Assembly: GCA_031763025.1 (NCBI GenBank) | Contig: JASSKH010000003.1 | Location: forward strand, 3,322,501-3,386,500 | From: Macrocystis pyrifera | Taxonomy: Eukaryota > Sar > Phaeophyceae > Laminariales > Laminariaceae | Direction: 5' to 3' | Length of the DNA: 64,000 bases | Shown here: positions 1-64,000 of the stretch, piece after piece | Numbering within the stretch: position 1 is the stretch's first letter | Layout: the number at the start of each line of letters is the position of its first letter | Notes under the pieces: generated by a model | What the model saw: the letters and a program-made list of their open reading frames with translations, nothing else | Database searches by the model: none | Told to the model about the DNA's origin: nothing | Translations under genes and position numbers: made by a program

Positions 1-790
1 CACCGTTCCTACTCCTAATAGAGACACCTCCAACAATTGGGCGCTCATTACGTTGTTTCCATATATTACATAGAAACTTTTTACTAATCTTATCCCCTTC
101 CTGTTTGGCCTCCTGTGGCCACCATCTATCTCCTAGGATAGCGATCGTTTTCCCGCTGCTATTCATTGTATCAAACTCCTGCATGTCACATTCGTCTATT
201 TCCCTCATCTCTTCTTGTGAAATGTACAAGGGAAGAGGGAGAGGGGGGGAGAGGGGGAGGCGGTCTGCCCAACAGACTGACACCTGGGTATGGCTATCAT
301 CGTCATGATGCGCTCCCTTCTCTAGGACCCAAGTAATTAGCATGGTGCCACACGGGCAACCTTGCGTGTCTGTATGCACCAGTGCCTGCCTTTCGTATTA
401 TCTTCCCAAGTCCGCCTCACAGGCGGTTCTGAGTAGGATGCAGCTCACCCTTCATGCGACTCGCCGGACACCTCACGGCGCTTCGCGCTTGGTGCAAGCA
501 ATGTCTGCCTGGTCGGTGAAAACCCGACATGCTCCGTCCCGGCATTGTAGGGATGCGAGGGTCTATGGTCATACGACTACGGCCATGCATGAGATCGAGT
601 ACATCTCTCCTATCTAGTACCCCCCCCCCCCCCCCCCCAACCCCCTTTTTGTCCCTTTTCTTCCTTTTTTCGTTTTTCTTTTTTCTCCTCTTTCCCGTTT
701 TTTTTTTTTTTTTTTTTTTTTTTCCGTTTGCCCCACTTTGTGTCTCTGTCTGTATCTTCCTTTTTGCTTTTTGATACAGGTATCTGCTTT
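1..790. other. Low-complexity flank without gene
   Basis: No convincing gene is seen. The stretch holds a purine tract near 229-262, a C run at 620-638, a T run at 698-723 and general pyrimidine richness after 640. The segment around 285-330 resembles one near 8165-8230, with a shared catgatgcg core, so it is probably part of a dispersed repeat. Confidence 0.5.
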
Positions 791-859
791 TCCTTTTTTT
801 GGTTTGCTTCGTCGTCTGCCTTTTCGTTCTTTGTCTACGAGAAATAGTTCCTTTTTGTT

Positions 860-1210
860 TCTCTGGTGTTCTAAATAGCGGAGTAAGTACGGTTGTGTTT
901 TTGGTTCTTATCTCTGTTCTACACCCTTCGCGTAGCTTGCGAACCTACAATCTGCGAAAATCTGCGCACTCTCTTGTTGTGCGTTTCCTTTTTGCTTTCT
1001 TGCTTTCTTGTTTGAATTGATTGCTTTTCTTTCTTTTTTAATTTTTGCGTTTTTCGACTTAGCTTCGATTTTTCGGCGCCGAGTTGCTTTTTTTCATCCT
1101 TTCTATTCGTTCCTGGGTAGTAAGCGGTCTTCTCGGTTTCTACGGCGACTTGTACCGCATGATACGTGATACGTACGTGCGCAGACCTCACTTTTTATTT
1201 TTGTCTGAGG
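860..1210 (+). repeat. Left arm of an inverted repeat (partner 2265-2610)
   Basis: This pyrimidine-rich segment reappears in reverse complement at 2265-2610. Shared landmarks are a tagcggagtaagta block at the outer end, a tctgcgaaaatctgcgcac-like block, and an inner block reading tacgtacgtgcgc followed by ctttttattt. The arms have diverged with several indels. They enclose the SINE palindrome at 1484-2233, so the whole 860-2610 stretch is one nested palindrome. The family is not recognised; it may be a LINE 3' region. Confidence 0.6.
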
Positions 1211-1262
1211 AGTAGATGTACGTCAGCAAGTATAACGTGCTTGTTTTTCGTTTCTACCGAGC

Positions 1263-1440
1263 GAGGTATTCTTCCACTCCAGAGTTATTATTGGAGCCTG
1301 TCCTGCGACCACAGAATGCATTGTACTTCGAGTTAATGTTTGAACAACAACAACAACAACAACAACAACAACTCGTACAGAGTCCGTGGTCGCAAGACAG
1401 GCTTCAAGAACTCTGGATGGAGTGGAAGAACACCTCGGGG
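1263..1440. repeat. Small foldback element with (CAA)n core
   Basis: The arm at 1263-1310 (gaggtattcttccactccag, then ctgtcctgcgaccacag) returns inverted at 1385-1440. The loop carries a CAA microsatellite at 1343-1372. A related single arm lies at 9745-9790. The structure fits a small foldback or MITE-like repeat. No coding content is credited to the short frames crossing it. Confidence 0.55.
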
Positions 1441-1483
1441 GGAAAAAACAAGCAAAGAATAATATATATATACATATATTTTC

Positions 1484-1782
1484 ATCATCACTTTTACTTT
1501 CCAACCCACTCGTAGGAGGTTTTACCCTCCACGATCTTCTGGACAAGCCGTGGTCACAGGTGTCGTCCCTTCTCCCCCCCGGTACGTGCCTTCATTTTTA
1601 TCGCGCATAGGGTTCAGCATTCCCACTGCTCGTCGATTTTCATCGAATGTAGCTAACTCACGCTCTCGCGCTTTTCGCTTATCAATTTTTTATGCAAGAA
1701 AAAGTCCCTACGAGCATGCACTCGGTGAGATTTGAACCCACGAAATTGATCTTGACAGGCACGCGGACCACCTACCAAGCCA
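1484..1782 (-). mobile_element. tRNA-derived SINE, copy 1
   Basis: This is the reverse-complement twin of the SINE at 1903-2233. The tRNA-like head is at 1764-1782 and the 3' end faces left, running into an AT-rich stretch at 1460-1483. The internal promoter motifs described for copy 2 are present. It sits head to head with copy 2, giving arms of about 350 bp around a centre near 1843. Family membership is supported by further copies at 18.7 kb and, diverged, at 40.1 kb. Confidence 0.75.
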
Positions 1783-1902
1783 CCGGGGACGATGGTATAC
1801 TGGTAACCGGCGTCCCCGGTGGCTTGATAGGTGGTCCGATAGGCACGCGGACCACCTATCAAGCCACCGGGGACGCCGGTTACCAGTATACCATCGTCCC
1901 CG

Positions 1903-2233
1903 GTGGCTTGGTAGGTGGTCCGCGTGCCTGTCAAGATCAATTTCGTGGGTTCAAGTCTCACCGAGTGCATGCTCATAGGGACTTTTTCTTGCATAAAATT
2001 GATAAGCGGAAAGCGCGAGAGCGTGAGTTAGCTACATTCGATGAAAATCGACGAGCAGTGGGAATGCTGAACCCTATGCGCGACAAAAAATAAAGGCACG
2101 TACCGGGGGGGAGAAGGGACGACACCTGTGACCACGGCTTGTCCAGAAGATCGTCGAGGGTAAAACCTCCTACGAGTGGGCTGGGAAGTAAAAGTGATGG
2201 ATAAAATAAATAAATAAATAAACAAATAAAAAA
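1903..2233 (+). mobile_element. tRNA-derived SINE, copy 2
   Basis: The head carries an A-box-like motif, tggcttggtagg, at 1904-1915 and a perfect B box, ggttcaagtct, at 1948-1958. The spacing is that of an RNA polymerase III tRNA-type promoter. A tRNA-unrelated body of about 230 bp follows, then an A-rich tail (aaataaataaataaa) to 2233. This is the classic layout of a tRNA-derived SINE that would be moved by a partner LINE. No protein is encoded; open frames through it are chance. The source tRNA was not identified. Confidence 0.8.
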
Positions 2234-2264
2234 TGCCTGGTACATATTAACCGAAGCACATCTA

Positions 2265-2610
2265 CACCTTAAACAGAAATAAAAAGTGGGGTCCGCGCAC
2301 GTACGTATCAGGTACATGCGGTACGCTGTACAAGTCGCCACAGAAACCGAGAAGACCGCATACGTAGAAGATTGATCCACGGAGGAAACACTCAGAAGAA
2401 ATAGACAGGACGGGAAAAAACAACTCGACGTCGAAAAATCGAAATCGAAAAAATAAAAAATCGAAAAGGGAAGAGAGACAAAAAAAATTAAATTCAAGTA
2501 AGAGAGCAAGAAGGCGAGAAAACACAGACAAGAGAATGTGCAGATTTTTGCAGATTGCAGGCAAACAAGCATACTTACTCCGCTACTAAAGAGCACCAGG
2601 GAAACAAAAA
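2265..2610 (-). repeat. Right arm of an inverted repeat (partner 860-1210)
   Basis: This is the reverse complement of the left arm, read here as a purine-rich stretch. It ends at the A-rich tail of SINE copy 2. See the left arm for shared landmarks. Confidence 0.6.
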
Positions 2611-2805
2611 AGTTCGTTTATGCATAATACGGCCGCATCTTCCCGTTGTGAGGTACGCAGGAGAAGAGAGACAGCGATATTGTCGATTTAGGCGGGCGTG
2701 AATTGCTACCCACGGTGGACCAACTATCATATTGAATTCACAGCAGTACATATAAATATCATATACCTTCCTTCGTTCGTAAAATATGATAAAACACCTT
2801 AGACC

Positions 2806-3287
2806 AACTATTATGGGAAATTATTTCTGAGCTCTCAGAACTGGGGTTTTAGGCCTAATATACGCGTTTTACTTGGCGGGAAAGCCAGAAACACCGATAG
2901 ACTCCTCAAAATGCTCCCCGTAGTTTTTTGCGAGCTTTCAGGAACAATTTCCCGTTTCTCCAGAGTCCTAATTTGAATTTTGGAGTTGCCAATCACTTTT
3001 CTCTGGAGGGTCAGAAATAAGGCTGTTGGTCAGAACTGGGGCCAGAAATAGTGGATCTTCGAGGATTTTTGATGAAAAATCACGATGTCCTCAGAACTGG
3101 AAATATGGACGAACAGTCCTGCGACGACTCTGGAGAAACGGAAAAGTGCTCGAGAAAGCTCTCGGAAAACTAAGGGGGGCATCCTGAGGAGTCTACCGGT
3201 GTTTTTGACAGTCCCGTTGAGTAAATCGCGGTTTTTGGGCAAAAAAAGCCAGTTCTGAGACCCCTTCAAAAATTTCCCATAATAGTT
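2806..3287. mobile_element. 482-bp foldback/MITE-like element
   Basis: The ends are inverted: aactattatgggaaatt at the left and its complement at the right. Imperfect similarity continues inwards for roughly 165 bp on each side, for example ctccagagtc near both inner edges. The centre of about 150 bp repeats a cagaactgg motif. No transposase and no clear target-site duplication were found, so this is a non-autonomous element of unknown superfamily. Confidence 0.65.
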
Positions 3288-3293
3288 ACACTT

Positions 3294-3592
3294 TACTTCG
3301 TGTGTGTGTGTGTGTTCTTCACATTAAACCGTTCTTCTACTCGTCGACATCCAGCAAGCCCAGTGTCCGTGCTGATTCTTCACCCTAGAAAGATACGAGC
3401 TCTGTGGTCACAGACTACGACACAGAGATAACACACCGTAATGCATTAATAGCCTACGTAATACCATGCCTTCGCACTAGGTGCGGCCGACACAACATAC
3501 ATACATACGCCAGCAACCAAAATACACCATAAAGAAAGAGCAGCAACGAAAAAACCAAACCGAAAAAGAACAAGAAAAAGAAAGTACCTCGT
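3294..3592 (-). mobile_element. LINE 3'-end fragment, copy 3
   Basis: The stretch 3299-3584 matches the 3' untranslated end of the LINE at 5225-7461, read on the minus strand and ending in a (CA)n tail (TG on the plus strand, 3301-3315). It is strongly 5'-truncated. A probable 8-bp target-site duplication with one mismatch flanks it: tacttcgt at 3294 and tacctcgt at 3585. Confidence 0.75.
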
Positions 3593-3599
3593 CACGATG

Positions 3600-4700
3600 A
3601 TACGTGCCACATTATAGGCACCAGCCCGTCTCGGTGCTCTCGTACTGCCGTACTCATCCTGTGCGGCGTGCGGGAAGGCTCGCGAGAGATCTCGCAAAAG
3701 AAAGGGAGGCGAGGCGGGGCGAGAGGCGCGCAAGAATATACTATATTACTCGTAGCTGAACCTATCGGCCGCGTGGCGCCCTCAACACAGCAATACTTTG
3801 CCATCACCGTCGTCATAATCGTTTCTGCTGCTGCTGCTGCCGCGCTGCTTCTTTCTGGAGACGTGGTGTGTGGTGAGAATGAGAAGATCACTATAATAGG
3901 TGTGGGGGTGGTCGTGTTGAAGTTCGTGATGAAAAAAAGTCAAAGCATCGGAGCAGGTCCAAGGGCGACCCATACACCGCATCCTTATAGTCTTGCTTGC
4001 ACCTCACCCCACGAGACCTGATGGCAGTCAGGCAGGTAGAGTAGGTGCCAGGCAGTCTGCTGATTGATCTCAACCAACACAGTCAGGCATATTCATTAGG
4101 GTCATTCTTATCGGAGAGCTTTTCCCCCCCATAATTTCCATGTTTTTTTCGCGCATTTTTTTAGTCCTGCCAGATTTTCCTGATTTTTTTTTTCCAAACC
4201 ACGATTAATACTCGCTGCTGCTTCTTTCGGCCGTGTGTGCTGGGTGTGTATGACAGTTGTTTGATGACACGACGGCAGGTACAGCAAGCAGTACTTCATA
4301 GTAGACAAAATTGGACTTGAAAAAGAAACAAAATGTATTCATACATACTGACATGGCACTGCTGTAGAGTCTAAACTACAGAAAGGCTAACAATGTCGCA
4401 GGGTGTGAAGCACTACCAGGATGTGGGAAAGTGGTTGATTTATCACATTCTGGTGGGTAGATATGATTCGACGCGAATTGTCAAGGAGTGAAAGGGTTGA
4501 ACTGGAGTCTTCTCGGGGTAAAAATGCAAGGCACGAACTGTTGTAGAGTGGGGAGGGAGGACAAGAACCTGCTATATGGTGTGGCCCCGGATCTGAGTCA
4601 CGACTATACACCTGTGAGAGAAACACGGCAAACAAAAGAAAACCGTACTCTAGCTGGCGATAGTAGCATAGCTAGGCTCCCGGCTCTGCTAAAAAGCCGA
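3600..4700. other. No gene recognised
   Basis: The open frames on both strands here show no family I know and no clear splice structure. A short CTG/GCT microsatellite lies at 3829-3843. Otherwise nothing stands out. Confidence 0.4.
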
Positions 4701-4716
4701 GCGGGGGACCTTGCCA

Positions 4717-4870
4717 CACGATCTGCCATCTCTTTTTACTCTCTCTCGTCGACAACGGTATCAAGTGTCTCAGCACTGCTGCTGTCATGCGTCCCCCCAC
4801 ACGATCCGTCATCTCCTTTCTACTCTCCTCATCGACAACGGGGTCAACTGTCAGCATTGCCGCTGTCGCG
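4717..4870. repeat. Two-copy tandem repeat, unit about 80 bp
   Basis: Two imperfect adjacent copies start with cacacgatctgccatctc and cacacgatccgtcatctc. Each continues through a tcgtcgacaacgg or tcatcgacaacgg block. Confidence 0.55.
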
Positions 4871-4914
4871 CCCCGCCCCTAGTCAATTACATCAGCAGGA
4901 TCCGGGGCTGTTTA

Positions 4915-5019
4915 TTACGAGGGTCCATACTTAACAGGACCTATGGTATACACAAAACCTATATATTTACCTATTTTTACCAACAATATTTGGTCCTGTT
5001 TACTATGGCCCCCCCGTAA
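4915..5019. mobile_element. TA-flanked MITE, copy 1
   Basis: This 105-bp element has inverted ends that begin TTACGAGGG and finish CCCCCGTAA, each extending into a tract near aacaggacc / ggtcctgttt. The dinucleotide TA is duplicated at both borders (4913-4914 and 5020-5021), as Tc1/mariner-type elements produce. Sister copies lie at 13615-13701 and 34377-34481. Confidence 0.75.
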
Positions 5020-5224
5020 TAGTAACAAAATAACACAGGTTCCACTTACTATTGCTAGTCGACCGGTACCTTGCCACGGACGGTGCTACGAGTATCAATC
5101 AGACCTGAAAATCTGACCAAAATCCAAAATACACCAGCAATCAATGCGGTCCCGCTCTACTGACCCCTAACCGCAACAGAGCCGAACCGACGTTTTACCA
5201 ACAATCTAATCTGAAAGAAAAAAG

Positions 5225-7461
5225 AGGCATATACACTCTTGTTTTGTCGGAAAAGAGGAACCGTTGGCATGCGTGCAAAGCGCTGTGTGGGGCATGTTGT
5301 ATGCAGACGACGCAGGAATAGTCTCGAAGTCGGCGGAAGGCCTTGCAAGAATGATGACGGTCATCGTGACTGTCTTCGAAGCAGTAGGTCTCACGGTATC
5401 CGAGAAGAAGTCAGCGACGATGCTCCTACGAACACCGGATCAGACGTTTACCACCTCACCGTTCGCGATCGAAGCTGCAGGCCAAAAGTATGAACAGACG
5501 ACCCAGTTTTTATACCTAGGAGGCATTATCCACGAGAACGCTGACCTCTCCTTCGAAATCGAGCGACGAATCCGTCTGATGCGGGCATGCCTCAAACGGT
5601 ATGGTCCGAAACTGTACGATAGGACGAACGCACGGCTTAGTCTGAAAGTCCGGATGCTGAAGGCCGAGGTGATTGAGACCTTGCTGTACGGTTGCGTGAC
5701 GTGGACCCTCAATGCGGACCACTTTGCCAAGCTTCGATCAGCCCACCACGAAGTCCTCCTGCGAGTCATTGGCTTCAAGCGCCGACTACGCACCGACCAC
5801 ACCACTGTGATGCGGGGACCGGTCTAGGGTAGTGGTAAGGGTAGTGGCAAGGGACGCAGGTTGTTCTGGCAGCTGGAAAGCAGTGCTTCGCTTCTTCTGA
5901 TTTAGATCTTCTTATTGATGGCGAGAGCTGAGGAGGTGCTCTGGTAGAGAAGTGAGAGGTAGGGGGGCGGGACTCGACGCCCAAATATACTCGTCCCACC
6001 TCACGCCACAAACTCTCCTAAATTCCTCTTATCTGATGTACTCCAACAGAACTTTCCTAATGGCTACCGATCGTTCTTCTGCTAATATAAGATCTTCTCA
6101 CTTCGTAGTCCTATCTGCATCACGGAACATTCCTAAAATAACGATACTCTCGACTACCGGAATATCCGCCGGGTTAATCCATTCTTTGGATTATTCTCGT
6201 ATTCGTGGAACTACAAGACTGCAACGTATTATCTATATCTATAGCCCATGAATACTCTACTCATATCACACCACCCTCTCGTATGCGAAGGCGCTCAGGA
6301 TAACACGATGCGAAAGTATCGAAACGACCATCCGTAAACGGCGACTCTTCTTTGCGGGGGCTCTGGTGCGGCAACACGAGGGGCGATTGCCCAGTCGGTT
6401 GATGTTCGGGACGATCGCTGGTGGGGGGAGCCCGAAACCAGGCGGGCAGCCCAAGACTTGGCCTAGGGCCATTACTGAGGACCTTAGAGTGTTCAAAGCC
6501 ACCGAGGGATCAACGGAAGACTCCCCCTTAGTCTTTGGAGTTGGGACCGCACTGTGGCCCACTGCAGCAAAACAGGCGGGAAAGTGGTACCGGGGAATCC
6601 TCGAAGCAGCTGAACAGTTCATGGGCAGGTGGCACGAGGCTGAGGCAAAGCTGAGTAGACAGCGCCGTGCACCCGCTGCAGGTAGTGTTAGAGGGAATGG
6701 GGGGAGGGGTAACAGCAGGAGGGGTAGAGGGAACACCGAACAAGTGTATGGGGGCAGGGGGGGGAACAGGAGGAGTAGAAGGGAAACCGCGGTAGAATAG
6801 AGTAGCAGAGAGACCGCAGATAGGGTAGCAAGGTACCAGGCCGACTAATAGGTTGGACTTTTCTTTGCTACTCGTACCGCCAACTGCTGCGGCCGTTCGG
6901 TATGTATTTTGATTTTTTTCCATGACTTAACTTTTTCCTATATTTTTCCCTTCTTATCCTTATGAAAGAAGTACTACATAGTGGGCGGGTGACGAGCGTA
7001 TTTTGGCCCACTCATTATTGCTCTTTTTACTTAGTTAAGTGTTCACCGGGATGCATAGTCCCCCCTTTTTCCTTCTCGTATCTTTCCCCTTGCACGTCCC
7101 TTTTGGCTCATGCTCGGGGTATGTATGTGTCTGAGCTTTGGCTTCTCATTTTATTTATTTGTTTGGGGCTCTTCTCCTTTTCCTTTTCTTTTTCTTTTTC
7201 GGTTTGGTTTCTTCGTTGTTTCTCTTTATGGTGTATTTTGGATGCTGGCGTATGTATGTATGTATGTTGTGTCGGCCGCATCTAGTGCGAAGGCATGGTA
7301 TTGCGTAGGCTATTAACGCATTACGGTGTGTTATCTCTGTGTCGTAGTCCGACCACAGAGCTCGTATCTTTCTAGGGTGAAGAATCAGCACGGACACTGG
7401 GCTTGCTGGATGTCGACGAGTAGAAGAACGGTTTAATGTGAAGAACACATACACACACACT
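5225..7461 (+). mobile_element. 5'-truncated LINE with RT C-terminus
   Basis: The frame from about 5240 carries the reverse-transcriptase active-site motif YADD (codons at 5300-5311), then the AGLTVSEKK-type and YLGGII motifs and an ETLLYGCVTW block typical of non-LTR endonuclease/RT proteins. The RRLFFAGALVRQHEGRLPSR C-terminal region lies at 6330-6400, beyond a 461-bp insertion (5806-6266). A Gly/Arg-rich tail ends at a stop at 6798-6800. The 3' untranslated region is long and pyrimidine-rich, and the element ends in (CA)n near 7461. The endonuclease and most of the RT are absent, so it cannot move by itself. The clade (RTE- or Jockey-like) is not resolved. Confidence 0.8.
5806..6266 (+). 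mobile_element. 461-bp insertion in the LINE, possible SINE
   Basis: The insertion is bounded by an exact 8-bp duplication, cacaccac, at 5798-5805 and 6267-6274. Dropping the insert and one copy makes the LINE protein read through smoothly from one side to the other. There are no terminal inverted repeats. Weak tRNA-like promoter motifs (tagggtagtgg near 5825; ggactcgac near 5969) suggest a SINE of a second family, but this is uncertain. Confidence 0.65.
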
Positions 7462-7560
7462 CTCCTTCCAATAGAATCTAACTACTACTAGTAATAAGAC
7501 GCGTTCTATGAGAGAGGGAGCACATTCCGCCAAACTGTTTTCTGAATGACAGAGTTCCTT

Positions 7561-7653
7561 AACCCCTATAGTACCGCAGTCCCGATTTGGGGACAAACCA
7601 GTCTAATTCCAAGTGATTTGTCCCCAAAAGTGGACTGCGGTACTAAAAGGGTT
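7561..7653. mobile_element. Second MITE family, copy 1
   Basis: This 93-bp element has inverted ends: aacccctatagtaccgcagt on the left, matched by actgcggtactaaaagggtt on the right. The inner palindromic pair is ggggacaa / ttgtcccc. It is preceded by tt, making ttaa at the left border. A second copy lies at 28497-28593. Confidence 0.65.
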
Positions 7654-7659
7654 CATCCA

Positions 7660-8650
7660 AAATCGTCGGAATGTCAAATCTTGTTTCGAAAAGTGACGCT
7701 TTCGTATACTTGGGCCATGGGATTATTCATCGGGATGCACTTGGATTTTTGACTGTGAAGTCAGTTTTCGGGTGGGGTATGTGGAGCTCCTTAAGTGAGG
7801 AGAGGTTCAGAAAAATTAGGGTGAACCCCTATCGTAGAACGCCTCATAACCAAGTGACGAATTAATCCAAATCATCCGTAAGTGTTGAGATTCACCCATC
7901 CATCGAGGCCACGGAGAAACCCTCGGCGGTTCTCAGGTACCTTTTGGTATCTGTTCTTCTGTCGAGTAGACGCGAGGCGCCAGTAGGCATCGGGCCAAAA
8001 CATGGCACGCATGCTGCGGAGAAGAGAGCAAGCAGCAGAAGAGCGACACGCGACGGCTGCAACTAACTGCGACACGAACCGTGGACACCAATGCACCCAG
8101 GGGACGGAGATACGGGCGGGGGCGGGGGGGGGGGGGGGGGGGGGGCGCTCTGTTCCAATTCTTGCCGACTGGGCATGGCATTCGTCATCATGATGCGTCC
8201 CTTCCCAGTGCTACAAGTAGCTATTAATAGCGTAGAGCCGTCGGGACTCTCTCGCCTGCCTCTACGAGTCCCTGCTTTTCGTTTTCCTCGTTTTTTCTTT
8301 CTTTCTTTTGTTCGTTTCTTTCTCGTTTTGTCGATTTTATCTTCTTATTCCGTTCTTTTTTTGTCCTGTTTAGCTCTTTCGGTTCGCTCTGGCTTTCGCG
8401 TTCGTTTGTTTCCTTTATTCCCTTTCTTTTGCTTTGCGTTGGTTTGTTTTGTGCGTGTACGTACGTACGTACGTAGCTTTTTTCTCCATGGGATTTGATT
8501 TGGTTCATTTCACTTTACTTTATTTAGTTGCAGTTTGTTCATCGTTTAGTTCTGCTTTTTCGCGTGCGGCCCCATTGGGTTTGGTTGAAAATCGTGCAAG
8601 GATTTGACTTTTTCCTTCTTGAGGTGTATGATGTGTTTCAGTCATGGGAT
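7660..8650. other. No gene; G-run and pyrimidine-rich DNA
   Basis: A 22-base G run occupies 8124-8145 and a (TACG)n tract lies near 8456-8476. The segment between is C/T-rich with chance frames only. The 8165-8230 segment resembles 285-330. Confidence 0.45.
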
Positions 8651-8654
8651 GTGT

Positions 8655-9464
8655 GTGTGTGTGTGTGTTCTTCACATTAAACCGTTCTTCTACTCGTCGA
8701 CATCCAGCAAGCCCAGTGTCCGTGCTGATTCTTCACCCTAGAAAGATACGAGCTCTGTGGTCACAGACTACGACACAGAGATAACACACCGTAATGCATT
8801 AATAGCCTACGTAATACCATGCCTTCGCACTAGGTGCGGCCGACACAACATACATACATACGCCAGCATCCAAAATACACCATAAAGAAAGAGAAGCAAC
8901 GAAAAAACCAAACCGAAAAAGAACAAGAAAAAGAAAAAGAAAAGGAGAAGAATCCCAAATAAATAAATAAAATGGGAAGCCAAAGCTCAGACACATACAT
9001 ACTTACCCCGAGCATGAGCCAAAAGGGACGTGCAAGGGGAAAGATACGAGAAGGAAAAAGGGGACTATGCATCCCGGTGAACACTTAACTAAGTAAAAAG
9101 AGCAATAGTGAGTGGGCCAAAATACGCTCGTCACCCACCCACTATGTAGTACTTCTTTCATAAGGATAAGAAGGGAAAAAAATCAAAATGCATACCGAAC
9201 GGCCGCAGCAGTTGGCGGTACGAGTAGCAAAGAAACGTCCAACCTATTAGTCGGCCTGGTACCTTGCTACCCTATCTGCGGTCTCTCTGCTACTCTCTTC
9301 TACCGCGGTTTCCCTTCTACTCCTCCTGTTCCCCCCCCTGCCCCTATACACTTGTACGGTGTTCCCTCTACCCCTCCTGCTGTTACCCCTCCCCCCATTC
9401 CCTCTAACACTACCTGCAGCGGATGCACGGCGCTGTCTACTCAGCTTTGCCTCAGCCTCGTGCC
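8655..9464 (-). mobile_element. LINE 3' fragment, copy 2
   Basis: This is the reverse complement of 6632-7461 of the LINE, covering the C-terminal Gly/Arg-rich codons and the whole 3' untranslated region. It ends in a (CA)n tail (TG on the plus strand, starting near 8653). It begins abruptly at ggcacgaggc, immediately after an A11 run that links it to a U2 snRNA copy. With copy 1 it forms an inverted repeat with arms of about 830 bp and a spacer of about 1.2 kb. Confidence 0.8.
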
Positions 9465-9475
9465 TTTTTTTTTTT

Positions 9476-9667
9476 GTCCCCGAGGGGACGGACCTCACAA
9501 GGCGGTAGTGAAATGCCGAGGAAATCCAGCCGGAACACTGCAAGCAGCGCTAAACCCGGCAGTTTCAAAAACAGGTGTGAAAATGACACTCGATGAGTGT
9601 CAATCAGTTTTCACACTGATTAGAACAGATACTACACATGATCTTAGCCAAAAGGCCGAGAAGGTAT
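9476..9667 (-). ncRNA. U2 spliceosomal snRNA copy (probably retrocopy)
   Basis: Read on the minus strand, the start ataccttctcggcc is followed by ttttggctaagatca, the nearly invariant 5' part of U2 snRNA. The branch-point-pairing motif GTAGTA follows at plus-strand positions near 9631-9636. Stem-loop IIa (atcagt...actgat), IIb (gacactc...gagtgtc), a U-rich Sm-like stretch (ctgtttttgaa) and two 3' stem-loops follow in the right order, for about 190 nt in all. Directly after its 3' end is an A11 run and then a LINE fragment. A reverse-transcribed copy is therefore more likely than the active gene. No promoter was recognised upstream. Confidence 0.85.
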
Positions 9668-9681
9668 ATGTGTAGTATCTG

Positions 9682-11840
9682 GTGGTCTTTCGTTTTTGTT
9701 GTGTATTATTATTTGATTTGTCTGCTCTTTTTTTCCCCCTGAGGTGGTACTCCGCTCCAGTTTATGGACGTTGTCCTGTGACCACGGACCCATTTCATTT
9801 TATGCCTGGTAATTTGGACATGAATGCATGTGATGTAACAACAACAATGTTAAGAGGACAGAAGAGTACAGTATGGGCCCGCCAACAAGAAACACCTAAC
9901 ATGTGCGAGCCTGAGATTCTTATTGGGGCGCCATCTTCAAACAATGTTAACCTTGAGCATACTGTATAAGCTATTGTATAGGATTGAGTGTAAAGTTCAC
10001 CACTCACTTAGTTAGTTGTTATTTTTAACCCAATTTTCTCAGCGTTCTCCAAAAATTGAGCATTACCAGGTATGTTTTTCTTGGGCACGTTCTCATTGGC
10101 GGGCCTATACTGTAAGGGATTTGCAAACGAAAGAACCGTATTTCCAAAATTCATAGCGGCAAATAAGTATTAGTAGATTAATTACAGTACAGTTTTCAGG
10201 ACTTTTTGAGATCCAGATCTTTTTGTTCAGACTCAAGAATTCTGGAATTACAGCAATATCAATATTACTATTAATAGTAGTGCGAGCGAGTACTCTATTC
10301 GGAAACGAGGAAAAAGCGTTATTAATAATAATAATGACGATTAACCCAATTGGGACTTCAGACAGCAGAGGAAAAAAATGCCCGTAGACAGCAGTAGTAG
10401 TATTATAGTGACGGCCACTGCATGATTGTATTGGGAGATGATACACACAATGGTTGGTGTCCAAATCACAATGAGTGGTTGAATGCAAGGAGTCGCACGT
10501 CACGGGCGCAACCTGCGATCCTACTGCCTATTCGTACTACATCAACAGTAACTAATTAGTAACTGTTGTTGCTGGGCGCTGGCGTTGTTCGCAGTAGACG
10601 GTCGATAGCGAGCACCAAAGTTGTCGTTGTTTCGGCCGCTGTGTGTCAAAGGGGTTAATAAAGCACCGACCCACAGGTTACCTAATATATGGTGTGTTAC
10701 TTGTATTAATAGTATCTCCTATCGGTAGGGCTGTGAGTTGGCTGGACTTCCCGGCTACTGACTTTACCGGTAGTTGGCTACCACTGCTGCAGTGGTCGGC
10801 TGGCGCTATGATATTTCGCTTAATTTATACTGGTACGTATACATGCACATATATACCAGGTGTTGGGAGTATACGAGAAACACCAACGAGCGGCCTTCGG
10901 CACTGCCATCGGCACCGGCACTGTTGGTGTGGCGATGGGTTTTCGATGCGCCATGAGTTGCAGCATAGACGTGGGACCGCTCAGCTCTCTCCATATCCGA
11001 CCGAGTGATCTGTTACGGGGAAATGCGTACCCCGTACGTAGAAGCTTTCCATAAACAAGGAAACCCAACTACAGTAGTCGGATAGTTGGTACCGCTGCAA
11101 CCACATCAATCTGTAGTACGTAACTACAATACCTAGCCAACAAATACCTACATAGCTGGCGACTTTCAGTCACCCGACTCACAGCTGCGGGTACCTACCT
11201 ATCGAGTTCACCAACAACTTACTACCAGTGCTGTATGTTACTAGTGAGTTTATGATGCCCTTGCCTCCTGTTCGTAGCGGGGCATCTCTCTACTCCAACA
11301 CTCTCTCGGGTCCGTTGTGCCCGTCACCCCCCCCCCTCCCCTCTTGAGCTATGGGGCACCTGGGCGGGAAATCGATCAAATCACGGGCGATGGCCCTGAT
11401 TCCGATGCGTACGTGTAGTTAAAATTAAATGCTGCTGAGGTCGGTCGGCCTCCGACCTATTCTTGCTCACTACAACCCTCGCGTGCTCCCACCCCCCAGA
11501 AATGATGTGACCTCCGTTTCTCGAAGTCAACACCGCCCCCACACCACAGCAAGGGATTCCGAACGCGTATCGAATGTTATGGCTTAAAAATTGATTGTGG
11601 AATCACTATTAATATTATAGAATAAGTCCTCGAAAAAATGACGAAAATCATGAAAAATAGCGAACTAAAGCACTGACTTTGCTTGGGCTTACGGTACACC
11701 TCATACTAAAACCGACTGTAAATAAATGCCCCACTCTACGCCCTCCACAGCGGTTCCTCTCTATCGGGCTTTAACCCACCTTCAACTTCATGCCCTTGCT
11801 TCTCCGTATCTACTCCATTAGGCCACCCCGATACAATGTG
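9682..11840. other. No gene recognised
   Basis: Apart from a half-copy of the 1263-1440 foldback (9745-9790), this stretch shows only short chance frames, small hairpins and AT-rich spacers. I see no splice-consistent coding segment. Confidence 0.4.
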
Positions 11841-12629
11841 ATACTCTCTTAAAGCCCTCTACCGCATGGGCGTTCCGGGTGAGAGCTCTCGGCACAAACT
11901 CTGCTCGTGCCCCCTCCCCCCCTGCTCCGTCTGGCATACTTTGTATTCCATGAACGCGGTTGATTTCCAGCGTTCATCGCGCTGAATCTGAATTGCCGTC
12001 GCTCCGTGCCGTGCCAAGTGCGTGGCTCCTCCGGTCCTTCCTGAGTGCAGAAGGCGTACGAGTAGTGCCGGGGGGGCGTTCCGCAGTCTCCCAACTAATA
12101 CTTACTCAGGGCACGCGTCGCCTCCATACGGGAGATGGCCTGCCACCCCATGCATGCCACACTTTGCCTGCCCCAAAGTAGCGGTAGCTCGCGCTCCTCC
12201 AAAATGTAAGCAAAGAAAGAAAGGCCGAGAAGAATCTCTACTGCTTCTCCCCAACCTCAAATCCCCACCGCTCGGTGTCGTCATGTGGTCCTTACGTCGG
12301 TCCTCGTGACCACCGCCCCCAACTCTCTTCTGATCTGCTTTCTTCGATGCTCGGAATGAAACCTCTACTACTCCGTCCGCTGTTATTTGGTCTGACCCGA
12401 CCAAATAGTCAAGCAGAACTCAGAATGCACTAACTCCATTCCCCTTCGCCAAGACTTCTGAGGTTTGATACAGCAGTAGTACGAGGTATGACAGAGCTAC
12501 AGGAACGCCTTCCACAAGAAGAGGCTTCCCGTTACCCCCGTACCAGGTATGCTCTACCACCTGCTGGCCTGCGATCAGCATGCCCCGCGTTGCTTCCCAA
12601 CTCTCGTGCGCACCTCCAACTTTCCGTTG

Positions 12630-12866
12630 TGAGCTCGATCAATCAATTCCCTTGCCAATCGCGACTATTATTCAAAGCAAAGTGAGCAGCTATGCCCATC
12701 CCGCGCACAGGTATACATCTCATGGAAGCATTTTGATCGCCGCTGCATAGACGCGAACCGTCACGCTCTGAATCTTGTGCACGAAAAAATCGCGACGCCA
12801 TATAAATCTCGTAAGTTCGGTAACGACGCTATCTACCTAGTCCGTCTCCAATACCCACGGGCCTAA
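12630..12866 (+). other. Unrecognised coding-like fragment
   Basis: An open frame without an ATG spans roughly 12634-12866 and has a protein-like composition, for example a VYISWKHFDRRC segment. It has no recognised family and no clear splice partners. It may be a remnant of a gene or an element. Confidence 0.2.
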
Positions 12867-13405
12867 ACTTTACTGCGCGGTCGGTCTTTCACCCCACGTC
12901 CTCCATTAGTTCAAGTACTTCTTAGTATTTATACTACGCTTGAAGAACCGAGCGCGAGGGTCTCGATCAATCTCGCCACCTCCCCGTCGTCGCTTTCTGT
13001 TCGTCGTTCTGCTCTTGCGATATTTATATTACGGACGACTGTCGTCGTGCTTGCGTATACGTACAAGCCAGGTGAATTTTCCATACAGCTGCAGTGGGCT
13101 CCCCGACTTGAGAATAGGTATACGTTAGCGCACGCAGTCGCCAGAGGAGGTAGCATCCAGGCATTCACCCCAAGAGATAAGAGATGCACGATTGGTGTAT
13201 GGGCTGATGATGGAGTCAATGACGGGATATGCGATGGCTGATTTTCGCATACAGAAGGCAACGTCGCCAAGTGGTGCTTGGAAATAGTTCAAAGACTACT
13301 ACATCTCTTAACTAGCCTTCTCTCTTATGCACGGTGGGAAGTAAATAGCTTTCGGTTCAGGCGGGTCCAGCGGATTTAGCCTCTCTTAACTGTACTATTC
13401 TCTTA

Positions 13406-14040
13406 TTAAATAGCGTGCCTCCCTCTTATGCCGAGGCACCCACCATATTCTGAAGCCCCCCTTGCTGGAACGTGTGCACTTGCCGAGGCCCGTCTGATTG
13501 TTTTGTGGTCGAAGCTGACTCTCGTCTGAGCCTCCGCTTCCTCGTTATTACCTGGTATGTCATTAGGCTGAGCCTTTGTTCGCATCTGAACCATTTTCTC
13601 GACCTGTTCTTCTATTACGGAGGACCATAAAAACCTACCAGGTATATATTTAACTATTTTTACTGACAATACTCGGTCCTGTTTACTATGGTCCACCGTA
13701 ATAGGTGATCTGAATTGATGATCAATACACTCCACGAGTGAATCCTCTAGTCTCTCGTCAGGGAGGTCCAAGGTCAAGGTCGCATCCACAGTAGCACGAT
13801 ACTCCCTCCTGCTATTTTTTGTCGGACCCATCCCTGCTCTTGCATCAGTCCGGTTACGTTCTTCTGCATCTCTTTATCCAGGCCCTCTGCAAATACTGCG
13901 GTGATACTGTTCGCCAGCCGGTTCTCCATCTCGGGGATATGCCTAGCCACGGGACACCAACCACTTGCAATCTCCACGCGCGCTATTAGTCTCACAAGGA
14001 CCTCTGCCCGTCTATCGCGAGAGCCCCAACACCGGTTCAC
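13406..14040 (-). other. Unrecognised coding-like fragment with MITE
   Basis: Two minus-strand frames (14040-13774 and 13831-13406) have protein-like composition with charged helical stretches, but match no family I know. The second is crossed by the TA-flanked MITE at 13615-13701, so some of its apparent residues come from that repeat. Confidence 0.25.
13615..13701. mobile_element. TA-flanked MITE, copy 2
   Basis: This 87-bp, internally shortened copy begins TTACGGAGGACC and ends GGTCCACCGTAA. TA lies on both sides (13613-13614 and 13702-13703). It belongs to the same family as 4915-5019. Confidence 0.75.
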
Positions 14041-14516
14041 CTACAACACGGAGGACACGTAGTCTCCCTGCATCATAATGGATTCACCCTCGGTTGTTGA
14101 TCGGTGGAGTAAAAGTAACTGCAAGACGAGGGGCGTTAAGACCATGCCTCAATAGTAATATAGTAGCAAGAAATCTTGAGTCCACGACTCTCTCGTACCT
14201 GTACTTTTCACTTCATTTCTGAGGATAATCGCGGATCTATGGTATGACGCCAGAATATCTCAAGCCTAGGGCAGTACCCTCTGATCTCATCAAAACTGGC
14301 ATCTGAAAAATAGCGCCTTACAGATCTTCGTAGTACGTGTGTAGACAGGGGCGCTGAGAGATTCTCCTAGCCTCATGCCAGTATGTTGTTGATCGATCGC
14401 CCTCTTCCGGAATGTAATGTCATCAAGGAATCTCCATTCCACCCGCGCGACCCTCTGTTTTCTCGAATCATCTGCCTTTCTCATGCAGGTTCGTGTCCCA
14501 TACATATATTGTGCTC

Positions 14517-15060
14517 CCATGGGACAACCATGGGTAGCATGTCATCCCATGGATCAGCCCATAGAACATCCTATTGGAACCAAAATCCTATGGGGAATCG
14601 CATGGGTCCCGTGGGCTGTCCCATGGGTTTCGTGAATCCCACGGGACGTCCCACACGCCATGGGACGCCCCATGTGTTTGTGGGCGCCCTATGGGCAATC
14701 ATGACAATCCCATGGGATGTCTCAGAATGGGGCATCCCATAGCTCATCACATAGGATGCCCCATGGGGTGTCCCATGGGATATCACTTACGGCCTAAGAA
14801 ACATCCCATGGCATGACCTATTGGACGTCCCATGGGATGAGCTATGGGATGTTCCATGGGACATCCCATGGGATGACCCACAGGACTTTCCATGGGATGT
14901 CCCATGGATAACCCATAGGACTTCCCATGGGATAGCCCATCTGACTGCGTACGACCTATGGGACATCCCATGGAAGGTCCCATGCGATATGTTGCGTGCT
15001 TTGGGATGGCCCATGGGATGCCCAATATGACGACCAATGGCTAGCATGTCACCCCATGAC
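14517..15060. repeat. 12-bp CCATGGG repeat array, block 1
   Basis: The unit is close to ycCCATGGGAyr, 12 bp, with a palindromic CCATGGG core. It is best ordered at 14820-14950, where the unit returns every 12 bases. Because the core is palindromic and 12 is divisible by three, long frames open on both strands with Met-Gly-Pro/His-rich text; these are not genes. Similar blocks lie at 15735-16350 and 17054-17350. Confidence 0.85.
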
Positions 15061-15735
15061 TTCTTCTGGCGCCCCCCTCCTTTGCCAGCTTTGAAGTCTC
15101 GATCATCTTCGAGGGACCGCTTGCTCTGCACAGAGTTCTTTTGCCGTACTTAAAGCTGAGCCCACTGCGACGCGGGGTGGGGCAGACGAACCGTCGTCTG
15201 TGTCCATGATGTTGTATAACTGTGTGACCATACCGGTACAAAGCAACAGTACACATCGCAGATCAAAATTGAATCACATCGTACACCCCAAACAAGAAAA
15301 GTGAAATCAACACACGTATGCACTAGATACACATAGTGCGGGCGTACAAAGTGTACAACTAACGAGTTGCAGTCGAACCCGAGGGTACCGCATGCGAAGA
15401 GAAAAAAAGAGTGTACGGCCTCTGTTTGGTTCAAAACCAGGCGTAAACATTTGAAACCTACAATAGACAAAGCTAGGTGTGCCTGGCCCGTTTCAAGCCA
15501 AAACAGGTACGGTGTGAGGCTGGCCACTCGCAGGGTCCTTCCGTGTTTTTTTTCTCTGGTGTTGGTGTGTTCCTGTTTTTGCTCCCAAATGAACCAGTTA
15601 TACCTGTTGTTGGCTGAAACCTGCATGCACTCATTGACTGTGCCTTGAACGGTTATCGGCAGGCGAGCCTAGGCGTACATAACAGCTACGAACTAATACA
15701 ATGCCTATCGTCACCACCTAGATGCATAAGGTCCC
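15060..15735. other. Spacer between CCATGGG blocks
   Basis: This stretch lacks the 12-bp unit. Its open frames on both strands have no recognised content. Confidence 0.35.
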
Positions 15736-16350
15736 ATTGGAGGTCCTACGGGTCGTCCATGGGAAGTCCTATGGGTCGTCCCATAGGTCGTAACCCATCC
15801 CGTTTAAGTCCCATGGAACGACCTACGGGACGACCCATGGGGACTTAAACGGCGTATGAGACGGCCAATGGGACGTACCTCAGATGACATGCTACCTATG
15901 GGTCTCGTCACACTGGTCATCCCATCGGCACCCCATTGGTAGTATGCCGTCCCATGGGATGGATCATGGGTTTTCCCATAACTCCCAACTCATCGTGTGG
16001 GACGACCTTTGGGATGCAAACGTACAGTGGGATGACCCCTGGATAGTCTGCTATCCCATGAGTCGTTGCTAGGGTCAGTCCCAAAAACGAACCCCATCTC
16101 GTGGGCCGTCTCATGGGTCATCAGATAGCATGTAACCCATCTCACATGATATCCCATGGGACGACCTATGGGACGGCCCATGAGATCTCCATGGGATGAC
16201 ATGCTACCCACGGGACGAAATACCACCCATGGGACAGATGAGACGTCCTACGGAACGTCCCATGGGACGACCCATGGGATGAAATGCTACCCATGGACCT
16301 ATGGGTCGTCCCATGAGTCACCCAAAGGTCAAAACCCATCTCATACAGGC
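15735..16350. repeat. 12-bp CCATGGG repeat array, block 2
   Basis: This is the same family as block 1 but more diverged, with cgtcccatggg, gacgaccyatggg and similar variants. Spacing is less regular, with 12-bp steps and multiples of them. Confidence 0.8.
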
Positions 16351-17054
16351 TGGACTGGCCAAAGAATAGATAAACCATCGGCACGTCGTATCTCGTGAAC
16401 CACTGCGAATTCGGAGTTGAAATTTGGAGGCACTAACCCTGACACAACACTGCATGTGCAAATATATATATATAAAAACATAAGACATGTTTATATGTCG
16501 ACTCGATCTCGACGAGATATCGGCGAAAACTCAAAAACACCAATTTTTCAACGCAAAAATCGTATTAAACTCGTCGTTCCCCATCAAGGCGAAAATTGGT
16601 GACGACTTAGCTGAAGACCCTACGAGAAGACCAATATTTTAGTTTCAGTGCCCAATTCGCCACCCATCAAGAGACATCGCCAAAACACGATTTCCATACA
16701 TAACACAAAAAATTACGATTTGTTTCTGTTTTTCTGCGATTCCGCGTTCAATTTTGCGAGTTTCGACCTGAAACTTTAACCTGGTACCCGTATAAGTATT
16801 CTAAATACATCCCCTACTACAGAGTTTTTCCTTCTTTTTTACGTCACGTAATCGCAAAACAAAGATTTCCATATTCATTGTTATCTGTCTTACTCAGTAA
16901 AAAAAAGTAAAATTAAAAATTCTGCAGCAGGGAATGAATGCCTCTGAAATACTCATAGAAATCACGTGCCAAACGTTCAGGTTAAAATTCGCGAAAACTC
17001 CGTCGGAAACCCCGTTCTCCCATCCATATTTCGTTCCGGCCAGTCCCGCTCGTA
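16350..17054. other. AT-rich spacer between CCATGGG blocks
   Basis: An AT-rich stretch with a short TA microsatellite near 16463-16473 and no recognised gene. Confidence 0.35.
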
Positions 17055-17350
17055 GGATATCCCATGGGATGACCAATGGGGGACCCATGATACCTCCAAG
17101 GGGTGACATGCTACCCAGGGAACGTCCCATGGGACGGTCTATGGGACGACCCATGGGTAGCACGCTAGCCCATTGGTCGTTCCACGGATCATCTCATAGG
17201 ACGCAACCCATTCCATGGGAATTCCCATGGGCATGTGCAGTCCCTTGAGCCATCCCATGGGACGCACCACGGGTTATCCCATAACACGGAATCCACCCCG
17301 TGGGATATCCCATGGGACGAACCATGGGACGACCTATGGAACGCCAACGC
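17054..17350. repeat. 12-bp CCATGGG repeat array, block 3
   Basis: This is the third and shortest block of the same palindromic unit, for example tatcccatgggatgaccaat near its start. It ends before 17360. Confidence 0.8.
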
Positions 17351-17359
17351 CATGTAGGA

Positions 17360-18678
17360 CGACCACACTCTTCTTGGCGCGCCGGCCGTGGTGAAAAAAA
17401 CAAAGCCTGGTGACCTTCCGCAGGTGCGAGTGGAGCCCGTGGTGCCTATACCCTCATGAAAACAAAATTATAGATTTGGAGGCCTCACGCTCACTGTTCT
17501 GGCCCGGAAAAAGCATCGTTTTGATTTGTCATGGCCCAAAACACCGCTTTTGTGGCGGGTGCGTTTTACTTGGTTTCAATATGTACCTGTTTTTGGCTCG
17601 AATGGAACAGCTATAATACCTGGTTTATGGGTTTTGCCCACAATGTATTTTTGAGAGGCTGAGGACTGAGACGCATATAAGTGCACTCGTAGGATATGAG
17701 AACTTCAATGGAAGAGAAGGTGACCCAGGCCTGGTTGCTTGATTGTTATGCTCATCAGATGGAGCTGATGAGGGGCATGTTGTAAGAATGAGCTTGTGTG
17801 CGCGGTGCACGTATGTCTCGGGGAGAAGCGTCTCAGCATTAGTGGATATGTACTGTGTGCTGCGGTCGCTTCGTAGACTGTGTGTTGATACAGCAGTCTA
17901 CTGCACAGAGGTGACACTTCGAGTGCAGATGCAACTGTCGGTTCTGGAACGATTCACACCACAAAGTCTAGATCTTCTGGAACAATATTCCTCAAAGTCT
18001 GCAACTGTTCTAGAAGGTTTCTAGAATTTGTTCCAGAAATTGCTCTAGAAACTGTTCTAGACACTGTTCTACAAATCGTCCTACTCACACGGACTACCAG
18101 AAGGCAGTATCCACATAATGTGTGTCTATTGGACATAAACTACAGCGTGCTACGCCATAACTCAACACGTGAAGTACACACAGACCATTCTTGCTGTGTT
18201 GCTGCGATCGAACACAGAGGGATCACGCGACATGATGCTAGTGCTGATACTCATGTACATGATGCGTATCCCCGACAGTATGCGCTCCGCAGCTCAAGAC
18301 AAAAAGTAAAGGGAAAGACCCTTGATCTTCATGACCCCAAGTGATGTCCCCAACCGTTACTGATGCGATAACAACTATCAGGGTACAAGACCATCCCAGC
18401 CTCCAGCCTCATTCCCAGATTTGTCTCCTGACAATCAGGGTCATTCATTTAAACCGATACTCGACCGATCTTACACCATATTCGGCATTGACAGTCCCGT
18501 CCTGCATCCAACAGTACGCAGTTTGTTTCTCAAAAGACTAATGACTGAGCCAGGCCACTACAAGCTTGTAAACAGAAACTTGTTGTCTTGTCATACGAGT
18601 ACTGTGCCTATGATGTACTACCAGAGACTACTCGATACGTATATGTCTACGATTACACATACCTGGTACATATATTGG
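17360..18678. repeat. Non-coding stretch with ttctaga-type short repeat
   Basis: At about 17940-18080 the motif gttctagaa / gttccagaa recurs some six times with spacing of 15-25 bp, suggesting a short decayed tandem repeat. The rest has no recognised gene. Confidence 0.45.
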
Positions 18679-18977
18679 TCATCACTTTTACTTTCCAGTC
18701 TAACTTGTAGGAGGTTTTACCTTCGGCGATCTTCTGGACAAGCTGTGGTTACAGATGTCATCCCTTCTCACCCCCGGTACGTGCCTTCATTTTTTATCGC
18801 GCATAGGGTTCAGCACTCCCACTGCTCGTCGATTTTCATCGAATGTTGCTATCTCACGCTCTCGCGCTTTCCGCTGATCAATTTTTATGTAGTGAAAGGT
18901 CCCTACGAGTATGCACTCGGTGAGACTCGAACCCACGAATTTATCTCGATAGGCACGCGGACCACCTACCAAGCCAA
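18679..18977 (-). mobile_element. tRNA-derived SINE, copy 3
   Basis: This matches the SINEs at 1.5-2.2 kb over nearly full length, in minus orientation. The B box reads ggttcgagtct on the minus strand, and the head ggcttggtaggtggtcc is at the right end. It has about 10 percent visible differences from the other copies and no large internal inversion. Confidence 0.8.
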
Positions 18978-18989
18978 GACCTGCTGCTG

Positions 18990-20270
18990 CATACCTTTGT
19001 ACTAGCTGTCCCGTGGTACACACGTATGGATATGTGATGCTGCCAGACACCACTCGCTACGTGAAAGCTACACAGTATAAGAAAACCTGACGCTACGTGC
19101 GTAGTGGTGCTGTATCACATGATAACGGTGATAAGGAACAGATCAGCGTTGCGTACTGATGATTTAGTACGAGCTTCATGTATCATATGAATAATTGTGT
19201 TATCAAGCAGCAGCTAGATGATATTGACTACTGGTGTAATATGTTGCCATCGCTATCACGACCCCTCGATGCGTTAGCATGTCGAATTGAATTGAATTTC
19301 GAAGTCAAACTCTGTAACATGGTATGTGTTACATGACTCCTGTAGTTGTTGCGGGGAAAATATGTAACATACATTACTAAGAGCCAACTCATTCTGCTAC
19401 GAGGTCAAGGGGCTTTACGCAAAACAAGCGGGCATGTAAGTATTTGTTTGCTACGTACTCTGTTCGCGTTTCTGCATGCCTTATGCAAGTTAAGCTATCA
19501 GCCACCAATCGTATACTCTAGTCTAGAATCTAGCATCATCAGGCGTGATTTATATTCACAACGCGAGAATAACCAGACGTGCACCGCAAAGGTACATACG
19601 CACGACAAAGGTACAGAATCGATGCTCGTGTTCGTAATAATCTAAAACCGTGAAGTTGTTCGTTATTACACAAAATTATAGGAGTGAACAGCCTATCAAT
19701 GTTCCTACCCCCCAAAAACAGGACATACTGCTTTCAGAGAGACGTCATTCCTCGTGTATTCTAGTCTCCCGGTTGTCCTCATCCAGGCGGTAGGTCTTCC
19801 TGCCGTACATGCTGAAGTACTGGAGATGAAGTTGTCAAATTTGCCGTTCAACTACCTAATCGAAATAGCTATTTCGACTTGGTTACAATGTGCCCTTAAA
19901 TGGTACTGACTGCGATCTATCGCCATCTTGCACAACACCTTTAGCTGCTTTCCGGGAAGATGGACGGGACACGCTACCAAGCAACGTCAGAGCAATACGT
20001 TGACCAAGGAATTGAGTCTCTGCCTGCCCCTCACAAACTGAATCTGCAACACTGTACAACTTCGGAACGGGAGAAAATGTATTTCACGCTTCCCGTTGCT
20101 CGAGCTTGTTGTTGTAGACGCCGGTGATCGTTCGGTCTGCTCGGTTGTGTTATCCTTAGCTTAGGATTTGAGGCTCAACTTACGTTGAAGTTGGAGGTGA
20201 AGGTTACTCCCTTTTTCTCTCAAAGCTGACTGCCGTTATCAGCTCCACCTCCACTATTGATCTTGCAGTC
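18990..20270. other. No gene recognised
   Basis: No splice-consistent coding segment or repeat was recognised between SINE copy 3 and the Copia fossil. The left boundary of the fossil is uncertain and part of this stretch may belong to it. Confidence 0.35.
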
Positions 20271-22750
20271 AGTGTCTGCTGTTAGGTCCCGATGTTGATG
20301 GGCTATCCATTCTGGAACAAAAGGAAGCCTCAAGTTGACTTGTGGGTGTGAACAAAGGTCGTAGAAGTCGCCAGTGGCCCTTGCTCGCCCTGTGTTGACC
20401 CCGCAGGTCCTGTCCCGGGTTTGCCCGCGGTTGTCCTTCCCCTTTCGTGAGGGTGTGGCCCCCCTTCAGCTGACGGTTTGTCTCTGGCACGATCCCTGTG
20501 GTGAAGCAGACGGGGTCAGTCCGTCTTCCTCTGGCGATGATGACTTAATGGATGCTCCGGTAATGCCAGATTATGTTGATCCCGCTGACGCTCTGGTAAT
20601 CCCGGAATATGTTGATCCAGTAATCCCAGACGCTGATGCTCCGATGATCCTAGACGCTGGTGATCCAATGGTCCCGGGTGATGCAGCTCTGGAAATCCGT
20701 TTGTTGCTGCTCCGAGGAGTGGATTCCATCTTGGTGCTTTACCTTGTTTTCCTCCTCCGAGACCCGAAGTAGGTCTCAATGTGTCTCTATCGGTGTAGGC
20801 GAAACCTATACACATAGCCGGGGAGTCTGCCCCCGATGCTCTGCTGGCGTGCGTGCTGTCGAAGGTTTCCTCAACAATGGATTGGGTTTCGTACGGGTGG
20901 TCTCGTGATTTGGTGTATCCCGTGTGACCCCAGCCGAAGTAGAAGATTCTATCCCGGGCGAAGCAACAGGTGCGTCCCAGGGTGACAGATAAAATGTGAC
21001 TCCTGATGATCATGACACTCCAGCTTCGTGCGGTAGTGTTCCAGTCTCTGATGAGGGCGTTCCAGTCCTCGATGAGGAATCTTCAGTCCATGGAGATGAT
21101 GTTCCGGCCCCTGGTCAGGATGCTCTAGCTTCCGTCGATGACGCTGCGGCAGTTGTGGATGACTCGTCCTCCTCCAGAAGGTTGCTTGCACATTGCTGCA
21201 CTTTGTCCTGGATTTTATCTCGTTGGTGCTCCATCTGTGCGACAGTGTCCTCCTCGGGCATGCTGTCCTAGATTTGCGCACATTGGCGTCTCGCCTCAGT
21301 GGCAGAAACCTCCTGCGGTGTGTTGTTACCACTTCTTAGCATGCACCTGTTCTTGACCCCGGGCGTTTGTCCATCCCACTCGGGTACATTTTTTTATCGC
21401 AGCGTTGTTCGTGTCGTTTTAATCGTGCCTCCCAGAGGGCGCGAAGGCATATTTCGTACAAGCACAGACCCTTGTCTTCAGTGTTCATTCAGCGATAGCG
21501 ATTTGTTGCTGTTGAACTGTAGGTGGGGGATTTCCTTCTCGGATAGTGTTTTCGCTCGAGTCTATTGTTTTGACGGAGGAGAACAGGTTGCGTCCTAATC
21601 CAGGTACGACGATGGCGGAGATTCGAACTGGAACACGTTGTCCGCCATGGTCGATTATGTATCTCCAGACAGTGCCAGTTGCGGTCGCAAATACTCTCTC
21701 GCTACCGGCGGTTACGATGGCCTTCGACGTCTTCAGCGCCTTGCAATCGTTCATGCCGTCCTAGAGTCTTGGAATCGGCTCGTCGTGTACTATGTGGTCC
21801 GACGCGCCGCTATCCAAAAGCCATGGTGGTCTTGTCAGCGTTGGGATGAAAACTCATTCCGGCGTTGCTTGCCACCAGTTTCGTAAAAAACGCAAAGCCC
21901 TAGTCGGAATCTGACGGCTTCTCGTCATCGCCGGCGTGGGGTTAGCTCGCTCTCAGTACAGCAGAGGTGATGTGAGCGCCGTCGTTCTGCGACGGGCGTG
22001 ATGCTCCCATCCCATACCATTCCGCGTCGTCGCGAGAGGTTAGTCTTGTGTACAGAACATCGCTTCCGCTCAGGTTCATCCATGTATCCTTCCCTGATCC
22101 TGGAAGGTTCCTTGTCATTCTGCTTGTTGTGGGCTCCAGTGGACTTTTCTGTTGTGGCTATCCTTGTGCTTGCAGTTCCTCGCGAAGTGTTTCTTCAAGC
22201 CACAGTTGTAGCAGGTCGATGTTTCTGCTGTCATGGCACGCCACGACGAGCAATCGCTTCATTTTCTCCACCGTTACGTGGCAGGTGGTCCAGGTACAAG
22301 TGACTCATCGCACTTTGCATCTGATCGATGACGAAGGTGGGGTTGCGGTAAATCGTCAGTTTGATGTCCTCGTACACCGGAGTGAAGTCCTTGACGCAAA
22401 TGTCCTTGGACCTGCGGTCGCAGATGGTTTACCCATATTTTCTAGCTCAGATCATGCGAGGGCCTTTTCCATGAAGAAGTCGTCAGCATCTGTCCTTGCT
22501 TCATGGTGGTGTTTATAGTCCTCTCCACTGTTGCCTGGATGACTTCGTCAGTCAACTTGTTGTACTTTGCGACCAGCTCCTGTCAAGCGTTCTGCCCATT
22601 TCCACTAGTGTCACTCCCGTCTTAAGGCCTGACTACGAGTGGCGCTGCTGGCTTCTCTGGCCCTCCATCCCTTGCTCCCGCTACACTTGCCCCTAACTAT
22701 GCAATGGAGCTGCCATCTTCTCCCTCGAGACATCTAAAGCTTTCAACCAC
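20270..22750 (-). mobile_element. Copia-type LTR retroelement fossil
   Basis: A decayed element reads on the minus strand. A gag-type CCHC zinc knuckle lies at about 22160-22215, and a protease-flank motif ending in GLGRNLFSS lies at about 21575-21605. Low-similarity pol-like text continues to about 20270. LTRs were not recognised. It is broken, with many breaks, and not whole. Its state suggests an old insertion. Confidence 0.55.
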
Positions 22751-23928
22751 GAAAATGACGAGTTCATAGTTTACGGCTGCGCCTGTGGAGGGTAATGGGC
22801 TATTATTCGTCGTACCCTACATCCTATCATACGTACAGGGGGACAGAGGAAAGCGTTTTGTAGTAGATATACAACGGTAACAGTAAAAAATAAGCTTTGA
22901 GCCGGAAGCAAGTATATACTGAAACCAAGGTCCCTACGCAAGTGTGTATATGTTATTAATAACTAGAAACGGGCGTCATTTTTCGAAGGAATGAGGACCT
23001 CTCGCAGATAGGCTCGGTTAGCATACAGATAGATAGCCATCTCAAGGAGGATGCCCCGCTTTTATTTTCCATATCGGGGTCTCCAAGAGGCTAGACTAGA
23101 AGCAGGCGGGGGAAGGGAGGGGGCAAACTGACACCCACTGCATGGAGATGTAACCTGGATGAGGCTTAGAAGGAAGAAACGAAGTAGACTCATGTTTACC
23201 GGTAGGGCGTAGTTCAAGGTTACTGAAAGGACATCAGGATATCGATTATGTGTTAGAGGAAGGTAGACAAAGTCAACGTTAATATACAACTTTACTGCTG
23301 TAGCTTTCTTGTGTGGTTTCCTTTCGGACTTTCTTCGTCCTTTTGGCTATAAAGCATGGAAAATTGAGCTGGGTACTGTATTGTGGGGGGAAAAAATACA
23401 TTAAAAGAAGTACCCTGGTGATTGTCTGTTATCGTGACAAGCCGTGATTTTTATCAAGGATGGATGTCCCCCGGAAAATTCTCGCGGAAAATCATGAGGT
23501 GTTTTCAAATGAACCCCCCTATTAATACAAGCAATGCAATAGTTCAATTGGTTTTTCTACTGTCGGAACTGCGTGGTGCGTGCCTGCCCGATGACTACTA
23601 GGAATTGGTTCGGTCCATATACTCATAGATACAGGGGCCTTGTACGGCTATTTTCTCTTGAGAAAATTCAGCGCCTAAAATAATAGGAATGGATAGATTG
23701 CGAAAACCAAATAGCCCGCGTCTGCTGGACAGGAGCGGACGGCCCGCTTGTGCTTCAAGAAGACCGGAAACAGAAAACATATATATATCTGTCAGCACAC
23801 TGCTGTCTTATTGCCTTCTAACCATGACCCGCTTGTGCTCTCGTGTGATGCCCGTTGCGATGTTGTTGAAGTTTCTGTTGGCTTCTTGGCCACCAGTGCG
23901 GGCAGCACGGCGTACGATGGCAGCAACC
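22750..23928. other. Upstream region of the LNR gene
   Basis: No gene was recognised. The stretch just before 23929 should contain the promoter and 5' leader of the downstream gene; no clear TATA box was picked out. Two further in-frame ATGs lie upstream, at 23824 and 23917. Confidence 0.35.
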
Positions 23929-26900
23929 ATGTTGCGTCCATGCGGCATCGCCGGGTTTGTCCTGTTTGCCATCGTTTTTACGGAAAACGTCGCTGCCCAA
24001 GAAGAAAGTAGCTGCACGCTGGATCCTGCCCAGTTTGGCGGCGTTGGCGACGGCCAATGCGACGGGTATCTCAACACCTTGGAGTGCGGCTATATGACGG
24101 TGGAGATTGTTGTGAGTGTACGTGCGTCGAGGGTTCAACATTTTCATGCGGTCGTTCACCTTTCGTGTGTCTGGACCCCGCCTGCCCTGACGAAGCGTTC
24201 GAGTACCCGGCTTGCACCGGTGATATATACGCACTCGGTGACAGCCGCTGTGACAGCGAAAATAACTATGCGACGTGTGGATTCGACGGAGGGGACTGCT
24301 GCGAGTGTACATGCACCAATTCTACGAATACCTGTGGCACCGGATTTTCCGCCTTCGAATGTTTCGACCCCTCCTGTCCTGGCGAAGTTCACGAGCAAGC
24401 TCTCTTGTACCCCAACTGCACTGGATCCGTCTCCCTAACCGGTACCGGCTTCTGTCAGTCGTCCAACAACAACCCGTCGTGCGGGTACGACGGGGGCGAC
24501 TGCTGTGCATGCACTTGCGTCGATGGGCCGGAGTTTTCCTGCGGTTCCAACGGTCTCAACTGCCTTGACCCCGCATGCCCGGACGAAGCAAGTCCACACG
24601 TGGACACCTGCACCGGAGACGTCCTGACTTTTGGTGATGCCTGGTGTGATGAAGAAAATAATAACCCAAGTTGTGGGTACGACGGGGGCGACTGCTGCGC
24701 CTGTACCTGCGTTGACACCGAGACACGGCAGTGCGGCATTCTTGAGTTTCCCTGCGTGGATCCCAACGCCGCCGGTGAGTTCTTCGACTGTCTCCAAGAT
24801 CCGGCCGTCTCCCCCTGCCCGAAAGACGTTCAGTCTAATTGGGTGGTGGAGGACACGACGGCGGCAACGGCATTGGCAGAAGCAGTTGAATGCTCAGGGG
24901 GGAGTTTTACAGTGGAATGGATTGGAACTGTCTGGGTTAATCGGACGATCTACGTCCCAAGCGGAACAGTTCTCAACATCACTGGGAGCGAATCGGACGC
25001 TGGCCTGGACGGGAACGCGAGCACCCGTCTTTTTACCGTTACCAACGGCTCTTTGCATCTCACCAACCTGCATCTCAGCAACGGTCGTTCAGCCGTGGGC
25101 GGGGCGATCGCTGCGTCTGGGTCGTCTGTGGTTCTGGATACTATAACTTTCGATGGTAACGGCGCCTCTAACGACGGCGGTGCACTGTACACTACTGCTG
25201 AAACGCTCGTTTCGTGGAGCGGGACGACCCAGTTTATCTACAACATCGCCGTCAATAGAGGCGGAGGCGGCGCTTTTTATGGCGGCTCCCGTGCTACTTG
25301 GACCGGTGAGACGGTGTTTTACAGAAACAGTGCCATGGACGGGGGTGCCCTGTACGCGACCCGCGGCTCGATCGTATCTAGCGACGGGACAACCACGTTT
25401 GCCAACAACAACGCGGGTTCTTATGGGGGCGCGCTTTATGCGTCGTCGGCGTCACTAGTAACCGGCACCGGGGACTTCTCATTCCTCGGAAACACCGGTT
25501 GGAGAGGCGGTGCTCTGTCCGTTCAGAACTCTACTGACGTTTCATGGGACGGAACAATGACCTTCCACGACAACTGGTCAAGCTACGCCGGTGGGGGGGC
25601 GTATGCTGACAGCGGATCAAGTATCTCATGGAATGGCAACGTGACTTTCTCGGAGAATGTGGCCGGGTTTGGGGGCGCTCTGTTTGTTTCAGAGGCGTCA
25701 AGTGTGTCCTGGACCGGAGAGATGACCTCGCATACGAGCAACACCGCTACCTCCAACGGAGGTGCACTGTACGTTGACGGCGGCTCCAGCATTTCATGGA
25801 CCGGGCACACGTCTTTCGTCAGCAACAAAGCGTATTTCGTATATGGGTCTAGTTATTTCTCCGAGACCAGTATTGATGCTGCCGGGGGTGCGCTGTTCGT
25901 TGCTGGGGGCTCTGACGTTTTCGGGAGCGGAGATACCATGTTTTCCACGAACTCTGCCAGTATTGGAGGTGCTCTGGCTATCGAAGGTAGTTCCATTATT
26001 CTCTGGACCAGACCGATAACATTCGACGGTAACGACGCCATTCTTGATGGGGGCGCTTTGCATGTCGGTGGATCATCCGTGTCTTGGCTGAATGACGCAA
26101 CATTCTCTCAGAACACAGCTGGTAGGCTGAGCGCGGGGGGCGCCGTCTTCGCTTGCAATAGCTCCGATATTTCATGGAGTGGTCCTACAACCTTCACAGA
26201 AAACAACTCTTCATTGGGAGGAGGGTTGTTTGCGAAAGAAAACTCCTCGCTTTCTTGGAGTGGGAACACCACGCTCTCGCGAAACCGCGCTACGTTTAGC
26301 GGAGCTGCTATATATGCCAGCGACGGCTCGACCTTGTCCTGGGAAGTGGATACGATTTTCAAGGACAACTTGGCCTTCGAGTCTGGCGGCGCTCTATGTA
26401 TCGTTGACCACTCTAACGTATCGTGGAGCGCGAAAACAACCTACGACAACAACACCGCCGACTTCGGCGGGGCCATCTTCATGGGGTATGATTCCACCGT
26501 AGCCTGGAATGGGGACACCGTATTCACATCCAACACGGCTCATTCCAACGGGGGCGCTGTAGGATCATCGGTGTCGGACGCTGGATTAGGCCCTTCTTCC
26601 ATGTTCATCAACGGTTCAACCACGTTTATGGATAACAGATGTGGAGCGAGCGGAGGCGGACTTGCGGTCGTCGGAGCGCTGCTGATGGCGTTTGAGACCA
26701 CCAACATTACTTTTTCCGGGAACGTTGCAGAGGTTGGTGGAGGAGCGGTGTTTGTTTCGGGAGCCGGTATTGGCCCGGTGTTCAGGGGCGTGAGGTTTAT
26801 TTCGAACTCTGCCGAGATTGGGGGTGCGGTGTACACCACAGGAACCGGAACCGCGCTCACTAAAGATGAGAGAGGTAATCCTAAACCAAACCCGTCTACG

Positions 26901-29900
26901 TCAGACCGATGCGAGTATATCAGCAACACGGCAACGGCAACCGGAGGGGCGGTGGAGAGCGGAGCAGGCCTAGATTTATTCAACAACACGCTGTTCAAAG
27001 GGAATAGAGCAGGGGTTGGAGGAGCTTTGAGGCTTGCGGGCATGGCGTCTCTAGACAACTGCTTCTTCATCGAGAACACGTCGGACAACGAGCAGGGCCG
27101 GCAGTATCCAACATTGGATCAATTTCGAGCTTATCCGATACAACCTTCGTCCACAACGTATTTGCTTGCGAGCCAGGGATGTATCTCGAATACGACGACG
27201 AGGTGAGTCGCGACGTTCGTTTGAGTGCATGTCGCTTACATACCACTAGATGCACGCGGTGTGAACTAGGATGGGGAAGGAGGGGCCGCTTGCGATTGAC
27301 GCGCCCTTTTTGACCACGTCGGTCGACCTTCACTACAGCAGGAGTAGCACTTAATTTTGGTGCGGCTTCTCGTTTTAGGAGCTATTTACCTCACCCGAAA
27401 TTTGAGAAAAAATGCCGAGCCAAGTCCGATACCCAATCCCATGGGGCTCGTACGTATATCCCTGGTAGGTGGATTGCGAAAAGTAGTACAATATACACAT
27501 CGGACCCGAAGACAATGGGTAGCTGCTCAGTTGAGGACCCCTGTCAAAGAGAAATATTTGGGCTCAAAAGTGTAACCCCAACACCCTGCCGTAGCACGGG
27601 CCTTTTTGTGTACAATCCTGGCACATGGTTTGTAATTATGACCGCTTCCTTTCGACCGGCCTTGACGTGTCACAGCATGTCGCCCTGTTGGAGACTGTCT
27701 GCAACGGATGCACCACACCATGTGCCGGTGGCGGTTGCGACATCGTCGGCCAAGAGCCAAGCTGCTTGGAGCAACCCGCGCATTCTAACAGCACTGGCGG
27801 TGATGTCAACGTGACGACGCTTTTGATCGAAAAGGGGTATTGGCGAGCCACGACGGTCAGCACAGGAATTTTCGAATGTTTCAATACCAATGCATGCCAG
27901 GGGGGGACCACGGGATCTTCTGGCTACTGCAGCGATGGGTATGCCGGGCCATGTGAGTAGCAAACGACCCGGCCTGAGAGCGTCGGCGACTATTCATGGT
28001 AACACGCGAGGCAAAGCCTGGCACGACGACGCCTTTCGGAGGACACTTGTCTCATACTGCAGCCATCATAGGCGCCCGTGAAAGGTATAAACCCCAGAGT
28101 CACGCCCCAGCAGAGGGGGTGCCTACAATATCGATGCTTCTGAGGTCTCTATACCTCGCTCAAAACTCGACTTTGACAAATGCGCGAGCCGACGAACGTT
28201 AGGCTATATACACAGCGCGTGCAACGAGTACCATAGTAGCGTAACTAAATGCGGTTGCGAGTACATTGATGTAGTTCCTCAGACGAGAATCCCCATCCGT
28301 CAGCACACAAGCTGCGGTAACATAGCTTTTACGGTTTCATGAGACTCCAAACTTGAGCTTCACACACCTCGCCCAACGACCGACTTCGAGATAGCTTGGG
28401 AGCGAAGCCCGATACGCGGTCGAATGGGGCTAATAGGTACCTACCAGATTACCTGGCATGTCGTAAGATATAGCATCGGCGACAAGTATTGGGGCTTAGC
28501 CCATTTACTATTGCACTGCAAACACACACATATATCTAATCCCAATTCCAAGCTAATTGTCCCCAAACAGGCAGTGCAGTTTTAAAGGGGTTAAACATGC
28601 AACCCCTACCTAAACAAGGCTCTCAGAACTTTTTGGTCTAGATCCCTTGTAGATGAGGAGCCCCATTAGTCAGGACGTGTTGGGCCGAAACGTACCCCCG
28701 CCCCCGCCCCCAACCGCATTGTAGAGACATGGCTTCACTTTCAACCTAGCACCCTCCCTCCCTCCCTCCCCCTATTTTCGTCCCCTGGCGATCCTTTCTG
28801 CACAGATTGTTCCGTGTGCAGCGACGGGTACGCTGCTGGTGCTCACAATACATGCGCCCAGTGCTCCGACAATACCGGTGCCGTTGTGCTCATGGTCGTT
28901 CTTGCGTTTTTGTCGATTTTGGCGGTGGTTGCCTTCCTGTACTACCTCGTGTCCACCGAGATGGAGGGCGATGAACAGGGGCTACTGGCTGGCTTGATGA
29001 AGCGCATCCCGCTTCAATCTTTCAAGATCATCATCGTGACGTGGCAGATATTGACGCAGGTGCGCTCTGAAAAAGCTAGCTGCACTCTTGAGGCGCTCTG
29101 GATTTTTGTGCGTGCGCGAAATGCCTGGTCGAGAGATCGGGCGCCAAGGTGCCTCACCCTGCGCTTCGACGCCAAAGTCCTTGCTTCTGTATCTCCGCCG
29201 TACTGTAGCCAATCGAACCCAGTTATGGAAATCGTATGCGCGATCCAGATGTTCCCCTTTTGACACGATACTGATCACCCTCCACAACAATACCGTCGCT
29301 GCCTCTTTGCCAAAATCCAGTTTTCGGATATTGCGAACGTGATCTACCCAGATGTTTACTCCGACTTCCTGGACGGTATTGCCCTTCTTAACTTCGACTT
29401 GGGCTGGGTGCTCTCGACAGCGTGTGTCGTCGATACCGACTTCCACGACCGCCTGCTTATTTCTACGATAGGCCCTCTCGTGTGCGTGGTAATCCTCGCA
29501 GCTACGTACGCCATTGCGATGCACCGCAACCGGGGGTCAGACGCTGGCCGAGCAAACGTCCACCACAGGCACTTGTCTACGCTGCTCTTCCTGTCATTTT
29601 TCGTGTACTCGTCGGTCACTTCCACGCTTTTCCGTATGTTTGCGTGCGAGAAGCTCGACGACGGTAATGAATATCTGCGCGCCGACTACCGAATCGAATG
29701 CGACTGGGCCAAACACGAAGCCCTGCAGGTTTACGCAGGCTTCATGATCGCTCTGTACACGGTAGGGATTCCATTCGTTTATGCAGTCCTCCTACTCAGG
29801 AATCGTGAAGTGCTGGCGGATAAGGCCCTACGCATGCAAGATCAGCATGCAAACACCATCTCCGATCTATGGGGGCCGTACAAACCCGATCGGTTCTACT

Positions 29901-30415
29901 ACGAGGTCATTGAGTGCGGGCGCCGAGTACTGCTTGCTGGTGTGGTCGTGTTCATCTATCCAAACACAGCGGCGCAAGTCGCTGTGGCGCTCATGATGGC
30001 GGTGTTTTTTGTATTCTTGTCGGAAGGCTTGGCCCCGTACGAGTCGAGATGGGATGCGTGGCTGAGCCGAACTGGGCATGCAATCGTGTTCACGAGCATG
30101 TACTTGGCCCTGCTGCTCAAGGTGGATGTGTCCCAAGAGCGAGCCAGCAGCCAGAACATATTCGAGGTCGTTCTTGTGTCGGCACATGCGTTTATGATTG
30201 CAGCTGTAGTCGCTGAATCCATACTGATGGCTTTACAATATCGGAATAAAAAAAACGTCGAAGACCCGGCGCCCAAATCCCACGGTTCTTCCGGAGCAGT
30301 TTCTTTCTTAGAATGCACAGACCCATGCAAGACAGCTGCAGCCTGCGTCACGCCCGCAAATATCGCCAAGGAAATGGAAAGTAGGCCGCAAGTTGAAGAG
30401 TGCAAGAAAAGCTGA
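23929..30415 (+). CDS. Secreted LNR / Pmp-like beta-helix / TRP-like protein
   Basis: The proposed exons are 23929-27202, 27595-27952, 28806-29059 and 29321-30415, joined at GT-AG sites with matching phases (0, 1, 0), for about 1,660 residues. A signal peptide starting MLRPCGIAGFVLFAIVF opens it; ATGs at 23917 and 23824 are alternatives. Four LNR modules follow, each ending in a C-G-[YF]-D-G-G-D-C-C motif. Next come about 23 repeats with GGA[ILV] and FxxN signatures, the pattern of chlamydial Pmp-type beta-helices. A Cys-rich linker and seven or so hydrophobic segments (exons 3 and 4) resemble a TRP-like membrane domain. A cell-surface sensor or adhesion role is inferred. Two frame breaks are visible: two extra bases in the tatat at 24091-24095, and one base short near the ggg at 27095-27097. 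The gene is therefore either a recent pseudogene or affected by sequence error. Confidence 0.8.
28497..28593. mobile_element. Second MITE family, copy 2 (in intron)
   Basis: This is related to 7561-7653. It shares the aattccaag...ttgtccccaaa core and has inverted ends around ttgcactgc / gcagtgcag, with ggggttaa at the right edge. It lies within intron 2 of the LNR gene (27953-28805). Confidence 0.55.
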
Positions 30416-30599
30416 AGGTTTTGTTTGGCGGGGTAGTGGACGCGTTCTAGGACAAGGGCTTGCAGCACGTTGTGGCGAAGAACTGAGGAGCTACGCAGTA
30501 AAGCATGCCTTATCGTTACAATACCGTTTGTTAGGGAGCGGAGCGACCGAGGCCCTTTCTTGCCTATACTAACAAAAGAAAAGCCCTGCTGACTGCTGT

Positions 30600-31310
30600 G
30601 TGCTTGTGCAAGCCCTGAGTGTGCGTGCATATCGTACGGTTGGCCTATCTCGCCTACATTCAACTACCCAACACGTACCTGGTACGAATGAAGCATGATG
30701 CTGATCGAAGCACACAGAAGCGGCAGTAGCAATATGATTTATGTTTACAGTGCAGCTATAGTAGCGAACCCCCCCCTCCGCCCCGCCCCACCGCCCCATG
30801 AGTACACGCGAGTATGCCTTGTCTAACGCTATTCTGAACTGTAGCAATCATGTAGTAGTGGTTACACGTGGGCACGCGTTGTCTGCTGGAATTCGTTGAC
30901 ACCGGGACGAGCGACTTTCTGTTTCGGCAGCGTTCTGGGTTGGGCTGTGGGCTTGGTGGGAGCGACTACGGAATGTTGCTGTTCTTGCTCTTTAAACTGT
31001 GCAGCCCTGACAGTGCATGCATGTCATACGGTTAGATTGTCTGCCTGCATTCAAACGCCTATTATGTACGAAGCACGATGTTGATTGAAGCAGGCAGAAA
31101 CAGTAGTAGTAGTTTTCTTGCTGTTTACAGCGAATTTCCCCCCCCCCCCCCCCACCGCCTCATGAGTAAACGGATCTACGAGTTGTCTGACGCAATGCTC
31201 GATTGTAGCAATCTTGTAAAATGCTGGTTACACGTGAGCACGCGTTGTCTGCTGGACAGAAGCCGATTCTCGTACGAGACTGCTGTTCCGTTCGGCAGAG
31301 ACTGTTTTGT
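30600..31310. repeat. Tandem duplication, two copies of about 300-400 bp
   Basis: Copy A (about 30600-30940) and copy B (about 30998-31310) share many blocks in the same order. Examples are tgcaagccctgag / tgcagccctgaca, atcgtacggtt / gtcatacggtt, gtttacag, a C-run followed by accgcc.catgagtaa/c, and cacgcgttgtctgctgg. The pair starts less than 200 bp after the stop codon of the LNR gene, so copy A may overlap its 3' untranslated region. Confidence 0.7.
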
Positions 31311-31319
31311 ATTGTTGAA

Positions 31320-32380
31320 AGATAGAGCGTGTGTATATCTGTCCTCCTGCCCTTCCCCATATACTGGTGGAGGGCACGGTGTAAGGTAAAATATGAGTTT
31401 TTGAGTGTGTAGTTTTCGCGATGTGTACGTACATCAAGCAAGGGGGGTGTAGTAACGGGGTAGATATTTGAAGCACGTAATCACGGCGTGTCAACATTGG
31501 TGCACCGCTGATTGCTTTGAGTTCGTTGTCGCCGAACAAGTGACATGTGAAACGAGGTTTTTGAGTTGCTGTTGTAGTCTGATCGACAAGAGGAATACAT
31601 GCACTACAGGTGCTGAAAAATCGTTCTATGATATCCCTTATCCGATTCCTTACGAATAAGCTTCATTTGCTCTCTCTTTTTATTTGCGTTCCTTGTTGAA
31701 TTTAGGTAGCCTCGCCGTTTGAGGTGTGGGAGTGGGTTTTGGAGCCGCATCTTCGACCCGTGTTCTACTTCATGGAACGTGTTTTCCCTGAATCTTCCAT
31801 GTTTCTAAGCATTCATGGCTCATGAGGGTGGGCTAGTGTTAGGGTATTTCCATAGAAGGCCGGTAAAGCCCTCGGAAACAGGATGCGGATATGCTGGCAT
31901 AATATTTGGGAGGCTTTGTTCCGGTAGGAAAATCAGGGGTTTAGGGTGTGAGGAGTATCCGATCCTCTTAGGATAGGTCGACATCGTGACCGATCAGGAA
32001 CAAAGCCGCTCCTCTTTATGTGTCTCTGAGCAAGCAACACACGTGAGAAACAACGAGGACCTGCTCAATAGGCAAACCCGGCAGAGGGTGCTACTGCACG
32101 TGTCCCCATACCTAGTCACGTTACACAACAACTTTTTTTATTGTACGGCGGGGAGCTGCCTTGTCTCTGAGGTATTATTTCCATTCCCGCCACAAGGCCA
32201 TTGTCTCTATCGCGGTCCACCAACGCGGTCTACTTGATGAATTGACATCGAACGATAGGCGTTTGCTCCTTGCTGTGAGCTGCGTCTGCAGCGACATTCT
32301 CCATGCTGGTGTGCGCGGGTATCGCAGATATTCATTGTAGCTTATGAATAAGCCATAGTGTTCGTTGCTGTTGCGGCGTG
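31320..32380. other. No gene recognised
   Basis: Intergenic; only short chance frames are seen. Two ttagggt motifs (near 31838 and 31939) are isolated. Confidence 0.4.
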
Positions 32381-32383
32381 AGT

Positions 32384-32391
32384 CTATAAAT
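32384..32391 (+). promoter_or_regulatory. Possible TATA box
   Basis: The motif tataaata lies about 225 bp upstream of the candidate signal-peptide frame at 32613. A motif match alone is weak evidence. Confidence 0.3.
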
Positions 32392-32612
32392 ATACTGCGC
32401 GGGGTGATAGAGACCGCGCACTATTTCCTAACAAGAGTTGTTTATTTGGCCACTATAGCAAGCTCACACCGACGCTCAAGCCGATTATCGGTGAGGCCGA
32501 AATGCTACTAGAGTAGATCGTACCTACAGAAGGAGATACGAACCGCTCGCGCCGACGCCCAAGCCGATAGCAACGGTGAGGTCAAGGTGCCAGTAAAAAC
32601 CATCTTGAAAAG

Positions 32613-32801
32613 ATGGTACGTCTATGTGCGACACTGGTGTTGCTGTTTCTTCTTTGCGGCAGCGCGGTTCACGGAAAACACACTCCAGATGGCCCAGACG
32701 TCAGGCACCACAACAACAGGTGCGGTCGTGTAGGGCTGCCGTTGAAGTTGTCGTGCGGTCGTTTCCGGCTGCACTGTATAGTCGAAGCAGCAGTATGCTG
32801 A
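32613..32801 (+). CDS. Candidate small secreted protein or first exon
   Basis: This 62-codon frame begins with a textbook signal peptide: MVRLC, a hydrophobic core of ATLVLLFLLC type and a small-residue cleavage region (SAVHG). The mature part is Cys- and Arg-rich and matches no family I know. A possible splice donor (aacag followed by gtgcgg near 32719) would make it a first exon, but no partner exon was found. An imperfect direct repeat (ccgacgctcaagccgat / ccgacgcccaagccgat, near 32472 and 32552) precedes it and may lie in the leader. The evidence is compositional only. Confidence 0.3.
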   Translation: MVRLCATLVLLFLLCGSAVHGKHTPDGPDVRHHNNRCGRVGLPLKLSCGRFRLHCIVEAAVC

Positions 32802-32809
32802 ATGACTAA

Positions 32810-34370
32810 GGTATTGGCCCAGTGGTAATAAGTAGTAATCTGCCCTATCTCGAAGATATATGTGTACATCATGCAGCAGCAGGGCACCATACCGCGATAC
32901 GAGAGAATCGATCTATGCTGGCAGTAGACGATCGAGTCAACTTCGTCATAGTCGAGAGTCGAGAGTTGTCTTACTGTCTCGTCGTCAAAAACGAAAGAAA
33001 GCGCATCGATCGCATATTTGTCGTGAATGGATACGCACGCACGCGGACTCTTCATCACTACGCACAAACCTTACGTTCGGTCCCCTAGTGTACCGGTCTC
33101 CTAATGCCTTACACTACGCAGCTGGTACACACACCACCACCCTCACCGAGATATTCAGATGATGCTGCTGCATAGAACGCCCCTGCGCCACGAGATCCTT
33201 ATGTACGAATGTGGTTCGAGGAGCGATGGCGAGCCCTCGGTTGTTGCTTCGAAGACGGTTGCAGCAACAAAAATGTGGCCTACAAGCTACTCGTACGCAT
33301 GGAATATACCTGGTACGATTTTTACGAGACGGCAGACTCAGATAGATGCCGGGATCGACGATAACATACAGTAGATGCAGACTGCATTCGGTCTGAACCT
33401 CATAGCTCATGGTAGGAGCTGAGAGCAAGACCGATGCGACGCTATCATTTGGGAGTGCACTACCCTTCCGTTGGGTGCAAGTACAGCGAGAGTGGGCAAA
33501 TTGCGAGGGTTTGTTAGGGGGAGTGATGGCTCAAGAAGGGGCTTCAGAAGATACTAGAAAATAGAATGGAAAAAAAACTCCAACAAATAGTCTGGAAAGA
33601 TGTTTTTTTAAAAAAAGGACCTGCTTGTAGATAATAGTCTGGGAGGAGGCCTCAAATATGTGTACGAGTAGTACCTGGTACTTGTTTTACCTTTCAGAAA
33701 TTTCATACCCGAAAGGTAAAACCTGAGAGTAAATTCTCTAGCAACACCAACACGAATGTTTTTTTACTCTGCTTAGTGCCCTGTGGTGTTGATGTTGTCG
33801 ATGATGATCTCAAATCAGCGTGTAAGAGGGTCTACTTGCAGTTAAGACAGGTAAAAAAGCACTAAATCCTACTACTAATTCAGTTTGTGAAATCGGGTTC
33901 AGCGAATTTGCACCTTTTCAACCTGTAACAACAGATACCAGCATGCTGTTTGGGGGCTTTCTGAACCACTTTTGACGTTCAATTACAGGTAGCAGCACCA
34001 AACGACTACTCGCACCTGGAATATAGTATAGACTGCGCGATGGGTGACATAGACCGAGCAACAACTACTGTACGTGGAATATATTAAATACTTTGTACGG
34101 GTTTAGCTCGAATCAACGTGCGCACCGGCACCTCGCTCGCCTCATGCCGGGGCTGCGGGAACAGTAGCTTTCCTCCATCCACTCTGCGTATCAAGCCTAA
34201 CCCACCAAATATAAGCATATATATATATGCATTACACTTGCCTCCAAAAGGCGGCACGCGTTTCTGCTTGCTGTGCATGTGGTGAAGATATTGGAGGGTG
34301 GAGTCATTGATAGACTACTGGCACGGGGGCGCCACTGAGCCGCTTATTATGGTGTCACTACTAGATTTTT
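32810..34370. other. No gene recognised
   Basis: The stretch contains a hairpin at about 33688-33722 (gttttacctttc with its complement gaaaggtaaaac) and a TA microsatellite near 34217-34228. No splice-consistent exon was found. Confidence 0.4.
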
Positions 34371-34376
34371 GTGCGA

Positions 34377-34481
34377 TTACGAGGGACCATAGTAAATAGG
34401 ACCAAATGTTGTTAGGAAAAATAGGTAAATATGTAGGTTTTTGTGTGTACGGTAGGTCCTATTTACTATGGTCCCCCGTAA
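34377..34481. mobile_element. TA-flanked MITE, copy 3
   Basis: This 105-bp copy is inverted relative to copy 1. It begins TTACGAGGGACCATAG and ends CTATGGTCCCCCGTAA. The right border has TA; the left now reads GA. It lies about 430 bp beyond the 3' end of the minus-strand EF-hand-like gene. Confidence 0.75.
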
Positions 34482-34908
34482 TAGGGCACCTCATCCGTAC
34501 CAGCACCAGCATAAGCAGCAGGAGCAGTAGGGGCAGCAGACGGCAGCAAAAACATTGGTTATGGGCACCCACATTTATGTAGTAGTGCTACTGTACTGTA
34601 TGTAATACTATATGATAGTATACTGATACTATTGTACTACCACCAGTTCTACCACTGCTATTACTGCTGCTGATACTACCACTACCAATACCACTGCCAT
34701 CACAATTACAGTAGTTATACTACGTACCGCAGTACTGACATTACTGATGCCAATACCGAGAGCAAAAATTATCATGACCATGTCGTCAATGCTACTCCTG
34801 TCGTTTATACTGCCACCACGCGGCTGCTTCTACCGCCGTTACCACTAACTGCAGTACTAACCGTACTGCCGCTAATGCCGAGAGAAACAAACAAAACACA
34901 CCAAAGAG

Positions 34909-37900
34909 TCATCGTTTTTTCTTCCCACGGCCATCCCCCAGCCTCGGCTGCCGCACGCATCTAACCAGGCGAGGGGACCGCCAAGGAGAGGGACCCGACC
35001 CAGGTCTTGGTGGTGGTGTGTACACAGCCAACTCTCTCCCGTTCCCCTTGCTCCTTTTCGGCGCTTTCGGTCTCGTCAACGGAAGAGTTACTGCTACCGG
35101 AATCCTTACCTCTACAGTCGAAGATGCCCTACTGTCTCTCATGCCTATGTCCTGTGTATCGCTGATTACCGTGTCTATAATGTCGGCATCGACTGGAGGG
35201 CAATGGTTGACGATGATGCTACCGCCGTTACCGCTGCTGAGGCGTAGTTCTGTCTCGTCCGGGATATGGGGTAGGGTTGGCGCTGTTGGCGACGTCGGGG
35301 TAGACACCGAAAGCGCTTTTGCCGGAAAATTAATGGCGTGCGCGAGGCGCCAGCGTCGCTCCTCCTTCTTCTCGTCTCCGACGCTACGTTCGTCTGGTCG
35401 AACCTCGTTTTTGTCAGGTTTCGGAAGTTGCTCCACCGATGCGGGGACGGTAGCAGAACCACCAACATCAACACCAAGACCAATACCAACACCCCCAACA
35501 CCACCCCCACCCTCACTCTGACCACCTACACCAACATTTACCCCAACACGCTCACTCATACCAACAAACCCAATGAGCCCTACCCCACCACCGCCAGCGC
35601 AACGAACCGAGTCCGCCGCCCCTCCACTATCACCGGCGCATTTCGCCGCCGGTGCCCGCCGATGCTCCGGCGGGAAATCGAGGCCGCCGCGCCGTGGCCT
35701 GTCGCACGAAGCCCAAGCCGGAATCCTCCCGAAAACACGGTGGGCACACCGCAGAGGGTGGTACCGGTACTTCTTCGTCAGCGATCCACCGGAGAATCTG
35801 TCACTACCGCCACCGCCGCCGCCGACGATGCCTTTACCCCCGCCCGCGCCCCCCCCGCCCTCGCCGCCACCATTGCCACCGCCTCCACCCTCACCGCCAT
35901 CCCCCTCGCCACCGCTGCCACTGTCATCAACTTCACTATTATTCACAACTTCTCCCGCTACCGTCCCGTACGTTCCGCCCTCCACTTGAGGCGTGTTCCC
36001 AGAAGGGGGCTGTGGACTCCAACACCGACGCCGATGACGGACTTTGAGGACATTCGGTGACGGACACTGCACAAAACCTTCCCCCCCCGAAGCGGAAGTG
36101 AACTGTTTCCTGGAAGGGTCGCCGCCCCCGCCGGCGACGACGTCGCGACCGCGCCACCAGGGACGCCCCCGGAACGCGTAGGCTATTCGCACGGTCGGGA
36201 TGGTGGTGTTGGTTTGAAGTGGGGGACGGGGGTTGTAGCGGAGCCCGAGCACGGCCGAGGCTTCTCGAACGGCTTCTTGCTTGACGCGGACGCTATCTTC
36301 TGCACCACCTCTTCTTTTGGAAGTAAGACAACGCAACCCAGGAGGGCAAGCAAGAAAGGAGGTAAATAGCAGGTGGAAAGTGTAAGCAGGAATTCAGAAG
36401 GGCGGGATGGAGGGAGGGAGGGGAAAGGGAAGGGGTGCATGCGTCGCAGTCAGTGGGTGTTGGCATATAGAGTTCTGTATGTATACACAGCCACAGACAT
36501 ATAAAGGTCCACACTATTCTTCACTAAGAAGGCTTTGCGAATGTCTGGGAAAATGCGGCTATATAAACACTTGTACACGCCTTGTCCCTGCCCGCCTGTG
36601 CACTACCGGGTAGACCACCGAGCCACCCACCCGCCCACCCACCCACGACATAACGAAGAGCGCCCATCCAAAATTGCGCGGCAATAAACAGCACCGACGT
36701 GCTTGTGTCTCGCCCATTGGAATAGCTTCACAGTGCCACGTGTATTATGCGGCGTCGTCAACCCCACGACCAAAAGAGGCATACCATGATAGAGGGGGTA
36801 CTTGTAAACAATGTTTCTCGGGTCCGTTTATAACACGAGGAGAAGGCTCTAGATTTATATCTCACCCAAAAACACGATACTAGAGCCGTGCTAAGGCAGG
36901 TATTGGAGTTGCACATTTGAGTCCAAACATGTATCACCGACGGGAGCTCCCCAACGGAGGAGCCACCAACCAATATCTTCGGACCTAACGTGTAAACTGA
37001 CCGCAGTGTCACAGTGTGCGTTAGATACCTCGTACGTATAGGCCAGGCTGTCAGATTTTGTATCGGGCTTAGCAGCCTTCAATTTTTCTCAAACTTAGTT
37101 GATGGATAAGATATAGAGGGGGGGCTCTGAAAAACGAACTATTTGCTACCCCCACCAAACATGAGGCAGTTCTATACGGACCTCGCCGAAAAACCGACCT
37201 TGAGTTTACCAACATACGCGCAAACATGTTTAACAACCCATCCACCCTAGGGCTACGTACGCATAGGCACATATCAGGCATCTAATATGTTTTGTGAAAT
37301 ATGAAAATTTCGTTTTTGCCGAGAAGATCAGATAGTTCCTGAATTGAGAAGCCCCCTCAATGATTCACGTTACTCAGAACATTTTGGGCCTAAACGTACA
37401 CACACACCCTCGTGTCGCCTACCCGCCCCCCTTACCGTGACATGCTCTCAAATTCCACTTCTAGGCGTGACCACCTCTCGTGCCCCCTTCCCCCCCCGCC
37501 TATCGTCGCAAATGGCTCCAAATGCGTCACCTGTGCTTGACCACCTCTCGTGTCTCCTGACCTTGCCCCTACTGAAGCAGTATGGCTTCAAACACCACAT
37601 GCTGTAGGCTTGAATACTTATCGTTTCCGCTCGCCCTCCCCCTAGTATGGCTTCAAATGCCACCTAGACTTGACTACCTAACGTGTTCCCTCGCCCTCTA
37701 CCTACAGGCTTGTCCGCGTCTCGTGTCCTCTCACTCCCCCCCACCTACCGTGGAAGCATGGGTCCAAGCGCCACCAATATACTTTTCCATCCGTCATATC
37801 CCCTCACTCTCTCCCTTACCGTGCTACCATGGGTCCCCAGCACCACGTATAGGTTTGTCCACCTCTCGTGCCCTCTCACCCCCTCCCTGTCACGGCAGCA

Positions 37901-40410
37901 TGGTTCAACATACCACCCAATGTTGACCACCTCTCGTGTCCCCTAGTCCCCCGGCCTATCGTAGCAGCATGGCTCTACACACCATCCAGGTTTGACCACG
38001 TGTCGTGTCCCCTATATCTCTCCCTACGGTGGCAGCATGGCTGCAAAAATCACTCTCAGGCTTGTCAACCTCTCGTGCCCTCTAAACCCTCCCCTACCCC
38101 AAATGCCACCCAGACTTCTGAACACCCGTCGTGTCCCCTCCCCCCCACCGTGGCAGCATGGCTCGAAACACCACGTATAGGCTTGGCAGCCTCTCGGGTC
38201 CCCTCACCTGACCGGGGCGCCGTGCTTTCTCTCCGACAGCTCACGCCGCTTCACAGCGGCCGGCCCAGTTTTTTGGGCCGCCCCCGGTGGTCTCCCGCTC
38301 CCCCTCGCTCCTGTGCTATCAATCGAACCGATATCCCCGGAGTCGCCATCCTTCGAGGCTTCACTCGGGGGGGGGACGTCCGCGCGAGGAGGAGAGACAA
38401 CGCGGGCTTCATGCCACCCCCTCTTTCGGACGAGGGCGGAACTGCGGCATCTGCTTCTAGTCCTGGCGAAGAGAGCAGAAAGGGACGTCGGGATGATTCG
38501 AGCGTAACTTGATGGGAAGCTGATTGGAAGTGGGGGGAGGGGAGGGGGGGGGGGGGGGGGGGGCAGGAGGTAGAAGGACATCGTAGTATGCACCACACGC
38601 TTTGAGCCACATTGATGCCCTGCTGCAACGATAGAGGGGTAGCATAGTGGAAGAGACGCACAGCGCATCTCCTCGCCAGCGCAGCTCTCCTGCCCTCTGG
38701 GGGCGGGGGGGCGTGTAGAAGGGCAATGTATTCGGTGCCACACGGTTCGCGCCACCTTGGTGTCAAGCATCGGGGATAGACGGGGCGGCAGAATGGCAGG
38801 AACTATGTTCACCTATCGCGCAGCGTCTTCCTCGCCAGTGCAGCTCTCTCTCCCTCCACGGGCCTTTCCTGTCGAGTGTTGAGCGCTCCGTCCTGACGCC
38901 GCAGCTTCCTGATGCGATCGCCCGGTGACTGAGACAGTCCCACCCCCCTGAACAGTTCCTGCGCACGTGGGGTACGGGTTTCATCACCGAACCAAGGCTA
39001 CGGTACGGGGGGTCACTAGTATCTGTATCTTTTTTCGGCCTCTCAGACCCACTCGGCCGAGTGATGACTATCCTAAATATTTTTCACTCTTGAAAGTTGT
39101 TTTAGGCTTGTTAGTTTCGCGACATGCACCGCCACGGGATTGTATAGTTGCGCTGCGCAAACAAAAAAAATCCAAGTTCAGCATTTAATTGGGACACAAA
39201 ACAACTCGCCCGAGTGGCCTAAACGCGATAATGAAACTAATGGCATCGTACCCCTCCCCCTTACCGTAGAATCAGTCCACGGGGAAGAGCAGTGGAATCT
39301 AACTTGGCCCAGTCACAAAATAATAACGACTACTACAGAAGAAAAACAACTACTACCGACCGATACAACAGCAGCAACATGGACTGGTCTGACAATGCTC
39401 GTGCTTCGCGTTCGACAGTTCACTGATCAGCTACAGTAGGCCACCTTGAACGTCGAGCACACCCGCATGTCGCCCCCCCCCCCCGGCCCATGAGCTCTTT
39501 GACCACAAGTTCCCTGCAGAAGATGTTGGCGAAGAGAGAAGTCGCCGCCGACACCCCCTCGCTTTTTATTTCGTCTTGTAGCGTCAGGAACGCGCGCCCT
39601 TGCCCCTGCGGCAGGAAACACCAGCAAGATTGTCGAGAAAACCTTCAAGTAGGTGACTGGGTGGGAGCCTGTAGACCATCTACAACGCCTGCCATAGTGA
39701 ATGTTCTCCTTTGCAACTCACAGCCGTCACTTCCTGACAATAAATCGGTCGACAACACTCTTGCCTCTTGACGGACACCCGTCAAGGAACTCCCGATACT
39801 GAGTCTGGCACATTAAGCCTAAGAGGAAGTGGCGGAAAAACCTAGACCGTCGCCTGAAACACTTAATTGCTGTACCATTAGATCGCACTGATCAGAGACA
39901 CGTACGTAGTCTGTGGCCATCCGAGGATGTATAGAACGATGTAGAACACCTTCCTGGTGCAAAGGTAGCGTGCGCCCACTGGTGATGTGTACGTAGAGGC
40001 ATATCGTCACGAATCGCCCATCTTGATAGGAAAGTGAACAAAAAGCGGTACTGGACGCTCCATTCGCTAGGCATTCATCTCCGCACGCACAGTAGTCGAC
40101 GAAAGGGCAGAAGCGCAAGTGGGCGAAAATCGACGAGAAGTTGGGATGCTGAACCCTCTGCGACATAAAAACATGTCTACACCGGGGGAGAATGGTAGAC
40201 ACTTGTTGTGACTGCGGACTGTTCAAGGGATCGATGGATGTGCCAACTCCTTGAGAATTGAGCTGGAGAGTGTAAAAGTGAAAAATACCACAATAGGCCT
40301 CAAAGTACATTCTGGGGAAATATCCCCACGTTAGAATTAACTATCTGTTTCGAGGAAGTCCCTTATAACGACCAATGCCACCACGACAGACAGACAGACA
40401 GGTAAACAGG

Positions 40411-40452
<42 letters not shown>

Positions 40453-43035
40453 TACACACCGACAGACAAACGTACCTGGCTGCACATGACAGCGATAAAT
40501 CTTCTAAAGTCCACGGTTGTCTCCGGGCGCATGGAGAGACCAGGGGCGGCGCGAAAGGAGTCGATGATACGTTCCGACAGGTGAGCATGTCTTGCTGGGT
40601 TGTCGCTTAGCGTCACCGTGCCGAGAGCTCTCCTGCATAGCCATGGTGGTATTTGTTTAACGACCAGCATCGAGTTCAAACGCCACGCGAACCTCATCCA
40701 CCGCGAGTGATCGATCACAGATCGGTCACGTTTGATTGGGTGCTAGTCACTGACGTCACACGACCAACGTACCAATTACACGAGCTGTTTCTATCTATGA
40801 TCACAGTAGATGCGTACACCCACGGGAGGGTCCCTCCCTTAGCAAGAGATATTTAGAAATTTGTTTTTTGACAATTAATCACACAGAATTAGAGGAGTCA
40901 CGAGCTGGATGAAGAGAGTAGGCTGTACTGTAGATGTCAAGATCAGGGTCGGAACACTTTGTATCGTTGACAAGTTTGCCTACTGAGCAGGTACTCATTG
41001 GGACTCAGTTGTGTTGTTTGGTCAGAGATCAAATAACCGCAGCTTTATTGTCTTCGTGCGTGTGGAGACTGAGAGCAAAGCCCGTGCCTCGCTGGGAAAA
41101 CCCTTGGTTTTCCATCTAAGATAAGCCTCCCAAGTACTACAAACACGATCCCAATACCTGAACCCAGGTAATCAACGGGGTTTCTGCCTCATTCAAAGCG
41201 GTACTACAACACTAGCCCACTCTGATGAGCCGTATATGCAGAATTATGCGAAATTCATGGAAACCCCGATTCCACGAGCTAGAACATGAGTCGAACATGC
41301 GGCTCCTCAAACACCCACTCCCACACCTCTGAACGGCAATGTAACGAAGCCGGCAAGGTATGTCAAAAAGAGAAGGAAAGGAAGGTCTAGCGTTAAGGGA
41401 CAGGAATGAATCGTCAACGAGAGCCATCGATATGCCATCCACAACGGGGGAAGGGCAAGAAATGTCCACGGAAAAGCGAAAAGTTAACACAAAAGACGAG
41501 CCGGTCCTGTTCCCCTGTAGGTGTTATCGATTTTATCTAGATCGCCCCCAGCTCCCTAGCGGGGGGGGATCGGTAGGACGACTGTTGCTCCTCTTGTTGG
41601 CCTGCTGTACAAGGCGCTCGATCCACATCGACGAGCCTTTGGGGGTGGGCCACCGAGGAGCCCTGGGTCGCAGTGGCTCGGCCACCGTGAAGGGAAGCAT
41701 ATCGTCCACCATCTTGAGTCTCCATCGTGCGGTGTGCGGAGCAAACTTTCTCCAGAAAAGCAAACGGTCAAAAATGAGTGAATTGGTATCCCTTGACAGG
41801 TTTGCCTATTGAGCAGATACTCGTTGGTTGGGACTCACGTGTGTTGTTTGCTGAGAGATAGAAGAACAACAGATTTGTGCCCTTCGTGCACGTGGAGACT
41901 GAGAGTAAGGCTCGTGCCTCGCTGGGAAAAACCCTGGTTTTCCATCTATCTTACGCCTCCCAAGTACTACAAATATTATCCCAATACCTGAACCCAGGAA
42001 ATATTCGGGATTTCAGTCTTAATCAAAGCAGTACCAAAACGTAGACCCCTCGAGATGAACATAGAAAACATAAAACATACGGCAGCCATTTCGGGTTTCG
42101 GCCGCATAGCCTTGAGTCACTACGAGTATTACTCACGGGCGGAGAGAAATGGGTCAATATCTGATACGAGGCAAGAAAATGCCCGATAAAAGGCATCGTG
42201 AAAGGTGTTCCACACCTGATGGCGTGGAGGCTTATCTTGCCCCTTCCACCGGTGTCAAGATGGCGGAAAATGAGCTGCAGATCGGCATGGAGGTCGGCGG
42301 TGACCTGCGATGCTCAAGACAACATAAAAAAAGCGGTGTGCGCTGCATTTTCGCGCCTGTGATCTCGTGATTAGTGGTGCGATGTTAAACAAAACTCCTC
42401 TCAACAGCAGAATTTTATTCGTGATTGGAAGGAACATGAGTACTGCTGTGCATGGTGCGCTTATCCATACCCTGTTAGTATGTGTTACTATCTCTCCTTG
42501 TTCATTATGCTTTACAGTATTAATAGTTTGGGTATGTGTATTAATAGTATTCGTACTCGCAATGCTTACACTTGTACGCGCTGCTTATAAATAGTAGTAC
42601 CGGTATGTAACTTGTCCTGCAGTAATGGTGCTCGTCGTGCACTCGAAAGTTTGTTTGCTGAGGCGCGGTTTCTATTTCTGTTCTACAGGTATCAGGTACC
42701 CGCGAGCTCGCGAGTGACGGCATAATATTACATCAATGGTGGTCCGTATATCATAAAAAATGCCGTGGGGTATACCCAATATAGTGTTATGCGCACAGAG
42801 ATTTACACCAACGTCCACTCACCCCAGCGGTAGCGTGGGGTGCAGTGGCACGCGTTCTATCCCTCATCCACTTCTGGACAACGAAGCCCTCGATTGGGGA
42901 CGAGAGACTGCTCGAATGGTTCACATCCGCCACGTCGTTGTCTTTGCCAGCAGCAGTAGTTGTTGTTGAATTTAAATTTGCGCAGCTAAGCTGCTGCGAA
43001 TCGATGGTCGTCTTCATCGCTTCTTCCTCCCCCAT
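34909..43035 (-). CDS. EF-hand-like protein with Gly-rich tail, 8+ exons
   Basis: Exons read on the minus strand are: 43035-42823 (starts MGEEEAMKTT), 42304-42216, 41749 to about 41575, about 40700-40476, 39605-39445, 38958-38813, 38462-38208 and 36313-34909 (stop). Most junctions are GT-AG with matching phase. The donor of exon 3, the acceptor of exon 4 and the phase out of exon 5 (next to a C12 run at 39473-39484) are unresolved. Exon 2 encodes an EF-hand-like helix-loop-helix with loop DTGGRGKISLHA, keeping D1, G6 and I8 but lacking the usual acidic residue 12. Exon 4 has a second degenerate one ending DFRRFIAVM. The last exon is a 468-codon Gly-, Pro- and Ser-rich, probably disordered tail. 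The total is about 890 residues. Calcium binding may be lost, so a structural EF-hand role is inferred. The gene is divergent from the LRR gene. Confidence 0.6.
37400..38207. repeat. Intronic minisatellite, unit about 70 bp, ~12 copies
   Basis: The motif ccacctctcgtgtcccct recurs at about 37473, 37543, 37719, 37861, 37929, 37997, 38069, 38125 and 38191, with more diverged copies between. Each is followed by a C-rich tract, gtggcagcatggct and a caccac...tagg block. The array fills the right half of the intron between the last two exons of the minus-strand gene and stops at the 5' splice site. Confidence 0.8.
38544..38563. repeat. G20 homopolymer
   Basis: An uninterrupted G run in an intron of the minus-strand gene. 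Confidence 0.9.
40105..40290 (+). mobile_element. Diverged SINE fragment, copy 4
   Basis: This keeps body blocks of the SINE family in order: gaaaatcgacgagaag, ggatgctgaaccct, a ccggggga tract, and the 3' block ending gtaaaagtg. The tRNA-like head is not recognisable. It lies in an intron of the minus-strand gene. Confidence 0.6.
40386..40470. repeat. (CAGA)n microsatellite at a splice donor
   Basis: About 80 bp of CAGA repeats with scattered variants. The stretch begins a few bases inside the intron that follows exon 4 of the minus-strand gene (donor at 40475/40476), where the RNA would read (TCTG)n. Confidence 0.85.
40966..41215 (+). repeat. 250-bp direct repeat, copy 1
   Basis: Shares with 41795-42040 the ordered blocks gtttgcctaytgagcag, cgtgtggagactgagag, cgtgcctcgctgggaaaa, ggttttccatct and cccaatacctgaacccagg. 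Identity is roughly 80 percent by eye. It lies in an intron of the minus-strand gene. Confidence 0.8.
41795..42040 (+). repeat. 250-bp direct repeat, copy 2
   Basis: This is the partner of 40966-41215 in the same orientation. The pair encloses about 580 bp that includes exon 3 of the minus-strand gene, so it looks like a dispersed repeat or a local duplication rather than a pair of LTRs. Confidence 0.8.
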
Positions 43036-43590
43036 ACCTTTACGCAAGCTGTTATGGGTGGTTAGCCGTGCATGAGCGTGCACAGCACTACTGCAGTGCA
43101 CTGCAGTGCGGGCATGAAGACAGAGAGCAAGAGCACCATAGAACCGGAAGTTATGCCGCATTTTGAGCCTTTTTTTGCTGTTCGTGGAAACGTTGAAACC
43201 GCCGAAAGATATGCCGCATTATTTATTTCGTGCCTGTGCTTGTACTGTGTACCGGTACATTCTCCGTTGGCAAATTCACTAGGAACACGTACGGTAGCAC
43301 TCTGCACTGTGTTGACACGCCAGCCACAAACAACTACACCTCCGCGGTGGGTTGATTGTGAGTCACCCGGTGTCTTCCCCAGCCAGTTGACTGTTGTATG
43401 GTGGTATAGCTGATTCAAAGCTTACGAATCTTTTGCCCGATTTTGCCCGATTGTAGCATGATCTGATTGCACCGCATTGCGGGCTAAAATGGTGTGGCTG
43501 CGACAACGGACAGTTAGGGTTAGGCTAGGGTTACGGTTAGACTTATAAGCATACTGCTGCTGTATCAAAATTAGCCTCCTACGTTAACCT
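43036..43590. promoter_or_regulatory. Divergent intergenic region / shared promoter
   Basis: 555 bp separates the start codons of the minus-strand EF-hand-like gene (43035) and the plus-strand LRR gene (43591). It contains an 18-bp perfect palindrome, actgcagtgcactgcagt, at 43090-43107, a repeated tatgccgcat (near 43154 and 43209), and a degenerate telomere-like tract at 43509-43540. A bidirectional promoter is inferred; no TATA box was singled out. Confidence 0.5.
43509..43540 (+). repeat. Interstitial telomere-like repeat
   Basis: The tract reads gttagggttaggctaggg followed by ttacggttag, four to five units close to TTAGGG. It lies about 50 bp upstream of the LRR gene start codon. Confidence 0.6.
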
Positions 43591-46500
43591 ATGAGCCCCG
43601 GAGTTGTGTACCCTGGCATCCTCCAGCGCCTGTGCAAGGAACCACTGGGCGAGGTGAAATGCGTTCAGCTCAGAGGGAGAGGAATCGTTCGCCTCGAAGG
43701 GCTAGACTCTTGCCCCAACCTGACTTCGCTGGACGTCTCCTGGAACTCCCTCAAGCAGCTAGACGGGGCGGGCTTAGAGCGATGCAAAGAGCTCTGGATC
43801 GTCGATGCTTCCCACAATCAGCTCGTGAGTTTTCTTCTCTCGGTTGGGGAATACTACGGTACCGTAGTTTCGCATACAAACTCGCAGTGAATGATCTTCC
43901 GTGTGGTCGAGTACGTACCTGGCCTTTCGTGTGTTTGTTGAGGTGGTGCTATACCGTTCGAGAAACCAAACACACATCACGTCTATCTACATTGCGAGGC
44001 ACATCAGTACGAGTACGCACTCGTCCCACGTGCACGATGCACGGGTAATGTGCAATACGAAAGAGTTATAACAAGGCATGCATTGTTTGTCGGTTACCTA
44101 GCGGGTGCTCTACTGCACGTAAATAAAGGAGAAAAAAGGACGCCATGGCGACGTCGTTTCCATATGGCGACGTCGTTTCCATTTTCGGCGGAGTCGATAC
44201 TCGTAGCTTTCGTGCTCGTCGGTCTTCCAGAGCAGCAGCAGCAGCAGCAACCACAGCAGGGTGCGGCCATTGTTGCGACCCCCGGCTACGTAGAAAAGTG
44301 AGCGCAGGGATATGGATGTCGTGGGTGATTCTTGCTACGTAGACCTTAGATTTTTCCGGTGGGGTCAACTTCTTCTGCGCTTATTTTCTTTCGGGTAGAC
44401 GACTGAATAAATGAAGACACAAGTTCATTTAGTTGCGTTATTCCTGATAGTTGACCCCTTCTGTCTTCGTCGACCGACGTCATATTTCTTCAAAAACCTA
44501 CTGCTCTAAGGCATAAAATAACCGTTGTGCGTGTTTCATAATAACCAGGTATTCATAGGTACTCGTAAGCTCTCGAAAATGTATGCCTGCGGTAAATATC
44601 GCCAGGTATCAGGTGAATGTTATGGTACACAAGGTGAACCATGGTAGCGTTTCCTTTTATCGTATCTCCAGTCGGCTCGCGACGGCGAGAACATGTTTTG
44701 GCGTAACGGCAATTTTAATGCGCCGCTGGAAACAAAAATTGGCATGAGCTCCTACACTGCACAGAATACCCAACAAACAAAATCCCAATTTTTTCGTGTG
44801 ATCGATATGCCTCAAATAGGAAAACATCGGAGGATTATGCTGTTTAATGGCCGTGGGCTACCTCAACCTCTGCAGCAATAACATTCCCCTCGAGGGGCTT
44901 CGGCCCCTAGCACGCACTCACGTACTGGAACTGTGCCTTGGCAGCAGCGGCAGCTCCGCTGAAAAACGTCGGGACGTTCTTGGCTTGCTGCCAAACGTGT
45001 GGGTACTTGAGGGCGAGTACGTCACAGCGCAAGAACGGTGCGCCGCGGACGGCTACGACCAGCCAAGCCCTTGTAACGATGGGGTCGGCAACGGACGTCT
45101 TCTCGGGGAGGGGCGGAACGACTTGGTGCAAAAAACAGAAAACCGACGTCGACTGGGCGACGCGAGGGGGGGGGGGGGGGGGGGGCAGGCTACAGAGTGG
45201 CGGCGGCCAAAATCGCGAGGGGGTCGGACAGCAGGAATATCGCCACTTGTCGCAGCAGGGTCGCCAGACGAAGGAATTTTTCGAAAATGTGGTGTGGAAG
45301 CTTCCCTGCAGGTAAGTGCTCGCGCGCACGAGGCGAAGCGTTTTGAGTACTGCCATGGTAATTGCTGGGTTTCGGTGGTGCGTAACCGATAGATGTTGAA
45401 GGTGCATCATAGAGGTGGCATGGGTAGCTGTTAGGTTGATCTGGAATGATGCTGCATCCGTCAGACGTAGAATACGACCGATCAGGCTTGCGTAAAGATG
45501 TGCCAGTAGATAACTTCTGTATCAGGCGCTCGATATCCACCCGTCACACACAGCCAAATAAATCAATGGTCCTCTCGGGGATATCGAAGAGTCTCGGAGA
45601 GATACATCACGTAGATTTGTACGATCACGGTTGGGTGCTTCATGCCCAGCGGCGGCATTCTTCTGGTGTTTCTCTGTTACCGTTCGGCCGTCACCGCAGA
45701 AGATGTATTTCCGGTCACCCGTGTGATATCTGGTACGTACCCCTGGGTACTTAGAGTTGCGGTCGCTCTAGATTTTGTTTCCTCTCCGGCTAGATCATGA
45801 TATCCTAGCGCCATCTGAAAGCAGACCCTCCTGATAAGCGCACGTTCAGGAGCCGGGGGAAGAAGAGGGGGCGTCAAACGTATCGTCGCTACATGGGGGA
45901 GAGGGGGACGGCGTCGAATTTGTCGTCGCTACGAGTACATAGCCGCAGGGAATGACCGTATGTGTCAGAGCGTCGAATACCGACAGGCATACATGTTTCT
46001 ACGCAGGCAGGAACTTGAGGCAACGAGGCATCCACAGTCCTAGTGCACGTCTGAATAACATTCCCTCCGCTCTCTTCGTCTGCGCCCGTCGTATCCGGCC
46101 TAAACACCTTTCTAAACGTGACACGTTCCCCTGAACAAAATAAAGAACTGGTGCGGCTGACCCCTTCCGTCTTACCACCCTCATCAAGCGCTACGACCAC
46201 CGCGCGGCCGCCAGCAACAAGTCCGCGTGGCTGAGCAGCTTCACCCGCACGAGCAGCGGTGCCCATCGTGCGCGGCGGGATTTATCGCTACCCTTGCCCC
46301 GGCCCCACTCGGAAGTTCTGCTTTCGCTCCCGCTGGAGCTGAAGCTCGACGTGGCCGTGCTGTTGACCGTTCGGGCTGCCTTTCGAGAAAGTCTGCCACA
46401 GCAGGTGACATGACACAAAGTGAAATCGGAGCTGGAAAAACAAGTAGCTTCGCCTCGCCAGAGGAAGAAGTCAACGATCGACGATTCCTATGGGAGTATT

Positions 46501-49500
46501 TTTTAACCATCGACTGAACTCACTCACCGCTTGACCTATTTACTGTAGTTCTTCTACCATAAATGCCAACCAAAGCAACAGCATGTTTATCGTGCATAGC
46601 GATTGTTTATTTCCAGCGAAGGAGCCCTGCGTAGGCTGCGCGTAGTGACTTGAAAAAAACTACAAACCAAACGCCGCCGACAAGATACAAAGCTTGTTAT
46701 TGCTTTGCCTGTTGTGTGCTGTGACTGAAGCTCAACTTGGTACAGAGGAGCCCTTGGCGATGCTCAGGGTCACCAACTTAGGGCCGTTATTGTTGAAGAA
46801 CGTTTCGTCCTAATTTTCGTAATGTTCATCAATTGTTTCCTCTTGTATGCTTTTGTGTTTTCCGATTGGCTTGATTTTCGTTCCTAAAGCACCAAACCTA
46901 AACGCTCCTGATTTTTTCGCCTTCTGTTAAATTTCCTGATCGAGGAAACGTTCCCTCGTATTCCTCTTGTTTTTTGTTTTTGTTTTTTTAAAAAGAGGAA
47001 AGCCGGGAAAGTAGTGTTGGGCCCTTGACAATGTAGAGGGTCACCACTCAGCAACGTTTCACAACCGTTGCGCAATTGTATTATGTACGAGTTCTACGTA
47101 GCAGAGACCAACGCAAGCATTATATTTTATCTCCTTCGGGATTCACCGTCTCCCGTTGTCAGGTTCTTGCAGATGCCTTCATGGTGCTGCTTGTGCAGCA
47201 GAAGGGTCTCCCGGAGGGCATCCACAACGATCTGAGCCGCGTGCCCCCGTTCATCTGCACGGCGCTCGTCCACGTCCTGCGCGCGTCGATCCTGCTGTCC
47301 ATCCACGAAGTAAGGAAAGGGCGGTCGATAAAATTAGCGCGCCCTAAAAAGTAAGCTCCAACTAGGGGAACAAATCAGCAAAAGGGACTATCGACTCAAA
47401 ATTCTAGCATTATCGACTGTGTATACATATGGGTCGGAGTCGAACGGTACCGTTCCGGCTCTATGAAACGGCAAGTTCCCATTCTCCCTTGGGAACGATT
47501 GGCCCCGATAAATCGTGCCTAATTAGAACAGATCAGCGAAAGCGAACGTTGGTTCTTTTATCAATATCAATACAACCATGGGGTGCTCCTGTATGAATTT
47601 TCGTACTTGCTCCTGTATGAATATTCGTACTTGACGAGGTATGGACGTTACAGCAGCGTGTCCCCGCGACCGGTCCCACTATTTTCCAACGAACGCGGCA
47701 ACGTTGTGAAACTTGATAGCGGTGCTTTACCAGATTTTCCTCTTCGCCCCCCCCAGCCTGCAAGACCCTCCGACCTAGGCGAACGTATCGCACCATGCCG
47801 TACCGTACCGCACTGATTGTCTTGGGAAATGGTTGTGTTATGAAATGGCTATATTGTCAATTGGTTGTCATGCGAGGGGACCATATTTACAAATGGTTGT
47901 CATACGAATGGCTTCGTACGATATCTGATATCTTGTGTGAAGTGATTGTCTTGTGAAATGGTTACCATGTGAAATGGTTGATTTGTTTACAATGGTTGTC
48001 TCATGAAAATGTTGTTCGTGCATGAAAATATTTGTTATGTGAAATTGTTGTCTTCGACAAAAAATATCGTTGTCTCGTAGAACGATTATTTTATGAAAAA
48101 ATCAATTGTGAAACGGTTGTCTTGCTACTACCGTAGATCGAGCTGAGACGAACCACACTTGAATGCGCGCCTCTCCCCCCCCCAACCCTTTCGAAAACGG
48201 CCATTTTTTTCGAATACCCTCCTCCAAGGTTTCCGACCGAGGACGGGCCGACACCACTGCACCCCCTCTGCTAGATAACTTGGAGATGGACCTCCTTGAC
48301 GCCATACCCCCCGTCGTCACCGGCGTCGAAGACGCCGTCGATATATGGGGAACCTCCCGAACATCGTTAGGACGAGACAACACAAACGAGCGCTGCCATA
48401 GTAGCAGCAGGGTCGTCGGGGTGGCAGGCGCAGGCGCGCTGTCCGAACGGCTTGTTGGAAGTGGCAAAGGCGAACGCGATGGCGAAGGCTGCGACTCCGA
48501 GCTGAGCATAGATCTCGGTTCTGTGTCTGCGCCTGCGGAGGAACCTCGATCGTCGGGACGAAGCGATCTCGATGATTTGTCGGCGAAAAAAAAAACTACC
48601 GTTCACAAGAAGAGGGCGCGTTAGCATGGGCTGCCGAAGCGGGTGTTCCGGCCACCGAGGCGTCGCCCGAGGCGGGGGGGGCAGAAACACCGGAGAGAGC
48701 ACGGGCAGTGGGGGGGGGCGGGGGCTCAGTGGATGACGGTCTCGAGACGCACACACCTCTGCCCAGCGTGAGGCTGAATCGTTTGTGTCGGAGAGCCGTC
48801 GTTCTGCTCACACGCAGCCCCGCTTGTCCGGACTTGGTCGAGTTCCAGACCGAGCCCGCAAACCGTCGGACCTACGACCAAATGGCACCCCTCCTCGCAC
48901 GGGCGCACATGAGCTTCAGCGACCTTCACCCGGAATCGGTGGGTGATACTTCAAGCCGTAGCGATGCGAGAGTTCACCAAAAATAAGATGCTGCGATTGA
49001 TAAAGGACGCATGATACCCAATCGTTCCATGTCTGGGATACGACATCCAATTTTTTTTCCTTGTGAAGTAGTCTTGAAGGTGTTCAAACCTTGGTATCGG
49101 GAGCCAATGTAGGGGAATACGAACTTCAAGCCAGAGGCAACACAGCGGCAAACAAGTCAACATGTTCAAGCATTGAAATCCCTCGCGAGACCCCCCCCCC
49201 CCCCGTCTCGCTCCGCTCTGACAGGCCAATAGTGCAATTTCCCAGGCCGTTTCTAATTGCGTTCGAACTATCTCCGCTACTACTTACAGCCCAAATGCTA
49301 CCGGCCCAAAGTTCCGGATACCTTCCAAACCGTGCCCTTCTCGCAACCATTTTTTTGTCGACACTCGGGCATCGTGCCAGTCTTTGGGTGGAAGCGTTAG
49401 TGGCGGCAACGGAGCAAGTACGTTATGCGAAAAGTACCCTGACCACGCCGGGGGCCCCATGTCCAAGCGCCAATCGTCACCGGCAACATCAAGCGAATGT

Positions 49501-52500
49501 AGCGGCGACGACGGTTTCGACTATCGGTGCGGCAGGGGGGGGGGCGACGACGCTAAAACCGGCCGGGGAGGGCCTGCGAAGGAGATCGGGTCGCCGGAAC
49601 CTAGCAGTTGGTGCACGACCGCGCGATCACCGAAGGCCGGGGAAAGGGTGCAGGTATTTGGTGATATGATGTACTGTAGTGTGGTGTGGGGACATAAATA
49701 TACCGTTGAAATCGCGTCATGGGGCGAGCAGCAACTCCCTTGAGCATGCCGCTTGAACTGTCTTAGGTAGAGCGGACAACCGTTCGTACGGGCTCACTTC
49801 TTCACTCGATTTTTGCGGACTATTTGTGAACGTATACGAGTATCATACAGCAGTGCGCAGTGTGAAATTCCAAAGCATAAGCTAACAGCAGTACGAGTAT
49901 GGAGTTGCATGATAGTTGTTATTTGCACAGTCGAATCGTAAAAGTCAGACGGCGGAGACACCCCATGGACTACGACAAGCAAAGCGCTTGACTCGCAAAT
50001 TCCTGCCCCAGCAACACACTTCGGCGTGCCGACACTGGCTCTGCATGTCTCTTATGTGATGTACAGTCTCTGCGAAAACAAACTCACGTCGAACCCGGAA
50101 AACACACACACAAGCACGCGGTGTGTCTTCTCTTGCCCCACAAACGCAAGACCCCCACCCTCCCACCCGATCAGGTTCTGCATGCCACATGGTCGGTAAT
50201 CCTTCACACGGACGCGGAATATTTGTGCGTCACGGTGGCGCCTTTCCAAGGCGTGCAGACCTCGCCATACAACGGAGACACCCGAATGGACTCCCGCGAC
50301 CTCTTCTACGACCCCCGAGGATGGTGGAAACATGCACACGCTGTGAAGATGAACTCGACGGTAGGACCGAGTCCGGGTCGGCTACACCGCCTTTCCCGCG
50401 GACTGTCGGCGAGCGGCCTTCCCTGGGGAGCAGGGAGTCTGAACGAAGCCCTTGGCAACGGGAGGGGTGAGGCGCCCGGCCTGGGGGAGGGTGGACTAGG
50501 CGACGAGAGAGGAAATTCGCCTACCAACCCTCCGAGTAAATCCGTAGGCGGGGCACGGAGAAACAGAGCGGGGATTGGGGGAGGGATACAGCGGGTTTGT
50601 GCAGAAGAAAGTGCAAGCGCGTGGTGTTGGTGACTGTTTACGTCGGGTTTCCGGAGCGGGAGGGAAAAGCCGAGGAGGTCGAACGTTGTTACCCCGGTTT
50701 AAAGAGCTTGGACCCTCCTACGAATCGGCACTGCCGTGTTCTTTACGTAGACCCTGCTGCATACCGTGAGGATATAATCATGGTCGCGTTTCGCTCAACG
50801 CACGTGTTTCCTTCGCTGGTCCGCTATTTTGAATCGTCCACGTATGCGATCACAACCGACACCATCTATGCGCTAACTTCGCCAATACGCTGCACGTGTG
50901 CTTCATACCCACAACCCTTCATCCGAACATCATATAAATACATATGCGCCATAGATCTAAGTGACAGGGCTGCCGATCTAATCCCGCGTTCCTATCTCCA
51001 CGCTTACGCCTCCTCATCTTGTCTCGCTCTCCCCCCCCCTCATCCATCGTTTCCCGGGGTAGGTCCCTCGTACGAGCCCGAGACGCAACTCTTGGGTGCA
51101 TCGAGGGGCTCGGACGACAACACTCTCACTTCCACCTCTAAACCCTGCAGAGCTGCCGCTTTGGGCGGCTCGGGCGCCACCCTCAACCCCTCCGCGGCCA
51201 GCTCAGGCTCAGCTTCCCGCTGCTGTCCCCAAGGTGTTATCGGCGTCTTCAGCGCAGAGGGGTCCTGGGACCCTTCCTTCGTGGTGGCCCCCCGGAGACT
51301 GGTGGCGTTGCAGAACAAGGCGGCCGCTCGGCAGAGGGGGGTGCGGAAGGCCAGGCAGATGGCCTGGCGCCGCATCGATGGACCCGAGGCAAGTGATGAC
51401 ATAGACAACGGGACAAAGGAGGGGAAGGGGGGCGAGGTGGCCCTCGTTTAGCCTGCAAACTAACATTTTAATAAAACAATTCAAGGTCGGGCTTGGCGCG
51501 AATGGTTACAATGGGGAAGGGTTTGATGGAGGGGGTCGAGAAAAGCTGCTAACTGGTGCAGCGGCCGGGTTTTACAATACTAAAACGTGTAGTAGAAGTC
51601 GGAATAACATAAAACAATGGGCTTTGCGATTCAGTGAGGACCTCGAGAGTGAAGTCGCTTACCGGCACAGCCCTCAAGGGGGCGACACTACGTAGCTTCT
51701 TTACTTTCGTGTACGGTGGCAAATACGCCGGAGTGGAGTACGCCGGAGTGAAAACACAGCAGTGCCTAACGCTAGACGGGCGCTCAACGCGTACATGGTA
51801 AGAGTTTGCCGCCAAATTTCGCCCCTTGGAATGATGGTGGTTCAAAGTTTCTAGAGCTACCCGACAGAGAGCGCACCCTCGGCTTTTATCTTGAATGTGG
51901 ACAGGGCATGTGATACTTAGTAGAGTGGCCGAAATTATGGGTTTCGCTCTGACGGAACCCCGAAGGAATTGATTGGGTCGTGGCAACGAGGCCCAGGGAT
52001 GGCTCTGCGATGGTAGCCTAGCCATCAATTCGTGGCAAAGAACCGCTGCTGAATATCACCACAGAAACACATACCCAACACTCAACGCCATCTTCGCATG
52101 CTTACTTTACCGTGGGCTTGTTCGGCGACTGCGTAATCTGGAGAAAATTCGCAACAGCTGCATACCGTCGCCCCCTCTTATATTACCGAGCAAGCACCCT
52201 CCCCCCCTCCTTCCCTCCCTCCACCGCTTCTTTGCTTGCGCCGCTCCTATTTGTGTGACAGGCGTCCGTGGCGCCCCGGCCAATCATGCCTCGCTGCTTC
52301 TCGTTCACGACGAGGACTAACGACGGTGGAACGTGCGCTCCGGTGCGCTCATTAACTTCGATCCCGGGGTTGGGCAGATCGAAGCCTGGGTGTGACGCAC
52401 GCTCACCCCCTCGGCGGCCGACAGCAGTTGCGCCCTACCACGGGGGAAGGAGTAACACACGGCCCGGCAGCGCGTCGAGGAGCGCGTCGCCACAGCCATC

Positions 52501-54918
52501 GTTGTCGCGAGCCGAGGGGTTTTCGGCGACGGGAGAGAAAAAATCTGCCGTCGATGCTTGGTTGGAGCTGCAGCGGGAGATGGGATCGTTGAAGGTGGAC
52601 AATCAGCTGCGCTCTCGTGGAAGCAGCCGGAACAGCGGAACGACCAACATTCTCTCGCGAGGGACGCAAGGGTCGACCGCGTCACTGGCGGCCAAACCGG
52701 TTGGGAATAGTTCTGACGACGGCGACGACGACGATTGTGCCGACAAGGCGTCGGGCGTCGTAGCGAAGCGTTCACCGCGGGAGGCTGACCTCCCGACGTC
52801 GGTTCGGCGGGATGATGCGCACGGTGAGTTGCTGCTGCTTCCTTACTCGAGGCGGAGGGTTGGGGTCGCTCCTCTGACCTCACCGTGGCAACTATTCCCT
52901 TCAGTGAAGGTTACATAAATGCGTATTGGAGTTTGTTCTCTGAACACAATCCTTTGGGCGGTAGGGTACATCCTCGTAACACCCGCGGCAATTGAAACAA
53001 GGGGGGGGAACTAATGGAGTTCAACAACTTAAGAGTTGGAGTCCCAACTTCAATCGTTTACCTTGAACAACAATAACCAGATCGACCGATGAGTCTCGAC
53101 ACGATCTCGACAAACCCCGTCGAAAAATGATCGCTGCAACCATTCGCTCGATTTTCCTGGAGCGAATTAGCCGTTGACGCGCTCGTTCTTGCGCCTATCT
53201 TTTCCTCACCTCCAGGGGACACATCCACGGCGGTTTTTGAGCTGACGCAGGTGAGCGGCGGGAGACATCTCGCCGGAGGCGGCGATTCTGCCCCCACCCC
53301 CGCCACCACCGCTGCTGCTACCGCCTTTGTGTCTCGTTCCGGTGCAACAGCGACCGCAGAGGATATTGTGCAGGTGGGCGGAGAGCCTTCCGCTGAATCA
53401 GAGGGGAGCGGCGGTGGGCACCAGTCCCCCGCCGATGACGAACGATTGCACCGAAGAGGAAAACGACGCAAATCTGGGCAGGTCGACGGCGAATTCGGCA
53501 ATAGCATCAGCAGCAGCAGGGGTGACAGTATCACGCCGGCCAGGTGGAAGCCATGTGCGTACCGTTCGTTGGAGTGGTTCAACGTTCCCAGCCGGAAATT
53601 GTTTCTCGTTGACCCGAGCTCTGTCATGAGGTTGCCGCGACCGAGGACGGCGACGGCCGAGATCACTGCGGCGGCGGCAGGTCGAGTCGCAGATTCGCCA
53701 TCTGAGTTTAGCACGAGACCCAAAGGCCAGAAGCTAAAGGGAGACGGCGGCGGCGGTGATATTGATGGTGGGGGCGGCAGTGCTGGCAGCGGAGATAGTT
53801 GCCTGGGTGGGGATCACGGGCACCGCGGGAGAGGTATGCCCCTGGGGAAGGGGGTCGGGCAGTCGACAACGCGAGCAGGAGGGCGGAAGGCCGGTCGAGG
53901 CGCTGACGGTGTAAAGACGTCGGCAACCACGACGTTTCCGCCCTCAGCGGTGTTGGTTCGTCTGCCGCTTCATTCGGCAATCGAGGCACCGGTAGGGGTT
54001 GAATCAACAAGTCGAGGGGGTTTCGAGTCGTCCATCCCCGACGATCAGCCGGGCCAGACCTACGCTCTCCGTGTCTCACCGCAGCAGGTTCCCGCTGGAC
54101 TGGCCGTGACTCCGCCAAAGCTCAAGCCAATCGTCGCCACCGAAACGATACAGGAACGATCGGATATCGAGACAGTAGTATCGGGAGGTAAGTCCAGGGA
54201 GATCTGCCGCGTTTCGCCCTCCCTTTTGGTGGGTGGTGGTGTCATCCGTTCGGCGACACTCGAGCGCGGTCCTCGAGCTTTGTCTCCCAACGAAAGACGG
54301 AAGGGCTGCGGCGGGCCAATGGACCGTCGACCCTTACCGGAACGCCCCCGCTTGGTCGTGACCCAACAGCGGCCCACCCTCAACTGCAGAGCCCCGTACG
54401 TGACAGGGGTGTCGCTGCCGCCACCCACTTCTCCGATAAAAAATAATTTTCCGGGCATCACACCAAGTTGCGTTCGTAGGTTCATTCCCCCGCCTGAAGC
54501 AAGGATAAGTCTGAACGCACCGGTGTCTGTTCCCGATCGGGAGGAGGGTGACGACAAAGGGTCAAGTCGAGCCCCCCTATCTGCCTGCACGGTGCGAAGC
54601 CACGGCGCTAAGCTCGAAAGCGTGGGCCCATACACACCACTCGAGGACCGTTCCAAGCGAGGCAAGGCGACGGCGATGTCAAGGTGTCGCGAGACCGGCG
54701 CTAGAATGTGTGGTGGAGACGCGCGGTCGATCACGTCTCTCAGTTCGGACAACGATAACTCTTTCGCGGCATCGCTGTATGCGCCACCCCCGCCTCGATC
54801 CCAGGACGATATGCCTTGCACGGTTGCGAAATCTTTTTCGACCGACTTGGACGAGTGCGTTTCGATCAGTAGTGTTAACAGCTTGTGCGAGTGGAATAGA
54901 ACGACCGCTCGAAAGTGA
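43591..54918 (+). CDS. Leucine-rich-repeat protein with long tail, 10 exons
   Basis: Exons: 43591-43824, 44820-45311, 46146-46404, 47163-47309, 48229-48938, 49381-49653, 50175-50466, 51063-51388, 52262-52823 and 53216-54918 (stop), for about 1,660 residues. Exons 1 and 2 encode LRRs, with motifs such as LTSLDVSWNSLKQL and YLNLCSNNI. Exons 3 and 4 encode a conserved-looking helical segment (LELKLDVAVLLTVRAAF; then LPEGIHNDLSRVPPFI). Exons 6 and 7 contain a PKAGERVQ...DLFYDPRGWWKH stretch that could be a small beta-barrel. Exons 8-10 are Ser/Gly/Pro-rich and probably disordered. Intron 8 has a GC donor (gag|gcaagt at 51389). The frame changes inside exon 2 at a G20 run and inside exon 5 at an A10 run, so either the assembly is off there or the allele is broken. 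The exact function is unknown; a protein-scaffold role is inferred from the LRRs. Confidence 0.7.
45166..45185 (+). repeat. G20 run inside a coding exon
   Basis: This lies in exon 2 of the LRR gene, encoding a poly-Gly tract. Upstream codons (LRR) and downstream codons (ending KLPC before the splice site, which fits the phase of exon 3) are in different frames, so the run length as given does not suit one continuous protein. Confidence 0.8.
47815..48122. repeat. Intronic short tandem repeat, tgtgaaatggttgtc type
   Basis: About a dozen diverged copies of a 15-22 bp motif (tgtgaaatggtt, ggttgtcttgtgaa, atgaaaatgttg) fill the second half of intron 4 of the LRR gene. The array ends about 100 bp before the acceptor of exon 5. 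Confidence 0.65.
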
Positions 54919-55002
54919 TCGAGGACCACCCCCTATTGTCGGCATATCCATCTAATACGATAGAGGAGAATTGCGGGGTTTGATTAGGAAAGAGGGAGGT
55001 CA

Positions 55003-55085
55003 TGTCAGCCCAGTTGAAGGGTCATTTTTGAAGTATGCTGATGCCATGTCAGCCCAATTGATGGGCCTTTCTTAAGTATACTGGT
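55003..55085. repeat. Short direct repeat, unit about 46 bp
   Basis: Two near copies start catgtcagcccagttga and catgtcagcccaattga and run to aagtatgctg / aagtatactg, just after the LRR gene end. They may lie in its 3' untranslated region. Confidence 0.6.
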
Positions 55086-55094
55086 TTTGGAGTG

Positions 55095-55920
55095 CACTAG
55101 GATGAAGCCAACAAGTTACATTACGGAACCGAAACCGAAACGCCCGTAAGTATACGCAATGTTCCTCGAGTCGCTGGCACCTTCCCGAGTGGTTCGACTC
55201 CATACGTTCGCATCATCTTTCATGTGGATTTCTTCTGGTGTTCCGAGAGTTCCTTTTTTCGTGCCCTTTCTACCATATTCCTCGTCCAACCCTGAAAACG
55301 TCGTCACAGGTTCTACGCCCATACAACGTCGGACTTGCGCCTTTTTTTCTATCTGATGAGCTACTGTCGATCTTTGTTCACGATTAAGAGTATTTCGTTT
55401 GCCGCCCGACAATGTCCAGGGTATAAGTCGATCCGATGAATCGAATACTCTTATGATGGCACCGTATCTCGTTGAAGGAGTGCGTGCGAAGTGTACGAAG
55501 TACCAGGTGTAGCCGTAACGCCAATACTTAACCTACCAGTGCATTCTATCCGCATACTGCTGCCACTCTCTTTTCCACGAAACTATCAATAGCACTGGTC
55601 TTCGGCGTGACAATCAACATAAAGAGGAAGGGTTTTCAGTCGTTCGTGTTGAATCTGCTCGGAGCCGACGACCGACGTCCGAGGTGAACTCGTGTTCACT
55701 CCTCCTCCGATAGAATCCAACACGAGAGTCGTTCTAACCTTCACCGTGAGTGTTGTTTACCCTTGCCTAACTGCGTAAGACCTGTCACACCCCAGAGTAT
55801 CGATCAGCTCGCCCAGAAGGAAAGGAATCGCGCTAAACAAGCAGGGAACACAGCAGGTATCTCCCTGGGAATTGCTACTGTAGGCGACGGCACATGATAA
55901 GTAAGCTGCCCCCGACACCC
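55095..55920. other. Intergenic with imperfect hairpin
   Basis: At 55628-55745 an imperfect inverted repeat pairs gtcgttcgtgttgaatctg with its near complement, around an inner hairpin ggtgaac-tcg-tgttcact. It may be a small foldback element. No gene was recognised. Confidence 0.4.
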
Positions 55921-55929
55921 TTCGATGCT

Positions 55930-57260
55930 AGGAGTCATCCGAGAATGGTCTTGACGAAAGCTCAGAGGAATACGACACCGAGTCCAGGGCCAGCTTTGCT
56001 GAACGCCGAGCTACATATTTCAACAGTATCATATCATAGGTGATGACCTGGTTAGACAGAAGAATGCCGGCTGCAGTAGCACTGTCGTTAAGGTGGCCGT
56101 TACGTTAGAGCGCTCGGCCGTAGCAAGCGAGAAATATCCGATATCTACCACCGCTGTTGATAGGAAGTCGAGAGATTGTTCCAAATCCAAGATACTGACG
56201 CGGCAGAACGACTACGTCGAAAATTTGAGCCTCTCAATAACAACACTACGCCCAGGGCCAGCCGTGCTCAACGCCGAGCAACATACAGCGGTACATATGT
56301 GATCACTCAGTCAGAACGGGGGTGCCCCTCGCAGCAGCATTGGCATTATGGTGGCCGTTGCGTTAGAGCACACGGCGGTTACACGCGAAACTCGAGAAAA
56401 AAGAGTCAGTATCCATCACTGTTGAGAAGCCGAGAGATTGGTCCAAGATGCAGATCCGGCAGAATGATCGTGACGAATGTTTTAGAGGAAGGTGACACCG
56501 AACACAGGGACAGCTTAGCTGAACGCAGCTTAGCTGAACGCCAAGCAACATACTACAGGTCATGAGTCTGTCAGATAGAAGGCTGCTGGCGGTAGCGGCG
56601 TTATTTTCATGGTGGCCATGGAGTTGGAGCGCTCGGCCGTGCTAAACTGACCGAGAGAAGATATCTATAATAATATCCACCACTCACTCCTGTTGATGGG
56701 AGGCCGAGAGGTTGCTCCAAGCTCCAAGATGTAGACCTGACAAACTGGTTGTGACGGAATATTATAGGATGGCAACACAGAGCTCAGGGCCAGCTTAGTT
56801 GAGCACTCTACTGTACATACAGAAGTATCGCATACGGTGATCCAGGCAGGTAGAAGGTACTCGCGGCAGCAGCATTGTTAGCATGATGGCCTTGGAGTTA
56901 TAGAGCACTCGGCCGTTGTAAGCTGCGAACGAGAAAACATCCCTGATCTAATGAAATACCGGTATCCGATATTCACTACTACTGTTGATGAGAAATTGAG
57001 AGATATTTCTCCGAGGTCCGACCTGGCGGAAAGATCGTGGCTAAAGCTTACAGGATGACGACACCGAGCCTAGGACCAGCCTTGCTGAACGCCGACTACT
57101 CTACAGCAGGACCAGAGGCGATGACCCAGTCAGATAGCAGGTGCTCGATGCAGCAGCACCGTTATTACGGTGGCCATTAAGTTAGAGCACTCAATCGTTA
57201 CACGCTAAACACGAGAAAATATCAGGTATCTAGGCGAGAAAATATCTAAATTTCCTCGAC
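55930..57260. repeat. Satellite, about five units of 260-280 bp
   Basis: The landmark ggtggccgttacgttagagc recurs at about 56091, 56351, 56611, 56889 and 57170. In every unit the same blocks follow: ctcggccgt...gagaaaatatc, tccac...ctgttgat, gccgagagattg.tcca, ggcagaa.gatcgtgac, gacaccgag...cagggccagctt.gctgaacgcc. Units differ by roughly 20-30 percent by eye. It looks like old tandem satellite DNA with no coding content. Confidence 0.85.
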
Positions 57261-57509
57261 TGAGTACGTATGGACTGGAATCGCCACTCGCTTTAAAAAA
57301 CATCCTGTTGATCTTAACATTCGTCCGCGGTGTCACCGAACTACTACTGTATATCCATCACGAGGAATGTAAAACACGCGCGATCGACGTATCACCATGC
57401 AGCTTACAAAGCTGAATCAACCATGTGTATCGACTTAACAGCCGATACAATGGGAGCATGTTAGATTAAAAAAACGTCTACCGTACGTACGTGTCCACGA
57501 AACGTGTCA

Positions 57510-60018
57510 ATGTTGTCATCGCTCCGTCGGTCGCCCGGTTGCTCGCTCTTGCGGCGATTTGTGCATGACACACGAAACACATCATCATCAGCATCACGGA
57601 GGGCTCGCCCAGCCGCTACTACAGCCATGCGTCAGCGAGTGGCATCGCGACTTTGTTCGTTGGATGCGGCCATCCATCAGATGGGTCAGATGAGGAAAAT
57701 ATTGCCGTCGGTACCACATCCATAGCGTGCTAACATTTTAGACTATGCACCGTACTGGTAGGTATTATGTCCCTCCTTAAAAACAACCCACTGCTGAAAT
57801 CCGACCCGAGGTCACATAGTAAGCCTCCTCTTCCCCCCAGCCTACCGCGGTGCCCGCCGGCAATTGTTTGTCACACTGCTGATAGGCTCAACACCGCTCA
57901 TCCATCCACGCGAGTCAATTTTCGGCGTAAGCAGCCACCCAGGTCAGTAAACGGCTCTTCTGGCGTGACTTTCCGTTCCCCGACCTTGGCAGCGGTCTTC
58001 AAGAGAAAGACGACGGGCACCAAAACGCCCACGGAACTACAGTACATCAAGCTCCCTTCTACCGACAATCGAACTCACTATCAAGCCGCCATTCAAGAGA
58101 CTATAAACGCATCTACCTCTTCATAACTAGACTGGAGCTATCGGCTACTACGAGGTATGCCGCCAACGCGACGACATCACGGCCTCTCGATTGCGCCGGA
58201 CGGCAACCCGCGGCGTTCTTCGCAGACGTTTCGAATGCGCCAGAGGATCGGGGTTGGCAACACAAAAACCCACCCGGAGACCCGGAGACAAGAAAACCCC
58301 ATCGGGATGAAGCGCGCCCCCCCCCCCGTAAAATGAGAAGAGGCCTGCGTCCCCAATACTCTACAGAGGAACGCCTTCGCCCATAACACTTTCCATGGAC
58401 GGGCAAGCTTCGCAGCACAGCGCGCAGGACCCGAACGGTCGACCATAAGCCGAGAAAAAGCCGTTATGGTTTGCTGCCGTGCTCCTGCTCCCATCCGTAC
58501 GCAACCCCGCACCACTCAAAACCGCGCCTAAAAAGATTTCACCGCGCCTCTGATGGATATTTCGGCCTCGTGACCTAGAGTGGTGGTGGTGCCACCCGCT
58601 GATTATTTTATACACGTGATAACCTCTGCTGATATGTACATTGTTGTCGCCAGTTCTCCCCCCCTGCCCCCAGACTCTGCACAGTCGTACCGCCTGCACC
58701 GCTGAGACCCCTCTCAAACGCTAACAATGGTGTTGAAAGAGGTGCTCTTCAGGTTAACATCGCCAGCAGACGGTTGTCCCTCAGGCCAATGATATTCGCT
58801 CGCAGAGCCAGCCAAACAATGCCGACAATGACGTTCGCGTGCATATAGCAGCCAGCCAATGGAATTCGCGTACATGGCCGGCCGTTCGCTCCGCTTCCTG
58901 TTCCTTCCTGCCGAGGGCGTTGCCAAAACGCAGAAGATAACGTTGATCGGGAACAAAACTTTCGTTTTTCGATTCATCGTTTCGTGCGCACGGGGTTAAG
59001 GACACACATGCGCCGTATCCGTGCATAGTAATGGTCTCTCTATTGTGCCGGTATGTGCCAGCCAACAATACCGGCACTATCGCGGCAACCGGTACTAACT
59101 ACTCCGCACACTGCCACACTGATTGATCCAACCTGTGCCAATCGATTTCACAGCCACTATAGCGGGTAACTTACACTTCTCAACCGGCGGCATTGTAGAG
59201 GGATCACTACTGGAAAGGAAACTTGAAATCAACGTCATCACTACACGCATGATCTATAACTCTAACGAGTGGGTCGAAATACCAGCATGAAAGAGGCGTC
59301 GATCTCGTCGTTGGAAAATGATTCCTTTAGTGTTCATCATAGCATTTCCCTAAAACGTGGGTGGAGATATACAGGGGGTTAACAGCAACCCGCGCCTTAG
59401 CAGCAAAAACGACGTGCTGACGACCCCCCCCCGCCCTCGCGCACGCCACCTTCCGGTTCAATACCTCTGTTCCCCTCGCTGCCTCGGCAAGGCATTCTAC
59501 GAGGCATGCCCTATCAGGCATATAGCGAGTGCGGTAGGTCTTTCTGGCAGGCGTAAGGCCGGACTCACCCGCAAGGAGTGACACCTTTTTGCTGCTGCGT
59601 GTGGCCGCGAGGCTCAGGCGGCAGTAGAGTTGGGTCGTACGTGGTGCGTCAGGCACGGACACCTACGATTCGCTCTTTTTGTAGGCAGCAGCGGCAGAGC
59701 AGCAATGCTCAATCGGGATGTCCGCGCCCGAAGGCAGGCGCCACCACAGGCCAAACTACGGCACAGTCTATTGCGCCGGTAGGAGGCTGGATTCGACGAC
59801 GAAGGAGGAGGGAAACAGAACGTCGACGAGCGGGGAAGAGACGGATTGAACTCACCCTGCGCGAGAATTTTTGTTTTTCAGATCAAAACAGCAAGTGCGA
59901 GGAGCATTGTGTTTTTCGGGACGGGGGAGAAGGGGAAGCGACCGGAAGGGAGTGGCAGCGAGAGTACGTGCAAAGGAACGGGCTGATTGGGCTAAGGCGA
60001 TGGATGAGGCGGCCATGA
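57510..60018 (+). CDS. Tentative small-exon gene
   Basis: Exon-like segments with good splice signals and matching phases are 58226-58327 (acceptor ttcttcgcag, donor gtaaaa), 59492-59533 (14 codons, AFYEACPIRHIASA), 59685-59778 (acceptor ctctttttgtag; text includes GMSAPEGRRHHRPNYGTVYC) and 59882-60018 (acceptor gtttttcag; starts DQNSKCEEHC, stop at 60016). A possible first exon starting MLSSLRRSPGCSLLRRF, like a mitochondrial targeting peptide, begins at 57510, but its link to the others is unproven. No family was recognised. A last-exon end in another frame, stopping at 60053, is also possible. This rests on splice-site reading only. Confidence 0.3.
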
Positions 60019-60599
60019 AGAACGGCAGCAGGACGGCACACGGAGACCCATGACCGGCGCGCACACCATCACGAGAGAAGCAGTCATCGTTTTTTTTTTT
60101 TGGTTTTGTTCTTCACGAGGCATTAGTATGTACTTGTTATTTACGTCACTGGTCTCTGTAGTGTTGGCGAATAGTTTACCCTTCATGGGGAATGATCCCC
60201 GCAACTATCAGGGACGTGGTATCATAGCTGTGCAGCACCTTTTGTCAGACAGTCCGGGGAGATATGGCGATCGTTGATATTTGTGTGGCGGTTTTTCGTT
60301 CAATTGCTCCTTTTTCATTGCGCGTCCGCGAGTCGTCACTCTGACAGCACCCAAGACAGCAGGCGTGTTCCTCTCTGTGTTCACGACTACCGTGCGTTTC
60401 GTACGGTGCAGGGAGTGTTCGTTTGGATCGTTCCAGCAGCGACAGTTACAAGTTGTAGAGGGTTGCGTATATCTTCGCAGGCGTTATTATGAATTATGCC
60501 GTGTGTTCACGAGGAGAGTTTGAGCACTCCGTTCTCTGCTCCGAGCTACGAGCTAGGCTCCGCTCTCTCTCCCCTCCTCTGTCCTCTAATACAACGATT

Positions 60600-63500
60600 A
60601 TAAAGAAACTCATCAGACCACGTGGTGGTCAGGGCATCCAGGCTTGGACTCTACGAACACACTAGTGTTCTTGAACGTTTGAGGTCTGGTACCAGAAGCC
60701 AACGATGCCCTCGAAGGGATCGGCTCAAGAAGGGCGCGACTCTCCAATTGACGTTGAAACGCTGCGACGCGAGGTCAAGCTGGCGATGGAGAAAAGAGAG
60801 GCGTCGATGCTGAACGCCATGAGGGAAATGATGACCGAGTTCATGAGGAACAACGGTCGATCGGAGCCAGGCAGCGCTGAAGGCAGCGTTGCTGTAGGAG
60901 AAAGTCCAGCAGAGGTAGGAACCACTGCCGTAGGGGAAAGCCCAAGAGGGGCAGTACCCACTGCCGAAGTACGAGAGACTACTGCTGCTGTTGAAGCAGG
61001 CATTGGTCGATCGGAGTCCGGCAGCGCTGAGGGTGGCGCTGCTGTAGGGGAGAGCCCACAAAGGGCAGTACCCACTGCTGTAAGAGAGATTGCAGCAGAA
61101 CAAGAGACAAATTTGCGTGAGGGCGCCTCGCCAGATTTGGGAGCAACTTGACGCGGAGGAACTGCGTTGCCTGTCGAGGTTGGTCCACCGAGGGGTCATC
61201 CAGACCAGCATGGGAGGACAGGAGGATGGGATGCATACCCTGGCGGTGAGTTGGGTGGTGGATTTGATCTGCCTCTATCGCGCCATTTGGCCTTCAAACA
61301 CACTCCTGTGCCATCGTTTAGTGGGCTAAAATCTGAGTTCAACCCCTGGACAAGAGATGCTCGGTATTACGCCAAAGGAGTTGGTTTCTTGTCTGCTTTC
61401 GTGTCGGATCCACCACAGTACATTCCCGTAGGGGAATTAGACACCGAAAACTCGATGGGTTCGTCTCAAGGGGGCGCCGTGGACGCCTCCTCGGTCCCGG
61501 CAGGGAGGGCCGAAACAGCCGAGACGATGGGTTCGTCTCAAGGGGGCGCCGTGAACGCCTCCTCACTTCCGGCACGTGGGGTTTTGACCTGGACGCGTTT
61601 ATGCTGGAGCGCGCACAGCAGGCACCTGCCGCCGGCGAGGCCGGCGGCGAAACACCCGAGACGATGCGTTCGTCTCAAGGGGGCGCCGTGGACGCCTCCT
61701 CGGTCCCGGCAGGGAGGGCCGAAACACCCGAGACGATGGGTTCGTCTCAAGGGGGCGTCGTGGACGCCTCCTCGGTCCCGGCAGGGAGGGCCGAAACACC
61801 CGAGACGATGGGTTCGTCTCAAGGGGGCACCGGGGACGCCTCCTCGGTCCCCGCAGGGAGGGCCGAAACAGCCGAGACGATGGGTTCGTCTCAAGGGGGC
61901 ACCGTGGACGCCTCCTCGGTCCCAACAGGGAGGGCCGGAAACGACCCGGGCGCAGCATCAGCCTCCGACACCGTCCAAGGGAACGGTGAGGATCCCCCCG
62001 CGGTCCTGTCGGGGAGGACCGCACACGAGCTCAGCAGCTGGGGCCGGCTCCCCCCGACAGTACGGGGCCGGACCCGGGGTCAAAGCCAACGCCTGGAGGG
62101 TGAACCTGCTGTGCACCAGGTAAGGATGGATGAAGGAGCCGCAGACGCGCTGCTTGCGGTAGCGTACGAGTCGTGGACGAAGCCTGGGAGTATGCTGGAT
62201 CGTACGTCTTGGACGACGGAGGACGCAGTGGCTTTGATGGCCGGAGGACCTGCTGTGGAGAACAAAGGGAAGTTGAGCGTGTGCATGCCGAGTGGTTTCC
62301 CGGAAGACGTAGAACCGCCCCCACAGTCCGTAGCAGATGTAGAGCGTTCTCAATACAAAGCGGCGTGGCACGAGGCCATGAAAATTGAGTTGGACGGTCA
62401 CAAAACGACCGGTACGTACGAAGCCGCGACACCGCCAAAAGGGCGGAAACCTGCAGGTGCGAAGTGGGTGTTTACCTACAAGACGGATAAGGATGGCTTG
62501 ATAGTAAAGACAAAGGCCAGACTTGTGGCTAAGGGTTTTAGCCAGGTGCAGGATGTAGATTATTTTCAAACGTTTGCACCAACTCCCTCGTCAGCGTCAG
62601 TTAAAATTCTGGCGGCTGTTGCAAATGAACATGGTTTAAAGATTTTTCATCTAGACGTCGCACAAGCTTTTGTTCGCGCGAAACTCGACGCCGAGATATA
62701 CATGAAACTGCCCGGTGGGTGTGGTGACATGTCAGGAAAGATCGTCCGCCTAAACAGATCACTGTATGGTCTAAAGCAGAGCGGACGGCAGTGGGCCGGA
62801 TTATTGCTAGAGACCGTGGTAGAGTACGGAATGGAGCAGTGTATGTCTGACCCGTGTGTGTTTCGCATGGTTGTGGACGGCAAGGTAGAACTGATCATGG
62901 CCGTTCATGTAGATGACATCGTGATCGCAGGATCGGATGAGACATGTAGAGATTTCCATGCCGCGCTAGCTATGAAATTTCCCACGAATAACCTTGGCGA
63001 ACTGACTTGGTACTCTGGTTGTGCTTTCAAACGCGACTGGGAACTGGGGACATTGGAGATTACGCAGAAGGCGTTCATTGAGAGCATGCTGAATCATTTT
63101 GGTGTTAACTCATCCTCTGATATCCCCGCGACCCCCGGTGTGGAACTAGGTCCAAGAGAGGAGGGCGAACTTGGAGGAGACTGGCCGTACAGGGAGGCTG
63201 TGGGCAGCTTGATGTGGCTGTCGACCATGACGAGGCCGGACATCTCGAACGCTGTGCGTGCTGTGGCGCGCCACTCCCAGAACCCAACGGAGAGGCACTG
63301 GAAGGCAGTTTTGAAGATTATGGCTTACCTCCACGGGACCAGGTTTATGGGATTGACTTTTGTACGGGGCTCGGGTTTGGATTTGACTGCGTATAGTGAT
63401 GCTGATTATGCGGACAAGTCGAACGATAGGCGCTCGGTATCGGGGACGGTAATTACCCTAGGGGGTGCGGCCGTCAGTTGGGCAAGTAGTACGCAGAGGT

Positions 63501-64000
63501 GTGTTACGTTGTCGACAGCAGAAGCAGAGTATGTCGCCCTGGGTGAAGGGGTGAAGGAAGCTTTGTTTACGGGCGCGGTGTTGTCGTTTATCTGTCCAGA
63601 GCTAAGCGGATCATGTGTCCGGGTTTTCGAGGATAACCAGGGGGCCATAGCGTTGGCTGAAAACCCTCTTAGTTCTGCTCGGAGTAAGCATATCGACGTG
63701 CGTTTTCATTTTGTCAGAGAGCTACTTCGTGCTAAGAAGATCGACATTCAGTTGGTAGCTTCGGAAGAGCAGCACGCGGATATTTTGACGAAATCCCTTG
63801 CTGCGACCCCTTTTAAGTCTCATCGTAGGTTCTTGTTGAATCTGCCTTTGGAGGGTGAGTGAGGGGTATGAGCATTATTCGATGAGTACCGTGTTTGAGT
63901 GATGCGAGGAATAATTTGTCAGGTCGCCAACCCTGCGCTACTTTGAGGGGCATGGGGAAGTAGGGCACCGCTTGGCATTTTATTTTCTGGCCATGGTCAT
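60600..64000 (+). mobile_element. Copia-type LTR retroelement fossil
   Basis: The element runs off the window. Parts seen in order: a primer-binding-site-like motif, tggtaccagaagcc, near 60690; a gag-like start at 60705 (MPSKGSAQEGRD); a 72-bp tandem repeat region at 61450-61940; and Copia reverse transcriptase (AKWVFTYK, LDVAQAFVRA, HVDDIVIAG) and RNase H (AYSDADYA, then STAEAEYVAL and DILTKSLA) to a stop at 63860-63862. The 5' LTR probably occupies about 60160-60680, and the 3' LTR, if present, is beyond 64000. The RT/RNase H half looks well preserved, while the rest does not look whole, with a few breaks. It is younger than the fossil at 20.3-22.7 kb. Confidence 0.8.
61450..61940 (+). repeat. 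72-bp tandem repeat inside the Copia fossil
   Basis: The unit begins gagacgatgggttcgtctca and recurs exactly every 72 bp at 61658, 61730, 61802 and 61874, with an outlying pair at about 61449 and 61521. It encodes 24 residues per unit (ETMGSSQGG...VPAGRA). Unit copies differ by only a few bases, so the expansion is recent. Confidence 0.85.

Follow-up and report, generated by a model that had tools for sequence, protein, structure and literature searches.

The window, by which we mean the whole stretch of 64,000 nucleotides analysed, carries on its minus strand a full-length U2 snRNA copy joined, through seven bases and a run of 11 A, to the 3′ part of a LINE. Read 5′ to 3′ on that strand, the order is GATACT ACACAT, U2, CGGGGAC, A11, LINE with a (CA)n tail ending in ACACAT, and then CCCATGACTG. 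The features on which the argument draws are as follows.

9668–9673, minus strand: putative target-site duplication, 5′ copy (ACACAT), adjoining the U2 5′ end; all 6 nt recur at the end of the CA tail
9483–9667, minus strand: full-length U2 snRNA copy
9476–9482, minus strand: CGGGGAC, seven bases separating the Rfam match from the A-run
9475–9465, minus strand: A11 at the joint
8655–9464, minus strand: LINE 3′ part, 5′-truncated, including the greater part of the (CA)n tail; the BLAST match extends to 8653
8649–8654, minus strand: ACACAT, 3′ copy, which overlaps the last bases of the CA tail; within this repeat, tail and target cannot be told apart
5240–7461, plus strand: longer LINE copy, 5′-truncated and interrupted, with the 7-nt repeat ACACTCT at both ends
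3300–3583, minus strand: third LINE 3′ copy, short, flanked by ACGAGGTA and ACGAAGTA

The U2 copy (9667–9483) matches the Rfam model RF00004 over its entire length (positions 1–192 of 192) with 144 bits and an E-value of 1.7e-29, the gathering threshold of the model being 46 bits, and no other Rfam match in the 64 kb window reaches the gathering threshold. A sequence-only reading of this DNA had described a nearly complete U2 on the minus strand; the cellular-RNA part of the chimera is indeed there, and it is a full-length copy. Its stems are kept, both in the Rfam alignment and in the fold, and U2 together with the next 18 bases has a fold z-score of −4.84, better than 200/200 shuffled sequences.

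Stem IIa, however, deviates from the Rfam consensus. Decay was considered as the cause and rejected: U2 positions 39–59 are identical in 21/21 bases to the Phytophthora sojae U2 fragment of PMC4640811 (papers are cited here by PMC identifier and through excerpts, to which statements about them are confined). Because of this identity, the stretch looks typical of stramenopiles rather than decayed, and this match, the one pointer to the host in the analysis, would fit a stramenopile. Two further bases depart from the Rfam consensus, T instead of A at U2 position 30 (window position 9638) and a G preceding the U-run of the Sm-like site (window position 9572); either could be decay or lineage-typical. 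A pattern for the U2 5′ core gave 0 matches in viral_contigs and hit three contigs labelled as MAGs in genome_contigs, 3/3 with Rfam U2 matches. Two of these were aligned and proved unsuitable as a reference for the host U2, since position 30 is the usual A in both and their stem IIa differs; the third, which ends after model position 76, was left out of the comparison.

The fused LINE part is 5′-truncated, has the same orientation as U2 and reaches the LINE 3′ end. That it belongs to the same LINE as the longer copy, as had been proposed from the letters alone, is borne out: by BLAST, 9464–8653 matches 6631–7460 at 91.7% identity with gaps, and a global alignment of 9464–8681 with 6631–7434 has 749 matches, 19 mismatches and 52 gap columns over 820 columns. 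The fused part likewise ends in (CA)n, a tail that by eye runs to 8650. The longer copy had been placed at 5225–7461; the identification stands, but the copy probably starts at 5240, judged by the repeat ACACTCT. Its reading frame is interrupted and gives a partial RVT_1 match (E = 4.4e-06, 27 bits) below the Pfam cut-off of 29.6, and the copy has what we take to be an RTE-like look. For the LINE protein (P0001), 12 pattern matches were found in viral_contigs, of which 0 were confirmed, and 0 sequences in the PDB; an exact pattern for the LINE 3′ end had 0 matches in viral_contigs and 0 in genome_contigs.

The third copy, absent from the earlier reading, differs from the fused copy in 2 of 284 bases (3583–3300; 99.3% identity). 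This closeness suggests recent activity of the LINE, and the two copies would form one young subfamily. Since the fused part starts with GGCACGAGG, which presumably resembles a cDNA-library adaptor, a cloning-adaptor artefact was considered; it was ruled out by the same letters inside the reading frame of the longer copy, at 6631.

A stretch of some 470 bases at about 5806–6274 (plus strand) breaks the longer copy and is bounded, by eye, by CACACCAC at 5798–5805 and 6267–6274. It contains TAGTGGTAAGG, which we take to look like a tRNA-type box; no inverted repeats with a minimum length of 10 were reported in 5800–6300, and the insert may be a SINE. Elsewhere in the window, an open frame at 61337–63862 (plus strand) has a strong match (E = 2.8e-51) to RVT_2, the reverse transcriptase of Copia type, and overlaps a 72-base tandem array at 61453–61948. 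A frame of 1064 codons at 24012–27206 (plus strand) combines repeats of the Chlamydia-PMP type with a Notch LNR domain.

The joint was previously described as U2 followed directly by A11. The run does consist of exactly 11 A, and is one of 3 A/T runs of at least 11 in the window, but the seven bases CGGGGAC lie between it and the Rfam end. Because they do, contact between U2 and the A-run is not established, and the joint with the LINE part is direct only if CGGGGAC and A11 both belonged to the U2 RNA. In the minimum-energy fold, CGGGGAC and the last U2 bases form a 5-bp terminal hairpin, and the seven bases are possibly a 3′ extension of pre-U2. With the A-run as a possible record of an adenylated U2, the U2 RNA would have carried CGGGGAC as a brief 3′ extension and A11 as its oligo(A) tail.

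Mapping the target-site duplications, a check put forward with the sequence-only reading, places ACACAT outside both U2 and the LINE part, while the inner joint scores 0: the bases directly before the LINE part show no match to the 3′ flank, and the U2 flank has no match longer than 3 nt to the bases just after U2. One result points in the opposite direction, a 4-nt match (TCCC, 2 bases short of the U2 Rfam end, recurring in the 3′ flank), and is read as chance. That a single target-site repeat encloses both parts, with none immediately ahead of the LINE, is evidence of only moderate strength for a chimera. The outer 6-nt match is equalled at 127 of 19982 random window positions; in a second count, 686 of 127931 were as good, 621 of these crossing the repeat edge.

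The other copies have comparable repeats. For the longer copy (ACACTCT/ACACTCT, 7 nt), 53 of 1500 random trials were as good with 47 possible ends allowed, and for the short copy ACGAGGTA/ACGAAGTA contain a possible 8-nt target repeat with 1 mismatch, for which 250 of 19982 random positions were as good. Mismatched pairings of flank and tail scored 0 in 5/5 cases and in 1 further valid pairing. The repeats of all three copies begin with AC at the tail; weak singly, they would jointly describe a LINE that leaves repeats of 6–8 nt beginning with AC, which is what is expected if a LINE RNA ending in CA pairs with the nicked target. Short repeats also have a precedent: among 40 platypus U6/L2 chimeras, 72.5% have target repeats of 1–9 bp, and these are linked to the simple-repeat 3′ end of L2 (PMC4476161).

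On this basis we believe, with a probability of roughly 0.7, that U2, A11 and the LINE part are one unit, inserted by target-primed reverse transcription with a template jump from the LINE RNA to a U2 RNA. Insertion in one step is favoured because the outer ACACAT flanks the whole unit, no repeat stands directly before the LINE part and the other LINE copies are similar; it is graded as probable, not proven, because the repeat has only 6 nt. Anatomy, order and orientation are directly visible: U2 and LINE point the same way, the LINE is truncated on its 5′ side and the U2 5′ end abuts the outer repeat directly. The same anatomy, a full-length cellular RNA and a 5′-truncated LINE in one orientation between flanking repeats, is described for fungal chimeras (PMC2104539). 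The template jump had already been offered from the letters alone and is the best supported reading, tempered by the shortness of the repeat.

The events would have run as follows. The LINE would nick its target, and the (CA)n end of its RNA would pair with a TGTG end of the nicked strand. After copying about 810 bases of LINE RNA, the enzyme would switch to a U2 RNA, starting at its 3′ end, where a short extension would have been followed by about 11 A; this RNA would have been adenylated and perhaps still a precursor. It would copy this RNA through to its 5′ end, and the product would be sealed in with ACACAT left on both sides.

Some observations speak against a template jump. The outer repeat is short and partly CA repeat, and A11 with the seven preceding bases interrupts the joint, whereas a direct joint with no added bases is a common feature of published chimeras (PMC2104539). 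Furthermore, in PMC4476161 a U6atac/Alu pair is read as possibly two events, the U2/L1 case is inverted, and the poly(A)-tailed share of the copies analysed is 54% for U1 and 0% for U2.

A rival account of the A-run overlaps with the template-jump reading, for only the A11 step is at stake. The 11 A may have come from a source other than the U2 RNA, being added by the enzyme before the jump, gained by later slippage, or read through from a genomic A-run downstream of a U2 gene; we put the chance of this just short of even. Homopolymers slip, and slippage could have lengthened the run. Addition by the enzyme would fit the untemplated short stretches known at LINE-1 joints in four mRNA chimeras (PMC13174262), but 11 identical bases are, in our judgement, long for untemplated addition. 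Speaking for the RNA itself as the source, precursors of small RNAs, including snRNAs, are extended and often oligoadenylated in human cells whose trimming enzymes are depleted or mutated (PMC7328512). We offer only tentatively, as something we would rather doubt than assert, the fuller version of the template-jump reading, in which the joint would be the fossil of a 3′-extended, oligoadenylated U2 precursor, caught at a nuclear target by a CA-tailed LINE. It would then document, for a stramenopile, the tailing of snRNAs as well as template jumping by a LINE, and could have the makings of a U2-headed SINE family in that host.

That U2 and the LINE arrived separately we consider unlikely. A U2 gene or an A-tailed U2 retrocopy would have come first, with the LINE inserting later at the end of the A-run, and both parts of this history have something to recommend them: the stems of the U2 copy are preserved as in a genuine gene, and an A-run after U2 has the look of an A-tailed snRNA retrocopy (PMC4476161). 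The U6atac/Alu pair, for which the authors of that paper allow two events, has one extra A at its joint and no target repeat, but the U2-LINE unit does have a short outer repeat. A later LINE insertion is opposed by the bases directly before the LINE, which share no repeat with the 3′ flank, though the other two copies have repeats at their 5′ ends; the repeat that does exist, ACACAT, lies outside U2.

We regard it as improbable that the jump happened once, elsewhere, and that the unit belongs to a U2-headed, SINE-like family mobilised by the LINE through a shared 3′ end. The layout itself invites the comparison, since an snRNA head with a LINE-like tail is reportedly that of the SINEU elements, said to have been described by Kojima in 2015. 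SINEU elements resemble the chimera in this head and tail but form a repeat family, and here a single U2 is present in the 64 kb window. SINEU occurs as a class name and a reference in PMC5753468. In Ectocarpus, an abundant element of about 600 bp, shorter than the U2-LINE unit with its 1 kb or so, carries a 3′ end like that of RTE-X after a 5′ region whose origin is unknown (PMC12477816). Searches of viral_contigs and genome_contigs with exact patterns turned up no copy, a result of little weight, as the host is not expected there, and the 1015-base chimera had no match among plasmids and phages in a distant-mode search.

Finally, a target-specific insertion of the Utopia or Keno type at a U2 gene, or an assembly artefact, has next to no chance of being the explanation: Utopia is present in oomycetes, which are stramenopiles too, and Phytophthora arrays have intact U2 genes on the upstream side of Utopia copies (PMC4640811), but in these elements U2 typically comes after the LINE 3′ end (in Phytophthora from nucleotide 39 on), and here 0/3 LINE 3′ ends are followed by U2, the window has the bases from nucleotide 39 at a single place, within the U2 copy itself, and the outer repeat argues against an artefact of assembly. 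With no U2 downstream of the LINE, a Utopia or Keno insertion was ruled out by the definition in PMC4640811.

Chimeras of snRNAs and LINEs are already known, and the U2-LINE unit would add a case with an unusual A-run joint. The sequence-only reading had limited the precedents to U6 and L1 in mammals; U6/L1 chimeras are well established, but the limit was too narrow, for chimeras of U6 with L2 and RTEX and a U2/L1 chimera are also in print (PMC4476161), and the known partners of L1 comprise the U1, U2, U4, U5 and U6 snRNAs, U3 and 5S (PMC13174262). In a literature search from which subscription journals were mostly absent, we found no paper on a template-switch chimera of an snRNA and a retrotransposon in an alga, nor such a fusion in the titles of brown-alga papers touching on U2 snRNA or in excerpts of two of them (PMC4247016 and PMC11449341). 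Among the LINE groups of Ectocarpus, RTE-X has the highest copy number (PMC12477816), and in the main text of that paper "snRNA" and "template switch" are absent as whole words.

If the template-jump reading is right, the unit would extend chimeras of this kind, described in the papers cited here from vertebrates and, as a fungal relative, from Magnaporthe, to what is probably a stramenopile and to U2 in sense and in its entirety. Should the A-run have been on the RNA, such joints would reveal how U2 RNAs of the past ended at their 3′ side, in lineages whose snRNA processing is little studied.

The U6/L1, U6/L2 and U6/RTEX chimeras (PMC4476161) resemble the unit in having the snRNA 5′ of a LINE 3′ part and in their explanation by template switching, and, for LINEs with a simple repeat as their 3′ end, in their short target repeats; they differ in the snRNA, here U2, in the A11 and seven bases at the joint, and in the host, here probably a stramenopile. 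Utopia and Keno also bring U2 and a LINE side by side, but with U2 typically 3′ of the LINE (PMC4640811), where the LINE described here has none. The WEIRD/MGL elements of Magnaporthe (PMC2104539) are, like the unit, fusions of a non-mammalian LINE with a non-coding RNA, but the RNA is a different one and there are 33 bipartite elements with jump hot spots, compared with one copy in the window. Mammalian U2/L1 chimeras (PMC4476161, listed in PMC13174262) likewise join U2 and a LINE in one insertion; in PMC4476161, U2 is inverted and 3′-truncated, in a twin-priming-like arrangement, while here it is sense and full length. The less usual features of the U2-LINE unit are its sense, full-length U2, the A-run at the joint and a host that is probably a stramenopile.
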